DNA from: Hyphomicrobiales bacterium 4NK60-0047b
Lineage (GTDB): Bacteria > Pseudomonadota > Alphaproteobacteria > Rhizobiales > HXMU1428-3
Assembly: GCA_040367435.1 (NCBI GenBank)
Contig: BAABWY010000002.1
Span: 1-64,000, forward strand
Reading direction: 5' to 3'
DNA length: 64,000 nucleotides
Part shown: positions 1 through 64,000 of the stretch, piece after piece
How positions within the stretch are numbered: the stretch's first letter is position 1
Layout: each line of letters starts with the position of its first letter
Translations under genes and position numbers: made by a program
The notes under the pieces: generated by a model
What the model was told of the DNA's origin: nothing
Database searches by the model: none
What the model saw: the letters and a program-made list of their open reading frames with translations, nothing else

Positions 1-1
1 T

Positions 2-3000
2 ATTAACGAAGGCCCAACCGACATCACCATCACGGGTGGTTCTGTAAACGAAACAGTCGAATCTGGCGGAACAATCGGCTCAGCCTTTGATCCATCAGCC
101 TCAACGGTTGCAACACTTTCAGCGACTGACGAAGATGCTGGTGAGACATTCACCTACTCCATCACCAATGATCCATCAGGCCATTTTGAAATCGTTGGCA
201 ATGAAGTTCGTGTAAAATCTGGTCAAACCATTGATTATGAAACCGCAACGTCTCATGACCTTACAATAGAAGTAACAGACAGTAACGGTGCAACATATTC
301 TGAAACGATTACAATCAACGTAGAAGATTATGAAGGCAGTTACACCGGCGCATCCAATGCAGACACCCACACAGGCACCAGTGAAGAAGACACCGTAAGC
401 ACAGGCAACGGCTCAGACACAATCATTGGTAGTGATGGCGCTGATAGCATCGACGGCGGCACTGGCAACGACACAGTCGATTATAGTAATAGCTCTGAAG
501 GCGTAACCGTTAATCTTGAAACTAGCCGGGGTACTGGCGGACAAGCAGAAGGTGATACATACGCCTCTATTGAGAACGTCATTGGTTCAGATCATGATGA
601 CTACGTCAAAGGCACCTATAGTGAAGGCACAACTGCAAATCTTGGCGCTGGCGATGATAAGTTTGACAACACGCAAGGTTATTTCGACCAACATGATACT
701 GTATATGCTGAAGCTGGAGACGATATCGTCTACACAGGTGACGGTAACGACACCATAGATGGTGGCACTGGCAACGATGAATTGTATGGCGAAGGCGGTA
801 ACGATACTATTCTAGGTGGTGATGGTGATGATCTTATTCGTGGCGGCGTCGGTGACGACACAATCACAGGTGGATCTGGAGACGACACTATCTACGGTGA
901 CGACTACAATGGAACTGATAATGATACTGTTATCTACTCAGGAAACTGGTCGGATTACACAATCACCCAATCAGGTAGTTTCTTTACAATAACTGATAAT
1001 CGCCCGGGTTCTCCGGACGGTACAGACACTGTACATACCAATGTAGAGAATTTCCAATTTGCAGATGCAACTGTACCACAAGCGGATATCTTAAACGATG
1101 CTCCAACTGACATTACAGTCTCTGGCGGTAGCATTGAGGAAAACAGCAGCACCGGTACGGTCGTTGCAACCCTAGGCACAACTGATGCAGATAGTTTTAT
1201 CCCATCTGAAACGGCAACCTATAGCATCACAAATGACCCATCCGGCAATTTTGAAATTGTTGGTAATGAAGTTCGTGTAAAAGCTGGCAGCAGTCTTGAT
1301 TTTGAATCAGATACAACCCACGACATCACTGTTCAAATAACAGATGTTCACGGCGCAACCTATTCAGAAACAATCACCATAAATATCGATGACGCAGACG
1401 AGTTCGACGTAAGCGCCATCACAGACACAGACACTTCAGCAAACACAGTCGCCGAGAACGTATCTGTCGGCACATCAGTTGGCATCACAGCCTTCGCATC
1501 AGATGCAGACGGCTCAAACAATGGCGTAACTTACAGCCTATCTGACGACGCAGGCGGACTATTCGCAATCGATCCAAACACTGGCGAAGTAACTGTAGCC
1601 GGCAATATCGATTTTGAGACAGCCACAAACCACAATATCGAAGTAACAGCCACATCAGACGACGGCTCAACTTCAACTCAGAACTTCGCCATCAATGTCG
1701 ATAATATTAACGAGTCTGGCGTCTCAGCCATCTCAGACACAAACACAGATGTAAACGCCGTGGACGAAGACGCCTCAGTTGGCGCCGTTGTCGGCATCAC
1801 AGCTCTAGCAACAGATGCAGACGGCACCGACACAGTCACATACAGCCTCTCAGATGACGCTGGCGGATTGTTTAGCATAGACGCAAACACCGGCGTTGTA
1901 ACAGTAGCTTCCGGCCTCGACGCTGAGACAGCAACAAGTCACAACATCGAAGTCACAGCAACAAGCACCGACGGCTCAACAACAACAGAGACCTTCTCAA
2001 TCGGCGTCAACGACGTCAACGAGACAAGCATCAGCGCAATCTCAGACACAGACGGCTCTGCAAACTCAGTTTCTGAGAGTGCAACTGTCGGCACTGCCGT
2101 TGGCATCACAGCTTTAGCAACAGATGCTGACGTCACAGACACAGTCTCATACTCGCTGTCTTCAAACCCAGGTGGCTTCTTCTCAATCGATGCAAACACC
2201 GGTGAAGTCACAGTAGCTTCAGGCCTCGACTTTGAGACAAATGAAGACCACACAATCGAAGTAACTGCAACCTCAACTGACGGCACAACATCAACTCAAA
2301 GCTTCACTATAGATGTTACAGATGAGAACGAAGCTCCAACAGACATTCAATTCGAAACAACAGGCATCCGAGAAGATGCAAACCGAAATGACGGCATAGG
2401 CGAAATTGAATTAAATGTCATAGATCCTGATGGCGATACGAACTTCACATTCACCGTTTCTGACAGTCGCTTTGAAGTGTACGAAGATGGAGGAAGTTAT
2501 TTCCTACAAGTCAAAGATGGAGTTTCTCTCGATCATGAAACTGAAAGCTCAATTGATCTTACAGTAACAGCAACAGATCAAGGCGGGTTATCCTATAGTG
2601 AAGATGTCACTCTAGATGTAACTGATGTAAACGAAGCACCTGTTGCACAAACAGTTGACTTGGGTGCAACAAACGAAGACACCGGCATTGTCATCACACA
2701 AGCTCAGCTTCTAGCGAACAGTTCAGATGTTGACGCAGGAGCTACCTTAAGCGTAACTGATCTCACAATACAAGACAATGCACATGGCTCATTAACTGAC
2801 AATGGCAATGGTACATGGACATTCAACCCAACTGGCGACTTGTCAGTTGATGATGTAACTTTCAACTTCACAGTTTCTGACGGAACACTAACAGATAGCA
2901 GCACAGCCACACTAGATGTAACAGCTGTTGCTGATACGCCTACGTTAGATCTCTCAACAACAAGTCAAGATATCATCACAGGCTCAACAACAATCTCAAG

Positions 3001-6000
3001 CGGTTTTGAAGGTGATGTAGCCTCAATTGGCGCAACAGGAAATAACGGCTTCGTTGGTAGCATCGGAGGCTGGAACACAGATTCAGACGCTATAGAAGTT
3101 AAAACAGAAACACTCGGTGATGGTTCAACAAACCAATTCATCGAATTAAACGATGATGCTCTCGATTTCTATGAAGATGCTAGCAATATTTATCAAAACA
3201 TAGAGACTACAGACGGAGGCACTTACACGGTTGATTTCAACTTTGCTCCTCGCCCTGGCTATGATGGCACAATCAACAACATTGAAGTCCTCATAGATGG
3301 TGTTGTTGTCAAAACCATCTCTGCCGATGGTACATCAGATAGTTCAATTAACTGGCAATCAGATTCAATCACCTTCACAGGCGACGGCACTCCTGCCCGC
3401 ATTGAATTCCGCGAAGCTGGCGTTGATCAAAATTATGGCCGCGGCATGTACATGGACAACATCTCCATCACTGAGGACTTACCCGAAGGTCATGCCAATG
3501 GCATGGAAAACACGGCAATTGCTCTTCCAGATATCACAGCAGCAACAACAGATGCTGATGGCTCTGAAACACTTGCCCTTACCATCACAAGCATTCCTGA
3601 AGGCGCGGTGTTAACAGATGGCACAAACACCTTCACAGCCACAGCCGGTGACACAGATGTTGATGTTACAAGCTGGCAACTAGACAGCATTACAATGACA
3701 CCGCCAGAAGAATTCTCTGGTGATATCACATTAACCGTCAACGCCACAGCAACTGATGGCAGCAGCCAAAACACAACCAGCAGTGATATCAGCATCACTG
3801 TCCATGATGACGACGACACATTCACTGGCACCGCAACTGAAGACCTCTATAATGGCGGCGCAGGTGACGACACCATCAACGGCAATGACGGAAATGATTG
3901 GCTCCTAGGCGGCGAAGGCGATGACACCATCAATGGTGGCAATGGTGATGACGTTATGGCCGGCGGTGCTGGCGATGATGAAATCAATGGCGGCAGCGGC
4001 GCTGATACAGTCACATTCAGCGGCAACCTTGCGGATTATAGCATCGCTCAATCACCTGACGGTAGCTACCTCATCTCTGATTTGCGCACAGGCTCGCCAG
4101 ATGGCACTGACCTTGTCTCAAACGTAGAATCATTCCAGTTCGCAGATCAAACAGTCGTGGTTGGAGATCTCACCCCAACGACTACATTTGACCTCAACCA
4201 ATTCCGTACAGCTGGTGAAGGAATTATCGCCTTCGATGATCGCTCAGCCGAATTAACAGATCAAATCATTACAGGCTCAGATAGTAATGAATTACTCGTC
4301 GGCGGCGCTGGCAATGACACAATTACCGCAGGCGGCGGTGATGACGATGCTGCAGGCAAAAATGGTAAAGACAGCATTTCCGGCGGTGATGGAGATGACA
4401 TCATCCTTGGCGGCAATGGTAACGACATATTATCCGGTGATGCCGGTAATGACGCTATCGACGGCGGCAAAGGCACAGGTGACACAGCTGAATATTCAGG
4501 TAACATCACAGATTACACAGTGACACAAAAAGATGATGGGTCATTAGAAATACAAGACGATCGCCCAGGCTCGCCTGATGGTACAGACGTTGTCACTAAT
4601 GTAGAAAACTTCCAATTTGCAGACATTACAGTGACAGCCGAAGAACTCGTTGCAGATGATTTTGATGTCTCAGAAATTTCAGATTCAAACGGCTCATCAA
4701 ATACAGTTACTGAAAACGCAAGCATTGGAACATCTGTCGGCATCACAGCACTGGCAACCGACAATGATGCATCTGATAACGTCACTTACTCTTTAAGTAA
4801 TGACGCAGGTGGATTGTTCACAATCGACGCAAACACCGGTGAAGTAACAACAGCTGGTGATATAGATTATGAAACAGCAACATCACATACTATTGAAGTT
4901 ACAGCCTCAAGTTCTGACGGTTCAACATCAACACAAAACTACACCATCAATGTTGAAGATGTAGCTGGACAAACCATCACAGGCACAGACACCACTTCAA
5001 CAGGTGGTGACACAGGCTCGATCAACACATCAAACTACTCTGATACAAGCTCTGGCTATACAGTATCTGCTAAAAATGTTGTTGGAGGAGCGCTGACAAC
5101 AGCGTCTGCAGCAAACATCGCAACTTCAGGCGGACTTGGCGCCAATGGCACGATCTCAGATTCAGACAGCGGCCAGGCCAGTCAGCTAGGTTATGATAAA
5201 GCCTCGGGCCTTTCTGAGGAACTTATCGTTGATTTTGATAATGACGTCGACAGCGCAAACTTCAGTTTCGCTAATCTTTATAGCAATGACTTTGGTGAAG
5301 TTGGCCACTGGGCAGTCTATGACAATGGAACATTGGTTGCTGAAGGAGACTTCACAGAAAGCACACCTAGCTCAGGCTCAGGTACTATCTCGATCAACCC
5401 AGATGCAAGTTTCGATCAACTAGTAATTACTGGTAAATTACAAACAGACGGAACAGATGGATCTGATTTTGTAGTTACAGATATTTCTTACAATGAAGTT
5501 GAAACCATCACTGGCGGCAACGACACACTAACAGGCACAGCCGAAGACGATAAAATCTCTGGTCTTACTGGAGACGATGTTCTCACTGGTGGTGACGGAA
5601 ACGACACGATCTATGGTGGTTCGTCAGAAGGGGGAGCAACGACATCCAACGTTGCAATCACCAACGCGAGCTTTGAAAACGCAAGCCTTGCAGATGGCAG
5701 CAGCACTGGAGATTTAGGTGGCTGGACAGACGTCAATGGTTTTGGAGAAACATCCGTTTGGGATCCAACTAGCTCAAGCTTCACAACAACTCCAGACGGG
5801 GAGAATATTCTTACAATACAAGAAGATAACCATGTGAGACAAACGTTAAGTGAAAGCTTCGATTCAGACAGTGATTACGAACTAAGCTTTAGCGTTGGTA
5901 ATCCAATGTCAACAGGCACTGGAGACAGTTGGTCAGTCAACATCTATTCAGGCAACACACTTATTGGTTCTGCAAACGGCACTGAGCCCGCAGCAAACGC

Positions 6001-6841
6001 CTGGCAAGATGTAACCATTTCAATTGATGGTGATGCTTATGCAGCAGCTGATGGCGGTGCCCTACGAATTGATATTCAAAACACTGAAACCTACACAGGT
6101 TCTGGAGATTCTATCGCTTTTGATAATTTCGAACTCACCAAAACTGGCGAAATTGACGACGGCGCTGACACTCTCAATGGAGGTGCCGGTAATGATACTT
6201 TAAATGGTGGCTCAGGAAACGACATTTTAAATGGCGGCGCTGGACAAGATGAACTAATCGGTGGTACGGGTGCAGACACACTTGACGGCGGCTCAGGTTA
6301 TGACTGGGTTCAATATTATAACAGTGATGATGCTGTTTATGTTGATCTTTCCGACAATAGCGCTGAAGTTGGCGGCCATGCTCAAGGAGACGTTATCTCT
6401 AATGTAGAACAAATTGATGGTTCAAACCTAAATGGTGATGTTCTAACAGCAGATGACAGCGGCATGCAGTTAAAAGGCTGGGGTGGCAACGACACACTAA
6501 ACGGGGGTGATGGCAATGACACCCTTGTAGGAGGCAAAGGCAATGACGTCCTGACAGGGAATGATGGCTCAGATCTATTCATCTTCCAAGAAGGTGATGG
6601 AGCTGACACAATTTACGGTGGCGCAGGCGGCGGCTGGACTGATACCATTGAGCTTCAAGACGCCATGGGCGGGTCTGACCTCGGCACTTACGGAACTGAT
6701 TGGACAGTAACATTAACCGAAGGCTCAATTGAAGAAACCAATTCGGACAACCTCCTCTTCTCAGATGATGCAGATGGAACCATCAACCTTCAAGATGGTA
6801 GCTCAATTGACTTTACAGACATCGAGCGCATCGACTGGTAA
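2..6841 (+). CDS. Giant RTX/cadherin-like secreted protein, 5' end outside window
   Basis: The reading frame is open from base 2 to the TAA at 6839-6841, so at least 2279 residues are present and the true start lies upstream. An internal TTG at 782 should not be taken as the start. It contains cadherin/VCBS-like beta-sandwich repeats (DxDxG, FxIDxNTGEV, LDFET), seven clusters of GGxGxDxx calcium-binding nonapeptides (near 410-500, 720-905, 3838-4000, 4255-4480, 5515-5625, 6155-6300 and 6480-6620), and two jelly-roll-like segments (about 3001-3480 and 5640-6150) resembling carbohydrate-binding folds. Such proteins leave by type I secretion and act as adhesins or matrix proteins. No enzymatic domain was recognised, and no type I secretion genes are in the window. 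A terminator follows. Confidence 0.9.
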   Translation: MNEGPTDITITGGSVNETVESGGTIGSAFDPSASTVATLSATDEDAGETFTYSITNDPSGHFEIVGNEVRVKSGQTIDYETATSHDLTIEVTDSNGATYSETITINVEDYEGSYTGASNADTHTGTSEEDTVSTGNGSDTIIGSDGADSIDGGTGNDTVDYSNSSEGVTVNLETSRGTGGQAEGDTYASIENVIGSDHDDYVKGTYSEGTTANLGAGDDKFDNTQGYFDQHDTVYAEAGDDIVYTGDGNDTIDGGTGNDELYGEGGNDTILGGDGDDLIRGGVGDDTITGGSGDDTIYGDDYNGTDNDTVIYSGNWSDYTITQSGSFFTITDNRPGSPDGTDTVHTNVENFQFADATVPQADILNDAPTDITVSGGSIEENSSTGTVVATLGTTDADSFIPSETATYSITNDPSGNFEIVGNEVRVKAGSSLDFESDTTHDITVQITDVHGATYSETITINIDDADEFDVSAITDTDTSANTVAENVSVGTSVGITAFASDADGSNNGVTYSLSDDAGGLFAIDPNTGEVTVAGNIDFETATNHNIEVTATSDDGSTSTQNFAINVDNINESGVSAISDTNTDVNAVDEDASVGAVVGITALATDADGTDTVTYSLSDDAGGLFSIDANTGVVTVASGLDAETATSHNIEVTATSTDGSTTTETFSIGVNDVNETSISAISDTDGSANSVSESATVGTAVGITALATDADVTDTVSYSLSSNPGGFFSIDANTGEVTVASGLDFETNEDHTIEVTATSTDGTTSTQSFTIDVTDENEAPTDIQFETTGIREDANRNDGIGEIELNVIDPDGDTNFTFTVSDSRFEVYEDGGSYFLQVKDGVSLDHETESSIDLTVTATDQGGLSYSEDVTLDVTDVNEAPVAQTVDLGATNEDTGIVITQAQLLANSSDVDAGATLSVTDLTIQDNAHGSLTDNGNGTWTFNPTGDLSVDDVTFNFTVSDGTLTDSSTATLDVTAVADTPTLDLSTTSQDIITGSTTISSGFEGDVASIGATGNNGFVGSIGGWNTDSDAIEVKTETLGDGSTNQFIELNDDALDFYEDASNIYQNIETTDGGTYTVDFNFAPRPGYDGTINNIEVLIDGVVVKTISADGTSDSSINWQSDSITFTGDGTPARIEFREAGVDQNYGRGMYMDNISITEDLPEGHANGMENTAIALPDITAATTDADGSETLALTITSIPEGAVLTDGTNTFTATAGDTDVDVTSWQLDSITMTPPEEFSGDITLTVNATATDGSSQNTTSSDISITVHDDDDTFTGTATEDLYNGGAGDDTINGNDGNDWLLGGEGDDTINGGNGDDVMAGGAGDDEINGGSGADTVTFSGNLADYSIAQSPDGSYLISDLRTGSPDGTDLVSNVESFQFADQTVVVGDLTPTTTFDLNQFRTAGEGIIAFDDRSAELTDQIITGSDSNELLVGGAGNDTITAGGGDDDAAGKNGKDSISGGDGDDIILGGNGNDILSGDAGNDAIDGGKGTGDTAEYSGNITDYTVTQKDDGSLEIQDDRPGSPDGTDVVTNVENFQFADITVTAEELVADDFDVSEISDSNGSSNTVTENASIGTSVGITALATDNDASDNVTYSLSNDAGGLFTIDANTGEVTTAGDIDYETATSHTIEVTASSSDGSTSTQNYTINVEDVAGQTITGTDTTSTGGDTGSINTSNYSDTSSGYTVSAKNVVGGALTTASAANIATSGGLGANGTISDSDSGQASQLGYDKASGLSEELIVDFDNDVDSANFSFANLYSNDFGEVGHWAVYDNGTLVAEGDFTESTPSSGSGTISINPDASFDQLVITGKLQTDGTDGSDFVVTDISYNEVETITGGNDTLTGTAEDDKISGLTGDDVLTGGDGNDTIYGGSSEGGATTSNVAITNASFENASLADGSSTGDLGGWTDVNGFGETSVWDPTSSSFTTTPDGENILTIQEDNHVRQTLSESFDSDSDYELSFSVGNPMSTGTGDSWSVNIYSGNTLIGSANGTEPAANAWQDVTISIDGDAYAAADGGALRIDIQNTETYTGSGDSIAFDNFELTKTGEIDDGADTLNGGAGNDTLNGGSGNDILNGGAGQDELIGGTGADTLDGGSGYDWVQYYNSDDAVYVDLSDNSAEVGGHAQGDVISNVEQIDGSNLNGDVLTADDSGMQLKGWGGNDTLNGGDGNDTLVGGKGNDVLTGNDGSDLFIFQEGDGADTIYGGAGGGWTDTIELQDAMGGSDLGTYGTDWTVTLTEGSIEETNSDNLLFSDDADGTINLQDGSSIDFTDIERIDW
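1406..2335 (+). repeat. Three tandem cadherin-like coding repeats of about 103 residues
   Basis: Units at 1406-1717, 1718-2026 and 2027-2335 each encode about 103-104 residues. Each begins (D/G/S)(V/I)SAI(S/T)DT and carries VG(I)TA, LFxIDxNTGxVTVA and a closing V(D/N)xxNE motif. The units are also similar at nucleotide level, which suggests recent internal duplication. Confidence 0.85.
4664..4969 (+). repeat. Fourth, displaced copy of the cadherin-like repeat
   Basis: This unit encodes the same module (DVSEISDSNG start, SVGITALATD, GGLFTIDANTGEV) as 1406-2335, but lies more than 2 kb downstream between two RTX clusters. It suggests module shuffling inside the gene. Confidence 0.8.
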
Positions 6842-6866
6842 TTGAAGAAATAAATACATATGAATG

Positions 6867-6897
6867 AAAAAGCCCTGAACGTTTTCAGGGCTTTTTC
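6867..6897. terminator. Bidirectional intrinsic terminator
   Basis: A 9-bp stem (6871-6879 with 6884-6892) with a 4-nt loop is flanked by A and T runs that extend the stem. It lies between the convergent RTX gene and the YeeE gene and can serve both. Confidence 0.9.
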
Positions 6898-6908
6898 TTT
6901 TTAAAGCG

Positions 6909-7322
6909 CTAGATAAAGCGCACAATTAGTTTAGACACCAGCATTCCAATGATGAGAGCTATAAAAAAGATCAGCGCACTCAAACCACCAAATGTTAAAC
7001 TCGCCAGTGCAGGCCCGGGACAGAGCCCAATTAAGCCCCAGCCAACACCAAATAAAATAGGCCCAACAATTAACCGGCCATCTATCTCCGACTTTAAAGA
7101 CCTTTGAAATTCACCGGAAATAAAAGGACGCTCCATCCGCCAAACAAGTCGATAGCCTATATATGTCGTCACAACAGCCCCAAGCATCACAAAAATCAAA
7201 CTCGGATCAAAAGAACCTGTTATATCGAGAAAGTTCATAACCTTAGCAGGGTTGCTCATGCCAGAAAGTACCAAGCCATACCCAAAAATCAAACCCGCAA
7301 TTAAAGAAATTAGTGTTTGCAT
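6909..7322 (-). CDS. YeeE/YedE family half-transporter, second subunit
   Basis: This 137-residue membrane protein has about four hydrophobic segments and the signatures GLVLSGMSNPAKVMNFLD and GLCPGPALASL, typical of the shorter partner of two-gene YeeE/YedE systems. It follows the other subunit after a 13-nt gap on the same strand, so the two are surely one operon. Family members move sulfur species such as thiosulfate across the inner membrane and are often controlled by thiol-sensing ArsR repressors. Given the sox locus at the far end of the window, a role in sulfur traffic is likely, but the substrate is not shown by sequence. Confidence 0.85.
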   Translation of the reverse strand: MQTLISLIAGLIFGYGLVLSGMSNPAKVMNFLDITGSFDPSLIFVMLGAVVTTYIGYRLVWRMERPFISGEFQRSLKSEIDGRLIVGPILFGVGWGLIGLCPGPALASLTFGGLSALIFFIALIIGMLVSKLIVRFI

Positions 7323-7335
7323 GGATCTCTCCCCC

Positions 7336-7758
7336 CTATATCACATGACGCATGACATAAACCGTCACAATCGCACTTAGCATAAACAAAGCTGTTGCAA
7401 AAAATGAGCGCTTAGAAAGCCGCGCCATCCCGCAAACACCATGTCCAGAAGTGCATCCACTTCCAAGGACAGTGCCAAGGCCAACAAGCAATCCCCCCAC
7501 AATCAAAATCACTACATCTGATGAAACATGATACTCAGGGGTAATCCCCGTCGCTTTGCGGAATATGAAGGGCGACAAAATTACACCAACAACAAAAGCC
7601 AAACGCCATAAATTGGTGAAAGGGGCAAATGAAAACAAACCACCCAAAATACCTGAGACCCCAGTGATACGTCCGCTACTCGCCATCATCAAAATGGCTG
7701 ATAACCCGATTAAGATCCCTCCCATCAAGGACATTATCGGTGTAAATTCTGTTTCCAT
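7336..7758 (-). CDS. YeeE/YedE family half-transporter, first subunit
   Basis: This 140-residue inner-membrane protein is the first gene of the pair. It carries the family motif GSGCTSGHGVCGMARLS (near residues 103-119), whose cysteine is thought to handle sulfur during transport, and an N-terminal segment with GGILIGLSA and GRITGVSGILGG. It is half the size of the fused YeeE protein at 57829-58947, which belongs to the same superfamily, so the window holds two independent sulfur transport systems. A near-match to the SqrR-type operator lies about 80 bp upstream. Confidence 0.87.
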   Translation of the reverse strand: METEFTPIMSLMGGILIGLSAILMMASSGRITGVSGILGGLFSFAPFTNLWRLAFVVGVILSPFIFRKATGITPEYHVSSDVVILIVGGLLVGLGTVLGSGCTSGHGVCGMARLSKRSFFATALFMLSAIVTVYVMRHVI

Positions 7759-7835
7759 AAACTTTATCCAATTCCAGTTTGAGTAAATAAGGTGAGCAAA
7801 AAAGCTTCATCAATTTTATTTTGATTTTTATATAT

Positions 7836-7851
7836 ATGCGTAAGAGCGAAT
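7836..7851. promoter_or_regulatory. Possible degenerate SqrR/BigR-type operator
   Basis: ATGC-N8-GAAT matches the ATTC-N8-GAAT inverted repeat at seven of eight positions. It lies upstream of the YeeE/YedE pair. The perfect sites at 59861 and 60037 motivate the call; alone it could be chance. Confidence 0.3.
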
Positions 7852-7997
7852 GTTAAAGGGCACAATCGATCAAAAAATTGTAATCACCACAAACAATCTT
7901 ATTCATATACCACAAAAGATAAAACTAGAGAGAAGGTCAAACATTTGCTAAAAATCAGCGACTGAGTCGAAGCAAACCAAAAATTGAAAACACCCCT

Positions 7998-9092
7998 ATG
8001 AAATGGACCCCACAACAAGACGCCGCTTTAAAAGCCGTAGACGAATGGCTCGAATTTGGAAGCGCTCCGGTATTTCGCCTCTTTGGCTATGCAGGAACAG
8101 GCAAAACAACTTTAGCCACCTACATTGCAGAGCATGTTGACGGAAAAGTTCTTTTTGCCGCCTTTACCGGCAAAGCCGCCCTTGTCATGCGTGACAAAGG
8201 CTGTGCAGGCGCCTCCACAATTCACAGTCTTATTTATCGCCCTGGCGAAGGCAACTCAGAAAACCCAGATTTTTTTATGAACCGCGATAGCCCGGTAAAA
8301 AAAGCAGATCTCGTCATCATTGATGAATGTTCCATGGTCGATGAAGAATTAGGCCGGGACCTTCTCTCATTCGGCACAAAAGTTCTTGTCCTTGGCGACC
8401 CAGCGCAATTACCTCCCGTAAAAGGCGCCGGTTACTTCACAGAGCATGAACCAGATTATTTGCTAACCGAAGTCCACAGACAAGCAAGAGATAACCCCAT
8501 AATCTCACTATCCATGGATGTAAGAGAAGGCAACTCTCTAGAATATGGGCGCTATGGTGAAAGCCGCATCATCACAAAAGATGATTTAGACACAAATGAA
8601 GTAGTTGAAGCAGATCAAATCCTAGTTGGCATCAATAAGACAAGACGAAGTTTTAATCAAAGAATGCGCCAACTCAAAGATTTTGAAGGTGACCTCCCAA
8701 ATGTGGATGAGCGTCTTATTTGCTTGCGAAACAACAAGTCGAAGGGACTTTTAAACGGCAGCCTATGGGATGTCACTAAAGTTTCAAACGATGTTAAAGG
8801 GCGACTAAACATGCGCATTAGCCCTGAATCTGAACTAATGAATGCTAAAAATATCAGAGTAAAAGTTTGGAGACATTTCTTTGAAGGCCGTGAACAAGAG
8901 CTAACCTGGACACAAAGACGAAATCTAGATGAGTTTGATTATGGTTATGTTCTTACAACCCATAAATCACAAGGCTCACAATGGGATAATATTGTTCTCT
9001 TTGATGAAAGCTGGGCCTTTAGAGAAAACGCCCGTCAATGGCTTTATACGGCAATCACGAGAGCCGCAGAACAGATCACAATTGTTCGATAG
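7998..9092 (+). CDS. RecD-like ATP-dependent DNA helicase (SF1B)
   Basis: A 364-residue helicase. Walker A is GYAGTGKTT near residues 29-37, Walker B is VIIDECSMVD, the Q/motif III region is LGDPAQLPPVKG, and the C-terminal UvrD-like part carries YVLTTHKSQGSQWDNIVLFDE and WLYTAITRA (motifs V-VI). It matches the short stand-alone RecD/exonuclease V alpha-like helicases common in alphaproteobacteria, without the longer N-terminal regions of RecD or RecD2. The role is presumably DNA repair or replication-fork processing. It is monocistronic, with no repair genes next to it. Confidence 0.85.
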   Translation: MKWTPQQDAALKAVDEWLEFGSAPVFRLFGYAGTGKTTLATYIAEHVDGKVLFAAFTGKAALVMRDKGCAGASTIHSLIYRPGEGNSENPDFFMNRDSPVKKADLVIIDECSMVDEELGRDLLSFGTKVLVLGDPAQLPPVKGAGYFTEHEPDYLLTEVHRQARDNPIISLSMDVREGNSLEYGRYGESRIITKDDLDTNEVVEADQILVGINKTRRSFNQRMRQLKDFEGDLPNVDERLICLRNNKSKGLLNGSLWDVTKVSNDVKGRLNMRISPESELMNAKNIRVKVWRHFFEGREQELTWTQRRNLDEFDYGYVLTTHKSQGSQWDNIVLFDESWAFRENARQWLYTAITRAAEQITIVR

Positions 9093-9108
9093 GAAAATAG
9101 AATCAAAA

Positions 9109-9128
9109 AAGGCCCTAGCAAGGGCCCA
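9109..9128 (-). terminator. Intrinsic terminator for the TetR gene
   Basis: GGCCCT (9111-9116) pairs with AGGGCC (9121-9126). The T run follows the hairpin only when read on the minus strand, so it most likely ends the TetR-family gene whose stop is at 9211. Confidence 0.65.
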
Positions 9129-9210
9129 AAAATCAGAAATAAAGATCAGAACGAGGGTCAGAAAGAACGTAAAAACCAACCCCCTTGAATCAGGTTTAGA
9201 TTAAAACAAG

Positions 9211-9870
9211 TCACGTCTCCTGTTTCTTTAAAGTTTTAGTAAACCCATACTGGAATATATTCACCAAACAATCACAATGTTTCTCAAGATCAAGCTCCGA
9301 AACTTCCGCATCTTCTGATAGCAAAGCCCCTTCCCAAATAAAGTGCGTTGTAATCATTCCAAACAAAAGAGACGCACATTCTTTCGGATTGTGTAATGTA
9401 AGGTTTCCGGTTTCTGCTACTTCCAATAAAAAACGTTCAATGCCTTTTAAAAATTTATCTGGCCCCTTCGCAAACAATTCTGCAGAAAAATCTGATTGAG
9501 AATAAAGCCCACAAAGTAACAAGCGAATGAACTGCCGAACCTTTGGATCAGTAAACGTCTTTGTAAGCATAAAAACAAAAGATTTAAACTTCTCTCCGTC
9601 CAAACCATCTTCACCAGACAAATCATCCAGTTGCTCTAGTAACGTTCCTATTATGATATCAATACGACGAAATATTTCTTCATTCACGGCCTGCTGCAGA
9701 CCATCCTTATCATTAAAAAAATCATAGATGGCCCCTTTAGATCCACCAGATATTTTAATGATTTTATCAAGGTTTAAATCTCGGTCCCGCCCAAAAACCA
9801 GAATAGCAGCTTCAACAATCTGTTCTTTCCGTCGAAGCTGTTTTTTCGTTAACTCTTTATGTTCATGCAT
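9211..9870 (-). CDS. TetR/AcrR family transcriptional regulator
   Basis: A 219-residue one-component regulator. Residues 8-55 form the TetR HTH (AAILVFGRDRDLNLDKI, GGSKGAIYDFFNDKDGL), and the helical C-terminal half has no recognisable ligand signature. Its start is ATG at 9868-9870. It stands alone, convergent with the helicase gene and followed by an AT-rich gap of more than 500 bp, so no target can be named from context. Autoregulation is usual for the family, but no clear palindrome was identified in its upstream region. Confidence 0.85.
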   Translation of the reverse strand: MHEHKELTKKQLRRKEQIVEAAILVFGRDRDLNLDKIIKISGGSKGAIYDFFNDKDGLQQAVNEEIFRRIDIIIGTLLEQLDDLSGEDGLDGEKFKSFVFMLTKTFTDPKVRQFIRLLLCGLYSQSDFSAELFAKGPDKFLKGIERFLLEVAETGNLTLHNPKECASLLFGMITTHFIWEGALLSEDAEVSELDLEKHCDCLVNIFQYGFTKTLKKQET

Positions 9871-10403
9871 CCATGGACCTCCATTCTATATCCGGTCAAC
9901 CCAGACATACAAATTCAACCTAAAGCTACATCGCACATAACGAATATTCAAAGTTACAACATAGCTTAAAACAGCAAAATGAAAGAGAAAACAATAATTA
10001 ACTAAGTAAAGTAATAAAAATCCCTTAAAACTAAGAATATTCAATATAAATTTCAATGCAGCCTATTGTTATCACTATAGTACAAATACTACCCGAGATT
10101 GCATTTTTTAAAATCTGTAGTTAACAAAAACAAACTCCGTTAACCCCATAAAAAATCAGTAAAACGAAAAATTTTTAAATAATAAATTAGGCAGTACCCC
10201 CCCTAAACTTTAATTTATATTCACAAAATTGCCTTAAGAGTAAAAGAAGGAAAAGCAACCTTGGATTGCATTTAAGTTAAATAACTCAGGACACCTATTT
10301 AAGCCAGAGCTATACATGCCACACTCACTATATACAGATATGAAATGCACATTTTAATTCAAGCATGAACTAACAAACAATCAAAATGATCGCAGGCAAG
10401 CAG
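9871..10403. other. AT-rich intergenic region with no supported gene
   Basis: About 530 bp, strongly AT-rich, between the divergent TetR gene and the receiver-like gene. No conserved coding frame, tRNA or strong hairpin was seen. It presumably holds both promoters. Confidence 0.6.
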
Positions 10404-10841
10404 ATGAATGATTATAGTAGCGAAAAAGAAGAAGCCCATATTCAACTGCTTCACGTCACCAACAATGATGAACAAAAATTACATTATTTAATAAATAAAT
10501 TATGGTTCTTTTATTCACTCAAACATGTCTCAACCCAAGACCAAGAAGCCGAGCTACTAGGAAAACTAAGTGCAGAAAAACCCGAAAATTTATTTGATAT
10601 AATTATCGCAGATTTCAGGCCTAGCTCACCGTTTAAACAAGAGAATAAAGAACTACTCTTCAATCGATTAAAAGAACATCAGCGTCCTCTAATTTCAATT
10701 AGCAGTGATAATGAATATGTCTGTGATGATCACAATCCTAACTGGCTTCATATCACCCTACCACTTCAGCAAATTAATAAATATGCACCAGAGATAAAAG
10801 ATTCTATCGCCAATTTTTGGTTCTGCCTGCCGAAAAAATGA
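10404..10841 (+). CDS. Degenerate response-regulator receiver-like protein
   Basis: About 145 residues from ATG 10404, which has AGG-like bases upstream; an ATG at 10386 is possible but lacks a ribosome-binding site. The order of elements resembles a stand-alone Rcp1-type receiver: IQLLHVTNND at the N-terminus (compare ILLVEDN), FDIIIADFRP with an aspartate where the phosphoacceptor should be, RPLISIS (compare PVIVLS), and the family's C-terminal FWxxxLP seen as ANFWFCLPKK. The acidic pair of the first strand is replaced by NND and the Lys/Thr positions are not evident, so phosphorylation is doubtful. No kinase lies nearby. The fold call is inference. Confidence 0.5.
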   Translation: MNDYSSEKEEAHIQLLHVTNNDEQKLHYLINKLWFFYSLKHVSTQDQEAELLGKLSAEKPENLFDIIIADFRPSSPFKQENKELLFNRLKEHQRPLISISSDNEYVCDDHNPNWLHITLPLQQINKYAPEIKDSIANFWFCLPKK

Positions 10842-10952
10842 TCTTACAATCAAAGAAAATCAGCTAGCTCATCAATGCGTGAAAAATACTAGCACCTTTT
10901 ATCTTTGGAGCTAGACCTAAAAAATACGGTACGCGCTCTCATTTAAGAACAA

Positions 10953-11930
10953 TTAAAATTGACCCAATTTTCGATAATACTGAAATGTTCCATATAAAGC
11001 GTCTGGCTGGTCATAATCACCAGAAATACCGGCAGAAAAAGTAAACTCCCCAATACTTGTTTTATGGCGAGAAAAAGCACCCAATCGCAAAGCGTCAAAT
11101 TCTTTATTTCCAAAAACCCCTGCTTCCACCCCAACATCAAGCGCCCCTATAAAAGGAATATCAGCCAAAAGCGGCAGACCATAACGACTATGCGCTACAT
11201 AATACTCGCTACCAGTTGAATAAGAACCATAAGAAGAAAGCCAGTGACCGGACGAAAACTCATACCAACCCTCAAGTAAAAATTTGGCTCCATATTCAGA
11301 GCCCTCTAAACTGTTTTGAGGGTCCCTAGGGTCAATATGATTTGTCTCAGAAATCACCCCTCCGTAGGCTTTTAAAATCACCTTTCTTAAACGAAACTCA
11401 TACCCAACCATAGCCTCGTAGAATTCAGATTCCCCTTTAAACAAAACATCAACATAACTATCACCAATCTTCTTCGAAGACGTGTAGCTATAATAACCGC
11501 GGCCATAAACCGCCCTTAATTTCAAATTCGGTAAATTAAATCGAGATCCAAAAGCCTCCATAACAGCCCCAGAATAAAAACCAATCTGGTTCTCAGTCGC
11601 ATCAACACCAGAAAACTGCTCTAAGCGCAAAGAAGACAATGCTGAATAATAAGGAGAAAATGGTTTTGTTTCACTTGCGCTCGGCCCCTTAAGCCTCTCT
11701 GTTGAAACAACCAGATCTTTAAACGGCTCGGAAGCTTGAGGAATAATCTCTTCAGCAAATAAAGGAGTAATATGAGCAGGAAAACAAACAAGAATTAGTG
11801 AAATGCAAAAGACAATAAAATGCTTATCCAGCGCCGTTAAAAACGCACGTAAAAGCGATTTTTTGCCTTTGTTATTACCCCACACAAGCATGCCCCTAAA
11901 AACCAACTGAAATTTCAGTTTACTGAACAT
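10953..11930 (-). CDS. Outer-membrane beta-barrel protein, BcsS-like
   Basis: A 325-residue protein. A hydrophobic segment at about residues 38-58 ends in LFAEE and looks like a signal peptide behind a long basic N-terminal extension, so the true start may be downstream (Met14). The mature part is rich in alternating Tyr/Gly/aromatic strands (RAVYGRGYYSYTSS, YGAKFLLEGWYEFSSG, GTFQYYRKLGQF) and ends in phenylalanine, the usual outer-membrane barrel signature. It resembles the alphaproteobacterial BcsS family associated with cellulose export, but no bcs genes are in the window, so the functional label is tentative. A general outer-membrane protein is the alternative. Confidence 0.55.
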   Translation of the reverse strand: MFSKLKFQLVFRGMLVWGNNKGKKSLLRAFLTALDKHFIVFCISLILVCFPAHITPLFAEEIIPQASEPFKDLVVSTERLKGPSASETKPFSPYYSALSSLRLEQFSGVDATENQIGFYSGAVMEAFGSRFNLPNLKLRAVYGRGYYSYTSSKKIGDSYVDVLFKGESEFYEAMVGYEFRLRKVILKAYGGVISETNHIDPRDPQNSLEGSEYGAKFLLEGWYEFSSGHWLSSYGSYSTGSEYYVAHSRYGLPLLADIPFIGALDVGVEAGVFGNKEFDALRLGAFSRHKTSIGEFTFSAGISGDYDQPDALYGTFQYYRKLGQF

Positions 11931-12080
11931 CAGCGTACATACTAGGTGGTACTATACAAATCAGGCTCAGAGGCAGCAAGAAATATAATTAACAAAAAGT
12001 TAACAAAGCAAGAACAAATCTTATAAACACAAGGAATCAATAGTTATTTTTTTTAGGGGGATTAAGTAAAACTCGGTCAT

Positions 12081-12719
12081 TTACTGCCGGACCCAAACAA
12101 TACGAAACATCCATTCAATATCTTTAAGGTCAATAAATTGATCAGGCTCACTTGTTTGCAATGGGGCCAGTTCAATCCTTTTAGCTGTTTTTCTAATCAA
12201 TTGTTTCGCGATAACCTCTCCATCAATAAGCTTAACCACAACCCGATCACCACGCCTCACTTCAGCTTGTGGACTTACAATCAAAATGTCCCCAGCCCAG
12301 TAAACAGGCTCATAGTCATCAACAACCACTTCTAGTGCAAAAATATGATCGTCACTCACTTCAGGAAAGATAATTTCATCCCATTCGTCAGAAATGGGTT
12401 GCCCCTGGCCATTAAAATAATCAGGGCTACCAGCAAGGTCCATATCAAGCAAAGGAATTGACCGACCAAATAATTCAGATTGAGGGTTTGCATCCATCAT
12501 AAGCTTTACAAACTCTTCAAAATTCGCTCCAGTGGCTTCCAAAACTTTCGCAATACTTTCAGTATTTGGCCAACGCTCACGCCCACTTGCAGTAAATCGC
12601 TTAGATTTGTTAAAAGTAGTTGCATCAAGCCCAGCCGCACGAGCCAATCCAGAAGGAGAAAGTGCATAACGTTCCGCGATACCATCAATAGCAGCCCAGA
12701 TTGTTTGGTGTGTAATCAT
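12081..12719 (-). CDS. XRE-type repressor with inactive S24 peptidase domain
   Basis: 212 residues from ATG 12719, with AGAGG six bases upstream. Residues 1-65 form the HTH (YALSPSGLARAAGLDATTFNKSKR). The C-terminal half is a LexA/CI-like S24 domain (EPVYWAGDILIVSP, RRGDRVVVK, GEVIAKQLIR, ending in FRIVWVRQ). In homologues the catalytic serine sits in GDSM before EPxY; here the bases read VDDY, so the serine is replaced by aspartate, while the lysine of AKQL is kept. Self-cleavage should therefore be impossible. The gene is monocistronic, with a repeated AGGT/ACCT motif upstream suggesting autoregulation. Confidence 0.8.
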   Translation of the reverse strand: MITHQTIWAAIDGIAERYALSPSGLARAAGLDATTFNKSKRFTASGRERWPNTESIAKVLEATGANFEEFVKLMMDANPQSELFGRSIPLLDMDLAGSPDYFNGQGQPISDEWDEIIFPEVSDDHIFALEVVVDDYEPVYWAGDILIVSPQAEVRRGDRVVVKLIDGEVIAKQLIRKTAKRIELAPLQTSEPDQFIDLKDIEWMFRIVWVRQ

Positions 12720-12742
12720 CAATAGCCTCTTCTCTTGGAGAT

Positions 12743-12770
12743 AGGTTTATATACCTAGAAAAAGGTATTT
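12743..12770. promoter_or_regulatory. Putative operator of the S24-type repressor
   Basis: AGGT (12743-12746) and ACCT (12753-12756) form an inverted repeat with a 6-bp AT spacer. A third copy, AGGTAT, starts at 12763. The cluster lies just upstream of the repressor start. Confidence 0.4.
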
Positions 12771-12892
12771 ATCCCTCAATATAACAAAAAATAGTGATTA
12801 CACAATTAAGATTCGAAATAAATAGACAAAAATTCCTATGATTAACAAGTAATAACGCCCAGGATTAAGCTAAAAATGGATAAAAATAGAAA

Positions 12893-13231
12893 ATGACAAA
12901 GATTTACAAAATTATGGACAAAACAACTTGGAATAATGCCAAAGAAATTGGAGAGTTCAAAGGTTCCGAGCATGACCAAAGAGATGGCTTCATACATTTC
13001 TCAACAGAGGAACAATTAGCCGGAACTTTAGCAAAACATTACAAAGGTCAAAACGACCTATTATTATTGGCTTTTTCTGCAAGCGATTTTGGTGAAAATT
13101 TAAAATGGGAGCCCTCAAGAGGTGGTTCCCTATTCCCTCATCTCTATACCCCATTGCCAACCACCTATGTTTTGTGGGAAAAGCCATTAGAAATTACTGA
13201 TGATGGCACTCATATCATTCCAAAAATATAA
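12893..13231 (+). CDS. DUF952 family protein
   Basis: A 112-residue cytosolic protein with the family pattern IYKI...W, DGFIHFSTEEQL...TLAKHYKGQNDLLLL, LKWEPSRGGSLFPHLY and a C-terminal PLPTTYV. Family function is unknown; structures show an ADP-ribosyltransferase-like fold, and no activity is claimed here. It lies 42 bp upstream of pyrD on the same strand, an arrangement common in alphaproteobacteria, so co-transcription is likely. Confidence 0.88.
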   Translation: MTKIYKIMDKTTWNNAKEIGEFKGSEHDQRDGFIHFSTEEQLAGTLAKHYKGQNDLLLLAFSASDFGENLKWEPSRGGSLFPHLYTPLPTTYVLWEKPLEITDDGTHIIPKI

Positions 13232-13273
13232 ATCAGCTTACCTAATAAAGAGCCGCACTAACGGGAGAGAATA

Positions 13274-14374
13274 GTGGTTAACTTATACAAATTAGCGCAA
13301 CCGGCAATCTTCAAAATAGATCCTGAAAAAGCGCATGAGTTAACAATAAAAGCTCTAAAAACAGGACTGGCCTTTGACAGATGCAAACATCGAGACAAAA
13401 GATTAGAACAATATTTATGGGGTCTAAACATATCCAATCCACTTGGTATGGCCCCAGGATTTGACAAAAACGCTGAAGTTGCCAATGAGCTAATTGATTT
13501 AGGCTTTGGGTTTGTTGAAGTCGGCACTCTCACTCCCAAACCTCAAACAGGCAACCCCAAACCTCGAATTTTCAGATTGCAAAAAGATCATGCAGTGATC
13601 AATCGCCTTGGCTTTAACAATGAAGGCCAAGACGCCGCCCTCCTCAAGCTCCAGGGTAGAAAAATGAACGGCATCATTGGCGTAAATATCGGTGCCAATA
13701 AAGAAAGTAACAATCGAATTGAAGATTACTTAAAAGGCTTTCACACTTTCCAAGGTGTCGCTGATTATTTTACCATCAATATCTCATCGCCAAACACACC
13801 AGGACTTCGCGACCTACAAAGCCCCCAAGCCCTAGACGAACTGTTAGGCGGTCTCATGCAAGCACGTACAAACATCATTGATCATGGTGGAAAGATGCGC
13901 CCAATTTTTGTAAAAATCGCCCCGGATATAGAAGATAAAGACCTGGAACCGATCATCTATAAATTACTCGATCATAAAATAGATGCGGTTATTATCTCAA
14001 ACACAACCCTCTCAAGAACAGGCCTAAAAGAACAAAACTTAAAAAACGAAGCAGGTGGTCTGTCAGGTCGGCCCTTATTCAAAAAATCAACCCGTATGCT
14101 AGCCAGAGCTCACCTCATCTCGGAAGGGGCTTTACCAATAATCGGCGTCGGCGGCATTGAGGATGCAGAAACCGCATGGCAAAAACTTGAAGCAGGTGCC
14201 AATCTTATTCAACTCTACAGCGGGATGATCTACCAAGGCCCTGCCATAATAGGCAATATTCTAAAAGGTCTCAGTCAAAGGCTGGATAAAGAAAACCTTC
14301 ATTCATTAGCAAGCATTCGCGGCCGCACAGCCGACCAATGGGCTAATAGCAAGCCAGAGCAAATAATCCATTGA
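13274..14374 (+). CDS. pyrD: Dihydroorotate dehydrogenase (quinone), class 2
   Basis: This enzyme oxidises dihydroorotate to orotate at the inner membrane, passing electrons to ubiquinone (pyrimidine synthesis). At 366 residues it has the class-2 N-terminal amphipathic extension, then NPLGMAPGFDKNAEV, the FMN/substrate motif EVGTLTPKPQTGNPKPRIFRL, NRLGFNNEG, the active-site region FTINISSPNTPGLRDLQ with the catalytic serine, ISNTTLSR, and the FMN phosphate site GVGGIEDAETAWQKLEAGA. The start is GTG at 13274, with GGGAGA just upstream. pyrE lies separately at 26168. Confidence 0.97.
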   Translation: MVNLYKLAQPAIFKIDPEKAHELTIKALKTGLAFDRCKHRDKRLEQYLWGLNISNPLGMAPGFDKNAEVANELIDLGFGFVEVGTLTPKPQTGNPKPRIFRLQKDHAVINRLGFNNEGQDAALLKLQGRKMNGIIGVNIGANKESNNRIEDYLKGFHTFQGVADYFTINISSPNTPGLRDLQSPQALDELLGGLMQARTNIIDHGGKMRPIFVKIAPDIEDKDLEPIIYKLLDHKIDAVIISNTTLSRTGLKEQNLKNEAGGLSGRPLFKKSTRMLARAHLISEGALPIIGVGGIEDAETAWQKLEAGANLIQLYSGMIYQGPAIIGNILKGLSQRLDKENLHSLASIRGRTADQWANSKPEQIIH

Positions 14375-14663
14375 ATTTTAATAATAAAAAACAAAAACAA
14401 CCATAAAAATTGCAAGTTGATAACAGCAAACATTAAATTATTCAGCCCACCTTTTCTAAAGAGAAATTTTCGAGTAAACTAATCGTCATTCATTTATTTA
14501 TGCTACACAAAATTACAAAAACGTGACGCATCCATATCATCCATTTTCTTGAAATATTGTTACGCATTGAATCAAACAGAATAACATGAGAGTTTACCAA
14601 CTCAATACGCCAGAACGTTAAGCCAAAAACACCGAAGTAAATAGTGGAACGACGGAGCCCATT

Positions 14664-16442
14664 ATGCCTAAATCAGCATCAAAAAATCTTCTTCTCCAAA
14701 TAAGAGACTACAACCTATTAAAGACCTTCTTGTTACCACTTTTACTAACCGGTCTGATCATTACATCAACCACGATTTCAGCCAAAGCGGTACAGAAAAG
14801 AGTTGCCCTCGTCATGGGTATCTCAAATTACAACCACGCAAGCCAACTCCCTAACCCTGTGCAAGACGCCACTAAATTAGCCTCTGTCCTAAGTAGTCTT
14901 GGCTTTGACGTAACGCTCCGTACAAATTTAGGCATAAATGACATGCGCTCTGAAGTCCGCAATTTTGCCAATAAAGCAGACACCGCCGAAGTCGCATTGG
15001 TTTACTTTGCTGGACATGGGATCGAAATGTCTGGTAAAAACTATCTAATACCAAATGACGCTGAATTGCGCAGGGATAGAGATTTAGAGCATGAAGCCTT
15101 AACTCTAAACTTGGTCTCTAACGCTATAGAAGGGGCTAAACGTCTTCGCATCATCATGTTAGATGCGTGTCGTAACAACCCATTTTCAGCACAAATGAAA
15201 TTATCAAGCAACAGAACACGCAGCGTCTCACGCGGCCTCGCAGCAGTGGAACCCGTTGGCGACAGTCTTATTGTGTACGCATCTAAACACGGAACAGTTG
15301 CTGAAGACGGTGAAGGCAGCAACAGTCCCTTTGCTGAAGCACTTGTGAAAACTCTCCCCACCCCAGGCCTTGAAATCAGCCTCATGTTTCGCAGGGTGAG
15401 AGACCAAGTTATGAAAGCAACAAACAGACGCCAACAACCCTTTGTTTATGGCTCTATTAGTGGCAAGGAATTTTATTTCAAACAATCAATTAAAATTGAA
15501 AACAAAGTCATCATTAACAACAACTCGCCGCAAATAACATCAGCCTGTAGCATCTGGCCACAAATCGCAACAACAGCGACCAAAGCTCAGGTAGCAGCGT
15601 TCTTATCAGAATGTCATGACGGTATTTTCTACCGTTTGGCTAAAGCCCGCCTCAAAGAACTAAAGGGCAGTGCAGTCGCAACATTAACCACGCCTAAAGT
15701 AGATCTATCAACTCCCAAAAAATCACACGAACCAGCTGACGATCTTTATCGCCGCGCCAAAAACTATCAAAACGGCACAGGCGGATTTAAAAAAGATATG
15801 AAAAAGGCATTATCAATTTATTTGCAAGCTGCAAATAAAGGACATGCAAAGTCGATGACCGATGTTGGCTGGATGAACGAAAATGGTTTTGGCACACCGC
15901 GCAATTATCACGTTGCCCTAGAGTGGTATCAAAAAGCGGCTGACAAAGGTGAAAGCATGGCCATGAATAATCTTGGCTGGATGTACACTAACGGTACAGC
16001 CGTTGAAAAGAACTACACAAAAGCCATCCACTATTACAAAAAGGCCATTGCCCTTGGTGAACCACTTTCAATGACCAATCTTGGCTGGATGTATGAAACA
16101 GGCAAAGGCGTTTCAACCAATTATTACGAAGCCTTTAAATATTATAAACAAGCAGCTGACGCAGGCGACCTTCAAGGCCTCCATAACACGGGCTGGATGT
16201 ATGCAGCAGGGCGCGGCACAAAACAAAATTATAAGAAAGGTGCCGAGGCCGTTTTTAAAGCCATAAGAAAGGGAAATAAATTCTCAAAAGATCAAATGAT
16301 CGGCAATCATACAGTTTGGCCAATTGGCTTTAGAAAAGAATTGCAAAAAATTCTAAAGAATTATGGCTACTACAGTGGGGCAGCTGACGGAAACTATGGC
16401 CCAGGAACTGTAAAAGCCGTTCGTAGAGCCGCCGGCGAGTAA
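14664..16442 (+). CDS. Caspase-like (C14) protease with Sel1 repeats and a peptidoglycan-binding-like tail
   Basis: 592 residues. Residues 18-42 form a hydrophobic signal or anchor ending in ISAKA. Residues 45-280 are a caspase/metacaspase p20-type domain (RVALVMGISNYNHASQLPN) with catalytic His118 in FAGHG and Cys169 in DACRNNP; both catalytic residues are intact. Residues 370-555 hold four to five Sel1/TPR-like repeats with a recurrent GWM core and KAxxYYKKAxxxG. The last 35 residues (LQKILKNYGYYSGAADGNYGPGT) resemble a PG_binding_1 domain. Secretion suggests action in the periplasm or envelope. Substrate unknown. Monocistronic, with a strong terminator. Confidence 0.88.
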   Translation: MPKSASKNLLLQIRDYNLLKTFLLPLLLTGLIITSTTISAKAVQKRVALVMGISNYNHASQLPNPVQDATKLASVLSSLGFDVTLRTNLGINDMRSEVRNFANKADTAEVALVYFAGHGIEMSGKNYLIPNDAELRRDRDLEHEALTLNLVSNAIEGAKRLRIIMLDACRNNPFSAQMKLSSNRTRSVSRGLAAVEPVGDSLIVYASKHGTVAEDGEGSNSPFAEALVKTLPTPGLEISLMFRRVRDQVMKATNRRQQPFVYGSISGKEFYFKQSIKIENKVIINNNSPQITSACSIWPQIATTATKAQVAAFLSECHDGIFYRLAKARLKELKGSAVATLTTPKVDLSTPKKSHEPADDLYRRAKNYQNGTGGFKKDMKKALSIYLQAANKGHAKSMTDVGWMNENGFGTPRNYHVALEWYQKAADKGESMAMNNLGWMYTNGTAVEKNYTKAIHYYKKAIALGEPLSMTNLGWMYETGKGVSTNYYEAFKYYKQAADAGDLQGLHNTGWMYAAGRGTKQNYKKGAEAVFKAIRKGNKFSKDQMIGNHTVWPIGFRKELQKILKNYGYYSGAADGNYGPGTVKAVRRAAGE

Positions 16443-16487
16443 TATGACTAGCAAACTAGCAAGTAAGTTTGAAAACGCAAAAATCCT

Positions 16488-16520
16488 AAGCCCTCACAAC
16501 AATTTTGAGGGCTTTTTTTT
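16488..16520 (+). terminator. Intrinsic terminator of the caspase-like gene
   Basis: AAGCCCTCA (16488-16496) pairs with TGAGGGCTT (16506-16514), followed by a run of T. Confidence 0.9.
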
Positions 16521-16622
16521 GCGTATTTTTTAAAAATCTACCCCCACCACTCACCTTTAGATGATAATTGCCCCATTGCATCTATTGAAAATACGTGCGA
16601 TCAAGCCACATTATTGAATATA

Positions 16623-16731
16623 CTAGGCCGTAAACTCATAACTTAACTGCTTTTGGCAAGAGCCAATTTGGTGGTGTATTAGGAGTGAAATCGCAGGAAA
16701 TATGGTTTATTTTCAAGGTTTTGCGGCCTAG
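16623..16731. other. Inverted-repeat-bounded intergenic element with a nine-codon frame
   Basis: CTAGGCCG (16623-16630) is exactly complementary to CGGCCTAG (16724-16731), extendable to about 12 bp with one G-U pair, enclosing about 90 nt. Inside are a small hairpin, TTGGC-AAGA-GCCAA, and a short frame starting ATG at 16702 after AGGAA and ending TAG at 16729-16731 (MVYFQGFAA). It may be a structured leader or leader peptide for the following arsC-like gene, or a degraded gene remnant. No known riboswitch was recognised. Confidence 0.3.
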
Positions 16732-16782
16732 ATTAAACCCGGCCAGAAAATAAAAGCTCAACCCTCCCAAAAGAGAAACAAA

Positions 16783-17130
16783 ATGACCGTACAAATTTAT
16801 CACAATCCGCGCTGCTCAAAATCAAAACAAGCTCTGTCTTATTTAGAGAAAAAAGGTATCTCTCCAGAAATCATCCTCTATTTAGAAACCCCGCCAACCG
16901 CTGATGAACTAGGATTAACCCTGTTAAAATTAGATTTAAACCCTCGCGATATCATGCGCACAAACGAAAAGCTTTACAAAGAACTTGAGCTACACGACCC
17001 ATCTCTTTCAGATGAAGCATTAATCACAGTGCTATGCGCTCATCCAATTCTAATCGAGCGCCCGATTGTTATAAATGGCGACCATGCTAAACTTGCACGC
17101 CCTGCTGATTTAATAGAAGAAATTTTATAA
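16783..17130 (+). CDS. arsC: ArsC-family arsenate reductase (glutaredoxin type)
   Basis: A 115-residue thioredoxin-fold protein with the ArsC motif HNPRCSKSKQAL at the N-terminus (catalytic Cys in RCSKS), DIMRTNE in the middle and the RPIVI motif near residue 93. It matches glutathione/glutaredoxin-dependent arsenate reductases in length and order. No arsenite efflux gene or ArsR neighbour accompanies it, so a broader YfgD/ArsC-like role is possible. Confidence 0.85.
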   Translation: MTVQIYHNPRCSKSKQALSYLEKKGISPEIILYLETPPTADELGLTLLKLDLNPRDIMRTNEKLYKELELHDPSLSDEALITVLCAHPILIERPIVINGDHAKLARPADLIEEIL

Positions 17131-17146
17131 ATTGATAGAAGTTTAA

Positions 17147-17180
17147 GAGGGTAAGCTCCAAACAAGTAAAGCTTACCCTC
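17147..17180. terminator. Strong stem-loop after arsC
   Basis: GAGGGTAAGCT (17147-17157) pairs perfectly with AGCTTACCCTC (17170-17180) around a 12-nt loop. No T run follows on either strand, so it may be a 3'-end stabiliser or a weak terminator between the convergent arsC and DUF6460 genes. Confidence 0.55.
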
Positions 17181-17249
17181 CATCAAACTCAATGAGGAGT
17201 GGGCCTGGTTTTAAGTAAACTTGGATGTAAGCGAGTATTTAAAAATACT

Positions 17250-17549
17250 CTAATCCTTCTTAGATTCCTCTCTTCCATTTGGTTTCATAGTTGCAAACAA
17301 ACGCAACACCAACCAAATAGGAAAAACAATAACAGCCCCCAGTAAAAAATAATCACCAATCCAAATAAACGCATCAAAGCCTAAATCATACGCATAACGA
17401 ATAAGCTCGCGAAGCTTATGCACCAAGGCAAAAGCATCTAAATTGAAAGCGGCTAAAACAACCCCCAATACCAGCGAGATAAGCGCAAGACGCAAAATCA
17501 CATATAAGACGGGCCCGCCAAAAAACTTTTCCATAAATCCAACTTTCAT
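17250..17549 (-). CDS. DUF6460 small membrane protein
   Basis: 99 residues with two hydrophobic segments (about 14-36 and 64-86) and the family-like motifs FFGGPVLYVILRLALISLV and DYFLLGAVIVFPIWLVLRL. It is a small inner-membrane protein of unknown function common in alphaproteobacteria. The start may be Met6 (17534) instead of Met1; neither has a strong ribosome-binding site. It is convergent with arsC, and a short GAGTATTT/AAATACTC hairpin directly follows its stop. Confidence 0.7.
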   Translation of the reverse strand: MKVGFMEKFFGGPVLYVILRLALISLVLGVVLAAFNLDAFALVHKLRELIRYAYDLGFDAFIWIGDYFLLGAVIVFPIWLVLRLFATMKPNGREESKKD

Positions 17550-17864
17550 AGTTTAAACTAAGCGATAATTCTAAACCAAAGTAATAATTAAGATAAATAC
17601 CAAAATCGGCCTCTTTACCCCACATCAAATCACACAAAGCAGCTAATTACAGCCCCCATCCATTTCATATGTGCAAAAACACAGAATAAACAAAAGGATT
17701 AATTTCTGTTAACCTTTTCATAAACCGAATCATTTGAGCATAGTGTAAGCAACATAGAAAGCCAATTTGGCCCCCACATTTTTAGCAAGATTAAAATGAG
17801 AACTTTAAGCAAGCTGAAATCGGTCAATTATTACAAAACCAGTTAGATTTTAAGAGCAAAACCA

Positions 17865-18608
17865 ATGGAGACACCCTTACTCCAGCAAGTCATTCATACA
17901 GAAGAACATATCCATCTTTGCGGAAAAGACTTTTATGCCCACCCTACCGGCGCCCTCATTTGGCCTGCCGAGGAAACTTTGGTGGTCGCAGACACATATC
18001 TAAGAAGCGGTTACGTGCTCAATGCTTTAATGGCTGGCGCAAATAAATCTTTTGCAACAAGCATCATAAAATCAATTGAAGGCTTGATAAGCACCCACAA
18101 TATCAAGCAAGTGATAGCTCTTGGCCGCGTATTTCGCAGGTTAGACGACACCTATCACCTGGACACCGAGGATTTAACGCGCCTTTATGCAATTCAGAAA
18201 AAAGTAGATTGGATCTGGGTCGCAGGCCCCATGGCTCGCCAATTGCCAAATCTTGTAGGCGGCATTAGAGCTGCACATTTCTCACACGCTGATATGCACT
18301 TTTGCGCAACCCCAAAGCGATCAGATACAACAAATGAAATCGCAGCCGGCATGTACCCGATGGCACGAACAGAGCCCATAAAGTTCAACCCCATCACAAA
18401 TGAAGAGCTTGAGGGGGAAGGCACAAAACCATGTTTTGTCTCAAACGGAAATCGGTTACTAATGCCAGCCTTCGGTGGAAAATTAGGCGCGAAAAACATC
18501 CTCGGCGATGAGTTTTTACCGCTTTTTGGTTATGACGACCTTCTCATCCAAGTGGTGGACAGCTACAAAACCTACCCCGTCCCCCACCATGCCTTACTTG
18601 CTGGCTAA
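17865..18608 (+). CDS. PdeM-like calcineurin-fold protein lacking metal-binding motifs
   Basis: 247 residues that follow the layout of the ligase-associated endonuclease PdeM (GALIWPAEETLVVAD, a conserved CFVSNGNRLLMPAFGGKLGAKNI tail). Every metallophosphoesterase motif is altered. DLHLEKG reads DTYLRSG, LGDxFHD reads LGRVFRR, GNHD reads GPMA, and GHxHP reads AGMYP. The frame is intact throughout. It therefore looks like a folded but catalytically dead pseudo-enzyme, not a decaying gene. The usual partners (lhr-type helicase, ligase, exonuclease) are absent. Family assignment is from pattern recall; catalytic loss is seen directly. Confidence 0.75.
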   Translation: METPLLQQVIHTEEHIHLCGKDFYAHPTGALIWPAEETLVVADTYLRSGYVLNALMAGANKSFATSIIKSIEGLISTHNIKQVIALGRVFRRLDDTYHLDTEDLTRLYAIQKKVDWIWVAGPMARQLPNLVGGIRAAHFSHADMHFCATPKRSDTTNEIAAGMYPMARTEPIKFNPITNEELEGEGTKPCFVSNGNRLLMPAFGGKLGAKNILGDEFLPLFGYDDLLIQVVDSYKTYPVPHHALLAG

Positions 18609-18610
18609 CA

Positions 18611-18712
18611 GCGCGGTTGCTAGTGGGCACCTATAGCGCAGCTAAAAAGCGCGGTTGCTAGTGGGCAACCTAAAGCGCAGCTAAAAAGCACGGTTGCTGA
18701 AGAGTAGCCTGA
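18611..18712. repeat. Tandem 38-39 bp palindromic repeat, about 2.6 copies
   Basis: The unit begins GCGCGGTTGCTAGTGGGCA and ends AGCGCAGCTAAAAA. Copies start at 18611, 18649 and about 18688 (partial, diverged). Each carries the hairpin core GGTTGC...GCAACC. It lies directly after the PdeM-like gene; a diverged relative occurs at 26757-26850. Confidence 0.75.
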
Positions 18713-18802
18713 AACATCTCTGAATAATTATGGAAAACTGAAAAATAAGCCCGCCATACAAAGAAGGAGTTCAGCCTACTTCAGGCTAAGTGACATGACG
18801 CC

Positions 18803-18856
18803 AGGGGCGTCCGGCGCGAGTGCCGCCCCTCGGAGGGCCTGCCGCTTTAGCGGCAG
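18803..18856. other. GC-rich double hairpin in intergenic DNA
   Basis: AGGGGCG (18803-18809) pairs with CGCCCCT (18824-18830), and CTGCCGC (18839-18845) with GCGGCAG (18850-18856, TTTA loop). It is strikingly GC-rich for this region. No T run follows. It could be a 3' structure of the minus-strand UbiH gene, a REP-type element or a small RNA. Confidence 0.45.
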
Positions 18857-18894
18857 AATAGCCGTGAGAGAGAGAAGAAAAACACAAACCTTAG

Positions 18895-20157
18895 TTACAA
18901 ACTCTTCCCTTGCATTAACAATGGTACATCCCCATTAACACCGGCCGCTTCTTTTACGAAAAATTCTTTCAAAGGCGGCAACCGATCAACAAGCCGAAGA
19001 CCAAACCCGCGCAGTTCACGCAGCACTGCCTGATCATTTGAAAACAAGCGCTTTAACCCATCCATGGCTAAAGCAGACGCAACCCCATCAAATCGTCTCC
19101 ACTGCTGATAACGCTCCAAAGCCACTTTCCCACCAATATCGAGACCAAGGCGTCTTGTTTCAACGATAACCTCAACCAACGCTGCCACATCCCGCAGCCC
19201 AAGGTTCATTCCCTGCCCAGCAAGAGGGTGCACGCCATGCGCCGCATCACCAATAAGCACCACACGTTCCGCAATAAATGAGCGAGCAAGCACAAGAGAT
19301 AAAGGAAAATGTTGACGCGGGCCTGCTAACTCAGCAGTGCCAAGCTTTGGTGAAAACCTTAAATTCACTTCAGCGATAAAGTCTTCATCAGAAAGGGCGC
19401 ACATGCCGGCTGCTTTGCAACGCTCTTCCGTCCAAACCAAAGACGCCTGATCTCCGGGAAGTGGTAAAATAGCAAATGGACCAGAAGGCAGAAAATGTTG
19501 AACAGCTTTGCCATTATGAGGTTGACTTAAATCAACAGTGACAACAATCCCATCTTGATCATAATCTGATGTAATTGTCTTTATCTCGGCCAATGATCTC
19601 ACCTTAGATCCGCGCCCATCAGCACCAATACATAAAGAGGCAGAAAGAGATACCCCATCATCGAGATGAAGTTGAATATGATCAGGTTTTTGATCAAAAG
19701 TTTTTAGCTGACAACCCTCAAACACCTCAAGCGAAGATGCATCTTGCAAAGCTTTGTAAATAGGAGCCGCTAGCGGCTCATGTTCAATGATATAAGCACC
19801 AACTTTACCCAGTGCAATTTCGCCACTGAAATTGAGGAACACAGGCCGAAACGGGCTATCGAGATCACTATCAGAAATATCAACTTCCTGAATAGGCTGA
19901 GCAAAGGGCTCCATTTCATCCCAAAGCCCAAGAACCTCCAAAATAGCACGCGAACTTTCCGAAAGAGCATAGGCCCGACCAGATGGTTTCTGTTGAGGGT
20001 TTTTCTCAAACTCTGAATAATCTTCAAGTGTGAAACGTTCGATCAAGGCTTGGCGAAAGTTTGAGCCAGAGAATTTGTCAAAACATAATGCCCCAACAGC
20101 CCCAACAAGTCCCCCGCCAACGGTTACAACATCAAATTTTTGATCACCTTTATTCAT
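18895..20157 (-). CDS. UbiH/UbiF/COQ6 family FAD-dependent hydroxylase
   Basis: 420 residues from ATG 20157, preceded by GAAAG; an in-frame TTG 13 codons upstream is less likely. It has the Rossmann FAD site VVTVGGGLVGAVGALCF near the N-terminus, the mid-protein CIGADGRGSKVR motif, and the C-terminal FAD motif VVLIGDAAHGVHPLAGQGMNLGLRD, all typical of aromatic-ring hydroxylases of ubiquinone biosynthesis. It should hydroxylate a membrane-bound polyprenyl-phenol intermediate with NAD(P)H and O2. Which ring position cannot be told from sequence, so no ubi letter is given. Monocistronic and divergent from tesB. Confidence 0.9.
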   Translation of the reverse strand: MNKGDQKFDVVTVGGGLVGAVGALCFDKFSGSNFRQALIERFTLEDYSEFEKNPQQKPSGRAYALSESSRAILEVLGLWDEMEPFAQPIQEVDISDSDLDSPFRPVFLNFSGEIALGKVGAYIIEHEPLAAPIYKALQDASSLEVFEGCQLKTFDQKPDHIQLHLDDGVSLSASLCIGADGRGSKVRSLAEIKTITSDYDQDGIVVTVDLSQPHNGKAVQHFLPSGPFAILPLPGDQASLVWTEERCKAAGMCALSDEDFIAEVNLRFSPKLGTAELAGPRQHFPLSLVLARSFIAERVVLIGDAAHGVHPLAGQGMNLGLRDVAALVEVIVETRRLGLDIGGKVALERYQQWRRFDGVASALAMDGLKRLFSNDQAVLRELRGFGLRLVDRLPPLKEFFVKEAAGVNGDVPLLMQGKSL

Positions 20158-20377
20158 ATCTTTCAGATAGTCCCTTTTTCTACACAGAAGAAACAATCGA
20201 TTGCCAAAAGCAATCTCATATCAAACTATAGTACTATTCAAACCCTCAACTTTATGACAATCTCAAACTATCAGCTAAGCGTTTTGCGTCAAGCATCATC
20301 AATAAAACCCAAAACAACACCCTTTCTAGGGTTTAGACCCCAAACAATAAAAGCGTAAATATCAAAAAGTGAAAAAA

Positions 20378-21235
20378 ATGACCGACCCGAAAAACCTACT
20401 AGAAACAACCCTGAATCTAAAAGAAATCGCCCCATATGAATACAAAGCCCCTTCACATAACCCGGGTTGGAATAGAATTTATGGTGGGCAAGTCATTTCA
20501 CAAGCTATGCTAGCAGGCTCTCTCACGGTTGAAGACAAACTCTGTCATTCTGTACATGCCTATTTTATGCGCCCCGGCAATCCGGATAAATCTGTTGTCT
20601 ATAAAGTGAACCCCATTAGAAATGGTCGCAGCTTTGCAACTCGCACCATAGAAGCTTTTCAAGGAGAAGAAGCCATTTTAACCATGTCCGCGTCATATCA
20701 TAAAGATGAACCGGGCTTTGATCACGCAGATCAAATGGGAAATGCCCCTGACCCGGAAGACCTCCCCTCAATAAAAACCATTTTAGACCATTATGGCGAC
20801 AAAATACCTGAAACAGTACGCACCTATTTTAAAAGAGATCGCCCCTTTGAACTGCGCCCAACAAATGTAGAAAGATATCTCGATCCAAAACCGGAACAAC
20901 CAGAACAATCCTTCTGGATACGCGCACTCATGCCGCTAGATGAACGGCCAACTCTACAACAAGCAGCTCTTGCCTACGCAAGTGATTTCACACTTCTAGA
21001 CACTGCTTTAAAGGCGCACGGGAAATTACTGTTCGACCCTAAAATCATGGTTGCTAGCCTGGACCATGCAATCTGGTTTCACCGCCCCTTCAAAATAAAC
21101 GAATGGTTGCTTTATAAACAAACATCAAGCAATGCAAACGGTGCTCGCGCCCTTTGTCAGGGACAATTTTTCGATCAAAACGGCACCCTCATTGCTTCAA
21201 CGGCTCAAGAAGGACTAACACGCCCAATCGACTAA
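20378..21235 (+). CDS. tesB: Acyl-CoA thioesterase II
   Basis: 285 residues from ATG 20378 (an in-frame GTG lies three codons upstream; neither has a clear ribosome-binding site). It has the double hotdog fold: first half RIYGGQVISQAMLAG and SVHAYFMRPGNP, linker with the charged DEPGFDH region, second half YASDFTLLDTAL and SLDHAIWFHRPF, with the catalytic Asp/Thr/Gln region near the C-terminus (GARALCQGQFFDQNGTLIAS). It hydrolyses medium- and long-chain acyl-CoA. Single gene, ended by a strong terminator. Confidence 0.95.
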   Translation: MTDPKNLLETTLNLKEIAPYEYKAPSHNPGWNRIYGGQVISQAMLAGSLTVEDKLCHSVHAYFMRPGNPDKSVVYKVNPIRNGRSFATRTIEAFQGEEAILTMSASYHKDEPGFDHADQMGNAPDPEDLPSIKTILDHYGDKIPETVRTYFKRDRPFELRPTNVERYLDPKPEQPEQSFWIRALMPLDERPTLQQAALAYASDFTLLDTALKAHGKLLFDPKIMVASLDHAIWFHRPFKINEWLLYKQTSSNANGARALCQGQFFDQNGTLIASTAQEGLTRPID

Positions 21236-21257
21236 AATAGTCCAAAAACAAGAAAGT

Positions 21258-21297
21258 ATAAAAAATAGGCAATAACATATTTAAGCCTATTTTTTAT
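21258..21297 (+). terminator. Intrinsic terminator of tesB
   Basis: A perfect 13-bp stem pairs 21258-21270 with 21285-21297; the right arm contains six consecutive T. Confidence 0.9.
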
Positions 21298-21384
21298 ACA
21301 TAAGAGTTTGTTAACCTATGCCAAAATAATAAGCAATAAATATATTTTCCTTTATTTTCAATGACTTAAAAAAGATGCCTTTTT

Positions 21385-21400
21385 TGGCACGCCCCTTGTA
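21385..21400 (+). promoter_or_regulatory. Sigma-54 promoter of glnK-amtB
   Basis: TGGCAC-N5-TTGTA, a close match to the -24/-12 consensus TGGCAC-N5-TTGCW, lies about 64 bp before the glnK start. It implies RpoN/NtrC control by nitrogen limitation. Confidence 0.85.
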
Positions 21401-21463
21401 ACTGTGAAAACTAGTTGCCCAATTATGGCAGCAATTATCTTAGTCCGAAGATAGGGGGATGAA

Positions 21464-21802
21464 ATGAAACTCATCACAGCAATAATCAAACCTCACAAAC
21501 TAGATACTGTTCGTGAAGCCTTAAGTGCCATTGAGGTTACAGGTCTCACAGTAACTGAGGTTAAAGGTTACGGCCGCCAACGTGGTCAAAGTGAAATTTA
21601 TCGTGGCGCTGAATACAGCGTTAACTTTGTTCCAAAACTCAAACTAGAAATTGCCGTTGAAGCAGCACGGGTTGAACCAATCATTGAAGCGGTCAAAACA
21701 GCTGCTGGTTCTGGCGAAATCGGTGATGGAAAAATCTTCGTAACGTCGCTCGAACAAGCCGTGCGTATCCGCACAGGTGAAACGAACGAAAACGCGCTTT
21801 AA
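21464..21802 (+). CDS. glnK: PII signal-transduction protein GlnK
   Basis: 112 residues. Typical PII sequence: MKLITAIIKPHKLDTVREAL, T-loop with Tyr51 in YRGAEYSVNF (the uridylylation site), and the ATP/2-oxoglutarate-binding GEIGDGKIFV segment. It senses 2-oxoglutarate and ATP/ADP and plugs the ammonium channel made by the next gene, which starts 21 bp downstream. Linkage to amtB identifies it as the GlnK paralogue. A sigma-54 promoter precedes it. Confidence 0.96.
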   Translation: MKLITAIIKPHKLDTVREALSAIEVTGLTVTEVKGYGRQRGQSEIYRGAEYSVNFVPKLKLEIAVEAARVEPIIEAVKTAAGSGEIGDGKIFVTSLEQAVRIRTGETNENAL

Positions 21803-21823
21803 AAAATACAGGATAGTAAAATA

Positions 21824-23125
21824 ATGTCACAGGTAAAAAAACTATTAGCTCTGGGGTTAGCTATTGCGACAGTCGCTATAGCTACTCCAGCATTGGCAGA
21901 GGAAGCAGCAAAAGCGGCTCCAAAAGCTGATCCAGCATTTCTTTTTAACACTCTTTTATTTCTAATTGGCGGCATCCTCGTTGTATGGATGGCGGCCGGT
22001 TTTGCAATGCTGGAAGCCGGCATGGTTCAAACCAAAAACGTTTCCATGCAATGCACTAAAAACATCGCACTTTATGCTATTGCCGGCCTCGTCTTCTGGC
22101 TTGTTGGCTACAACGTCATGTATGAAGGTGTTGATGGTGGCTACATCGGCTCATTCCTTCCAAAAGACATTCCTGTCCCAGACAAAGATTCAGGCGACTA
22201 CGCAACGTCATCTGACTGGTTCTTCCAAATGGCATTCTGTGCAACAGCTGCGTCTATCGTTTCTGGCACATTAGCTGAGCGCATCAAGCTTTGGCCTTTC
22301 CTAATTTTCGTAGCAATCCTTTGCGGCATCATCTACCCAATCGTTGGCGCATGGACTTGGGGCGCAGGCTTCTTGAACAAAATGGGTTTCCTAGATTTTG
22401 CTGGTTCTTCAATCGTTCACTCAACAGGCGGTTGGGCCGCGCTAGCTGGTGCTCTCATTCTCGGTGCTCGTCGTGCTAAGTTCCATGATGGCATCATCAC
22501 ACCATTACCAGGCTCAAACATGCCGCTAGCTACATTAGGTACATTCATCCTATGGCTCGGTTGGTTCGGCTTTAATGGCGCATCACAACTAGCTTTCGCA
22601 ACAAATATTGATGCATCTGCAGTTTCAAACATCTTTGTAAATACAAACTTAGCTGCTGCTGCTGGTGTCCTAGTTGCCATCGTCTTATCACAACTTCTAT
22701 ATGGCAAAGTAGACCTAACATTCGCGCTAAACGGCGCACTAGCCGGTCTTGTAGCTATTACAGCAGAACCTCTAACACCATCTCCAACAATGGCAATCGC
22801 AATTGGTGCAATTGGTGGTGCAATCGTAGTCTTCACTGTTCCACTTCTTGATAAACTAAGAATTGATGACGTGGTTGGCGCGATCCCTGTTCACCTATTT
22901 GCAGGTATCTGGGGCACAATGGCTGTTCCACTAACAAACACTGACGCAAGCTTTGCAACACAGGCAATCGGTGTTGGCGCAATTGGCGCAATGGTGTTCA
23001 CAGTCAGCCTAGTACTTTGGGTAATCCTGAAGTTCACAATCGGCATTCGCTGCACACCAGAACAAGAGCAAAAAGGTCTCGATATCACAGAAATCGGCCT
23101 GGAAGCCTATCCAGAATTCAAATAA
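21824..23125 (+). CDS. amtB: Ammonium transporter AmtB
   Basis: 433 residues with a cleavable signal peptide (about 1-25, ending TPALAEE) and eleven predicted membrane helices. It carries the AmtB signatures WMAAGFAMLEAGMVQTKN, GTLAERIKL, the first pore histidine in HSTGGWAALAGALILGARR, LGWFGFNGAS and the second in PVHLFAGIWGTMAVP. It conducts ammonium across the inner membrane and is gated by GlnK, encoded just upstream in the same operon. A strong terminator at 23160 ends the unit. Confidence 0.96.
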   Translation: MSQVKKLLALGLAIATVAIATPALAEEAAKAAPKADPAFLFNTLLFLIGGILVVWMAAGFAMLEAGMVQTKNVSMQCTKNIALYAIAGLVFWLVGYNVMYEGVDGGYIGSFLPKDIPVPDKDSGDYATSSDWFFQMAFCATAASIVSGTLAERIKLWPFLIFVAILCGIIYPIVGAWTWGAGFLNKMGFLDFAGSSIVHSTGGWAALAGALILGARRAKFHDGIITPLPGSNMPLATLGTFILWLGWFGFNGASQLAFATNIDASAVSNIFVNTNLAAAAGVLVAIVLSQLLYGKVDLTFALNGALAGLVAITAEPLTPSPTMAIAIGAIGGAIVVFTVPLLDKLRIDDVVGAIPVHLFAGIWGTMAVPLTNTDASFATQAIGVGAIGAMVFTVSLVLWVILKFTIGIRCTPEQEQKGLDITEIGLEAYPEFK

Positions 23126-23159
23126 TACATTTGAATTTATGACACCTCCCAAAACAATG

Positions 23160-23192
23160 AATATGGGGACCGCAAGGTCCCCATATTTTTTA
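23160..23192 (+). terminator. Intrinsic terminator of glnK-amtB
   Basis: A 12-bp stem (23160-23171 with 23176-23187) with a GCAA loop, followed by T residues. Confidence 0.93.
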
Positions 23193-23406
23193 TTCCTCCC
23201 TTTTACGCCCACCCTTAAAACACAAACCAACATTTTTAAAAGATGAATAGCGGCCCGATAAACGCAAAATGCAAAAATCACAATATGCACAATATTTATG
23301 CATTGCTTATTTTTTACGCCCAATAAATAGGCAAATACAAAAAGCACAAAAAAAGGGCAAATGCCTAATCTATTGATTCAATTGCTTAAATTTAATGCAC
23401 AGATCT

Positions 23407-23422
23407 TGGCACGCCCTTTGAA
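23407..23422 (+). promoter_or_regulatory. Sigma-54 promoter of the second amtB
   Basis: TGGCAC-N5-TTGAA lies 57 bp before the start at 23479. It closely mirrors the glnK promoter (TGGCACGCCC shared), so both transporters are probably in one nitrogen-limitation regulon. Confidence 0.85.
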
Positions 23423-23478
23423 ACAGCTACATCCTATTGAAATTATAGAAAAAAATATTTTAAGGGGATTCTGGATAG

Positions 23479-24711
23479 ATGAACAATTTATCAACAGGTG
23501 GCGATTTATTCTTCGTCCTAATGGGGGCAATACTTGTTTTTGCCATGCACGCAGGTTTTGCATTCCTGGAAGTAGGAACAGTGCGTCACAAAAATCAGGT
23601 CAATGCTTTGGTCAAAATCCTGGTTGATTTTGCCCTTTCAACAATAGCCTATTTTTTCATTGGCTATTTCATTGCCTACGGCACACACTTCCTAGTAGAT
23701 GCAACAGTCCTATCAGGAACAGCCGAAGGGTCTTCGTTTGAACCACAAGGGCTCACCCTTGTTAAATTTTTCTTCCTGGCAACATTTGCAGCAGCTATCC
23801 CAGCCATTATTTCAGGCGGCATCGCTGAACGAGCAAAGTTCTTACCACAATGCCTAGCAACCCTTGCCCTTGTCTCCCTCATCTATCCTTTCTTTGAAGG
23901 TATGATCTGGAATGGCAATTTTGGTTTAAACGACTGGATGGAAGCAAACCTAGGCGCTCCATTCCATGACTTTGCTGGCTCAATTGTCGTGCATGGGGTC
24001 GGTGGCTGGATTGCCCTAGCAGCAGTTATCTTGCTTGGCGCCAGAGAAGGCCGCTATTCAAAAACTGGCCAAACAATCGGCATCCCACCTTCATCTATCC
24101 CATGGTTAGCACTTGGTTCTTGGCTTCTGTGCGTAGGCTGGTTTGGCTTTAACGTGATGACCGCTGGTTCATTAAAAGCGGCTTCCGGTCTCGTTGCTAT
24201 GAACTCTCTCATGGCTATGGTTGGCGGCATCATCGCTGCATTACTAGCTGGCCGCAATGACCCTGGCTTCGTACATAATGGCGCACTTGCAGGTCTCGTT
24301 GCTGTTTGTGCTGGTTCAGACATCATGCACCCGGTAGGTAGCCTCGTCACAGGTGCCGTAGCTGGTGGGCTATTTGTCATCATGTTTGGATATTGCCAAA
24401 ACAAATTAAAAATCGACGACGTCCTCGGCGTTTGGCCTCTTCACGGCCTATGCGGTCTTTGGGGCGGTATCGCAGCTGGTATCTTCGGCTTAACCTCTCT
24501 TGGCGGCCTTGGCGGCGTGACATTCTTGAGCCAACTATTTGGAAGCTTACTTGGTTGTGCCTACGCATTCATTGCTGGCTTAATTGTTTATGGCATCTTA
24601 AAAGCCGTAACGGGCATTCGCCTCACCAAAGAAGAAGAAATCAAAGGTGCTGACTTAGCTATTCATAAAATCAGCGCAAACCCAGAACAAGAATTTGTTG
24701 GTGGTCGCTAA
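23479..24711 (+). CDS. Second ammonium transporter (Amt family)
   Basis: 410 residues, without the cleavable signal seen in the first AmtB. Signatures are MHAGFAFLEVGTVRHKNQVNALVK, GGIAERAKFL, the pore histidines in HGVGGWIALAAVILLGARE and WPLHGLCGLWGGIAAGI, and VGWFGFNVMTAGS. It is a diverged paralogue of the upstream gene, with its own sigma-54 promoter and terminator and no PII partner. Some such separate Amt proteins act as ammonium sensors or low-affinity backups; here function is inferred only from family. Confidence 0.94.
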   Translation: MNNLSTGGDLFFVLMGAILVFAMHAGFAFLEVGTVRHKNQVNALVKILVDFALSTIAYFFIGYFIAYGTHFLVDATVLSGTAEGSSFEPQGLTLVKFFFLATFAAAIPAIISGGIAERAKFLPQCLATLALVSLIYPFFEGMIWNGNFGLNDWMEANLGAPFHDFAGSIVVHGVGGWIALAAVILLGAREGRYSKTGQTIGIPPSSIPWLALGSWLLCVGWFGFNVMTAGSLKAASGLVAMNSLMAMVGGIIAALLAGRNDPGFVHNGALAGLVAVCAGSDIMHPVGSLVTGAVAGGLFVIMFGYCQNKLKIDDVLGVWPLHGLCGLWGGIAAGIFGLTSLGGLGGVTFLSQLFGSLLGCAYAFIAGLIVYGILKAVTGIRLTKEEEIKGADLAIHKISANPEQEFVGGR

Positions 24712-24732
24712 TCGGACCAACAATCAAAAAAC

Positions 24733-24769
24733 AAAAAAGCCATCTGAAAATTTCAGATGGCTTTTTTCT
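24733..24769. terminator. Bidirectional intrinsic terminator
   Basis: A 17-bp stem (24733-24749 with 24751-24767) flanked by A and T runs, between the convergent amt and MOSC genes. Confidence 0.92.
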
Positions 24770-24795
24770 TATTTAATTACAAATTAAGACATCCA

Positions 24796-25506
24796 TCAAG
24801 TTTCCGGCCCATCTAACCTCGGTGCCCAATCTTCCACATTACCTTTTGTTAATCTCCGCTCCGCCAATCTCCGCCAATTAGGAGCTAAAAAAGGCAAATC
24901 TTGCAACTCACTCAATGCTGCAAAATTTTTTACATCGACATAAAGCAAATTCGTCACACGCCCTAAAGTCCATTCCGGCGCCAGCCGCTCTTTTAAACAC
25001 AAACAGTCTCCAGCACCAACCACCCCCTCCTTAAGCACACGGTAATACCATCCTGTGCGCCCCGTTTTCTGCACTTGCCTCGCCATCAAAGAAACACCAA
25101 AACGTTCATTCAATTTCCAGCAGGGTTGCCGCCCTTGAGAAATTTGAACAACACCGGTTCCTAATTGAAATATATCACCAAGACACACCTCTTTTTCAGT
25201 TAAACCAACCGTAGAAATGTTCTCACCAAAAGCACCAGCCTTTTTCAAAGGTGGCCCACAATAATCAACTCCCTCTTTTAAAAGGTCATCTGTCCAAAAT
25301 TTATAATGATCAAACGGATAATGGTGAATGGCCTTCTCAACCCCGCCATGCAATCGCAGATCACTCTGCTCATCGCCGTTCAAACCAAATTTACCAAAGG
25401 CAAGCAGACCCTTAACAGGAGATTTATCAATAGCACTAGATGCACGGCGCGCTCCCAAAGGCTTAACACGCCCCGTTAAAACAGCTGTTATCTCAAATCG
25501 CTCCAT
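24796..25506 (-). CDS. MOSC-domain protein (YiiM-like)
   Basis: 236 residues from ATG 25506 (GGTG about ten bases upstream; a TTG nine codons earlier is less likely). The MOSC core includes LRLHGGVEKAIHHYP, GAFGENISTVGLTE, the conserved cysteine in QGRQPCWKLNERFG and GRTGWYYRVLKEG. A C-terminal helical tail (APNWRRLAERRL) is the 3-alpha domain of YiiM proteins. YiiM-type proteins bind molybdenum cofactor and reduce N-hydroxylated compounds with a redox partner. No partner gene lies here. Confidence 0.88.
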   Translation of the reverse strand: MERFEITAVLTGRVKPLGARRASSAIDKSPVKGLLAFGKFGLNGDEQSDLRLHGGVEKAIHHYPFDHYKFWTDDLLKEGVDYCGPPLKKAGAFGENISTVGLTEKEVCLGDIFQLGTGVVQISQGRQPCWKLNERFGVSLMARQVQKTGRTGWYYRVLKEGVVGAGDCLCLKERLAPEWTLGRVTNLLYVDVKNFAALSELQDLPFLAPNWRRLAERRLTKGNVEDWAPRLDGPET

Positions 25507-25666
25507 AAATTCACCAACTATAAGCCACTCCAAATTAGATGCATTTATAAAGCATAATAAAACAATAGAAAGAACATAATTGCCTCAGATGACAAGAAAC
25601 TCTATAAACAAAAAGTGCCACTCGGCAGAAGTAACTCAGTGCATTTAAAAATAGGGAACGCACCCA

Positions 25667-26107
25667 ATGAGCATCATGCTATCAATCGACTATCCAGCCA
25701 TTAGCGCCGAAAAAGGCAATGCCATTAAAGATGAATTACAACGCCAAGACATCTTAGGGGATTTTGGACCCGGCCTTGGCATTCTCAGCACACTTCTGGG
25801 TAAGAAAAAACCAGATATGACATGGTGCAATATAATCGAGCCAAACTGGTTTGAAGGAAATTATGATGGCTCTGCTGACCGCGTCCCATTAACTGAAGAC
25901 GGTATGAACAAATTAAATACAGCTGTTCAAGTCATCTATAATGTTGCTAGCGGCCCCATCACCGTCCTCTGTCACAGATATAATGAAAACCCTAGAGGTC
26001 AAAAAGAACTCAACATCCAAGAGTTCAATACAATGCTTCATGCCGAAGGTCTGCCATATCGCACATTAATCGTTCTAGACAGACGCCTCGCTGATCGCAG
26101 CGATTAA
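25667..26107 (+). CDS. Hypothetical protein
   Basis: 146 residues, unrecognised. It has no signal peptide or membrane segment and looks cytosolic and compact, with two conserved-looking stretches: LGDFGPGLGILSTLLG near residue 30-45 and WCNIIEPNWFEGNYDG near 53-68. AGGGAA upstream supports the ATG at 25667. It precedes pyrE by 60 bp on the same strand and may be co-transcribed with it, but nothing links it to pyrimidine metabolism. Confidence 0.7.
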   Translation: MSIMLSIDYPAISAEKGNAIKDELQRQDILGDFGPGLGILSTLLGKKKPDMTWCNIIEPNWFEGNYDGSADRVPLTEDGMNKLNTAVQVIYNVASGPITVLCHRYNENPRGQKELNIQEFNTMLHAEGLPYRTLIVLDRRLADRSD

Positions 26108-26167
26108 CATCAAAAAGCTTAAAATCACCAATTTAATATATCTACAGAAATACCGAAAAGAGCAAAA

Positions 26168-26755
26168 ATGACGAATAATTTAATGCATCTCAGCAGCGAA
26201 GAAATGCAGCAAAACCTCATCTCAATAATTAAAGAAAAAAGCTTTCAAAAAGGTGAGACCATCAAACTAGCTTCCGGTAAAAGTTCATCTCATTATTTTA
26301 ATATGAAACCAACCATGTTAGACCCTGTTGGCTCTGTATTAATTGCCAATTTAATGTTGGATGAGGTGATATCATTTGGCAAAAAATTTGACGCCATTGG
26401 CGGTGTTGAGCTTGGTGCCGTTCCCATCGCTTCCTTTATCGCTCCCATTTCACAATTAAGAGGCGAACCGGTGAAAGCCTACATGATTCGCAAAAAACCA
26501 AAAGATCACGGCACAGCAAGTCTTGTCGAAGGACTGACCAAAAATGAAACTCTTGACGGCCAAAACATCGTCATTGTGGAAGATGTCACGACAACAGGCG
26601 GTTCTGCCCTCAAAGCGATAGCAGCTTGCAGAAAAGAAGGCGCGAATATTGAGCACATCATCACAATCGTCGATCGAGAAGAAGGAGCAACAGACGCCTT
26701 CAAAAAAGAAGGCATCCAATTAACAAGCCTTTTTAACGCCTCAGATTTTCTCTAA
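26168..26755 (+). CDS. pyrE: Orotate phosphoribosyltransferase
   Basis: 195 residues. It transfers orotate onto PRPP to form OMP. Motifs are LASGKSSSHYFNMKP at the N-terminus, the flexible catalytic loop region MIRKKPKDHGTAS, and the PRPP-binding IVIVEDVTTTGGSALKAI. Length and order match bacterial PyrE. The pathway partner pyrD is 12 kb away. A diverged palindromic repeat starts right after the stop. Confidence 0.95.
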   Translation: MTNNLMHLSSEEMQQNLISIIKEKSFQKGETIKLASGKSSSHYFNMKPTMLDPVGSVLIANLMLDEVISFGKKFDAIGGVELGAVPIASFIAPISQLRGEPVKAYMIRKKPKDHGTASLVEGLTKNETLDGQNIVIVEDVTTTGGSALKAIAACRKEGANIEHIITIVDREEGATDAFKKEGIQLTSLFNASDFL

Positions 26756-26756
26756 A

Positions 26757-26850
26757 GCGCAATTGCTAATTGCGGATGCAGCCCTGGTTGCTGGTGCGCA
26801 ACCTGAGGGGCATTAAAAGAGCGGGCATCTATAGCTCAAGAAAAACAACC
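26757..26850. repeat. Diverged copy of the intergenic palindromic repeat
   Basis: It contains GGTTGCTGGTGCGCAACC (hairpin core), GGGCATTAAAAGAGCGGGCA and TATAGCTCAAGAAAAA, parallel to the units at 18611-18712. It sits at the same kind of position, immediately after a stop codon. Confidence 0.5.
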
Positions 26851-26888
26851 TGAAGGAGCAATATAAAGCTCAACTTAAGAATCTAGCG

Positions 26889-27212
26889 CTAGCTCTGTTT
26901 ATTACCAAGGGGATTATGCTTCAAAATTAAATCAGCCATAATTCCCTTGCGCTCAGAAACATTTTCATTCATCAAAATATGAATTTGGGTTGGTTTATAT
27001 TCGCTGATAATTTCATCAGAGATCGGGTTTTGCCGAACCAAATCCATACGATTTGTTTGGTTCACATAAACCAATGAAACGTCATCAACAGACAAAGCCC
27101 GCACATAAAGAAAAATAGCGCCCATCGCATCAAATTTTTGATTCAAGCGATAAACCCAAAATTCGTGAGTTCGTCCTGAAGCTCCCAGCCAATCATATAA
27201 GTCAGATTCCAT
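26889..27212 (-). CDS. Small protein related to a GIY-YIG-like family, degenerate
   Basis: 107 residues from ATG 27212, which has an excellent AAGGGGG ribosome-binding site; a TTG nine codons upstream lacks one. The order of elements, THEFWVYRLNQKFDAMGAIFLYVRA then SLVYVNQTNRMD and a C-terminal ILMNENVSERKGIMADLILKHNPLGN, recalls alphaproteobacterial GIY-YIG-like proteins (VYIGQTxDLxxR, then EEADLIxxxNPPCN). The GIY/YIG positions here read IFL and VYVNQT, and the spacing to the C-terminal motif looks short, so nuclease activity is unlikely. Assignment is from recall only. Confidence 0.5.
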   Translation of the reverse strand: MESDLYDWLGASGRTHEFWVYRLNQKFDAMGAIFLYVRALSVDDVSLVYVNQTNRMDLVRQNPISDEIISEYKPTQIHILMNENVSERKGIMADLILKHNPLGNKQS

Positions 27213-27395
27213 AGCTATCCCCCTTAAGCCTTCATCCAACCAAATCTTAATAAGAAAATACTTTTCTCAACAAAATACCAGAAAAGTACATCTTTAAAGT
27301 ACTAACAAGTACTTCGAAAAAGTAAAGAAACAATTCATAAGCGTATGATTTTATCCCATATTTAGCTAAATTCTTAACAACATAATTCTAAGAAT

Positions 27396-30272
27396 CTAAT
27401 GAGCCTCATCCCAATTTTGAGCAAATGAAGCGTCAACCTTAAGCGGAACTTTCAAATCAATAACAGGGGTGTTCGCTTGCTCCATCACATTACAAATCAG
27501 TGGCATAACCTTCGCAGCCTCAGTTTCAGTCACTTCAAAAATAAGTTCATCATGCACTTGCAATAACATAGGCGCTTCAACACCAGCCATTTTTAAAGAC
27601 GGCCCCATCCGAACCATAGCTCGGCGAATAATATCAGCAGCCGTCCCTTGAATTGGCGCATTAATCGCAGCCCGTTCAAAAAACGCTTTTTGCTGTCTAT
27701 TGTTGGTTTTCACACCCGGATAATGAACACGGCGACCAAACAAAGTTTCGACATATCCCTGGTCAGAGACCTGCTCTTTAATATCATTCATGTATGTTTG
27801 AATGCCGGGGAACCGTTTAAAATATGTTTTGATGTAATCACTGGCCTCGCCGCGCGAAATACCAAGCTGGTTCGCAAGTCCAAAAGCAGAGATCCCATAA
27901 ATAATCCCGAAATTAATCGCCTTAGCACGCCGCCTCGTCATCGGGTCCATATCTTCAAGCGGCACACCAAACATCTCAGAGGCCGTAAGCGCATGAATAT
28001 CCTGCCCCTCATGGAACGCTTCAATCAATTGAGGGATATCAGCCATATGCGCCAAAATACGCAGCTCAATCTGGCTATAGTCAGCCGAAAGAAGAACATT
28101 ACCAGGTTCAGCTACAAATGCCTTTCTAATCTCACGCCCCTCTGCCGTGCGAATAGGAATGTTTTGAATATTAGGATCAGTAGAAGCAAGCCGCCCCGTA
28201 CTAGTCGCCGCCAGAGAATAAGATGTATGAACCCTCTGCGTTGTCTCATTAATAAACTTTGGCAAAGCATCCGAATAGGTTGATTTTAATTTCGACAATT
28301 GCCGCCACTCTAAAATGGTTTGAGGCAGCAAGCGCTCTTCTTCACTAAGGGCCTCATCAACAGCCAGTCCTTCTAGAACCCCAGCTCCTGTTGCCCAAGC
28401 TCCGGTTTTTGTCTTTTTTCCGCCCTTATAATTCAACTTTTCAAACAGCACTTCTCCAAGTTGCTTCGGACTAGCAATATTAAAACTCTCATCAGTTAAT
28501 TTATGTATTTGCGCTTCAAGCTCTGTGAGCTTTTCAGCAAACCCTTGGCTAAGCCCCGCCAAAATAGAGCGATCAACAACAACGCCCTCCATTTCCATGC
28601 CCGCCAAAACAGGAACCAAAGGCCTCTCCAAAGTTTCATAAACAGTCATGCGTTTAGCAGCAGCTAACCGCGCCTTCAATACATGCCAAAGCCGCAATGT
28701 CACATCGGCATCTTCAGCCGCATATTTCGTTGCCTCTGGCACCGGCACCAAATCAAAAGTAATTTGCGCCTTACCAGTCCCGACAATTTCTTTAAACGCA
28801 ATTGGCTCATGATCAAAATAATGTTTTGAAAGCTCATCCATCCCATGCCCATGCACACCAGCATCAAGCGCATAAGACATCAACATCGTATCATCGATCG
28901 GCGCCATATCCATTCCCTGCCGCATCATGATGACCCAATCATACTTGATATTCTGACCAATTTTTAAAACCGAAGGGTCCTCAAGAAGTGGCTTTAAAAG
29001 AGCCAATGCCTCAGCCATCGGGGCCTGTTCAACTTCTCCATCCCCTAACAAATCAAGCCCATCAGATGAGCGGTGCGCCAATGGAATGTAAGCCGCTTTT
29101 CCTGGCGTTAATGCTAGAGAGATACCAACCAAATCAACAGACATCGCATCAAGCCCGGTCGTCTCAGTGTCAATGGCTACATAGCCTTGTGTCTTTGCTT
29201 CTGCAATCCACTCTTCAAGAACGTCAAGCGATGTGATTGTCTCATAAACGTTAGCATCAAGTGGCACAGCCTTCATCTCTTCAAGAAGCGTACTGGCAAC
29301 AACCTCTGCGCCCCCACCTAAATCTGCATCCCCGTCTTCAGAACCAGCTCCATTCGCAAGCGCTTTGGCAGCCTTAGAAGGCTGCTTGGTCTTAGGCGCT
29401 TCAACCCCAAAGCTCGATGCCACACGCTCCGTTAATTTAGAAAAGCCCATCTCTCCCAAAAAGTTCAAAAGCGCCTCTTCAGAGGTCTCTGATAAAATGA
29501 GACCATCAAGCCCTTCTAAATCAGGTACGTCTTGACAGAGTGTCACAAGCTCGCGGCTAATCCGCGCTTGCTCCGCAAATTCGATTAAATTCTCACGGCG
29601 TTTTTTCTGCTTAATTGTTTCTGCCCCAGCAAGCAGCTGATCCAGATCACCAAATTCATTAATCAACAACGCTGCAGTTTTCACTCCAATGCCCGGAACC
29701 CCCGGTACATTATCAGAGCTGTCCCCAGCCAAAGATTGAATATCAATTACCTTGTCTGGGCCCACACCAAATTTAGCAAAAACTTCATCAGGGCCGATCA
29801 CCTTGTTCTTCATCCCGTCAAACATAGTGACACCCGGCTGGATCAACTGCATCAAGTCCTTATCAGAAGAAACAATCACAGCCTCGCCGCTCTTAGCCAC
29901 GGTTTGTTTCACATAAGACGCAATAATGTCATCCGCTTCATAACCATCTTGCTCAATCCGCGGCAATCCAAATGCATCAACTGCTTGGCGAATAAGCTCA
30001 AATTGCGGCACCAAATCTTCAGGTGCAGGTGGCCGGTTAGCCTTGTATTCAGGGTAAATATCAGAGCGAAACGTCTTGCGGGCCGCATCAAAAATCACTG
30101 CAAAGTGTGTCGGTTCGCCGGCTTCTTTCGTGTCTTGCAAAAGTTTCCAGAGCATTTGGCAAAACCCATGCACAGCGCCAACTGGCATCCCATCAGACGC
30201 CCGCGTTAAAGGCGGTAACGCATGATAAGCCCTAAAAATATAACTCGACCCATCAATAAGAAAAACCCGCAT
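27396..30272 (-). CDS. polA: DNA polymerase I
   Basis: 958 residues with all three activities. The 5'-3' exonuclease occupies residues 1-300 (MRVFLIDGSSYIFRAYHALP; YEADDIIASY). A 3'-5' proofreading domain at about 345-550 keeps the DxE motif in AIDTETTGLD. The family A polymerase domain from about 570 onward has ADYSQIELRILAHM (motif A), RRRAKAINFGIIYGISAFGL (motif B) and QVHDELIFEV (motif C). It processes Okazaki fragments and fills repair gaps. Single gene; the RNase-like and proofreading residues all look intact. Confidence 0.97.
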   Translation of the reverse strand: MRVFLIDGSSYIFRAYHALPPLTRASDGMPVGAVHGFCQMLWKLLQDTKEAGEPTHFAVIFDAARKTFRSDIYPEYKANRPPAPEDLVPQFELIRQAVDAFGLPRIEQDGYEADDIIASYVKQTVAKSGEAVIVSSDKDLMQLIQPGVTMFDGMKNKVIGPDEVFAKFGVGPDKVIDIQSLAGDSSDNVPGVPGIGVKTAALLINEFGDLDQLLAGAETIKQKKRRENLIEFAEQARISRELVTLCQDVPDLEGLDGLILSETSEEALLNFLGEMGFSKLTERVASSFGVEAPKTKQPSKAAKALANGAGSEDGDADLGGGAEVVASTLLEEMKAVPLDANVYETITSLDVLEEWIAEAKTQGYVAIDTETTGLDAMSVDLVGISLALTPGKAAYIPLAHRSSDGLDLLGDGEVEQAPMAEALALLKPLLEDPSVLKIGQNIKYDWVIMMRQGMDMAPIDDTMLMSYALDAGVHGHGMDELSKHYFDHEPIAFKEIVGTGKAQITFDLVPVPEATKYAAEDADVTLRLWHVLKARLAAAKRMTVYETLERPLVPVLAGMEMEGVVVDRSILAGLSQGFAEKLTELEAQIHKLTDESFNIASPKQLGEVLFEKLNYKGGKKTKTGAWATGAGVLEGLAVDEALSEEERLLPQTILEWRQLSKLKSTYSDALPKFINETTQRVHTSYSLAATSTGRLASTDPNIQNIPIRTAEGREIRKAFVAEPGNVLLSADYSQIELRILAHMADIPQLIEAFHEGQDIHALTASEMFGVPLEDMDPMTRRRAKAINFGIIYGISAFGLANQLGISRGEASDYIKTYFKRFPGIQTYMNDIKEQVSDQGYVETLFGRRVHYPGVKTNNRQQKAFFERAAINAPIQGTAADIIRRAMVRMGPSLKMAGVEAPMLLQVHDELIFEVTETEAAKVMPLICNVMEQANTPVIDLKVPLKVDASFAQNWDEAH

Positions 30273-30508
30273 GTCTTTGTGCTCCAGAAAAAATAAAGAA
30301 TTGCCGCAACTATGGCATTAATAGCTAAGAGCTCAAAGCAGGAAGGCACGATAAAAAAGACATTTCCCCATAGCCCTTTGAGCAACAGAAGAAATGCATG
30401 GTTGGAATTTAAGTGAAATTTAACCAAGAAAACAAAAATAGGAAATAAAAACAGTCCAAAGGTGCAATTTAGTCCTGTTTTTTAAAACAATTATATCATG
30501 CTTAGCGG

Positions 30509-31078
30509 ATGTTATTGAAGAGCAACATACCAGAAGCACAAAAGGTGCATACTCGGCTTTTAAAAAAAGACGAGTTGGATATGTATTTGGCACATTTACA
30601 AAGGTTAGATCGTAAAACAAGAGAACAGCGTTTTGACCATGCCATATGTGACAAAGCCCTTGAAGCTCATTGCAATACATTAAATAAATACGAAACAAGG
30701 GTCCTCGGCGCATTTATAGACAATAAAATGCGCGGCACGTGCGAAATCAGCAAACGCTTCTACCTCAATTGCCAACCAGTAAGAGAATTAGCATTTTCAG
30801 TAGAAGCGCAGTTCCAAGGCCATAAAATTGGCTCCAGTCTCATGAAAAAATCTTTAAGGCTGATCAACCCATCCACCGCAATGATTTATTGTCAACTATC
30901 AAACATAGGAATGATCGCCCTGGCCGAGAAATTCGATGCCAATATAACTCTAAAACGAGATCACGTTGTCTCTAAATTAAGACACAAACAAAAATCCAAG
31001 AAAAATATTTTCCTCAATTCCAAAAAGTTTGAAATGACAAACTTAAGTGACCTCGTCAGCATCAATCCTCATTTTTAA
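30509..31078 (+). CDS. GNAT-like N-acetyltransferase
   Basis: 189 residues. The central motif RELAFSVEAQFQGHKIGSSLMKKSL matches GNAT motif A (beta strand plus Q/RxxGxG/A acetyl-CoA loop). The N-terminal part (MYLAHLQRLDRKTREQRF) resembles the start of a GNAT subgroup seen in other proteobacteria (LSxxSRYxRF). The C-terminal 40 residues are very Lys/Asn-rich. Substrate unknown. Convergent with the NDH-2 gene, with only 14 bp between stop codons. Confidence 0.7.
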   Translation: MLLKSNIPEAQKVHTRLLKKDELDMYLAHLQRLDRKTREQRFDHAICDKALEAHCNTLNKYETRVLGAFIDNKMRGTCEISKRFYLNCQPVRELAFSVEAQFQGHKIGSSLMKKSLRLINPSTAMIYCQLSNIGMIALAEKFDANITLKRDHVVSKLRHKQKSKKNIFLNSKKFEMTNLSDLVSINPHF

Positions 31079-31092
31079 AAAGACAGAAATAC

Positions 31093-32718
31093 TTAGTCTT
31101 CTTTCGGCTTAACGGCCTCCTCACCAAACTTCTCAGAAATATATTCTTGGAAATATTCGTCAAGCATCGGGAAGCCCCTGGCAAACCGTTTAAAGTCATC
31201 TCGTGCAACCCATAAACAAATTGAGTTTTCAGTTGCCCGCACTTTACCGGTTCGCTTATCACGCCCTAAAATAATCCGCTCTCCAAAGTGCTGGCCAGGG
31301 CCATATGTCCGCTGAATATGTTTACCCGTTTCAGCATCTTTGAAATCAAGTTCAAACTTGCCTTCCATCACAGTGTAGAACCCATCAGCGATCATACCAC
31401 GATCAAAAACCACATCCCCTTTTCTAAAGTGAACATATTTAGTCGCAGCTCTCTTTGGCGGTTCAATCAAAGAAATATTACGCGGCACGAAAGAATGCAG
31501 CATCCAGTTCAACAGAACGCGCATCTTGGTCACAAACCCAGGCAAGAAGGAGAGGTAAAAAGACCGCCACAACAACCAGGCCATAAAGCCTTTTAATTTA
31601 ATACCATTAACTTCAGCAACGGCCTTCGAGGCTCCAAGCGATGCCATAGAGCCTTGGCTCACATAAGCAAATTCTTTCAGCTCCCAGCCATGCAGTACAC
31701 GGCGGATATTCAACCCCAATTGCTTGCCCTCGCGCACAGCAAATTGAGCCGTTGGTGGTGCAAAATCGTGCCGCTCGGAAGGATTATCAGTCAGTGGAAT
31801 AAGCGCAGCATCACCCAGCGCCCAAACATCATCTTTGCCAGGCACACGCATACAACGATCAACTTTGATTTTGCCCCACTGCATCTCAAGCCCAAGCTTC
31901 TCAACCAAGGGGTTCGGCCCAGTGCCAATGGTCGCAACAACAGTTTTTGTCGGAATGATATCACCGGTTGATAACTCAGCACTCGTCGCCGTGGCTGAAT
32001 TCACCCCAACATTGGTTAAAACTTCAATCCCATTTTTCTCAAGTTGTTTTTGCGCATATTCACCTAATGACGCCGGAAGCTCCAACAAAATGCGATCAGC
32101 AAATTCAATCAATTTCACTTCAATTTCATTCGGAGAAATATTAGGAAAGTATTTCAGAGACTTATCAATCAAATGCTTAATTTCACCAACGGTCTCAACA
32201 CCAGAAAAGCCTGCACCAACAACAAGGAAGGTCAAAAGACGTTTCTTAATTTCAGGCACTTGCGCCACATCAGCATGTTCAAGACAACGAATAACATGAT
32301 TACGCAAAGTGAATGCATCACCCATATATTTCATGGTTAGCGCATGCTCGGTCATACCAGGAAAACGAGACAAATCAGCTGTTTGCCCCATCGCCAAAAC
32401 CAACTGATCATACTCAACCTCCACAGGCATTCTGCGCGTTCCCTGCAGAACAGTGATTACCTTCTGCTCAAAATCAACATTAATGACCTCAGCTAGGCGA
32501 ACCTGTACATTTTTAAGCAATAATCGAAGAGACGTAATCGCATCAGATGAGTTAATCCCACCCCCCGCAACTTCAGGAAGCAGCGGCTGAAAGACAAAAT
32601 AATTATCTTTATTAATCAACTCAATATCCGCATCCTTGCCCATTTTACGTCTGAGTTCTTTGGCTGCAAACACACCTGCAAAACCGCCGCCAATAATAAC
32701 TATTTTCTTCTTCGCCAT
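31093..32718 (-). CDS. Type II NADH dehydrogenase fused to a cyclic-nucleotide-binding domain
   Basis: 541 residues. Residues 1-420 are an NDH-2-like FAD/NADH oxidoreductase: IVIIGGGFAGVFAAKEL (FAD), NYFVFQPLLPEVAGG, VVGAGFSGVETVGEI (NADH), VWALGDAALIP and PPTAQFAVREGKQLG, followed by an amphipathic membrane-associating stretch (FYLSFLPGFVTKMRVLLNWML). Residues 430-530 form a CRP-type cNMP domain (VHFRKGDVVFDRGMIADGFYTVMEGKFEL, then FGERIILG and KVRA at the phosphate-binding cassette). It should pass electrons from NADH to quinone without proton pumping, under possible nucleotide control. A single gene. Confidence 0.92.
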   Translation of the reverse strand: MAKKKIVIIGGGFAGVFAAKELRRKMGKDADIELINKDNYFVFQPLLPEVAGGGINSSDAITSLRLLLKNVQVRLAEVINVDFEQKVITVLQGTRRMPVEVEYDQLVLAMGQTADLSRFPGMTEHALTMKYMGDAFTLRNHVIRCLEHADVAQVPEIKKRLLTFLVVGAGFSGVETVGEIKHLIDKSLKYFPNISPNEIEVKLIEFADRILLELPASLGEYAQKQLEKNGIEVLTNVGVNSATATSAELSTGDIIPTKTVVATIGTGPNPLVEKLGLEMQWGKIKVDRCMRVPGKDDVWALGDAALIPLTDNPSERHDFAPPTAQFAVREGKQLGLNIRRVLHGWELKEFAYVSQGSMASLGASKAVAEVNGIKLKGFMAWLLWRSFYLSFLPGFVTKMRVLLNWMLHSFVPRNISLIEPPKRAATKYVHFRKGDVVFDRGMIADGFYTVMEGKFELDFKDAETGKHIQRTYGPGQHFGERIILGRDKRTGKVRATENSICLWVARDDFKRFARGFPMLDEYFQEYISEKFGEEAVKPKED

Positions 32719-33049
32719 AAGTAAGCTTTCATTAAATTAAAGGAATTTGACCACATCCATAAATGAGGAAACTATGTCGCTCATAAGTTATATTTATCAC
32801 AACCTCAACACGATAAAAATTCGCCTAACAAACAATAAAAAAGCAAGAAATTAGGTCTAAAGAGGAATAAAAGTCAGATAAACGCGCCGAAATCAGTCGC
32901 AAAGACAAGTGATATGGAAAACACCCTAAGAAGTAAAGGCTCAAGAGCCACTCAAAGAAGCAATGGAACAATAACCAGCGAAAAATATTGAAAGAAGGGA
33001 ATTGCAGGCCCAGATAAAGTCAGCTATGGTGGCGCCAATTCATTAAAAA
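32719..33049. other. Intergenic region without recognised features
   Basis: About 330 bp between the NDH-2 start and the tRNA. No coding frame or strong structure was seen; it must hold the NDH-2 and tRNA promoters. Confidence 0.6.
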
Positions 33050-33126
<77 letters not shown>

Positions 33127-33309
33127 TTTCTTTTTCAAAATGGTTGCCTCCTCATTAAAAATCCGTTCGAACTTTTTTGATAAAACGTGCAATTCCTTAG
33201 TAACCTGCATTACTTCCAAGCTCTACCTTGCTCCGTCTTTAGAATTCCGACATACTTTCAGGTAAATAACCGCTTGCCAATTTAAGTTACGGAACAATAG
33301 AGACCCTTC

Positions 33310-34680
33310 ATGCTCAATGAAACCAAGACACTCTCAACAGACATCGCCAATCTCACAAACTTCATTGATCAAAATATACTCACAAAATCAATGGCAATTG
33401 AACTATTCATCATAGCCATAGCACTCCTAATTGGCTGGGTTTCCTCACATCTCTTATTCACATCGGCTGAAAAAGCGCTAAAGAAAGAAAAACATAAAAA
33501 CTTAACCAATAGGTTCAGTAAATATCACAAACAAATTAATGAAATAAGCGCTGTCCTCTGGCCACTCGTCTCAGGTATAATCTTATGGACTATTCATAAA
33601 ACATTACCAACTTATGATATCTACTTACTTGGCATCCTAAGCAAAGCCATCCCCCTTGAAGCTGTAAGAATATTCGCCATACTATTACTCTCATGGGCCT
33701 TAATCCGCTTTGCTTCCATATTTATAAAATCACCAGAACTTTCTCGCACTTTTGAGTTTGTAACCTGGGGCACAGCAGCCCTCGCCATCCTTGGTTGGTT
33801 ATTCCCCCTCATCAACACACTTGATACAGTTGGCATTCACACAGGCAACACCAACATTTCAATTTGGCGTATTTTCCAAGTTATATTCTTACTCAGCTTG
33901 TTCTTCTGGTTGGCCACCGTCGCATCAAATTTTATCAGAAAGCAATTGCAAGTCAGCACATCCATTGCCCCTTCATTGCGCGTACTATTTAGTAAAATAT
34001 CATCCTTCGTTCTTTATACAGCCGCTATCATTTTCGCTCTCAATACAGTCGGCATCGATTTAACCGCTTTTGCAGTATTTACTGGCGCACTAGGCGTCGG
34101 CCTCGGTTTTGGTTTGCAGAAAATCATCTCAAACTTCATCTCAGGTATCATATTGCTATTAGATAAATCCTTGAAACCAGGAGATGTGATCGAAGTCGAA
34201 ACGGGAAACGGAACAACCTATGGCTGGGTCGAGAAATTAGGCCTTCGCTATACCTCTGTCACCACAAGAGATGGCACCGAAACTCTTATCCCCAATGAGA
34301 CATTCATAACAAACCCAGTAACAAACTGGTCATTTTCAAACTCAAAAGTACGACGCAAAATGCCCATAGGCGTTGCCTATAATACAGATGTCGAAAAAGC
34401 CATGAAATTATGTATCGAAGCTGCTTGTTCAATAGACCGTGTAATAGATAACCCAACACCTGTCTGCCAATTGCGCGGCTTTGGAGATAGCTCCGTTAAT
34501 CTAGAAGTACGCTTTTGGATAGGAGACCCGCAAAATGGGGTGAAGAATGTTGAAAGCCAGGTCAATGTAAAAATCTGGAAATTATTCCAAGAACACAATA
34601 TTGAAATCCCATTCCCACAAAGAGATGTGAACCTGCGCTCAATCGATGGAACCCCACTGGAGATAAGAACAAAAGAATAA
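33310..34680 (+). CDS. MscS-family mechanosensitive channel
   Basis: 456 residues with about five to six membrane helices, the first at residues 30-50. The pore helix and MscS core read FTGALGVGLGFGLQKIISNFISGIILLLDKSLKPGDVIEV, followed by the beta domain (LGLRYTSVTTRDGTETLIPNETFI) and the C-terminal alpha/beta domain ending IEIPFPQRDVNLRS, all canonical. It releases osmolytes under hypo-osmotic stress. The extra N-terminal helices put it among the larger MscS variants (MscM/YbdG-like), not the minimal MscS. Confidence 0.92.
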   Translation: MLNETKTLSTDIANLTNFIDQNILTKSMAIELFIIAIALLIGWVSSHLLFTSAEKALKKEKHKNLTNRFSKYHKQINEISAVLWPLVSGIILWTIHKTLPTYDIYLLGILSKAIPLEAVRIFAILLLSWALIRFASIFIKSPELSRTFEFVTWGTAALAILGWLFPLINTLDTVGIHTGNTNISIWRIFQVIFLLSLFFWLATVASNFIRKQLQVSTSIAPSLRVLFSKISSFVLYTAAIIFALNTVGIDLTAFAVFTGALGVGLGFGLQKIISNFISGIILLLDKSLKPGDVIEVETGNGTTYGWVEKLGLRYTSVTTRDGTETLIPNETFITNPVTNWSFSNSKVRRKMPIGVAYNTDVEKAMKLCIEAACSIDRVIDNPTPVCQLRGFGDSSVNLEVRFWIGDPQNGVKNVESQVNVKIWKLFQEHNIEIPFPQRDVNLRSIDGTPLEIRTKE

Positions 34681-34694
34681 AACTATTAAAAATA

Positions 34695-35351
34695 CTAACT
34701 CAAAGGCACAGCACATTCGTGCATGAATTTAACGGCCGAAACATCAAAGCCGCTAAAACGAGGGTTACTCAACACAAGCTTGCTATTTGCATCTTCAATC
34801 TTCACCCAGCGAAATTCTTCTATAGGAACCCCTCGCGGGTTAACAATCCCATCAAGCTCAAGTGCTAAGAAGTTATCATATTTAGAAACAGTTTTTTGGG
34901 AAGCAACCTTGTACCACGGCCCTTTCCCTTTTTCATCATCAGTCACATAGACATTAAAGGTCTCATTCCAATTAATATCTGAGCGCGGTTCATGTACAAT
35001 AATATCTGGACCCTTACCATTACGAAAGCATTTATGCGGACCAACAACCACATAGCCCTCATGACCTAATGTCAAAGACCCTTCCAAAGTTGATTTTGGA
35101 CATCCAAGAACCCTGCGCGCAGGGTTGACCAAACGAGACATATGTAAGCTCTTAGGCTCTCTATATCTTTTACCAAAATCCATAGACAAAGGTCCTTTTA
35201 ATTTGACCCAATATCCAGCAACAAAATCATGCAACAAACTAGCATATACCCCATTCTTATTAGAGTACTCAATCTGACAAGCTGCTTGCGCTTTATGAGT
35301 GACATTCAGGCTAAGCACGAAAAATAAAAACAAAGCTATAAATCTTCGCAT
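34695..35351 (-). CDS. Secreted protein of unknown function
   Basis: 218 residues with a clear signal peptide (MRRFIALFLFFVLSLN to AQA|AC at about residue 23). The mature part has four cysteines and a segment LTLGHEGYVVV...GPDIIVHEPR...FNVYVTDDEKGKGPWYKV. This recalls the beta-sandwich cell-surface domain in which a DxxVxE motif is followed by VYVSxDGxxW. It is probably periplasmic or exported. Convergent with mscS (14 bp between stops). The domain suggestion is weak. Confidence 0.6.
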   Translation of the reverse strand: MRRFIALFLFFVLSLNVTHKAQAACQIEYSNKNGVYASLLHDFVAGYWVKLKGPLSMDFGKRYREPKSLHMSRLVNPARRVLGCPKSTLEGSLTLGHEGYVVVGPHKCFRNGKGPDIIVHEPRSDINWNETFNVYVTDDEKGKGPWYKVASQKTVSKYDNFLALELDGIVNPRGVPIEEFRWVKIEDANSKLVLSNPRFSGFDVSAVKFMHECAVPLS

Positions 35352-35493
35352 ATCAAAACCTATATCAAATGACTAAAATATCGAATTGCCAGTATAACTC
35401 ATAACAGGGCATTCTGAGTGTAAGTAAATCTTACATTTGAAGAAGGTGATAATTCAAATTACAGATTAAACAAGAGCTAAAGAGCCAGACCAA

Positions 35494-35540
35494 TAAAAAA
35501 GGCTAGCAACAAAAGCCACAAGGCTCATCTATTGCTAACC
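35494..35540 (-). terminator. Intrinsic terminator of the cytochrome P460 gene
   Basis: On the minus strand GGTTAGCAA (35540-35532) pairs with TTGCTAGCC (35509-35501), followed by TTTTTTA. Confidence 0.8.
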
Positions 35541-35569
35541 TGACAATTTTTATAAATTAAAACTAGATT

Positions 35570-36079
35570 TTAAAAATGTTCAATTGAAAAAATATGCTGT
35601 TCATCTTTCAAAGGAGCATGACACTCTGCACATTTCGCTAAATCTTTTTTAGCAGGTGATCCATCTGGCTTAAAAGTCGCAAAATCCCAGTCGCCATTAT
35701 TCAGGTCACCCTTCCACTTTTTACCAGCCCCTTTAATTTTTTCCATAACGGCAACAATTGCGAATTTTCCTTCAAGACGTCGCCCAAGTGCACTCTCAAT
35801 AACGTCACCGTCTTTATCTTTTTTCGCTTTATAAACTTCCGCTGTTATCACAGAGCCATAAGGGAATTTACCGTCTTTTTTCATACCCTTAACAGCAATG
35901 TCATTCGCATAAATACGAATAGTTTGACCATCATTTGGAGATTGGCGATCTCCAGTAAAGTATAAAGTGTGTGACTTATAGTCCTTTGGAAATTGTATTT
36001 CGGTTTTTTTATCGTCTGCCATCGCCCCAGTTAGACCAAGAGCAAATGTCATACATAGTAAAACAAGTATGCGTTTCAT
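35570..36079 (-). CDS. Cytochrome P460 / cytochrome c'-beta family protein
   Basis: 169 residues with a signal peptide (about 1-22, TGAMADD) and one c-type haem site, CAECH, near the C-terminus, followed by KDEQHIFSIEHF as in the P460 family (DYVFS). The upstream beta-sheet region (DGQTIRIYANDIAV, FPYGSVITAEVYKA, FAIVAVMEK) also matches. Family members bind or oxidise NO and hydroxylamine; a cross-linking lysine is needed for true P460 chemistry and cannot be assigned with certainty here. It is divergent from a Cys-rich HTH regulator across a palindrome. Confidence 0.85.
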   Translation of the reverse strand: MKRILVLLCMTFALGLTGAMADDKKTEIQFPKDYKSHTLYFTGDRQSPNDGQTIRIYANDIAVKGMKKDGKFPYGSVITAEVYKAKKDKDGDVIESALGRRLEGKFAIVAVMEKIKGAGKKWKGDLNNGDWDFATFKPDGSPAKKDLAKCAECHAPLKDEQHIFSIEHF

Positions 36080-36165
36080 TAATGACTTCTCCGTTGATTA
36101 TCTCAAAAGCTTCAATTAGATTATTTTTATTATGAAGCACATGTTAGCTACAAAAGACAATAATG

Positions 36166-36179
36166 ACAATAATTATTGT
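36166..36179. promoter_or_regulatory. Perfect 14-bp palindrome, candidate operator
   Basis: ACAATAATTATTGT, with an additional direct half-site ACAATAA nine bases upstream, lies in the divergent promoter region of the cytochrome P460 and Cys-rich HTH genes. It is a likely binding site for the HTH protein. Confidence 0.5.
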
Positions 36180-36253
36180 TATAATTGACCTTTAGTCTAA
36201 ATTTTTGTAAGCTTAAGACATTCAAACAAAAAAGACGGATACTGAATAAGCCT

Positions 36254-36868
36254 ATGACAACAAAAGATAAAATTCTGAAAACTCTCCGCGAGTCTCCAAA
36301 AACAATTTCAGAATTAGCTAATGACTTTGGCTTAGCAAGAACTGCAATTACCACTCAAATCGATCGATTAGTATCTGAAAGCTTGATTGAAAAAGGGGTA
36401 ATACGTCCAAGCAATGGAGCCGGGAAACCAGCTCAAGAATATAAAACAGTGAGCGGAACAGAAGACGTCGGCTCAAAAGCATATCTTCCCTTTGTCAAAA
36501 CTCTCTTAGCGCATTTACCCGATCATTTAGATCAAAAAGAACGTAAACATTTACTACAAGTCGTCGGAAAAGACATGGCCGCCAAGGCAGGGTTAAAAGG
36601 GAGAGAAAAAAATAATAAATCACTAGAAGAAAAAATTGAAGATGCCATTGAGATCGTAAATGACCTTGGCGCTACAGCGGAACTAATAGACAGCGACAAA
36701 GAAATTATTGTTCGCAATATCACCTGTCCACTAGCAACAGCCGTTAGAAGTGAGCCTTGCGTCTGTGATGCGGTTGCCGCATTTTTTCAAGAAGCGACAG
36801 GGTCTAAAACCAAAGCAGCGTGCGAAAGAGGCGAAAATCTAATTTGCCGATACCTCATAAAAAAATAA
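36254..36868 (+). CDS. SufR-like HTH regulator with C-terminal cysteine cluster
   Basis: 204 residues from ATG 36254. Residues 1-60 form a winged HTH (ILKTLRESPKTISELANDFGLARTAITTQIDRLVSESLIEK), with a GKPAQEYK wing. The C-terminal 50 residues hold five cysteines (ITCPLATAV, EPCVCDAV, AACERGENLICRYLI), the pattern of iron-sulfur regulators related to SufR. It likely senses iron-sulfur status, NO or redox. Divergence from the P460 gene suggests that it controls that gene. No suf genes are nearby. Confidence 0.72.
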   Translation: MTTKDKILKTLRESPKTISELANDFGLARTAITTQIDRLVSESLIEKGVIRPSNGAGKPAQEYKTVSGTEDVGSKAYLPFVKTLLAHLPDHLDQKERKHLLQVVGKDMAAKAGLKGREKNNKSLEEKIEDAIEIVNDLGATAELIDSDKEIIVRNITCPLATAVRSEPCVCDAVAAFFQEATGSKTKAACERGENLICRYLIKK

Positions 36869-36995
36869 AACTGAGAAACTATTCTGCTCTGCAGCATTTG
36901 CATAGCTCCTTTGCAATCTAACAGGGTACTCAAATCCGATAAAACTGCTTAACTGAATAGAAGATGATAATTCATGTTCAAGAAGGAGAATGATC

Positions 36996-37247
36996 ATGGC
37001 TATTCAAGCAAACCCTCAAATGCACCACAATGTTGGCGGCTTCAAAGGTAATTTCGGTTCGAAAAACACATTTTTCACCACTTTAATTGAAAAAATCACG
37101 GCAACATTCTCCAGCTATAAAAAGTCAATCCAAGCAACCAGGGACTTTAACGAGCTAAACCAATTGTCAGACCGTGAACTACGAGATCTAGGCATCAATC
37201 GTGGTGAGATTGCCTATATCGTGAACAACCAAAATCACACAAAATAA
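36996..37247 (+). CDS. DUF1127 (YjiS-like) small protein
   Basis: 83 residues from ATG 36996, placed seven bases after AAGGAG; the ATG at 36990 is too close to that site. The C-terminal signature FNELNQLSDRELRDLGINRGEIAYIV is diagnostic of DUF1127. These arginine-rich proteins are often RNA-binding regulators of phosphate, carbon or RNA turnover in alphaproteobacteria. This copy is longer than the 47-residue minimal type because of a basic N-terminal extension. Single gene with its own terminator. Confidence 0.88.
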   Translation: MAIQANPQMHHNVGGFKGNFGSKNTFFTTLIEKITATFSSYKKSIQATRDFNELNQLSDRELRDLGINRGEIAYIVNNQNHTK

Positions 37248-37297
37248 ATTTGAAATAAGTAAGTCTTCTTTTTTGTTATTTATTTTTTATTACTTTT

Positions 37298-37334
37298 AAG
37301 GCGCGTCATTTTAATGGGGCGCCTTCTTTGTTTT
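37298..37334 (+). terminator. Intrinsic terminator of the DUF1127 gene
   Basis: AAGGCGC (37298-37304) pairs with GCGCCTT (37319-37325), followed by CTTTGTTTT. Confidence 0.85.
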
Positions 37335-37396
37335 AGCTTTGCCATTAAACTCAAAAAAAAATATGATGGAGAGAGATAAAAAGGAAACAAACAAAA

Positions 37397-38578
37397 ATGC
37401 ATGGCTCATTGACGGATCTTAACCAAGCAAAAAACATCATAACAAAAACCTGGTACGAGGCTGTCAATGAAGTCAAAGGTGAAAGAGCTGTCGAAAAAGT
37501 TCTTGAAAATAATGACCTGCCAAAACCAGATCAAATTATCTCAATCGGCAAAGCTGCTTCATCTATGTTTAAAGCAGCTTTTCATCATTACCTTAAAGAT
37601 GAAAAAGAGCCTGAAAATATTAACGGCCTAGTCATCACAAAATATGACCACTCTGAAGCACTTCCCTCACATATAAAACACTCAAACATAAAACAATGGG
37701 AGAGCAGTCATCCAATTCCCGATCAAAACTCTCTTATGGCCGGTAAAGATGCTTTAGAGTGTGTCAACTCAATGTCACAAAGCTCAAAACTGCTCCTTCT
37801 TATCTCAGGCGGCGCCTCGTCTCTCGCAGAAGTATTAAGCGAAAATGTGAGCATAGAAGATCTACTCTCATTAAACTCAGATCTATTAAGATCTGGCGCC
37901 CATATTGAAGAAATCAATACAAAAAGAAAGCTCATTTCAAAAATAAAAGGCGGTAAACTCTTAAGTCATTTCAAGGGGGCACATGTCACCACAATTGCAA
38001 TTTCCGATGTGCCAAATGGAAATTTAGAAGTTCTGGGCAGCGGAATTGGAAGCGGCACTCTCGTCAATAAAGAAACAACAACTTTTAATGCCTATCTGGC
38101 TGCCACCAACGAGACCGCAAGAAACAAAGCAGCAGAGTATGCAAACAAAGCCGGCATAGAAATTATAGAAAATTCAGAATGCCTTTATGATGATATTATT
38201 CCCCTGTCAGAGAGATTAAGCCAGAGCATAAAAACCGGGCCGAAAGGTATCTATATTTGGGGTGGAGAGCCAACAGTCAAGCTCCCAGATACCCCCGGCG
38301 AAGGCGGAAGAAATCAGGCTCTTGGATTATTATTAGCCAAACATATAAAAGATGAAGAGAATATAGCAATCATCGTTGCAGGAACTGATGGAACAGATGG
38401 CCCCACAAACGCCGCTGGCGCAATCATTGATGGCACAACATATCAAACAGCTCACGAAGCTGAAAAAGCAATAAAAGAGGCCAATGCCGGCCCCTACCTA
38501 AAGTCAGTCGAAGCTTTGTTCACATCAGGTCCAACCGGTACCAATGTTATGGACCTCATCATCGCAATAAAATTTTAA
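37397..38578 (+). CDS. Glycerate 2-kinase (GckA/MOFRL type)
   Basis: 393 residues. It phosphorylates D-glycerate to 2-phosphoglycerate. Family features are the N-terminal DUF4147 domain (IISIGKAASSM, LLLISGGASSLAEV, INTKRKLISKIKGGKL) and the C-terminal MOFRL domain (GGEPTVKLPDTPGEGGRNQALGL, VAGTDGTDGPTNAAGAI). The length is a little short of the usual 420 or so. No neighbouring glyoxylate or glycerate genes were seen, so it probably serves a general serine or glyoxylate route. Confidence 0.92.
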   Translation: MHGSLTDLNQAKNIITKTWYEAVNEVKGERAVEKVLENNDLPKPDQIISIGKAASSMFKAAFHHYLKDEKEPENINGLVITKYDHSEALPSHIKHSNIKQWESSHPIPDQNSLMAGKDALECVNSMSQSSKLLLLISGGASSLAEVLSENVSIEDLLSLNSDLLRSGAHIEEINTKRKLISKIKGGKLLSHFKGAHVTTIAISDVPNGNLEVLGSGIGSGTLVNKETTTFNAYLAATNETARNKAAEYANKAGIEIIENSECLYDDIIPLSERLSQSIKTGPKGIYIWGGEPTVKLPDTPGEGGRNQALGLLLAKHIKDEENIAIIVAGTDGTDGPTNAAGAIIDGTTYQTAHEAEKAIKEANAGPYLKSVEALFTSGPTGTNVMDLIIAIKF

Positions 38579-38717
38579 AACATTCCAAACCGGAAAAAAT
38601 GTAACTATAAAACGGTCACTTTTTTTTGATCTTTTATCTCTACAAATTTTCATCACAATTTGCGAGCCTAATCTTCTAAAAGCCTAGTCTTCTAAAGAAA
38701 AACAAAGGAACACCGCT

Positions 38718-39191
38718 ATGCAACTAAAAAAAAACATCCAATCAATCTGCCTCTCGGTAGCTCTCATTTACCCGCTAAGCATGAGCACAACAGTAAGCGC
38801 AGCTGAATTGATAAAAAAATCAAGCCCACACTCAGTAAAACAAACCATTGATCAGTTAGAGGCCGCTGTTAAAAAAGCCGGCGCAACGGTTTTTGCTCGC
38901 ATCAATCATGCTGCTGGTGCAAAAAAAGCGGGTTTAAGCTTAAGACCGACAGAAATGCTTATGTTTGGAAACCCGAAATTGGGAACACCAGCTATGAACT
39001 TATCGCAATCGGCAGGGTTAGACCTACCCTTACGAATAGTTGCTTTTGAAGATAAAGATGGAAAAGTTCACATCGCATATCATGCCCCAAGCGAACTTTC
39101 TAAAACTCACGCCATTCCAGAAGACGCAAAAGTCCTAAAAAAAATGACCGGCGCTCTAGATAAACTAACAAACGCAGCCATCAAGAAATAA
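38718..39191 (+). CDS. Periplasmic DUF302 protein
   Basis: 157 residues with a signal peptide (about 1-28, TTVSAAE). The mature part is a DUF302 domain (SVKQTIDQLEAAVKKAGATVFARINHAAGAKKAGLSLRPTEMLMFGNPKLGTPAM, DLPLRIVAFED), a fold common in exported proteins of unknown function. AAAGGAA precedes the ATG. It may take part in thiol or redox chemistry, but nothing here proves it. Confidence 0.87.
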   Translation: MQLKKNIQSICLSVALIYPLSMSTTVSAAELIKKSSPHSVKQTIDQLEAAVKKAGATVFARINHAAGAKKAGLSLRPTEMLMFGNPKLGTPAMNLSQSAGLDLPLRIVAFEDKDGKVHIAYHAPSELSKTHAIPEDAKVLKKMTGALDKLTNAAIKK

Positions 39192-39210
39192 TCTATTATT
39201 TTCAATGAAA

Positions 39211-39244
39211 AGTGACACCAACTACAAAACTGTTGGTGTTCACT
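39211..39244. terminator. Stem-loop between convergent genes
   Basis: AGTG-AC-ACCAAC (39211-39222) pairs with GTTGGTGTTCACT (39232-39244), ending the DUF302 and TetR genes. The T tract is weak. Confidence 0.65.
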
Positions 39245-39247
39245 TCT

Positions 39248-39835
39248 TCAATTCTCCAAACTTTTTAAACTGGCCTCAACCAACTGCTTTGCAGCAAGAC
39301 CTGCCTCTTCAATATATGCACTATCATGATGAACCATCATCACAGCAAAAGATCCATCCAATAACAAAACAACTTGACGAGCCAAGCTTGAAGAGTTCTT
39401 CAATTTATACTCAACAAAAACCTCAGCCAACCAGTTTTCAAATCGTTTCTTATGAGCAGCACCAGCCTTTATTGCAGGGTGCCCTGGCATATTCGCCAAT
39501 TCTCCAGCTGTCCTCAAAAATCCACATCCCCGCCATTTAGGATGCTGGGATGATCGTACAACTCCATCAAAAATAGCATAGACTTTATCTCCAACAGAAC
39601 CATCAACTTCATCAAACCATTTGCGCATAGCATCCAAATTTGGTTGATCCCGAGACATTAAATATTCAGCAACCAAGTCATCTTTACTTTTAAAATGATA
39701 ATACAAAGTCTTCTTGGTTATTCCGGCCTTTTCAGCAATCGCATCCACACTAACAGCTCGAATACCATCAGAATAAAACAGACGGTTAGCTGCAGTTAAA
39801 ATACGAAGTTTAGTGTCTTTTGAATGACGCGCCAT
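39248..39835 (-). CDS. TetR/AcrR family regulator
   Basis: 195 residues. The HTH is at 10-58 (ILTAANRLFYSDGIRAVSVDAIAEKAGITKKTLYYHFKSKDDLV). The C-terminal domain has a WRGCGFLRTAGELAN motif with a cysteine of the TetR_C_16/YcdC-like type. It is divergent from an enoyl-CoA hydratase gene, 88 bp apart, and the shared promoter contains TATACTCATCAGTGAG, an imperfect inverted repeat; control of that gene is likely. Confidence 0.88.
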   Translation of the reverse strand: MARHSKDTKLRILTAANRLFYSDGIRAVSVDAIAEKAGITKKTLYYHFKSKDDLVAEYLMSRDQPNLDAMRKWFDEVDGSVGDKVYAIFDGVVRSSQHPKWRGCGFLRTAGELANMPGHPAIKAGAAHKKRFENWLAEVFVEYKLKNSSSLARQVVLLLDGSFAVMMVHHDSAYIEEAGLAAKQLVEASLKSLEN

Positions 39836-39923
39836 GGCTATGTATACTCATCAGTGAGTTTCCTTTTCTTAAAACTACTCCTACCCTAATTTTAAATCAA
39901 ATAGAACATGGAAGGAAAATCAC

Positions 39924-40715
39924 ATGTCAGATTTAATCTTAGTAGAAAAAGAAAATTCAATTGCAATTCTCACGTTCAACAGACCAGAAAAATTAAATGC
40001 ACTCAACTATGCAACAAATGATTTTTTGCTCTGCTTGCTTGATAAATTCGAGCACGACAAGGATGTAAAAGCCCTAATCTTAACAGGAGCTGGAGACCGA
40101 GCATTTTCAGCCGGTGGTGACATTCACGAATTCACAAATTCCATTAAACAGAACTCAGAACAAGCCATCAATGATTTTTGTCGCCGCGGTCAAAAGATGA
40201 CAGCCCGATTAGAAGCCTATCAAAAACCAATCATTGCAGCGGTAAATGGGATAGCCTTTGGAGGCGGCTGTGAAATAACCGAAGCCTGTCACCTAGCTGT
40301 AGCTAGCGAAAAGGCAATTTTTGCTAAACCAGAAATAAACATCGGTATCCCACCGACATTTGGTGGCACACAAAGATTACCCCGACTAGCTGGGCGGAAA
40401 AGAGCGCTTGAATTATTACTAACCGGAGATCACTTCTCTCCTCAACGGGCCTATGAAATGGGATTAGTAAACAAAGTTGTTCCCCATGAAAATTTGCTAA
40501 AAGAAACAATAGAATTAACTAAACGCATCATAAGACATTCCCCACTAGCCGCAGCCCGTATCATCACAGCGGTGACAAGAGGGATAAACACAACCATCTC
40601 AGAAGGATTGCAAATCGAACAAGAACAATTCGCACGAATGACCGCAACAAAAGACATCACAGAAGGCCTAAATGCCTGGATTGAAAGAAGAGAACCAAAC
40701 TACATTTGTCAATAA
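39924..40715 (+). CDS. Enoyl-CoA hydratase/isomerase family protein
   Basis: 263 residues of the crotonase superfamily: oxyanion-hole motifs FSAGGDIHEF and AFGGGCEITEACH, and KPEINIGIPPTFGGTQRLPRLAGRKRALEL with both catalytic glutamates in place. It should hydrate trans-2-enoyl-CoA, as in beta-oxidation or branched-chain amino-acid breakdown. It is a single gene, without dehydrogenase or thiolase partners, divergent from a TetR regulator. A long hairpin follows. Confidence 0.93.
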   Translation: MSDLILVEKENSIAILTFNRPEKLNALNYATNDFLLCLLDKFEHDKDVKALILTGAGDRAFSAGGDIHEFTNSIKQNSEQAINDFCRRGQKMTARLEAYQKPIIAAVNGIAFGGGCEITEACHLAVASEKAIFAKPEINIGIPPTFGGTQRLPRLAGRKRALELLLTGDHFSPQRAYEMGLVNKVVPHENLLKETIELTKRIIRHSPLAAARIITAVTRGINTTISEGLQIEQEQFARMTATKDITEGLNAWIERREPNYICQ

Positions 40716-40733
40716 AGAAGATAGTTAGTTAAA

Positions 40734-40778
40734 ATTTATGTGGCAACATAGAGCGTATAAAAATGTTGCCACATAAAT
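40734..40778. terminator. Perfect 16-bp stem-loop between convergent genes
   Basis: ATTTATGTGGCAACAT (40734-40749) is fully complementary to ATGTTGCCACATAAAT (40763-40778) around a 13-nt loop. It lies between the enoyl-CoA hydratase and chemoreceptor stop codons. No long T run follows on either strand. Confidence 0.75.
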
Positions 40779-40797
40779 CGGGGGGTTAATTCATTTA

Positions 40798-42933
40798 TTA
40801 AGCAGCTGCAACACCTTCTAAAAACTCATCAACAACACGGCTTAATTCCTCAACATCACGTGTTACACAATCACTCGCACCTGACATAGTCACCGAACAA
40901 TCTGACGTTTTCTCAACTGCCTGTGTCACCGTCTCCATATTAGCACTTACCTCTTGGGCGCCTGCTGCAACGCCGTCCACATTCCGGCTGATTTCAGAAG
41001 TAACCGCATCCTGTTCTTCAACCGCACAGGCAATTGAATTAGAAACTGTATTAATCTGCTCCATGGTATCAGTGATTGACGCAATCGCTTTCACTGAAGA
41101 GGTCGAATAACCTTGTATTGATAAAATCTGCTTAGATATTTCCTCAGTCGCTTTTGATGTTTGATCCGAAAGAGATTTCACCTCTCCAGCCACCACAGCA
41201 AACCCTTTACCATTCTCACCAGCCCGCGCAGCTTCAATGGTTGCATTCAAAGCAAGCAAGTTTGTCTGTTCAGCAATATCACGAATTAAAGTGACAACCT
41301 CACCAATCTTCTTAGAAGCTGCATCAAGGTCAGACATTGTTTTGCTTGTCTCAGAAGCTCGGTCCATAGCAGTTGATATGACACTTGAGGCTTTGGTTGA
41401 GTGCTCACTAATCTCGCGAATAGCCAAGACGAGTTCCTCTGTTTGTTGAGAAACAGATTGCACACTTCGAGAAGATTCTTGACTAGAAGCATCAACTTCA
41501 CTAATTTTTTCTGAAGCATCCAAGGCAATTGTATTTAACTCAGTCGCATTACTATTCATAGAATGAAGCGCACCAGTCACAGAATCTAAAACTGTTTTGA
41601 TAGATGTTTTAAAACGCTCAATCAGCAAAGATGTCTTTTCTTGTTGCGCTTCTCTACGCTTCTGTTCAGCATCACTAGCCTCAACAAGCTTCACACGTTC
41701 AACTTCATTATTTCTAAAAATTGAAACCGCCCGATACATATCACCAATTTCATCAGTCCGGTCCGCATCTTTTAAATCAATAGAAAGCTCACCGTGCGCC
41801 AATTCATCCATTGATTTAACCAAATTTTCGATGGGACGAGATAATGTACGGGCAAACCAAAGCCCAGCAAAAAACATAATAGCCAGTGTGATAAACGTAA
41901 CCATGAGTGTCGCATTGCGCATCTGATAAACAGCACCCAAAACCTGGTTCTCAGTCTTCAAGGCCAATAAAAACCACTTCTTTCCGAAAAACTCTAATCC
42001 TGTATATGAAATGTAGTTCGTCGTATCTAAGCCACTAGTAACATGAAATCCTTTTGATTTTTCAGTATCAATCTGTTTCAAGCTTTCTTGTAAAGAAGCT
42101 ATTTTCTGAGAAGCAACAATCGGCTTTAAATGCTCATCAACAAGCAAAACGGTTGCATCTTTTGTAGGGTCTAATCCAGAAGCCACCGCAGTTTTAAATG
42201 TATCATCAGATAAACGGAAAACGATATATCCTAAATTCGTCTTCGTTCCCAAAAAATCTTTGGTCACTTCAAGTCCAAGAAAAGCTGAGTGTTCGCCGCC
42301 CTCAAAATCATAATTTGCAAAGGGTACATATGCCTTTTTTGTTTCTTTTTTAGAAATCATTTGGAAGGCTTGCACTAGCCCAGATGATTGAGACTTGGTC
42401 TTAGACAAATCATGGAGAAACTCATTAGATTTCGTGACACTATAAAGAACAAACCCCTTAGGGCTAATCAAATAAATATCAGCAATACCATTTACAGTTA
42501 CTAATTTAGAATAATGATCATGAATGGCAGCATGTTTCCAGGAATAAAATGTTTTATTACCCTTGCCAGATAATTTAATCCGCTCAGACCTGCTTAAATC
42601 TTTTTGTTGAAAAAAAGCTTTAACCTTCGGGAGTTCATCTTTCATATCAACAACAGCAGTCGTCATTTCCTCAAAGGCTTTGATTGTCACTTCATTGGTT
42701 GAAAAAATTTTAAGTTCTTCCTCAATCGTCTGTAATTGACTTTTGACTAGAATGTCTCGGCTGTTAACAAGAGCGTTCATCCCAGTCTTGGAAGCATCAA
42801 TTAAAGCCGATCGGGATGTGAGATAATTTAAAACACCAACAGATGCACAACAAACAACTGAAATCACAACCGTCAAAACAGCAATTTTTCCCAAAATGCT
42901 ATTCAAAGCGAAAACTTTAAATTTCTCAAACAT
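40798..42933 (-). CDS. Methyl-accepting chemotaxis protein
   Basis: 711 residues from ATG 42933, preceded by GGGAGG; an upstream ATG at 42966 lacks a site. Order: first membrane helix (about 12-35), a large periplasmic sensor of the Cache type (about 40-330), a second helix ([21 protein letters not shown]), a HAMP domain ([23 protein letters not shown]) and the cytoplasmic signalling tip [21 protein letters not shown] with [13 protein letters not shown]. No C-terminal receptor-modification pentapeptide is seen. The ligand is unknown. A palindrome lies upstream. Confidence 0.95.
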
Positions 42934-42994
42934 AGCCCTTGCCTCCCTAAAACAAAATCTGTGCAAGGACTATCCACTAAGAGTACTAACAAAT

Positions 42995-43012
42995 CCTATA
43001 CTTTAGTATAGG
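42995..43012. promoter_or_regulatory. Palindrome upstream of the chemoreceptor gene
   Basis: CCTATACTTTAGTATAGG, a perfect 7-bp inverted repeat with TTTA centre, lies about 62 bp before the chemoreceptor start. A transcription-factor site or a promoter-overlapping structure is possible. Confidence 0.4.
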
Positions 43013-43110
43013 TACTTAAAAAAAGTGATTTTTATCGATTTAGGTGGCTTTTTAGCAAAAATTTTTGATTTTTAGAGGAACAAAACACTTAAACGCATAA
43101 GTAAAATAAC

Positions 43111-43554
43111 TTACGGGCGAACCAGAATATACCCCTTAGCATCAAGCTCCATTATAGTCACAACACCAGCTGGCACGACCTTAGCAAATTCAAAAACAGG
43201 AACATCTTTGCCAGATTTACGCTTCATTGAACTGATCGTATTTCCACAAGCCTGAAAAACAACATTCGGCATGCTAAGAGAAAAGTTTGAAATTCTTTTA
43301 GCTACAGGAGACGTATCACGACGCAACATATGTAACCCAGCATTAAAGGCAACAATCTTAATATCAACCTCTTGACCAAGACTAGAATAGTGACGAGAAA
43401 CATTAGCCGCAACATTCAAAGCTGCATTCATTTTACTTGGATCATTATCACTGACTTGCAAAACCAACTTGTGAATATCCTCTTCCGCCTGAGCCATCAT
43501 CGGTGAGACAAGCAACAGAACAAGAGGTAAGAAAGTCTTCAAAAGAAATTTCAT
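43111..43554 (-). CDS. Exported DsrE-like protein
   Basis: 147 residues from ATG 43554, with TTGGAGCC upstream; the longer frame beginning 29 codons earlier lacks a site. A signal peptide (about 1-23, MMAQAEE) is followed by a DsrE/YchN-like fold (HKLVLQVSDNDPSKMNAALNVAANV, VDIKIVAFNAGLHMLR, VVFQACGNTI), with a single cysteine at the family's sulfur-carrier position. DsrE-type proteins take part in sulfur relay, and the exported kind often accompanies sulfur-oxidation genes. It sits apart from the sox locus but fits the same physiology. Confidence 0.75.
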   Translation of the reverse strand: MKFLLKTFLPLVLLLVSPMMAQAEEDIHKLVLQVSDNDPSKMNAALNVAANVSRHYSSLGQEVDIKIVAFNAGLHMLRRDTSPVAKRISNFSLSMPNVVFQACGNTISSMKRKSGKDVPVFEFAKVVPAGVVTIMELDAKGYILVRP

Positions 43555-43666
43555 AAAATGGCTCCAAGTAACAATGAATAATACGTTTATATTCGCATAT
43601 TCATATGTATGTGCAAGCCAAAAAATCATCCGACCATTCAAAAAATCGTGTAAGAAACCAGCTCGA

Positions 43667-44440
43667 TCACCTTTTCACCTCTAATGACCAGGACCTTCTC
43701 TTCTCAGACAATTTATCCCGTCGATCCAAATCTTGCTTCTTCTTCCAAAGCATCTCCTGATATTCAAGGTGCTTAAGCAAAGCACGTTTCGCTTTATTTG
43801 AAGACCCATCCTCAATAGCGCAAACAATATCCTCATGTTGGGCCAGTATGATTTTCAATTCTTGTCCATCATTTAGAAAAAACTGATGACTTTGTTCAAT
43901 CGCATGGCTCAACACATCTTGCAAAGACCGCGCAACTTGAATGGTCACAAAATTTCCCGTCGCCTCAAGGAGAGCCATGTGAAAATCCGTATCAAGATCG
44001 CTGATTTTAGAAAACTCACCAGCATCAAACGCTGCACACATCATTTCATGCAACCGCCGAATCTCTTTCTTCTCCTCATCACTCACATCCCGAGCAACTT
44101 CAGCAACACTCTCCCCTTCAATTAACATACGAAATTTCAGGTAATCTGAAATGGCATCATTAGAACTTTCAAGCAGATTTAAAAGCGGATCAGAAAGAGA
44201 CCGACCAATCGCAGTCGAAACTTTAAATCCCGAGCCATGACGAGAAACCAACAACCCCTCTGTCACCAAAGCCTGAAGCGCACTTCGAATAGATGTCCTC
44301 GAAACATCCATACGAACGGCAAGTTCTCTCTCTCCAGGCAATTGATCTCCAGGCTGCAGCACATCTGAAGCAATTAATTCTCGAATTTGAGCAATAATGG
44401 CCGCTGTAATATTAGGTGCGGCAACAGGGGTAAAAGACAC
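43667..44440 (-). CDS. FCD-type GntR regulator, probable LldR-like
   Basis: 257 residues. It has a GntR wHTH at 12-75 (DQLPGERELAVRMDVSRTSIRSALQALVTEGLLVSRHGSGF), then an FCD effector domain with metal-binding residues in the pattern DTDFHMALLEATGN and AQHEDIVCAI. It is divergent from the L-lactate dehydrogenase gene, and a perfect inverted repeat of FCD-GntR type lies in the 110-bp gap. It most likely represses lactate oxidation and is released by lactate, by analogy with LldR. Confidence 0.88.
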   Translation of the reverse strand: MSFTPVAAPNITAAIIAQIRELIASDVLQPGDQLPGERELAVRMDVSRTSIRSALQALVTEGLLVSRHGSGFKVSTAIGRSLSDPLLNLLESSNDAISDYLKFRMLIEGESVAEVARDVSDEEKKEIRRLHEMMCAAFDAGEFSKISDLDTDFHMALLEATGNFVTIQVARSLQDVLSHAIEQSHQFFLNDGQELKIILAQHEDIVCAIEDGSSNKAKRALLKHLEYQEMLWKKKQDLDRRDKLSEKRRSWSLEVKR

Positions 44441-44462
44441 GGGCTTGCTTCTCCTTTAAAAA

Positions 44463-44485
44463 ATTGGTATGACCATCATACCAAT
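44463..44485. promoter_or_regulatory. FCD-GntR (LldR/PdhR-type) operator
   Basis: A perfect inverted repeat with 10-bp arms (44463-44472 and 44476-44485) and a 3-bp centre. It contains TGGTATGACCA, the FadR/LldR-type TGGTNNNACCA core, and TGGTA-N9-TACCA, also found at 48949. Confidence 0.85.
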
Positions 44486-44550
44486 AAATTGATAACACCA
44501 CTATACCAAAAAGTGAAAAGTAAAAAACCCTCCATTTGAAGGAAAAAAGC

Positions 44551-45702
44551 ATGCGTCTCTCAAAATGTCATAATTTCCAGGATTTTAGAAAACTGGCACA
44601 AAAGAAGTTACCCTCCCCCATTTTTCATTATATTGATGGCGCTGCAGAAGATGAAACAACCTACAAACGCAACACGGCAGCCTTTGAAGAATGCGACCTT
44701 GTTCCAAACGTATTAGCAGGCATCAAAAAAGTAGATATGAGCACAACCATTTTTGGCCGCAAAATCGACATGCCATTATTCTGCGCCCCAACAGCCCTCC
44801 AAAGACTTTTTCACCATGATGGTGAAAGAGCCGTTGCAAAAGCCGCTCAAAAGAACAACACAATGTTTGGTGTCTCATCTCTGGGGACGGTCAGCATTGA
44901 AGAAATAGCCGGACTAATCGACACCCCTAAAATGTTCCAACTCTATTTTCACAAAGACAGAGGTTTAAATGACGCAATGATCGAGCGGGCAAAAAGGGCC
45001 AACTTTGACGTGCTAGCACTTACTGTTGATTCAATTACGGGTGGCAACCGAGAAAGAGACGTAGTAACAGGCTTCACCTCTCCACCAAAACTCACATTAA
45101 AAAGCCTCATCAGCTTTGCCACTCATCCCGCCTGGGCCATCAATCATTTCACTCATGAAAAATTCAGACTACCTCAATTAGAAGATCATGTTGACCAAGG
45201 AACTGACATCGCTATTTCAGTAAGCAACTATTTTAAAACCATGCTCGATCAATCCATGTCTTGGCAAGACGCTGAGGACATTTGCAAAAAGTGGGATGGT
45301 GAATTCTGTCTAAAAGGCATCATGAGTGTCGAAGACGCAAAAAAAGCCGTAGAAATTGGAGCAACCGGCATCGTCGTCTCAAACCATGGGGGCCGTCAAC
45401 TGGATGGTTCACGTTCATCCTTTGATCAACTAGCTGAAATTGTTGATGCTGTTGGAGATAAAATCGATGTCATTTTTGATAGCGGCATTCAAAGAGGAAC
45501 ACACGTCCTAAAAGCACTATCCCTAGGGGCAAAAGCCTGTGCTGGTGGCAGATTATATCTCTATGCCCTGGCAGCCGCAGGTCAACCTGGCGTCGAGCGC
45601 GCCCTTAGATTGTTCAAAGAAGAAATAGAGCGCGATATGATGCTAATGGGCTGCGAAACCATAAACCAACTATCAAGGAATAACCTCAGATTCAGAAGCT
45701 AA
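44551..45702 (+). CDS. lldD: FMN-dependent L-lactate dehydrogenase
   Basis: 383 residues from ATG 44551, preceded by GAAGGA (a TTG five codons upstream is less likely). It belongs to the alpha-hydroxy-acid oxidase family: FHYIDGAAEDETTYKRN at the N-terminus, MFQLYFHKDRGL, LALTVDSITGGNRERD, and the FMN/active-site segment GIVVSNHGGRQLDG with the catalytic His. The phosphate region reads DSGIQRGTHVLKAL, where many members have DGGIRRG. It oxidises L-lactate to pyruvate with quinone as acceptor. It is divergent from the LldR-like regulator. Confidence 0.93.
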   Translation: MRLSKCHNFQDFRKLAQKKLPSPIFHYIDGAAEDETTYKRNTAAFEECDLVPNVLAGIKKVDMSTTIFGRKIDMPLFCAPTALQRLFHHDGERAVAKAAQKNNTMFGVSSLGTVSIEEIAGLIDTPKMFQLYFHKDRGLNDAMIERAKRANFDVLALTVDSITGGNRERDVVTGFTSPPKLTLKSLISFATHPAWAINHFTHEKFRLPQLEDHVDQGTDIAISVSNYFKTMLDQSMSWQDAEDICKKWDGEFCLKGIMSVEDAKKAVEIGATGIVVSNHGGRQLDGSRSSFDQLAEIVDAVGDKIDVIFDSGIQRGTHVLKALSLGAKACAGGRLYLYALAAAGQPGVERALRLFKEEIERDMMLMGCETINQLSRNNLRFRS

Positions 45703-45730
45703 GAAAACCAACGAGCAAAAAAAGCCTCTA

Positions 45731-45772
45731 GAAAATAAGGCGAGCAATCACACTCAAAAACGCCTTATTTTC
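45731..45772 (+). terminator. Stem-loop after lldD
   Basis: GAAAATAAGGCG (45731-45742) pairs perfectly with CGCCTTATTTTC (45761-45772) around an 18-nt loop; T residues lie within the right arm. Confidence 0.6.
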
Positions 45773-45947
45773 AAGCCAATCTTACAATCATTAGTCCCAA
45801 CAATGAAAACCAAAACTTATCCGTGACGCATCAAAAGGTCCTAAATTAAGCAGCATTCTATTTGTTGCGAAACAAACCTAATTAACTTAAGGTTGGCGCC
45901 AATATCACAGATATTAAAGGTCAATAAAACTATCAAAGGGGTGTCAA

Positions 45948-46772
45948 ATGGTTCGGTTTATTCTTAGCGCTGGTGTAACACTAACTATCTTACTAAGCCT
46001 TTTAATCTCAACCACATCTATCGCTTCAGCCAGAGCATGCGGCAATACATCAAAAGGCTTTAATAGTTGGTTGAGCAGCTTTAAAAAAGAAATGAAAGCA
46101 AAAGGCTTTTCAAATCGTGCCGTGAATGCCTCACTCCAAGGAGTAAAATATAACCATAGGGTCATCCGTTTAGACAGAAGCCAAAAATCATTCAAACAAA
46201 GCTTCGATGTTTTTTACAAACGCCGTACAAAAGGCATGGTTCGTATTGGCCGCAAAAAAATGAAACGCTACGCCAAAACGTTTAAACGTGTTGAAAAGAA
46301 ATATGGCGTCCCAGCCCCACTTCTCACTTCAATCTGGGGATTAGAAACGGCCTTTGGCACGTTCATGGGCAAAAAAGACATCATGAGCTCACTAGCAACC
46401 CTTTCATATGATTGCCGTCGATCTGCTTTTTTCACAGCTGAACTCATTGCTGCAATAAAAATTGTCAATGATGGACATTTAACACGAAAACAAATGCGCG
46501 GCGCTTGGGCTGGTGAAATTGGCCAAACTCAGTTCCTTGCAACCCGCTTTGTAGACTATGCCATTGATTTTGACGGCAATAATAAAATTGATCTCTATCG
46601 CTCAGTTCCAGATGTTCTAGCCTCGACAGCAGCATGGTTCAAAGGCAATGGCTGGAAAAGCGAAGAGGGCTGGAAACCTGGATCTCACAATTACGAAGTT
46701 ATTGCTAAATGGAATAAAGCCCGGGTTTATCAAAAAACCATTTCCCGCCTGGCTGATGAATTAGCGAAATAA
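45948..46772 (+). CDS. Lytic murein transglycosylase (MltB-like)
   Basis: 274 residues with a signal peptide (about 1-30, IASARAC). The SLT_2/MltB-like domain has RVEKKYGVPAPLLTSIWGLETAFG with the catalytic glutamate, ATLSYDCRRSAFFTAEL, and WAGEIGQTQFLATRFVDYAIDFDGN. It cleaves the glycan strands of peptidoglycan, forming 1,6-anhydro muropeptides. A second secreted wall enzyme starts 34 bp downstream, so both may form a wall-turnover unit. The cysteine after the signal could be a lipobox remnant. Confidence 0.9.
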   Translation: MVRFILSAGVTLTILLSLLISTTSIASARACGNTSKGFNSWLSSFKKEMKAKGFSNRAVNASLQGVKYNHRVIRLDRSQKSFKQSFDVFYKRRTKGMVRIGRKKMKRYAKTFKRVEKKYGVPAPLLTSIWGLETAFGTFMGKKDIMSSLATLSYDCRRSAFFTAELIAAIKIVNDGHLTRKQMRGAWAGEIGQTQFLATRFVDYAIDFDGNNKIDLYRSVPDVLASTAAWFKGNGWKSEEGWKPGSHNYEVIAKWNKARVYQKTISRLADELAK

Positions 46773-46806
46773 ATTACATTCCAATATATTGATAGGTACC
46801 AAACCC

Positions 46807-47895
46807 GTGAAATCCATAAGCAGAATCATAGTCGCCCTTCTCTTTTCTTTTAGCCTCTTTTCAACCAGCGCCATAGCAGCTGATCGCAATCAAATGATCG
46901 GCCAAATGTTGATGATGGGCTTCCAGGGCGGAAGTGCAAAAGGAGCAAGCGCCAAAAGATTAGCTAACCAGATTAAAAAAGGGCAAGTGGGCTCTGTTGT
47001 TTTTCTAGGATATAATTTCAAAAGCAAATCCTCAGTAAAGCAACTCACCTCCCTGTTCAAGAATGCAGCCGGCAGCAACAAACTATTCATCGCCCTCGAC
47101 ATGGAAGGCGGCTCTGTCCAAAGGTTAGGAAGAAAACTAGGCTACCCTTCAATTCCTTCAGCCAGATCCATCGCAAAAAGACAGTCCCCAGCGCAAGCCA
47201 AATCCACATATAAAAAACTAGCCTCTATTAGTAAAAGCGCAGGTTTTAATATGAATTTAGGCCCTGTGGTCGACTTGCTCATAAATCCAAGAAACCCAGT
47301 AATTGCAAAATGGAACAGAGCCTACAGCGCAGACCCTAAAAAAGTAACTGAGTTTGCAAGGAGCTTTGTAAAAGCCCATAAAGAAGCCGGTATCATTACA
47401 GTTCTAAAACATTTCCCAGGTCACGGCTCAAGCATCGGCGATAGTCACGAAGGCTTCGTAAACATCTCAAGCACTTGGAAAAACAAAGAGTTAGATCCAT
47501 TCAACCAATTGATAAAATCTGGAGATGCTCCTGCAATTATGCCTGGTCATCTCATTCACAAACGTATCGCAAGTGACGGTGTCCCAGTTTCAATTTCAAA
47601 ACCTGCCATTTCCGGCTTGCTAAGAAAAAAATTGAACTATTCCGGTTTGGTGATCTCTGATGATTTACAAATGGGGGCAATTGCCAAAAATTATAGTTAC
47701 AAAAACACAATCATTCGAGCCGTTAACGCAGGTGTTGATATCTTGATGATTTCAAATTCAAGAAAACCAGATGCAAACCTCCCGGCCAAAACAATTGCAC
47801 TCATTTCAAAAGCAATTGATGAAGGAAAAATAGCACCCGGGAAAATTGAAAGCGCCTACAAAAGAATTATGCGCGCCAAAGCCACTATTAAATAA
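46807..47895 (+). CDS. Secreted glycoside hydrolase family 3 (NagZ-like)
   Basis: 362 residues from GTG 46807, where ATAGG lies about ten bases upstream; a TTG at 46789 is the alternative. A signal peptide (KSISRIIVALLFSFSLFSTSAIAAD) is followed by a GH3 barrel: FIALDMEGGSVQRLG, the NagZ loop KHFPGHGSSIGDSHEGF with its His-Asp acid/base pair, and the nucleophile region GLVISDDLQMGAI. NagZ removes N-acetylglucosamine from muropeptides and is normally cytosolic, so an exported form is unusual. Downstream of a transglycosylase on the same strand. Confidence 0.85.
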   Translation: MKSISRIIVALLFSFSLFSTSAIAADRNQMIGQMLMMGFQGGSAKGASAKRLANQIKKGQVGSVVFLGYNFKSKSSVKQLTSLFKNAAGSNKLFIALDMEGGSVQRLGRKLGYPSIPSARSIAKRQSPAQAKSTYKKLASISKSAGFNMNLGPVVDLLINPRNPVIAKWNRAYSADPKKVTEFARSFVKAHKEAGIITVLKHFPGHGSSIGDSHEGFVNISSTWKNKELDPFNQLIKSGDAPAIMPGHLIHKRIASDGVPVSISKPAISGLLRKKLNYSGLVISDDLQMGAIAKNYSYKNTIIRAVNAGVDILMISNSRKPDANLPAKTIALISKAIDEGKIAPGKIESAYKRIMRAKATIK

Positions 47896-47904
47896 CCCAT
47901 AAAA

Positions 47905-47939
47905 ATAAGCCCAATTTATTTTAAATGAATTGGGCTTAT
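47905..47939. terminator. Intrinsic terminator between convergent genes
   Basis: ATAAGCCCAATT (47905-47916) pairs with AATTGGGCTTAT (47928-47939), with A-rich and T-rich flanks. Confidence 0.85.
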
Positions 47940-47959
47940 ATAAAAACAAATTGAAAAAA

Positions 47960-48742
47960 CTAAAAATTAGAAACTACAGCCAATCTTTTTTGCGACAAAA
48001 ATTCCCGCCGCAAATTCTCATTACTTTCCTTAAAGCTCTTTTCAACAAAATCGATATGATCCCAAGCAGCTTGGCCAGCATCATCAGCCCGGCCTTCCAA
48101 AACAGCATGGCCGATCTCTTTATGTTGGCGAACAAGCTCTTCACCGCTGCCAACAACCGCCAACAAAAAGTCAGGATTATAAAACACACCCCTATGTGTT
48201 AGCTCATAAATAGAAGCCATAGTATGGATCATCATAGTATTGTGACTGGCATCAACAATCGCTGCATGAAAACTAATATCAGCTTTTTTAGCAAGCTTGT
48301 CTTCTCCAGCCAAATGTGCGCGTTCATGCTCTTCCAATATATTTTTAATAATTTCTTTATCAGAATTGGTAGCCCGCTTAGCCGCTAAGCGAGCCGCAAA
48401 AGCTTCTTGCTCGCGGCGATATTCAAGATAATCATAAAAAGCACCTGGATTACGAGAAATAAGATTAATCAAAGCTGGGTTCATCGCAGAACCAATAATA
48501 GGCGCTACAAAAGAGCCCTCACCATGTTTTACAACAATGAGCTTTAACTCTTCTAATCGCTGCAAAGCTTCACGAATTTTAGGTCGAGATACATCCATCG
48601 CATCTGCCATTTCACGCTCAGAAGGAAGCTTAGCTCCTTCTTTTAGAACGCCAGTAACAATCAAATTCTCAATCTGATGCGTCACCGAATCAACCACTGT
48701 CTCGTGATCAATAGGTTCAAAAATAGCAGATTTCTTCTTCAT
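47960..48742 (-). CDS. FCD-type GntR regulator (PdhR/LldR-like)
   Basis: 260 residues with a GntR wHTH (GAKLPSEREMADAMDVSRPKIREALQRLEELKLIVVKHGEGSFV) and an FCD domain (KADISFHAAIVDASHNTMMIH, RQHKEIGHAVLEGRADDA). It is a diverged paralogue of the regulator at 43667. It is divergent from the TRAP dctP gene across 300 bp that hold a TGGTA-N9-TACCA site and a second half-site near its own start (48772), so it probably controls the lactate transport operon and itself. Confidence 0.87.
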   Translation of the reverse strand: MKKKSAIFEPIDHETVVDSVTHQIENLIVTGVLKEGAKLPSEREMADAMDVSRPKIREALQRLEELKLIVVKHGEGSFVAPIIGSAMNPALINLISRNPGAFYDYLEYRREQEAFAARLAAKRATNSDKEIIKNILEEHERAHLAGEDKLAKKADISFHAAIVDASHNTMMIHTMASIYELTHRGVFYNPDFLLAVVGSGEELVRQHKEIGHAVLEGRADDAGQAAWDHIDFVEKSFKESNENLRREFLSQKRLAVVSNF

Positions 48743-48948
48743 CTAATGTCAATCTCATAACTGGTAAATTCTAATTATAAATTATATAGCTATTAAACAC
48801 AAAAGTGTCACCAACCATTATATAGCAAAAATACGCATACCAATAAATACTTACGCCAGAACTAATAACCTATTGTTTTTTATGCGCTTTACCTTAATAG
48901 AACCATAAAAGTTCATAAAATTAATAAAAAAACATTGAACTATTGTAC

Positions 48949-48967
48949 TGGTAAACTTAATATACCA
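48949..48967. promoter_or_regulatory. FCD-GntR operator upstream of the TRAP/D-lactate operon
   Basis: TGGTA-N9-TACCA, the same arms and spacing as at 44465-44483. It lies about 77 bp before the dctP start. A related but degenerate copy (ACTGGTAAATT) lies at 48770-48780. Confidence 0.65.
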
Positions 48968-49043
48968 CCACTCACAAGCTTTTAAAACAATGAATCATAA
49001 ATATGGAAAAAGCTTAGTGAAGATTTAATGTCGTGGAGGAATC

Positions 49044-50090
49044 ATGAAAAAATCTATTTTAGCACTCGCAGCCACTGTAGCTGCAGTCTCTTTTGCACCT
49101 GTAGCAACAGCTGCAGACAAACTTCTACTAAAAACACCAATCGCTTTTAAAAGCACACTGCCTGGTCTTGGAACACCAATTCCAAGAGTAGCAAAAGAGC
49201 TGGACCGTATGTCTGGCGGTTCATTAAAGATGAAAGTCTACGAGCCAGGTAAACTGGTTAAAGCTTTTGAAATTCTAGACACAGTTTCATCAGGAAAAAT
49301 CAATTCAGGTTACGCAACTGCCGGTTACTGGTCAGGCAAAATGCCAGCAGCCTCATTATTTTCTGCTGTACCTTTTGGTCCAGAAACTGGTGAATACATG
49401 GCGTGGATGTACTATGGCAATGGCCTGAAATTATATCAAGAAATGTATGATAAAAATGGCTACAACGTAAAAGTTCTACCATGCGCTATCATCGCTCCAG
49501 AAACTTCAGGTTGGTTTGGTAAAGAGATTAACAAACCAGAAGATCTTAAAGGCCTGAAAATGCGCTTCTTTGGTCTTGGTGGTAAAGTGATGCAAAAAAT
49601 GGGTGTTGCAACATCTCTTCTTCCTGGTGGCGATATCTTCCCAGCACTTGAAAAAGGCGCAATCGACGCAACCGAATTTTCAATGCCTGCTATCGACAAG
49701 CTCTTAGGCTTTCACAAACTAGTTAAATACAACTACTTCCCTGGCTGGCACCAACAATCAACCATCTTCGAACTTCTAGTAAACAAAAAAGTTTGGAGTG
49801 GCATGTCAGATCAACATAAAGCAATTCTTGAAAATGCATGTAAAGCTTCAATGGCAGATAGTTACGCTGAAGGCGAAGCTATTCAGCATGATGTTTTGAA
49901 AGAAAATGTTGAAAAGAACGGCGTGAAAATCAAACGTTGGAACCCTGAAATGCTAGCAGCTTTCAAAAAAGCTTGGGGCGAAGTCGTAGCTGAAGAAAAA
50001 GACGAATTTTTCCATAAAGTTTTAGCTGACATGGATAAGTTCCGTGAAGACTATAAGCTTTGGAAAAACAACGCGTTTCTTCCGCGCTAA
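49044..50090 (+). CDS. dctP: TRAP transporter periplasmic substrate-binding protein (DctP, lactate/2-oxoacid type)
   Basis: 348 residues with a signal peptide (about 1-23, PVATAADK). The mature part is a DctP-type binding protein of the TakP/TTHA0766 branch: SGGSLKMKVYEPGKLVKAFEILDTVSSG, AGYWSGKMPAASLFSAVPFG, LKGLKMRFFGLGGKVMQKMG and EKGAIDATEFSMPAIDKLLGF. That branch binds 2-oxoacids and lactate. It is followed by three stem-loops, the fused permease gene and D-lactate dehydrogenase, which supports lactate as substrate. Confidence 0.9.
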   Translation: MKKSILALAATVAAVSFAPVATAADKLLLKTPIAFKSTLPGLGTPIPRVAKELDRMSGGSLKMKVYEPGKLVKAFEILDTVSSGKINSGYATAGYWSGKMPAASLFSAVPFGPETGEYMAWMYYGNGLKLYQEMYDKNGYNVKVLPCAIIAPETSGWFGKEINKPEDLKGLKMRFFGLGGKVMQKMGVATSLLPGGDIFPALEKGAIDATEFSMPAIDKLLGFHKLVKYNYFPGWHQQSTIFELLVNKKVWSGMSDQHKAILENACKASMADSYAEGEAIQHDVLKENVEKNGVKIKRWNPEMLAAFKKAWGEVVAEEKDEFFHKVLADMDKFREDYKLWKNNAFLPR

Positions 50091-50113
50091 AGCACAATTT
50101 GCACAAACAGATG

Positions 50114-50318
50114 CCTCCTCGGTTGCTTATTGAACAACCGAAGGAGGTATCAGGTAATTAATCTAATAAATTACCTGCACTGCTTTTGTTAAAAATGCGC
50201 TGAATTCAAAGAATGGCGCACGCAGAAAAGCTAAAACAAAACTGCATGCACTATTCTTTAACAAACAGGTTCATCATAAATTTAAGATGAGAGAGCGGCA
50301 ATTAAGATTTGCCGCTCT
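50114..50318 (+). other. Three stem-loops in the dctP-dctQM gap
   Basis: Hairpin 1: CCTCCTCGGTTG (50114-50125) with 50135-50147, one bulge. Hairpin 2: CAGGTAATT (50151-50159) with AATTACCTG (50169-50177). Hairpin 3: AGAGCGGCA (50292-50300) with TGCCGCTCT (50310-50318). None has a T run, so they look like 3'-end stabilisers or attenuators, not plain terminators; they could raise binding-protein levels over permease. Confidence 0.65.
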
Positions 50319-50416
50319 GAATGGTATAAGAGTAACATATAAAAATAATAAAATTCAAAAATCAACAATCGGACCAAACTAACAAGTGAGATGGTACTGA
50401 ATTTGGGGAAGTAAAC

Positions 50417-52480
50417 ATGGCAAATGAAATAAATATCGCAGATGATCCAGTTGAAAAATATCAACAACTGGCAGAACATTCAGATAGTGACAAAAGTTCA
50501 TTTGCTCTCATTCTCGACAAATTCGTAAAATCAATTGGTCATGTTGTAATGTGGGCCAACGCGCTCCTCATTGCAGCCATTATAACCCAGGTCACTCTGC
50601 GTTATTTTTTCGATATCAACTTTCCAAAACTAGATGAAATCCAATGGCATTTTTATGCGCTTGTTACAATGATCGGCATTTCCTACGCCATGGTAACAGA
50701 TAGCCATGTGCGCGTTGATATTCTCTATACCCCCTTAAGCAAAAAATCCAAAAGACTTATAGAAGTCATTGGTATTTTAGCACTTTTAACTCCCTTTATT
50801 TACCTAATGATCGATCAGGGCCTCGATTATTTCTATGATAGTTACAGAGTAAATGAGCGATCCGATAGCCCAACTGGTCTTCCTGGTCGTTGGGCATTAA
50901 AAGCCATAATCCCTATCAGTTTTTGTTTACTTGCAATCGGCGCCCTAGCCAGGCTTATACACGACACCCATGCCCTCTTTATAAATGATGCCAGCGAAAG
51001 AATTGGCAAAGACTTAAAAGTCATTTTATTCGCTTTTATCTTTTTTGCAGCTCTAGGCTATGGCCTCACTCATTTAGTTGAAAGCACAGAAGATAAACTA
51101 GTTGTAACTATGTTTATCACTTTTATTGCCCTCCTATTCTCAGGCTTTCCTGTCGCCTGGGTTCTGGCCGGTGTCGGTGTTGGCTTTTGTGGCATCTCAT
51201 ACATGTTTGATAATGACATGATGAAATGGACAGGCCTTGAAAGCACGCTCTCGGGCCTCGATTACTTAACACTCGGCACTGTCGTAAATCGCACCTATTC
51301 GACCATGACAAGTGCGGTGCTTGTTGCCCTTCCAATGTTCATCTTTATGGGGCTTATGCTTGATGAATCAGGTGTGGCTGAACGTTTGATGAAATCAATG
51401 CAAAAGCTCTTCGGCACAGTCCGCGGTGGTCTTGCAATCACAGTCGCTTTAATCGGTATTATTCTAGCCGCCTCAACTGGCATCATTGGTGCCTCTGTTG
51501 TCCTGCTTGGCGTCCTCTCTCTTCCAACCATGATGCAACAAAACTACTCAAAGTCTCTTGCAGCAGGCGTTGTTTCAGCGTCAGGAACATTAGGCATTCT
51601 GATCCCACCCTCAATCATGCTTGTCATCATGGCTGATCAAATGACACTTTCCGTTGGAGATGTCTTCATGGCAGCTGTATTCCCAGGCTTTTTGCTCGGC
51701 CTTTTATATTTGGGGTATTTGTTCACATATGCTCAATTGAATAAAACTGCAGCCCCGGTTCCTGCCGACGCTGTAAGACCTGATTGGACAGCTGTTAAAG
51801 AATTGATGATCGCAATCATACCAACATTATTGCTGATCCTGTCAGTTCTTGGAACAATCTTCGCCGGCATCACCACACCAACAGAAGCCTCAGGCGTTGG
51901 CGCAATCGGCGCTACAATTCTAGCCCTTGCTTATAGAAAACTCACATTCAAAAAATTACACAACGTTCTAAAATCAACGTTTAATACAACAGCCTACATC
52001 TTCGCTATCTTCTTAGGTGCCACAGTATTTTCATTTGTGTTACGCGAACTCGGCGGCGATCAGCTCATTGAAAGCATGATCCACTCAACAGGATTAGGTG
52101 CATATGGCACTGTCCTATTCATCCTATTTATCGTCTTTTTACTGGGTTTTGTTCTTGATTGGATCGAAATCACCCTCATCATCTTGCCCTTAATGCGCCC
52201 CATCATCAGCGCACTAACGCTAGATGTCCCTGGCTTTGGTCTAGAAGATCCTCAAATCATTTGGTTTGTTATCCTGGTGGCCGTCACCCTGCAAACATCT
52301 TTCTTAACCCCGCCTGTTGGATTTGCCCTCTTTTATTTAAAAGGGGTCTGCCCGAAAGAAATAACCCTTTGGCATATTTATAGAGGTGTCATCCCATTCG
52401 TAATCCTGCAGTTAGTCGGCCTCGCTATTGTATTTTTCTTCCCAGAACTGGCGACTTGGCTGCCCTCGGTCGCTTATTAA
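50417..52480 (+). CDS. dctQM: TRAP transporter fused permease (DctQ-DctM)
   Basis: 687 residues with two regions. Residues 30-200 are a DctQ-like small subunit with four helices (ITQVTLRYFFDINFPKLDEIQWHFYALV, SHVRVDILY). Residues 205-687 are DctM with about 12 helices (FSGFPVAWVLAGVG, LVALPMFIFMGLMLDESG, SGTLGILIPPSIMLV, TPTEASGVGAIGA, LTPPVGFALFYLKG). It forms the ion-driven inner-membrane transporter for the DctP protein encoded upstream. DctQ-DctM fusions are a known variant. It lies 45 bp before D-lactate dehydrogenase, so the operon is likely. Confidence 0.93.
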   Translation: MANEINIADDPVEKYQQLAEHSDSDKSSFALILDKFVKSIGHVVMWANALLIAAIITQVTLRYFFDINFPKLDEIQWHFYALVTMIGISYAMVTDSHVRVDILYTPLSKKSKRLIEVIGILALLTPFIYLMIDQGLDYFYDSYRVNERSDSPTGLPGRWALKAIIPISFCLLAIGALARLIHDTHALFINDASERIGKDLKVILFAFIFFAALGYGLTHLVESTEDKLVVTMFITFIALLFSGFPVAWVLAGVGVGFCGISYMFDNDMMKWTGLESTLSGLDYLTLGTVVNRTYSTMTSAVLVALPMFIFMGLMLDESGVAERLMKSMQKLFGTVRGGLAITVALIGIILAASTGIIGASVVLLGVLSLPTMMQQNYSKSLAAGVVSASGTLGILIPPSIMLVIMADQMTLSVGDVFMAAVFPGFLLGLLYLGYLFTYAQLNKTAAPVPADAVRPDWTAVKELMIAIIPTLLLILSVLGTIFAGITTPTEASGVGAIGATILALAYRKLTFKKLHNVLKSTFNTTAYIFAIFLGATVFSFVLRELGGDQLIESMIHSTGLGAYGTVLFILFIVFLLGFVLDWIEITLIILPLMRPIISALTLDVPGFGLEDPQIIWFVILVAVTLQTSFLTPPVGFALFYLKGVCPKEITLWHIYRGVIPFVILQLVGLAIVFFFPELATWLPSVAY

Positions 52481-52524
52481 TCAGCCGATGCGGTCACGAG
52501 GCGTAAATAAATTATAGGTTACTA

Positions 52525-54219
52525 ATGAACAATAGAGAACTCATCAATTCCTTTAAAAAAAATTTAGGAAAAAAGTACGTAATAACTGATGAAAAAAAAA
52601 TGGAACGGTTTTGCAAGGGCTTTCGCTCCGGTGAAGGAAAAGCCCTTGCAGTACTTCACCCCGGAACTCTGTTAGAACAATGGCAAGTCATCAAAGCCTG
52701 TGTTGAAGCTGATAAAATCATCATCATGCAAGCCGCAAACACGGGCCTAACAGAAGGCTCAACGCCAAATGGTGTCTATGACCGTGAAGTTGTGATCATA
52801 AGCACCAATCGGATGGATCAAATCCAGGTGTTAGATAAAGGCAAACAAATTTTGAGCTTTCCGGGCTCAACTCTTTTCAAGCTCGAAAGAATACTAAAGC
52901 CCTTAAACCGCCAACCACATTCAGTCATTGGTTCTTCTTCTATCGGTGCATCAATCATTGGCGGCGTTTGCAACAACTCAGGCGGCTCCCTTATTGAACG
53001 TGGCGTAGCTTACACAGAACTCGCTCTCTTTGCTCAAATCACTGATCAAGGCGAATTGCAATTGGTCAATCATTTAGGAATAGAGCTAGGTGACACCCCT
53101 GAAGAAATACTCACACGCCTTGAAAAAGGAGATTACACTGAAGACGATGTGCTCCAAACAAACAAAAACGCCTCCGATAAAGAATATATTGATCGTATAA
53201 GAAACATCGACGCTGAAACACCCGCAAGATACAATACTGATAAAAGCAAACTCTACGAAGTAAGTGGCTGCGCCGGCAAACTCGTTGTCTTCTCAGTACG
53301 TCTCGATACTTTCCCAAAAAACACCTCAGAGGCTACATTCTACATCGGCACAAATACGCCTGAAGAACTCACTGAACTTAGACGCATAATCTTAAAGTCA
53401 TTTAAAAACTTACCTGTCTCAGCTGAATACGTACACAATGGAATTTTTGATCTTGCCAAAAAATATGGCAAAGACACTCTTATGATGATCAAATATTTAG
53501 GTACAGATTATCTGCCAATGTTTTTTGCTCTCAAAGGAACTGTTGACGCTCACTTAAATAAAATCAAGTTTCTACCAAAAAATTTAATTGACCATTTTAT
53601 GCAACTTATCAGCGGGCTTTGGCCTGAAATGTTGCCAAAATCTATTTTAAAATGGCGAGAAGATTATGAGCATCACTTGATTTTAAAAATGCATGGAGAG
53701 GGAATAGAAGAAGCCAGAGAGTTTTTAAAATCCTTTTTCAATGAAAACACAGGTGATTATTTTGAGTGCACTCCCAAGGAAGCTAAGCTAGCAGCACTAC
53801 ACAGATTTGCAGCAGCAGGCGCACCAGTTCGCTATCAAGCCGTTCATCACAAAGAAATAGAAGATGTAATAGCCCTAGATATTGCTCTAAAGCGAAATGA
53901 TAAGAAATGGTTAGAAGTTCTACCAAAAGAAATTACAGACAAACTGGTACATAAATTTTATTATGGGCATTTCATGTGCCATGTATTCCATCATGATTAC
54001 ATAGTTAAAAAAGGTGAAAACCCAAAAGAACTCAAAGCCAAAATGCTGGAATTACTCAATGAAAAAGGTGCTGAATATCCAGCTGAACATAATGTTGGTC
54101 ATATCTATAAAGCCAAACCCGATTTGGCAAATTTCTACAAATCAATAGACCCAACCAACAGCTTAAACCCGGGGCTTGGTAAAATGTCCAAAGCTAAAAA
54201 TTACGCAGAAACACCGTAA
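52525..54219 (+). CDS. dld: Quinone-dependent D-lactate dehydrogenase
   Basis: 564 residues of the membrane-bound Dld family. The FAD-binding PCMH-type domain occupies residues 30-270 (IIIMQAANTGLTEGSTPNG, SVIGSSSIGASIIGGVCNNSGGSLIERG). The lactate-dehydrogenase membrane domain follows (PVSAEYVHNGIFDLAKKYG, HHLILKMHG, FHHDYIVKKG, PAEHNVGHIYKA, SLNPGLGKMSK). It oxidises D-lactate to pyruvate, feeding electrons to quinone. It follows the TRAP permease by 44 bp, so uptake and oxidation are probably co-expressed. The L-isomer enzyme is encoded at 44551. Confidence 0.95.
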   Translation: MNNRELINSFKKNLGKKYVITDEKKMERFCKGFRSGEGKALAVLHPGTLLEQWQVIKACVEADKIIIMQAANTGLTEGSTPNGVYDREVVIISTNRMDQIQVLDKGKQILSFPGSTLFKLERILKPLNRQPHSVIGSSSIGASIIGGVCNNSGGSLIERGVAYTELALFAQITDQGELQLVNHLGIELGDTPEEILTRLEKGDYTEDDVLQTNKNASDKEYIDRIRNIDAETPARYNTDKSKLYEVSGCAGKLVVFSVRLDTFPKNTSEATFYIGTNTPEELTELRRIILKSFKNLPVSAEYVHNGIFDLAKKYGKDTLMMIKYLGTDYLPMFFALKGTVDAHLNKIKFLPKNLIDHFMQLISGLWPEMLPKSILKWREDYEHHLILKMHGEGIEEAREFLKSFFNENTGDYFECTPKEAKLAALHRFAAAGAPVRYQAVHHKEIEDVIALDIALKRNDKKWLEVLPKEITDKLVHKFYYGHFMCHVFHHDYIVKKGENPKELKAKMLELLNEKGAEYPAEHNVGHIYKAKPDLANFYKSIDPTNSLNPGLGKMSKAKNYAETP

Positions 54220-54329
54220 TCCATACCAAACATCCCTGATGAACTCGCAGTTAGACCGCATTGATAGATAGGTGCTCACTCGAGTAAGACTTAAGCAAAA
54301 AGAAGACGACCAAAATGAAGGGTGTCACA

Positions 54330-57300
54330 ATGACAGAGTTCAAAAAAATCCTCATTGCCAATCGCGGTGAAATTGCAATCCGTATTTTGCGCGCAGTAAA
54401 CGAACTTGGCAAAAAAACTGTCGCCATTTACGCTGAGGAAGACAAACTATCCCTTCACCGGTTTAAAGCTGATGAAGCCTATAAGGTCGGTGAAGACCTA
54501 GGCCCCGTCGCAGCATATCTCTCCATTGATGAAATCATACGCGTTGCCAAACTATCTGGCGCAGATGCCATCCACCCAGGTTATGGCCTCTTGTCAGAAA
54601 ATCCTGAACTGGTCGACGCCTGTGAAGCCAACGGCATTACCTTCATCGGTCCAAAAGCTAGCACCATGCGCGCTCTGGGTGATAAAGCAAGCGCAAGAAA
54701 AGTTGCAATGGAAGCCGGCGTTCCAGTAATCCCAGCTAGTGAAGTCCTAAGTGAGGATTTTTCTGAAGCAAAACAAGTCGCCAAAGAAGTCGGCTATCCC
54801 ATGATGCTAAAAGCAAGTTGGGGCGGCGGTGGTCGCGGCATGCGCCCTATTCACTCTGAGGACGAACTAGAAGAAAAAATCAGAGAGGGACGTAGAGAAG
54901 CTGAAGCCGCCTTTGGCAATGGCGAAGGCTATCTGGAAAAAATGATCCAACGCGCCCGCCATGTTGAAGTTCAAATTTTAGGCGATACCCACGGAGAGAT
55001 TTATCACCTTTTTGAGCGCGATTGTTCTGTCCAACGACGCAATCAAAAAGTTGTAGAACGAGCATCAGCCCCTTACCTCACAGAAAAACAAAGAGCTGAG
55101 ATCTGTGAACTTGGATTGAAAATCTGCTCCCATGTAGGCTATGAATGCGCTGGCACTGTTGAGTTCTTAATGGATATGGAAACAGACAAGTTCTATTTCA
55201 TTGAAGTGAACCCACGCATTCAAGTCGAGCATACAGTCACAGAAGAAGTCACTGGCATAGATATTGTCCGCGCTCAAATTCTAATCGCGGAAGGTAAAAC
55301 TCTAAGTGAGGCAACCGGCAAAGAAACACAAGGCGACATCCGCTTAAATGGCCACGCCCTTCAATGCCGCGTGACAACAGAAGACCCACAAAACAACTTC
55401 ATCCCAGATTATGGGCGCATTTCAGCCTACCGTTCAGCCACAGGAATGGGCATCCGGCTTGATGGTGGCACAGCCTATTCCGGCGGTGTCATCACAAGAT
55501 ATTACGACAGTCTACTGGTAAAAGTAACAGCCTGGGCCACGACCCCAGAAGCCACAATCGCCAGAATGGATCGAGCTCTGAGGGAATTCCGCATCAGAGG
55601 CGTTTCAACCAACATCGCATTTGTTGAAAATTTATTACAGCACCCAACCTTCCTCTCAAACGAGTACACAACCAAATTTATTGACACAACACCAGACCTT
55701 TTCAAACTCAAAAAACGAAAAGACAGAGCAACAAAGATCCTAACTTACATAGCTGACATCACTGTCAATGGTCACCCGGAAACAGAAGACAGGGAAGAAC
55801 CGGCAGCTAGTGTAAAGACGCCAAAAGCACCAACGCATGAACCAAGCACACCGCCAGCTGGCACAAGAACAATGCTTGAAGCTGAAGGACCAGAAGCAGT
55901 TGCTGATTGGTTATTGAACCAAAAGAAAGTGCTAATCACAGACACAACCATGCGAGACGGCCATCAATCTCTCCTTGCAACACGCATGCGTTCATTTGAT
56001 ATGGTCAACATCGCTGAAACCTATTCAAAAACTTTACCAAATCTATTTTCACTAGAATGCTGGGGCGGTGCCACTTTTGATGTATCTTACCGCTTCTTGC
56101 AAGAATGCCCCTGGCAACGGCTAAGAGATATCAGGTCAGCATGCCCCAATATCATGACACAAATGCTGTTACGCGCATCAAACGGTGTCGGCTACACAAA
56201 CTACCCAGACAATGTTGTTCAGTTTTTCGTCAAACAAGCCGCCGAAACAGGCATCGATGTTTTCCGCGTTTTTGATAGTCTCAATTGGGTTGAAAATATG
56301 CGCGTTGCTATGGACGCCGTTTGTGAAGCTAACAAAATCTGTGAAGGTACCATTTGCTACACAGGCGACATCTTAGATCCCAACCGCGCCAAATATGACA
56401 TCAACTATTATGTCACAATGGGCAAAGAGCTCAAAGCCGCAGGCGCTCACATTCTTGGCTTGAAAGACATGGCCGGCCTTTTAAAACCGGCAGCCGCTAA
56501 AATATTAATTAAAGCCTTAAAAGAAGAAATTGGCTTGCCAGTTCATTTCCATACTCATGACACCAGCGGTATCGCGGCTTCCACCATTCTAGCCAGTGTG
56601 GATGCAGGTGTTGATGCAGTAGACGCCGCCATGGACCCCTTCTCAGGTGCCACCTCACAACCATGCCTTGGTTCAATAGTTGAGGCCTTAAATCACACAG
56701 ATCGCGACACCGGCCTAGATATCAAAGCCATTCGAGAAATCGCACTTTATTGGGAACAAGTTCGTGCTCAATACACAGCCTTTGAAGCCGGTCTTCAAGC
56801 ACCAGCATCTGAAGTTTACTTACACGAAATGCCTGGTGGCCAATTTACAAACCTGAAAGCACAGGCCCGCAGCCTAGGCCTCGAAGAACGTTGGCCTGAG
56901 ATTGCCCAAACCTATGCAGACGTCAATAAAATGTTTGGTGACATTGTAAAAGTTACGCCGTCTTCAAAAGTTGTCGGCGACATGGCATTATTAATGGTCA
57001 GTCAAGATATAACTCAAGCGGAAGTAGAAGATCCTGCTATAGAGGTTGCCTTCCCTGATAGCGTCGTCGATATGATGAAAGGTAATTTAGGCCAACCACC
57101 TGGCGGCTTCCCTAAAAACTTACAAAGTAAAGTTTTAAAAGGCGAGCAACCACTTCTCACACGGCCAGGCGCTGATATGCCAGCTATTGATTTGGAGCAA
57201 ACCCGCAAAGACCTATCAAAAGAATTAGAGGGTCTATCAATCGATGATGAGGATTTAAATGGTTATTTAATGTATCCAAAAGTCTTCCTTGATTATATGG

Positions 57301-57773
57301 GGCGCCATAGAAATTACGGACCTGTGCGTACATTACCGACCCTCACCTTCTTTTATGGCATGAAACCTGGCGAAGAAATCGAAGCCGAAATTGCTCCTGG
57401 TAAAACACTTGAAATCAGATTGCTAGCCGTTGGTGAAACCAATGATGATGGTGATGTAAAAGTCTTTTTTGAATTAAACGGACAGCCAAGGGTCATACGC
57501 GTACCAAACAGAAAAGCAAAAGCTAGCGTCACCTCAAGGCCAAAAGCCATTGAAGGAGACCCAACCCATATTAGCGCACCAATGCCAGGCGTCGTTGCCT
57601 CTCTAGCTGTTTCGGTTGGTCAAAAAATTGGCGCAGGAGACCTACTCTTAACCATCGAGGCCATGAAAATGGAAACCGGAATTCATGCGGAAAATGATTG
57701 CACAATCAAAGCACTACATGTAAACGCTGGCAGCCAAATTGATGCAAAAGATTTATTGATAGAGCTTGAATAA
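54330..57773 (+). CDS. pyc: Pyruvate carboxylase
   Basis: 1147 residues from ATG 54330 (an ATG at 54315 is the other option). Domains in order: biotin carboxylase at 1-460 (KILIANRGEIAIRILRA, KASWGGGGRGMRPI, FIEVNPRIQVEHTVTEE), carboxyltransferase at 530-830 (LITDTTMRDGHQSLLATRMR, FHTHDTSGIAA with metal-binding HTH), a PYC_OADA region (AYTAFEAGL, GGQFTNL), and a biotinyl domain with the lysine in LTIEAMKMETG. It makes oxaloacetate from pyruvate, ATP and bicarbonate, the replenishing step expected for growth on lactate. It lies 111 bp after dld. Confidence 0.96.
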   Translation: MTEFKKILIANRGEIAIRILRAVNELGKKTVAIYAEEDKLSLHRFKADEAYKVGEDLGPVAAYLSIDEIIRVAKLSGADAIHPGYGLLSENPELVDACEANGITFIGPKASTMRALGDKASARKVAMEAGVPVIPASEVLSEDFSEAKQVAKEVGYPMMLKASWGGGGRGMRPIHSEDELEEKIREGRREAEAAFGNGEGYLEKMIQRARHVEVQILGDTHGEIYHLFERDCSVQRRNQKVVERASAPYLTEKQRAEICELGLKICSHVGYECAGTVEFLMDMETDKFYFIEVNPRIQVEHTVTEEVTGIDIVRAQILIAEGKTLSEATGKETQGDIRLNGHALQCRVTTEDPQNNFIPDYGRISAYRSATGMGIRLDGGTAYSGGVITRYYDSLLVKVTAWATTPEATIARMDRALREFRIRGVSTNIAFVENLLQHPTFLSNEYTTKFIDTTPDLFKLKKRKDRATKILTYIADITVNGHPETEDREEPAASVKTPKAPTHEPSTPPAGTRTMLEAEGPEAVADWLLNQKKVLITDTTMRDGHQSLLATRMRSFDMVNIAETYSKTLPNLFSLECWGGATFDVSYRFLQECPWQRLRDIRSACPNIMTQMLLRASNGVGYTNYPDNVVQFFVKQAAETGIDVFRVFDSLNWVENMRVAMDAVCEANKICEGTICYTGDILDPNRAKYDINYYVTMGKELKAAGAHILGLKDMAGLLKPAAAKILIKALKEEIGLPVHFHTHDTSGIAASTILASVDAGVDAVDAAMDPFSGATSQPCLGSIVEALNHTDRDTGLDIKAIREIALYWEQVRAQYTAFEAGLQAPASEVYLHEMPGGQFTNLKAQARSLGLEERWPEIAQTYADVNKMFGDIVKVTPSSKVVGDMALLMVSQDITQAEVEDPAIEVAFPDSVVDMMKGNLGQPPGGFPKNLQSKVLKGEQPLLTRPGADMPAIDLEQTRKDLSKELEGLSIDDEDLNGYLMYPKVFLDYMGRHRNYGPVRTLPTLTFFYGMKPGEEIEAEIAPGKTLEIRLLAVGETNDDGDVKVFFELNGQPRVIRVPNRKAKASVTSRPKAIEGDPTHISAPMPGVVASLAVSVGQKIGAGDLLLTIEAMKMETGIHAENDCTIKALHVNAGSQIDAKDLLIELE

Positions 57774-57780
57774 ATTAATA

Positions 57781-57824
57781 AACGAGTAAAAACACCTGCC
57801 TTAAGTTTTTTGTTTTTACTCGTT
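57781..57824. terminator. Bidirectional terminator between pyc and the soxT-like gene
   Basis: AACGAGTAAAAAC (57781-57793) pairs with GTTTTTACTCGTT (57812-57824). Convergent stop codons flank it. Confidence 0.8.
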
Positions 57825-57828
57825 TATT

Positions 57829-58947
57829 CTATCCATTGTATGATCGACCAAGCAACAAATCAAACGCCTCTCGCACACTCCCACTAAGCACCCAGTGCAG
57901 GCCAAAACTCGCACCAATAAAAATCGAAAATAAGGCAATCATGGGTGAAAGAGCCAAAGTTGAAACTCCAGAAATTCCCTGCCCAATTGTACAGCCATGC
58001 GCCGTAATACCACCAGCTCCCATCGCCATAGCACCAAGCATATGACGGCGTGTCTCTCGCACTCCATCATAACTTTCAAAACGAAGTTCATTACACCAAT
58101 ATGCCATAATGAACGAACCAAGAAATGTCCCAACAACCAGAGCAACAGGGAACGTAATAACTGAGCCACTATAAGTCATGAGATAAACTAAACTATCACC
58201 AAGAGGTAAAACATAACTAATGGCCTGCACCCGCACTTCATCAAACGGGTCAGTTCCTAAATACCCAGTTGTCAAAAATGCCCCAACAACACAAAGACCA
58301 ATTAAGATACCAGCAGCAATATCTCTTGGCGAAGAGCGAAAATTTTTATCTTTAAAACAAAAATAGAGAATGGAAAGTCCAAACACCCCTCCAAATCCCA
58401 ACCATAAAAATGAACTTTGTTGCCCTGCCTCAATCCCAAATACCCATTCAAAAAAATGTGGCACACCCTGACCTTTAATCGGAGCAAGAGGAATATCAAA
58501 TCGATCCACAAATTCATTTCGAAAAACAGAAAACAACCCACGCGCCGTCATATATCCAGAAACAGCAAGGACTAAAAAATTACACAATGACTTAAGGTCG
58601 CCACCAGCTGCACGGATAATAACACCATACCCACATGTACCAACCATTGCCATGCCCAAACCAAACAAGAGCCCACCAACAATAGCACCAAGCAAACCAA
58701 ATAAAGGGTCCAGATAAAACACTTGTTCAATACGAGCCACATCGAAAAACAGCAAAAGCTGCACACCAATAATGGCGACAGCTATAGCCAAGGCCCATGC
58801 CCGCAAACGATCAGTTTTTCCAATTAAGATATAGTCTTCAACGGCTCCAAAAGTACAAAACCGAGCACGCCTTGCTGTGGCCCCCATAACAACGCCCAAA
58901 ACTAAACCGCTTAAAATCAAGTATTCAGTCGTTGAAAAAAGTTCCAT
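57829..58947 (-). CDS. soxT: YeeE/YedE family sulfur transporter, SoxT-like
   Basis: 372 residues, full-length fused YeeE/YedE protein with about nine to ten helices. Conserved cysteine motifs include GATARRARFCTFGAVEDYI, MVGTCGYGVIIRAAGGDLKSL, and GGITAHGCTIGQGISGVSTLA. It should import thiosulfate or a related sulfur species, or export the sulfur product that informs the regulator. It is 24 bp downstream of the ArsR-type regulator on the same strand, matching the soxT position in other alphaproteobacterial sox loci. Confidence 0.85.
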   Translation of the reverse strand: MELFSTTEYLILSGLVLGVVMGATARRARFCTFGAVEDYILIGKTDRLRAWALAIAVAIIGVQLLLFFDVARIEQVFYLDPLFGLLGAIVGGLLFGLGMAMVGTCGYGVIIRAAGGDLKSLCNFLVLAVSGYMTARGLFSVFRNEFVDRFDIPLAPIKGQGVPHFFEWVFGIEAGQQSSFLWLGFGGVFGLSILYFCFKDKNFRSSPRDIAAGILIGLCVVGAFLTTGYLGTDPFDEVRVQAISYVLPLGDSLVYLMTYSGSVITFPVALVVGTFLGSFIMAYWCNELRFESYDGVRETRRHMLGAMAMGAGGITAHGCTIGQGISGVSTLALSPMIALFSIFIGASFGLHWVLSGSVREAFDLLLGRSYNG

Positions 58948-58971
58948 AAATCCTCAAATTTAAAATCTAAA

Positions 58972-59313
58972 CTATGGGCAACCTGGAATGTCCTTACAAT
59001 ATAGATTATAAAGCACCGCAATCACTTCAGAAGCTTCCTTGCTACCAAGTGAATAATAAATCGTTTGTCCTTCACGCCGTGTAGTTACTAAATTATCAGC
59101 TCGCAATCTGGCGAGTTGTTGAGAAACTGCTGGTTGGCGCAAATTTAACAACGCTTCCAATTCACCTACCGATTTTTCACCCTCAGAAAGCATACACAAA
59201 ATCATCAAACGCGTTTCTTGCGCCAATCCTCGCAAAAGATCACAAGCAGCCTTAGCGCTGTTTGACATACTTTCATGGCTTCCCTTTTCCATCAGGGTTT
59301 CATCAATATCCAT
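58972..59313 (-). CDS. soxR: ArsR-family thiol-based regulator (SoxR/SqrR/BigR type)
   Basis: 113 residues. A winged HTH spans 25-90 (RGLAQETRLMILCMLSEGEKSVGELEALLNLRQPAVSQQLARLRADNLVTTRREGQTIYYSL). It has cysteines at 24, 40, 106 and 112. Cys40 and Cys106 fall at the positions of the two cysteines that form the polysulfide bridge in SqrR/BigR. It should repress sox genes until persulfide forms. AAGGA lies eight bases before the start. Two ATTC-N8-GAAT sites nearby are the expected targets. Confidence 0.88.
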   Translation of the reverse strand: MDIDETLMEKGSHESMSNSAKAACDLLRGLAQETRLMILCMLSEGEKSVGELEALLNLRQPAVSQQLARLRADNLVTTRREGQTIYYSLGSKEASEVIAVLYNLYCKDIPGCP

Positions 59314-59423
59314 AAGTAAAATCCTTAAAAAACCTCAAAAATACAAACATACATACATTCAGTATATACATATTATACAGTATCATTCCTTTTTCAGCAA
59401 AACAGTACAAACGTAATTAAAAA

Positions 59424-59831
59424 CTAATGTACTTTAGTCTGAACGATTTTTTCATTCGGCAGCTTTTTCAAAATTACTTCTAACTGCCCCCAAAAAAACG
59501 ATTCCCCAGGGTAACCTGTTATGCGACCAACTTCTACACCCTTATTCACAACAATAAAAGTAGGAGAAAATGCAAGCTGTTTCAAGAAACTGAGATCTTC
59601 AGGAAGTTTCTTATGTAAATCAACGCGGCGTAATGGCGCGACTTTTCCAGCAGATGTCCTATGATAAATTACACCTATTTCTTCATCCCACACTTCACAC
59701 CAATGACAACCCCCTGCCTCAACCATAATAAGTTCAGCAGCAAGAGCTCTCGTTCCTCCTAAAAGAATTCCAAATAGAACGGTAGAGAAGAAAAATGAAA
59801 TGAAAATTTTATAATATTTGTTTTTTATCAT
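59424..59831 (-). CDS. soxS: Thioredoxin-like protein, SoxS type
   Basis: 135 residues with a signal peptide or anchor (about 10-30, LAAEL). The thioredoxin-like fold has the redox motif GGCHWCEVW (CxxC), then SPTFIVVNKGVEVGRITGYPG with the cis-proline. SoxS proteins keep SoxY's C-terminal cysteine reduced in the periplasm. It is divergent from soxX, with a perfect SqrR-type site 30 bp upstream of its start. Confidence 0.85.
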   Translation of the reverse strand: MIKNKYYKIFISFFFSTVLFGILLGGTRALAAELIMVEAGGCHWCEVWDEEIGVIYHRTSAGKVAPLRRVDLHKKLPEDLSFLKQLAFSPTFIVVNKGVEVGRITGYPGESFFWGQLEVILKKLPNEKIVQTKVH

Positions 59832-59860
59832 TTAAGAAACTTACATAAGTTTTCAGAAAC

Positions 59861-59876
59861 ATTCAATAGTGCGAAT
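59861..59876. promoter_or_regulatory. SqrR-type operator 1 (ATTC-N8-GAAT)
   Basis: ATTC at 59861-59864 and GAAT at 59873-59876 with an 8-bp spacer form a perfect match to the inverted repeat described for SqrR-type repressors, placed 30 bp before the soxS start. Confidence 0.8.
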
Positions 59877-60036
59877 ATTAGAACAGTAAATTGATTAAAA
59901 AGAAATAGAGAAAAGAAGTCGAAAACTTCACATTAATTTGATACAAATCAACTGTTAGGTAGACAATGAATGAAGGCAAAAAGTTAAACTCATAACATAC
60001 TTAATACCAATAAATTTATGATTGAAAAATCTTATT

Positions 60037-60052
60037 ATTCATATATGCGAAT
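60037..60052. promoter_or_regulatory. SqrR-type operator 2 (ATTC-N8-GAAT)
   Basis: ATTC at 60037-60040, spacer ATATATGC, GAAT at 60049-60052. It sits about 117 bp before the soxX start. It shares TGCGAATAT with operator 1. Confidence 0.8.
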
Positions 60053-60168
60053 ATAGCTATTGATTTATATCAAAAGCTATGTCATGTTAGGTCTTAAGTG
60101 CTAATTCGGATAAAAATCCCTCCAAAAAAACCGAATAGCACATAGTGGAGGGGGAGGAAAATCTAGAT

Positions 60169-60654
60169 ATGAAAAAAGCAATATGCACGATTGCTGCGTG
60201 CGCGCTTATCAGCGCTACAGCGGCGTCTAGCGCCATATCAATAAATGCAGCCTTAGCAAATCCCATTACGCCAGATAAGGTAAAAGTCATTGATGGAGAA
60301 ATAAAAACTCCACTAACGAATAAGCCTGGTAACGCTGCTGATGGGAAAAACTGGTTTGCTAATCGTAAATTAGGCAACTGCCTTGCTTGCCATGCAAATC
60401 AAGAAATGTCCAACAAACCATTCCATGGGGAAATTGGACCAGCTGTAAATGCTGTGGCCACAAGATATTCAGCGGCTCAATTAAGAGCAATACTCGTCGA
60501 TGCCAAATCAGTGTTTGGTGATCAAACGATCATGCCAGGCTTCTATAAATTAGACGCCGGCCAACGTGTCGCCAAAAAATTTAAAGGCAAAACCATTCTG
60601 AACGGCCAGCAGGTCGAAGATATTATTGCCTATCTACTGACCCTTAAAAAGTAA
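60169..60654 (+). CDS. soxX: Sulfur-oxidising cytochrome SoxX
   Basis: 161 residues from ATG 60169, with GGAGG upstream (an in-frame GTG at 60145 overlaps that site). The signal peptide ends near AALANP. One c-haem site is NCLACHANQE, and the distal ligand methionine lies in QTIMPGFYKLD. SoxX pairs with SoxA to load thiosulfate sulfur onto SoxY. First gene of soxXYZA(B). Confidence 0.93.
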   Translation: MKKAICTIAACALISATAASSAISINAALANPITPDKVKVIDGEIKTPLTNKPGNAADGKNWFANRKLGNCLACHANQEMSNKPFHGEIGPAVNAVATRYSAAQLRAILVDAKSVFGDQTIMPGFYKLDAGQRVAKKFKGKTILNGQQVEDIIAYLLTLKK

Positions 60655-60666
60655 GGAACCTAAATA

Positions 60667-61119
60667 ATGAAAGACTTATCACGCAGGGAAGTCATTGTTC
60701 TTGGCTCAACTGCAGCAGCAGCCATAATGGTAAATCCAGCTATGGCACTTGCTGAAGCAAAACCAGCCAAAGCACTTTTAGAAAAGTTCACTGGTGGCAA
60801 AACTATTGCATCAGGAAAAATTAAACTTGAAATGCCAGAAATTGCTGAAAACGGCAATACAGTCCCCCTCTCTTTCACGGTTGAAAGCCCAATGACTAAA
60901 AAAGATTACGTAAAACGCGTAATCATCATTGCTGAAGGCAATCCACGTGCAGAAGTAGCTACCTTTAATTTTTCTCATTTAAGCGGCGTCGCAAAAGCAT
61001 CATCTCGCATGCGTTTAGCGAAAACCCAAAATGTAATGGCCGTTGCTGAACTGTCAGACGGCACATTCCACATGGCAAAAACAGAAGTGAAAGTAACCAT
61101 CGGTGGTTGCGGCGGCTAA
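60667..61119 (+). CDS. soxY: Sulfur carrier protein SoxY
   Basis: 150 residues with a twin-arginine signal (LSRREVIVLGS, then a hydrophobic run to MALAEA) and the invariant C-terminal GGCGG, whose cysteine carries the sulfane and sulfite intermediates on a flexible arm. The Ig-like body keeps VPLSFTVESPMT. It forms the SoxYZ dimer in the periplasm. Only 12 bp after soxX. Confidence 0.95.
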   Translation: MKDLSRREVIVLGSTAAAAIMVNPAMALAEAKPAKALLEKFTGGKTIASGKIKLEMPEIAENGNTVPLSFTVESPMTKKDYVKRVIIIAEGNPRAEVATFNFSHLSGVAKASSRMRLAKTQNVMAVAELSDGTFHMAKTEVKVTIGGCGG

Positions 61120-61194
61120 AGTTTATTGCTCAAGAACCACACGACTAATCAATAAATTTTGATTGAAAAGATTTAAATTGAAAGACTGAAGAAC

Positions 61195-61524
61195 ATGGCA
61201 AAATCAAAACCAAGAGTAAAGGCACCAAAAAGTGCCTCAAAGGGTGATATCGTCACTATCAAAACTCTTATCTCTCACGTTATGGAAACAGGCCTGCGCA
61301 AAAACAAAAAAACAGGCAAGATTATCCCAAGACGCATTATCAATAAATTCCAAGCTAAATTCGAAGGTACTGAAATTTTCTCAGTTGATCTTGATACAGC
61401 AATTTCAGCAAACCCATTTTTCCAGTTTTCAATGAAGGCTGAAAAATCTGGTGAATTTGAATTTATCTGGACTGATGACAACGGCGAAGTTTACACAAAA
61501 AAATCAAAACTAACAGTAAGTTAA
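61195..61524 (+). CDS. soxZ: Sulfur oxidation protein SoxZ
   Basis: 109 residues, no signal peptide, as expected for a protein co-exported with SoxY through Tat. Motifs are KGDIVTIKTLISHVMETGLRKNKKTGKIIPRRIINKF, the Ig-like strands around GTEIFSVDLDTAISANPFFQF, and FEFIWTDDNGEVY. It scaffolds SoxY's cysteine arm. It lies 75 bp after soxY. Confidence 0.95.
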   Translation: MAKSKPRVKAPKSASKGDIVTIKTLISHVMETGLRKNKKTGKIIPRRIINKFQAKFEGTEIFSVDLDTAISANPFFQFSMKAEKSGEFEFIWTDDNGEVYTKKSKLTVS

Positions 61525-61637
61525 GCCAAACATTGTCAAGACCAGGCACTACAAAGCGTAGAAGGCCTGGAAACAAAAACAAAGGCAATTCAATGTTAAG
61601 CGTTGCGACACTTGAATATGCCGGGGAGGAAATGATT

Positions 61638-62516
61638 ATGAAAGGTACCGCAAAAACCAAAGCCCTAAGCGCTTTGTTTGCAGTTACAATGCTCTCAGCC
61701 ACCAGCATCTCTTACATGCAGACGGTAAAAGCCGATGATGGTCTGAAAGACGATGGTTTGCCAAGTGGCATATCAAAAGTGATGGTAAAACCTACAACTA
61801 ATGATGGGCCGCTGGACGAAATCTTTTCTGGTTGGCACTTCAGATCCAAAGAAACAAAAAATTTACAAAAAGACGACTTTGAAAACCCCGGATACCTTTG
61901 GGTCGAACAAGGTGAAGAGCTTTGGGCTACAAAAGATGGTTCAAAAGGAAAGTCTTGCAAATCATGTCATGACGACGCCACTAAAGCTATGAAAGGTGTC
62001 GGGGCAAACATGCCGAAATGGGACGCAAAGTTAAAACGCCCATTAACTCTTGAGCAACGCATCAATACCTGCCGCACCCAAGGTTTAGGAGCAAAAGAAT
62101 GGAAGTGGGAATCAAGTCAAATGCTTTCCATGACTGCTTTCATCCGCAACCTATCCCGTGGTATGCCAATGAATGTTCAAGCCGATGGCCCAATGAAACC
62201 ATGGGTCGAAAAGGGTAAAAATATTTATTACACCCGCGTTGGTCAATTAAATATGTCCTGCTCAAATTGTCATGAAGATAATTACGGCAAATATATTCGT
62301 GCAGACCATCTAAGTCAGGGTCAATCAAATGGCTTCCCAACTTATCGTCTAAAATGGCAAAAACTAGGTTCACTTCATCGTCGCTTTAAAGGCTGCATGA
62401 AAAACATTCGTGCAACTCCTTATAAACCAGGGTCAGATGAATTTGTCGCACTAGAGATTTATCTATCTCAACGCGGCAAAGGCCTGGAAATCGAAACACC
62501 AGCTGTGCGTAATTAA
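61638..62516 (+). CDS. soxA: Dihaem cytochrome SoxA
   Basis: 292 residues from ATG 61638, placed eight bases after GGAGG; longer in-frame starts at 61533 and 61632 are poorer. The signal peptide ends near VKADD. Two haem sites, SCKSCHDD and MSCSNCHEDN, make it the dihaem type. The active-site cysteine ligand lies in RRFKGCMKNIRATPY, where most members have GCNR/QxVRA. With SoxX it oxidatively couples thiosulfate to SoxY. Stem-loops separate it from soxB. Confidence 0.94.
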   Translation: MKGTAKTKALSALFAVTMLSATSISYMQTVKADDGLKDDGLPSGISKVMVKPTTNDGPLDEIFSGWHFRSKETKNLQKDDFENPGYLWVEQGEELWATKDGSKGKSCKSCHDDATKAMKGVGANMPKWDAKLKRPLTLEQRINTCRTQGLGAKEWKWESSQMLSMTAFIRNLSRGMPMNVQADGPMKPWVEKGKNIYYTRVGQLNMSCSNCHEDNYGKYIRADHLSQGQSNGFPTYRLKWQKLGSLHRRFKGCMKNIRATPYKPGSDEFVALEIYLSQRGKGLEIETPAVRN

Positions 62517-62548
62517 TTAAGAAATAATTTCAATTGCGCAACCAAGTT

Positions 62549-62627
62549 ATGGGCACAATGAATTGCCCATACCCCTACTTTATCCAAAACCGGGCTCAAG
62601 AAATCTCCTATTCGGTTTTGGGTAAAG
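62549..62627 (+). other. Two stem-loops between soxA and soxB
   Basis: ATGGGCA (62549-62555) pairs with TGCCCAT (62564-62570). A longer stem joins 62578-62592 with 62613-62627 (core CCAAAACCG/CGGTTTTGG). Without a T run they look like processing or stabilising structures, not full terminators. Confidence 0.6.
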
Positions 62628-62722
62628 TTTGACCGAAACTTCTGGTAACGAAACTAGTACCGTAATGATGCTCATGGATTGAACTTAAAGTCCGTCCATT
62701 ACGAAAAATAAAGGAACCCCAA

Positions 62723-64000
62723 ATGATATCTCGTCGAGAATTCATGCAAGCATCTGCAGCCCTCGCAGCTATTTACGGCACAACGCCCCCTTTGGGCTCT
62801 TTAAACGCCAAACAAAAAATAACAGAAGACGATCTTCTAGGTATGAAACCTTTTGGCAATGTCACTCTAGCTCATCTCACAGATATTCACGCCCAACTCA
62901 TGCCTGTTTGGTTTAGAGAACCATCCATTAATCTGGGTGTTGGAGAAGCAGAAGGTAAACCACCTCACCTAACAGGCGAAGACTTTCTAAAACGCTATAA
63001 TATCGAAGCCGGATCCGCCGATGCTTATGCCCTCCAATCAACAGATTTCTTAAAACTTGCAAAGCAATATGGACAGATGGGCGGCATGGATCGTATCGCA
63101 ACCGTATTAAAACGCATTCGGTCTGAGCGCCCTAACAACACCCTCTTCCTGGATGGTGGAGACACCTGGCATGGAAGTTACACAGCCCTTCAAACAAAAG
63201 GCGCTGATATGGTTGAAGTGATGAACGCACTAAAACCAGATGCCATGACAGGCCATTGGGAGTTCACACTTGGTGAAGAGAGAGTTCAGGAAATTGTAGA
63301 TAGCTTGCCCTTTGCTTTCCTTGGCGCAAATATTTTTAACAATGAATGGGAAGAACCCGCATTTGATGCCGTAAAAATGTTCGAAAGAGGCGGCGCTAAA
63401 ATCGCTGTGATCGGTCAGGCATTTCCATACACCCCCATTGCCAACCCCCGTTGGATGGTACCAAACTGGTCTTTCGGCATCCGTGAAGATGAGATCAGAA
63501 AGCAAGTTCAAAGTGCTCGTGACAAAGGCGCAAACCTGGTTGTTCTCTTATCTCATAATGGCTTTGACGTTGATAGAAAAGTTGCAAGCCGTGTAAAAGG
63601 CATCGATGTCATCCTTTGCGGACACACCCACGACGCAATGCCAGAGCCGTTAAAAGTTGGCAACACATTGCTCGTTGCCAGTGGCTCAAACGGCAAGTTC
63701 ATCTCAAGACTAGATCTCGATGTTGATAAATCCGGTGTCAAAGGTTTTAAATTCCGCCTCATTCCAATCTTCTCTGATGTCTTAACACCAGATAAAGATA
63801 TGACGGCCTTGGTCAAAAAAGTTCGCAGCCCCTATGAGAAAGAATTAAACCGCGTTGTAGGGCAAGCTGATGGACTTCTCTATCGCAGAGGTAATTTCAA
63901 TGGCACAGTCGATGATCTTATTTGCGATGCTCTATTAGAAGAGCGAGACGCAGAAATTGCATTATCACCGGGCTTCCGTTGGGGACCTAGCTTATTACCT
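62723..64000 (+). CDS. soxB: SoxB sulfate thiohydrolase, 3' end outside window
   Basis: The frame is open from ATG 62723 (AAGGAA upstream) to the last base, so 426 codons are visible and the gene continues. A Tat signal (SRREFMQASAALAA) is followed by the dimanganese metallophosphoesterase core: LAHLTDIHAQL, FLDGGDTWHGSY, the SoxB-type GHWEFTLGEE, LLSHNGFDVD and LCGHTHDAMPEP. It releases sulfate from SoxY-bound cysteine S-sulfate. Roughly 130-150 residues seem to be missing. Confidence 0.95.
   Translation, partial: MISRREFMQASAALAAIYGTTPPLGSLNAKQKITEDDLLGMKPFGNVTLAHLTDIHAQLMPVWFREPSINLGVGEAEGKPPHLTGEDFLKRYNIEAGSADAYALQSTDFLKLAKQYGQMGGMDRIATVLKRIRSERPNNTLFLDGGDTWHGSYTALQTKGADMVEVMNALKPDAMTGHWEFTLGEERVQEIVDSLPFAFLGANIFNNEWEEPAFDAVKMFERGGAKIAVIGQAFPYTPIANPRWMVPNWSFGIREDEIRKQVQSARDKGANLVVLLSHNGFDVDRKVASRVKGIDVILCGHTHDAMPEPLKVGNTLLVASGSNGKFISRLDLDVDKSGVKGFKFRLIPIFSDVLTPDKDMTALVKKVRSPYEKELNRVVGQADGLLYRRGNFNGTVDDLICDALLEERDAEIALSPGFRWGPSLLP

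Follow-up and report, generated by a model that had tools for sequence, protein, structure and literature searches.

The gene at 17865–18608 of the window (the whole stretch of 64,000 nucleotides analysed here, from Hyphomicrobiales bacterium 4NK60-0047b) encodes a PdeM protein that, judged by its sequence, is a pseudoenzyme, and the metal site of PdeM has been lost also in other lineages of the order. This recurrent loss under continued selection suggests that PdeM has a second, non-cutting job. PdeM, or MPE, is the ligase-associated DNA damage response endonuclease (TIGR04123), with structures from Pseudomonas putida MPE (PDB 6nvo and 6nvp). The MPE is an enzyme with an Mre11-like site (PMC7437997), and in bacteria it is a strongly conserved neighbour of Lhr, found in 276 of 319 genomes (PMC8301817).

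The preliminary description of this DNA had proposed a PdeM-like protein with an intact frame, and the open reading frame indeed covers exactly 17865–18608 on the + strand, with an ATG start and 247 aa. TIGR04123 is the only NCBIfam family matched by the protein (E 2.7e-19), the score of 69.4 bits not reaching the curated cut-off of 150 bits, and nothing relevant was matched in Pfam or PHROGs. A profile built from the protein together with its relatives matched one kind of solved structure, the P. putida nuclease MPE (6nvo/6nvp, E 3e-24). The AlphaFold2 model (mean pLDDT 83.3, pTM 0.83) was superimposed on 6nvp with Z 22.7 and an rmsd of 2.7 over 192 residues; the two MPE entries have Z 22.7 and 22.5 and the next-best structure 9.1. 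Residues 12–239 of the 247 are aligned, and the MPE fold extends over the whole length. By profile, synteny and fold the product is a true PdeM/MPE-fold protein. A second, active PdeM in the window genome is ruled out, since TIGR04123 matches the genome at this gene only.

The former metal motifs and the retained segments are located as follows.

17949..17966 (+): retained core GALIWP, residues 29–34, with G29, A30, L31, W33 and P34 in 12/12 inactivated representatives
17991..18011 (+): former metal motif I, DLHLEKG changed to DTYLRSG, residues 43–49, Asp kept and His replaced by Tyr
18120..18140 (+): former metal motif II, LGDSFHD changed to LGRVFRR, residues 86–92, ligand Asp replaced by Arg
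18225..18239 (+): former metal motif III, GNHDP changed to GPMAR, residues 121–125
18306..18308 (+): Ala148, in place of the ligand His of the RHEP strand
18345..18359 (+): former metal motif V, GHLHP changed to AGMYP, residues 161–165, both His lost
18432..18476 (+): retained segment CFVSNGNRLLMPAFG, residues 190–204, with C190, F191, R197 and P201 in 12/12 inactivated representatives

For reference, 89 aligned sequences, a few of them duplicates, have all nine metal and catalytic positions as D-H-D-N-H-D-H-H-H. The window protein has D-Y-R-P-M-A-A-G-Y, with one position kept (D43) and eight replaced, so that the D-H, D, N-H-D, H and H-H set is no longer present and the Mn-dependent ssDNA endonuclease activity of the family has presumably been lost. 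The motifs had been read correctly before (DTYLRSG at 43–49, LGRVFRR at 86–92, GPMA at 121–124 and AGMYP at 161–165), as had the retained GALIWPAEE and the CF...RLxMPAFG tail; the statement that all metallophosphoesterase motifs are gone stands for eight of the nine positions and has to be amended for the first Asp. The same or near-same replacements are present in all 8 genomes of the genus, indicating that the motif loss is no chance event, and R47, R88, R91, R92 and R125 of the genus correspond to E, D, H, D and P in the relatives.

The gene is found among the following features.

12893..14374 (+): DUF952 protein and pyrD, flank of the ancestral Lhr-PdeM locus
16783..17130 (+): ArsC-family protein (Pfam PF03960)
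17250..17549 (-): small protein of DUF6460 (PF20061, 5.9e-16), to the left of Lhr-PdeM in the ancestral order and so placed in most relatives
17550..17864 (no strand): gap between the DUF6460 and PdeM genes, where the relatives have the Lhr helicase gene of roughly 2.5 kb, by synteny
17865..18608 (+): orphan PdeM pseudo-nuclease

The usual order in the relatives is DUF952, pyrD, DUF6460 (reverse), Lhr, PdeM, a transmembrane protein and a TauE-type transporter. In the window the order DUF952-pyrD-DUF6460-PdeM is intact, with a caspase/Sel1 protein and the ArsC-family protein inserted and Lhr missing. This conserved order indicates that the gene is an ordinary PdeM left in place and no far paralogue, and comparison of sequence and gene order shows it to be the direct in-place descendant (orthologue) of the lhr-pdeM locus. 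An ancient family of inactive paralogues is ruled out, as the inactive genes are located at the ancestral locus and a single clade of them is rejected (AU test). DUF6460 is also ruled out as an obligate partner of PdeM, being present also in genomes without a PdeM match, such as G013, G018, G021 and G027. The ligase (TIGR04120), the exonuclease (TIGR04122) and a true Lhr helicase (TIGR04121) are absent from all 8 genomes of the genus, where the TIGR04121 search gave weak matches to generic helicases only.

The inserted CDS at 14664–16442, between pyrD and the ArsC gene, encodes a protein with a caspase fold (Peptidase_C14), Sel1 repeats and, at the C-terminus, a peptidoglycan-binding domain; it is present in several genomes of the genus and is strongly constrained (dN/dS 0.024–0.042). 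Further downstream, at 21464–25000, GlnK is followed by two tandem AmtB-type ammonium transporters of ordinary appearance.

Compared with the P. putida enzyme, the window protein is thus homologous over its whole length, with the same fold and an orthologous locus marked by pyrD and DUF6460, but it differs in eight of nine metal and catalytic positions and in a score below the curated cut-off, and its genome has neither an Lhr neighbour nor the ligase and the exonuclease. Metallophosphoesterase folds without confirmed catalysis are known from Vps29, a eukaryotic retromer subunit of a subfamily different from PdeM, which uses the fold for protein binding. A dead domain of the calcineurin-like phosphoesterase superfamily is retained as a scaffold in the eukaryotic polymerase B-subunits (PMC4996933), and those of Pol alpha and Pol delta resemble the window protein in superfamily and in having an inactivated nuclease site; the human Pol delta B-subunit (3e0j) is a weak Foldseek match to the model (E 0.01). 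The window protein differs from them in being bacterial, of independent origin, without an OB domain and with no known polymerase partner. As residues 12–239 align to MPE there is no room for an OB domain, and membership in the B-subunit family is ruled out.

The retention of the inactivated PdeM by selection is well supported by sequence comparison within the genus. The dN/dS values (Nei-Gojobori) between the window genome and its three nearest relatives, G003, G002 and G006, are 0.021, 0.042 and 0.034 for pdeM, and for the same pairs 0.026, 0.024 and 0.019 for pyrD a few genes away; the close-pair values of pdeM (0.02–0.045) thus resemble those of its neighbour. All 8 frames are open, with protein identity down to 56% and saturated synonymous divergence. 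Of the 30 columns at the former motifs, 23 are invariant in the genus alignment, compared with 77 of 217 in the rest of the protein (p 0.00075 by block permutation), a pattern unlike decay as the former motif columns, now rich in arginine, are among the most conserved. Missing catalytic residues, an open frame and purifying selection among relatives are what is expected of a pseudoenzyme under selection. The earlier proposal that catalysis was lost under selection while the fold was kept is therefore borne out by the structural model, by the dN/dS values and open frames in the 8 genomes, and by the single copy, as far as sequence and model can tell. Scans for promoters and terminators gave matches no more frequent than chance, and no LexA-type (SOS) boxes were found upstream of inactive PdeMs; as just 2 of 52 Lhr genes have such a box, their absence tells nothing about the inactive forms.

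In 80 named loci and in sampled genomes, loss of the active site was found also in Rhodomicrobium and its relatives (G037, G079, G135, G179, G109, L110 and L115/G159) and in other lineages (G052/L164, G023, G032, L149, L153 and L117). A maximum-likelihood tree made without the motif columns places at least three changes on well supported branches, and a single clade of inactivated forms is rejected (AU, p 0.0054), the long branches of the PdeM tree leaving the exact number of inactivations unsure. The inactive copies have dN/dS values of 0.035–0.088 in Rhodomicrobium and 0.093 for L110/L115. The literature searched contained no account of an inactivated PdeM. An arginine-rich site is ruled out as a common mark of the inactive forms, since it is special to the genus of the window, and for the same reason it cannot reveal a shared role. 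The inactive PdeM of G007 (L008:1501-2421) has an in-frame, low-complexity insert of about 60 residues rich in Gln and Asn, between former motif V and the CF segment.

Among 66 rows, the metal site is kept in 45/45 with an adjoining Lhr and lost in 17/21 with no adjoining Lhr; the four intact PdeMs in the latter group come from genomes with an Lhr at another locus, and no further PdeM was found next to that Lhr. Corrected for kinship, the test of Lhr against ligands has two pairs in favour, none against and three ties, too few pairs for significance on its own. Three genomes with an inactive copy and Lhr (G407, G408 and G411) have an intact PdeM adjoining Lhr. A Rhodomicrobium relative (G109; L227, L231) has an inactive PdeM and, elsewhere, an intact PdeM-Lhr-exonuclease-ligase cluster, which is possibly a later gain, and G037 has a second PdeM with canonical motifs at another place in the genome. 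Rhodomicrobium, too, has an intact PdeM away from the inactive copy. The adjacency counts, together with the intact PdeM in the Lhr-bearing genomes checked, indicate that the metal site is lost when PdeM no longer serves Lhr.

Among 397 genomes of the order PdeM is present in 358 and Lhr in 345, and 39/397 are without PdeM. Thirteen have PdeM and no Lhr: nine are fully inactivated, G248 and G310 have lost ligands, G322 is intact and G339 is broken. The genus g107 contains graded stages, with a 107-residue stump of Lhr and an intact PdeM in G322, no Lhr and one ligand Asp replaced by Val in G248, and no Lhr, six of nine positions changed and an open frame in G310; the relatives G232 and G298 have a complete Lhr and an intact PdeM. 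The dN/dS of G248 and G310 is about 0.14, which partly reflects shared history as the active form. In G339 (G339:C23:41243-41921; L211, L218) both Lhr and PdeM are in pieces in different frames, which shows that plain decay occurs too; this is a true pseudogene pair, with a fate opposite to that of the window gene.

We consider it somewhat probable that a non-nucleolytic role of PdeM, as a binding protein or scaffold, is under selection and outlives the protein's service to Lhr, the metal site possibly being an anion-binding pocket here. The sequences show that an ancestor of the genus lost the helicase (Lhr), the ATP-dependent ligase and the exonuclease that make up the repair module with PdeM, and that PdeM stayed, lost its two-metal nuclease site and has been held by strong purifying selection as a pseudoenzyme. 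The role should then have existed beforehand and reside in regions of the fold other than the metal site; this is the simplest reading of retention in several separate lineages, some of them with a second, intact PdeM beside Lhr. In the genus the acidic and histidine pocket would have been rebuilt with the invariant arginines, and from these residues it probably holds a phosphate-bearing ligand or the backbone of a nucleic acid, free of metal and without cutting, in line with a binding or regulatory role after the loss of catalysis. Such a second role is not universal, as PdeM is gone from many genomes after the loss of Lhr (the 39 without it, and the pseudogene of G339). The fuller claim, an unrecognised selected function of PdeM free of the metal site, with the protein once freed from Lhr repeatedly becoming a dedicated non-cutting factor and the pocket of the genus turning to arginine-based anion binding, is held tentatively, at slightly less than even confidence.

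If there was no prior second role, the freed fold might have been recruited separately in each lineage, for example as a metal-free ligand sensor in the genus of the window. The different replacements at the nine positions (DYRPMAAGY in the window protein, and DKNNDLGGH, DDSDELHGR and DHDPDQYRH elsewhere) fit with this, as does the very long stem branch of the genus, about 2.2 changes per site, with strong constraint thereafter. However, all inactive representatives have kept the same residues outside catalysis, and several retentions after the same loss are less expected if each required a new recruitment, so we regard separate recruitment as rather unlikely. An active enzyme of changed, metal-independent chemistry would use invariant Arg, His, Asp and Tyr as catalytic groups, and D43, Y45, R47, R88, R91, R92, D94, D95 and H98 are indeed invariant in the genus, among its most conserved columns; but the searches matched no known family that has such a motif, and the residues are not shared by other inactive lineages, making this reading improbable. 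Still less credence can be given to a slowly decaying relic, a protein not needed and merely not yet broken. The stages in g107 resemble stepwise decay and both genes are broken in G339, but the close-pair dN/dS in the genus equals that of pyrD, eight frames have stayed open at saturated synonymous divergence, and selection in Rhodomicrobium is likewise purifying; these results oppose a relic in the genus of the window and in Rhodomicrobium, not in G248 and G310.

Under a pre-existing binding or scaffold role, residues outside the metal site are of interest. In 12 inactive representatives, two of them from the genus of the window, the metal residues and the loop 53–67 are mostly lost, and G29, A30, L31, W33, P34, W116, W118, P150, E158, P165, C190, F191, R197, P201, N211 and L244 are kept in 12/12. 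The profile alignment shows no conservation of W116, W118, E158, R197 and N211 in P. putida MPE, indicating that the active nuclease there does not need them, and by this comparison they are the foremost candidates for a second role. It may be that the residues common to every inactive form simply make up the core of the fold.

Two of the inactive PdeMs, L115:5932-6666 and L149:5959-6678, score 157 and 185 bits, above the NCBI cut-off for PdeM, and would therefore be named endonucleases automatically. Descriptions of pseudoenzymes usually concern single ancient cases. In PdeM the active site has been lost repeatedly in one bacterial order, apparently after the protein ceased to serve its partner helicase, with graded stages visible, and these stages together with cultured hosts (Rhodomicrobium) make further functions of PdeM directly testable. 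If the proposed explanation is true, PdeM, which is filed solely as a repair nuclease, would have a separately selected second function.
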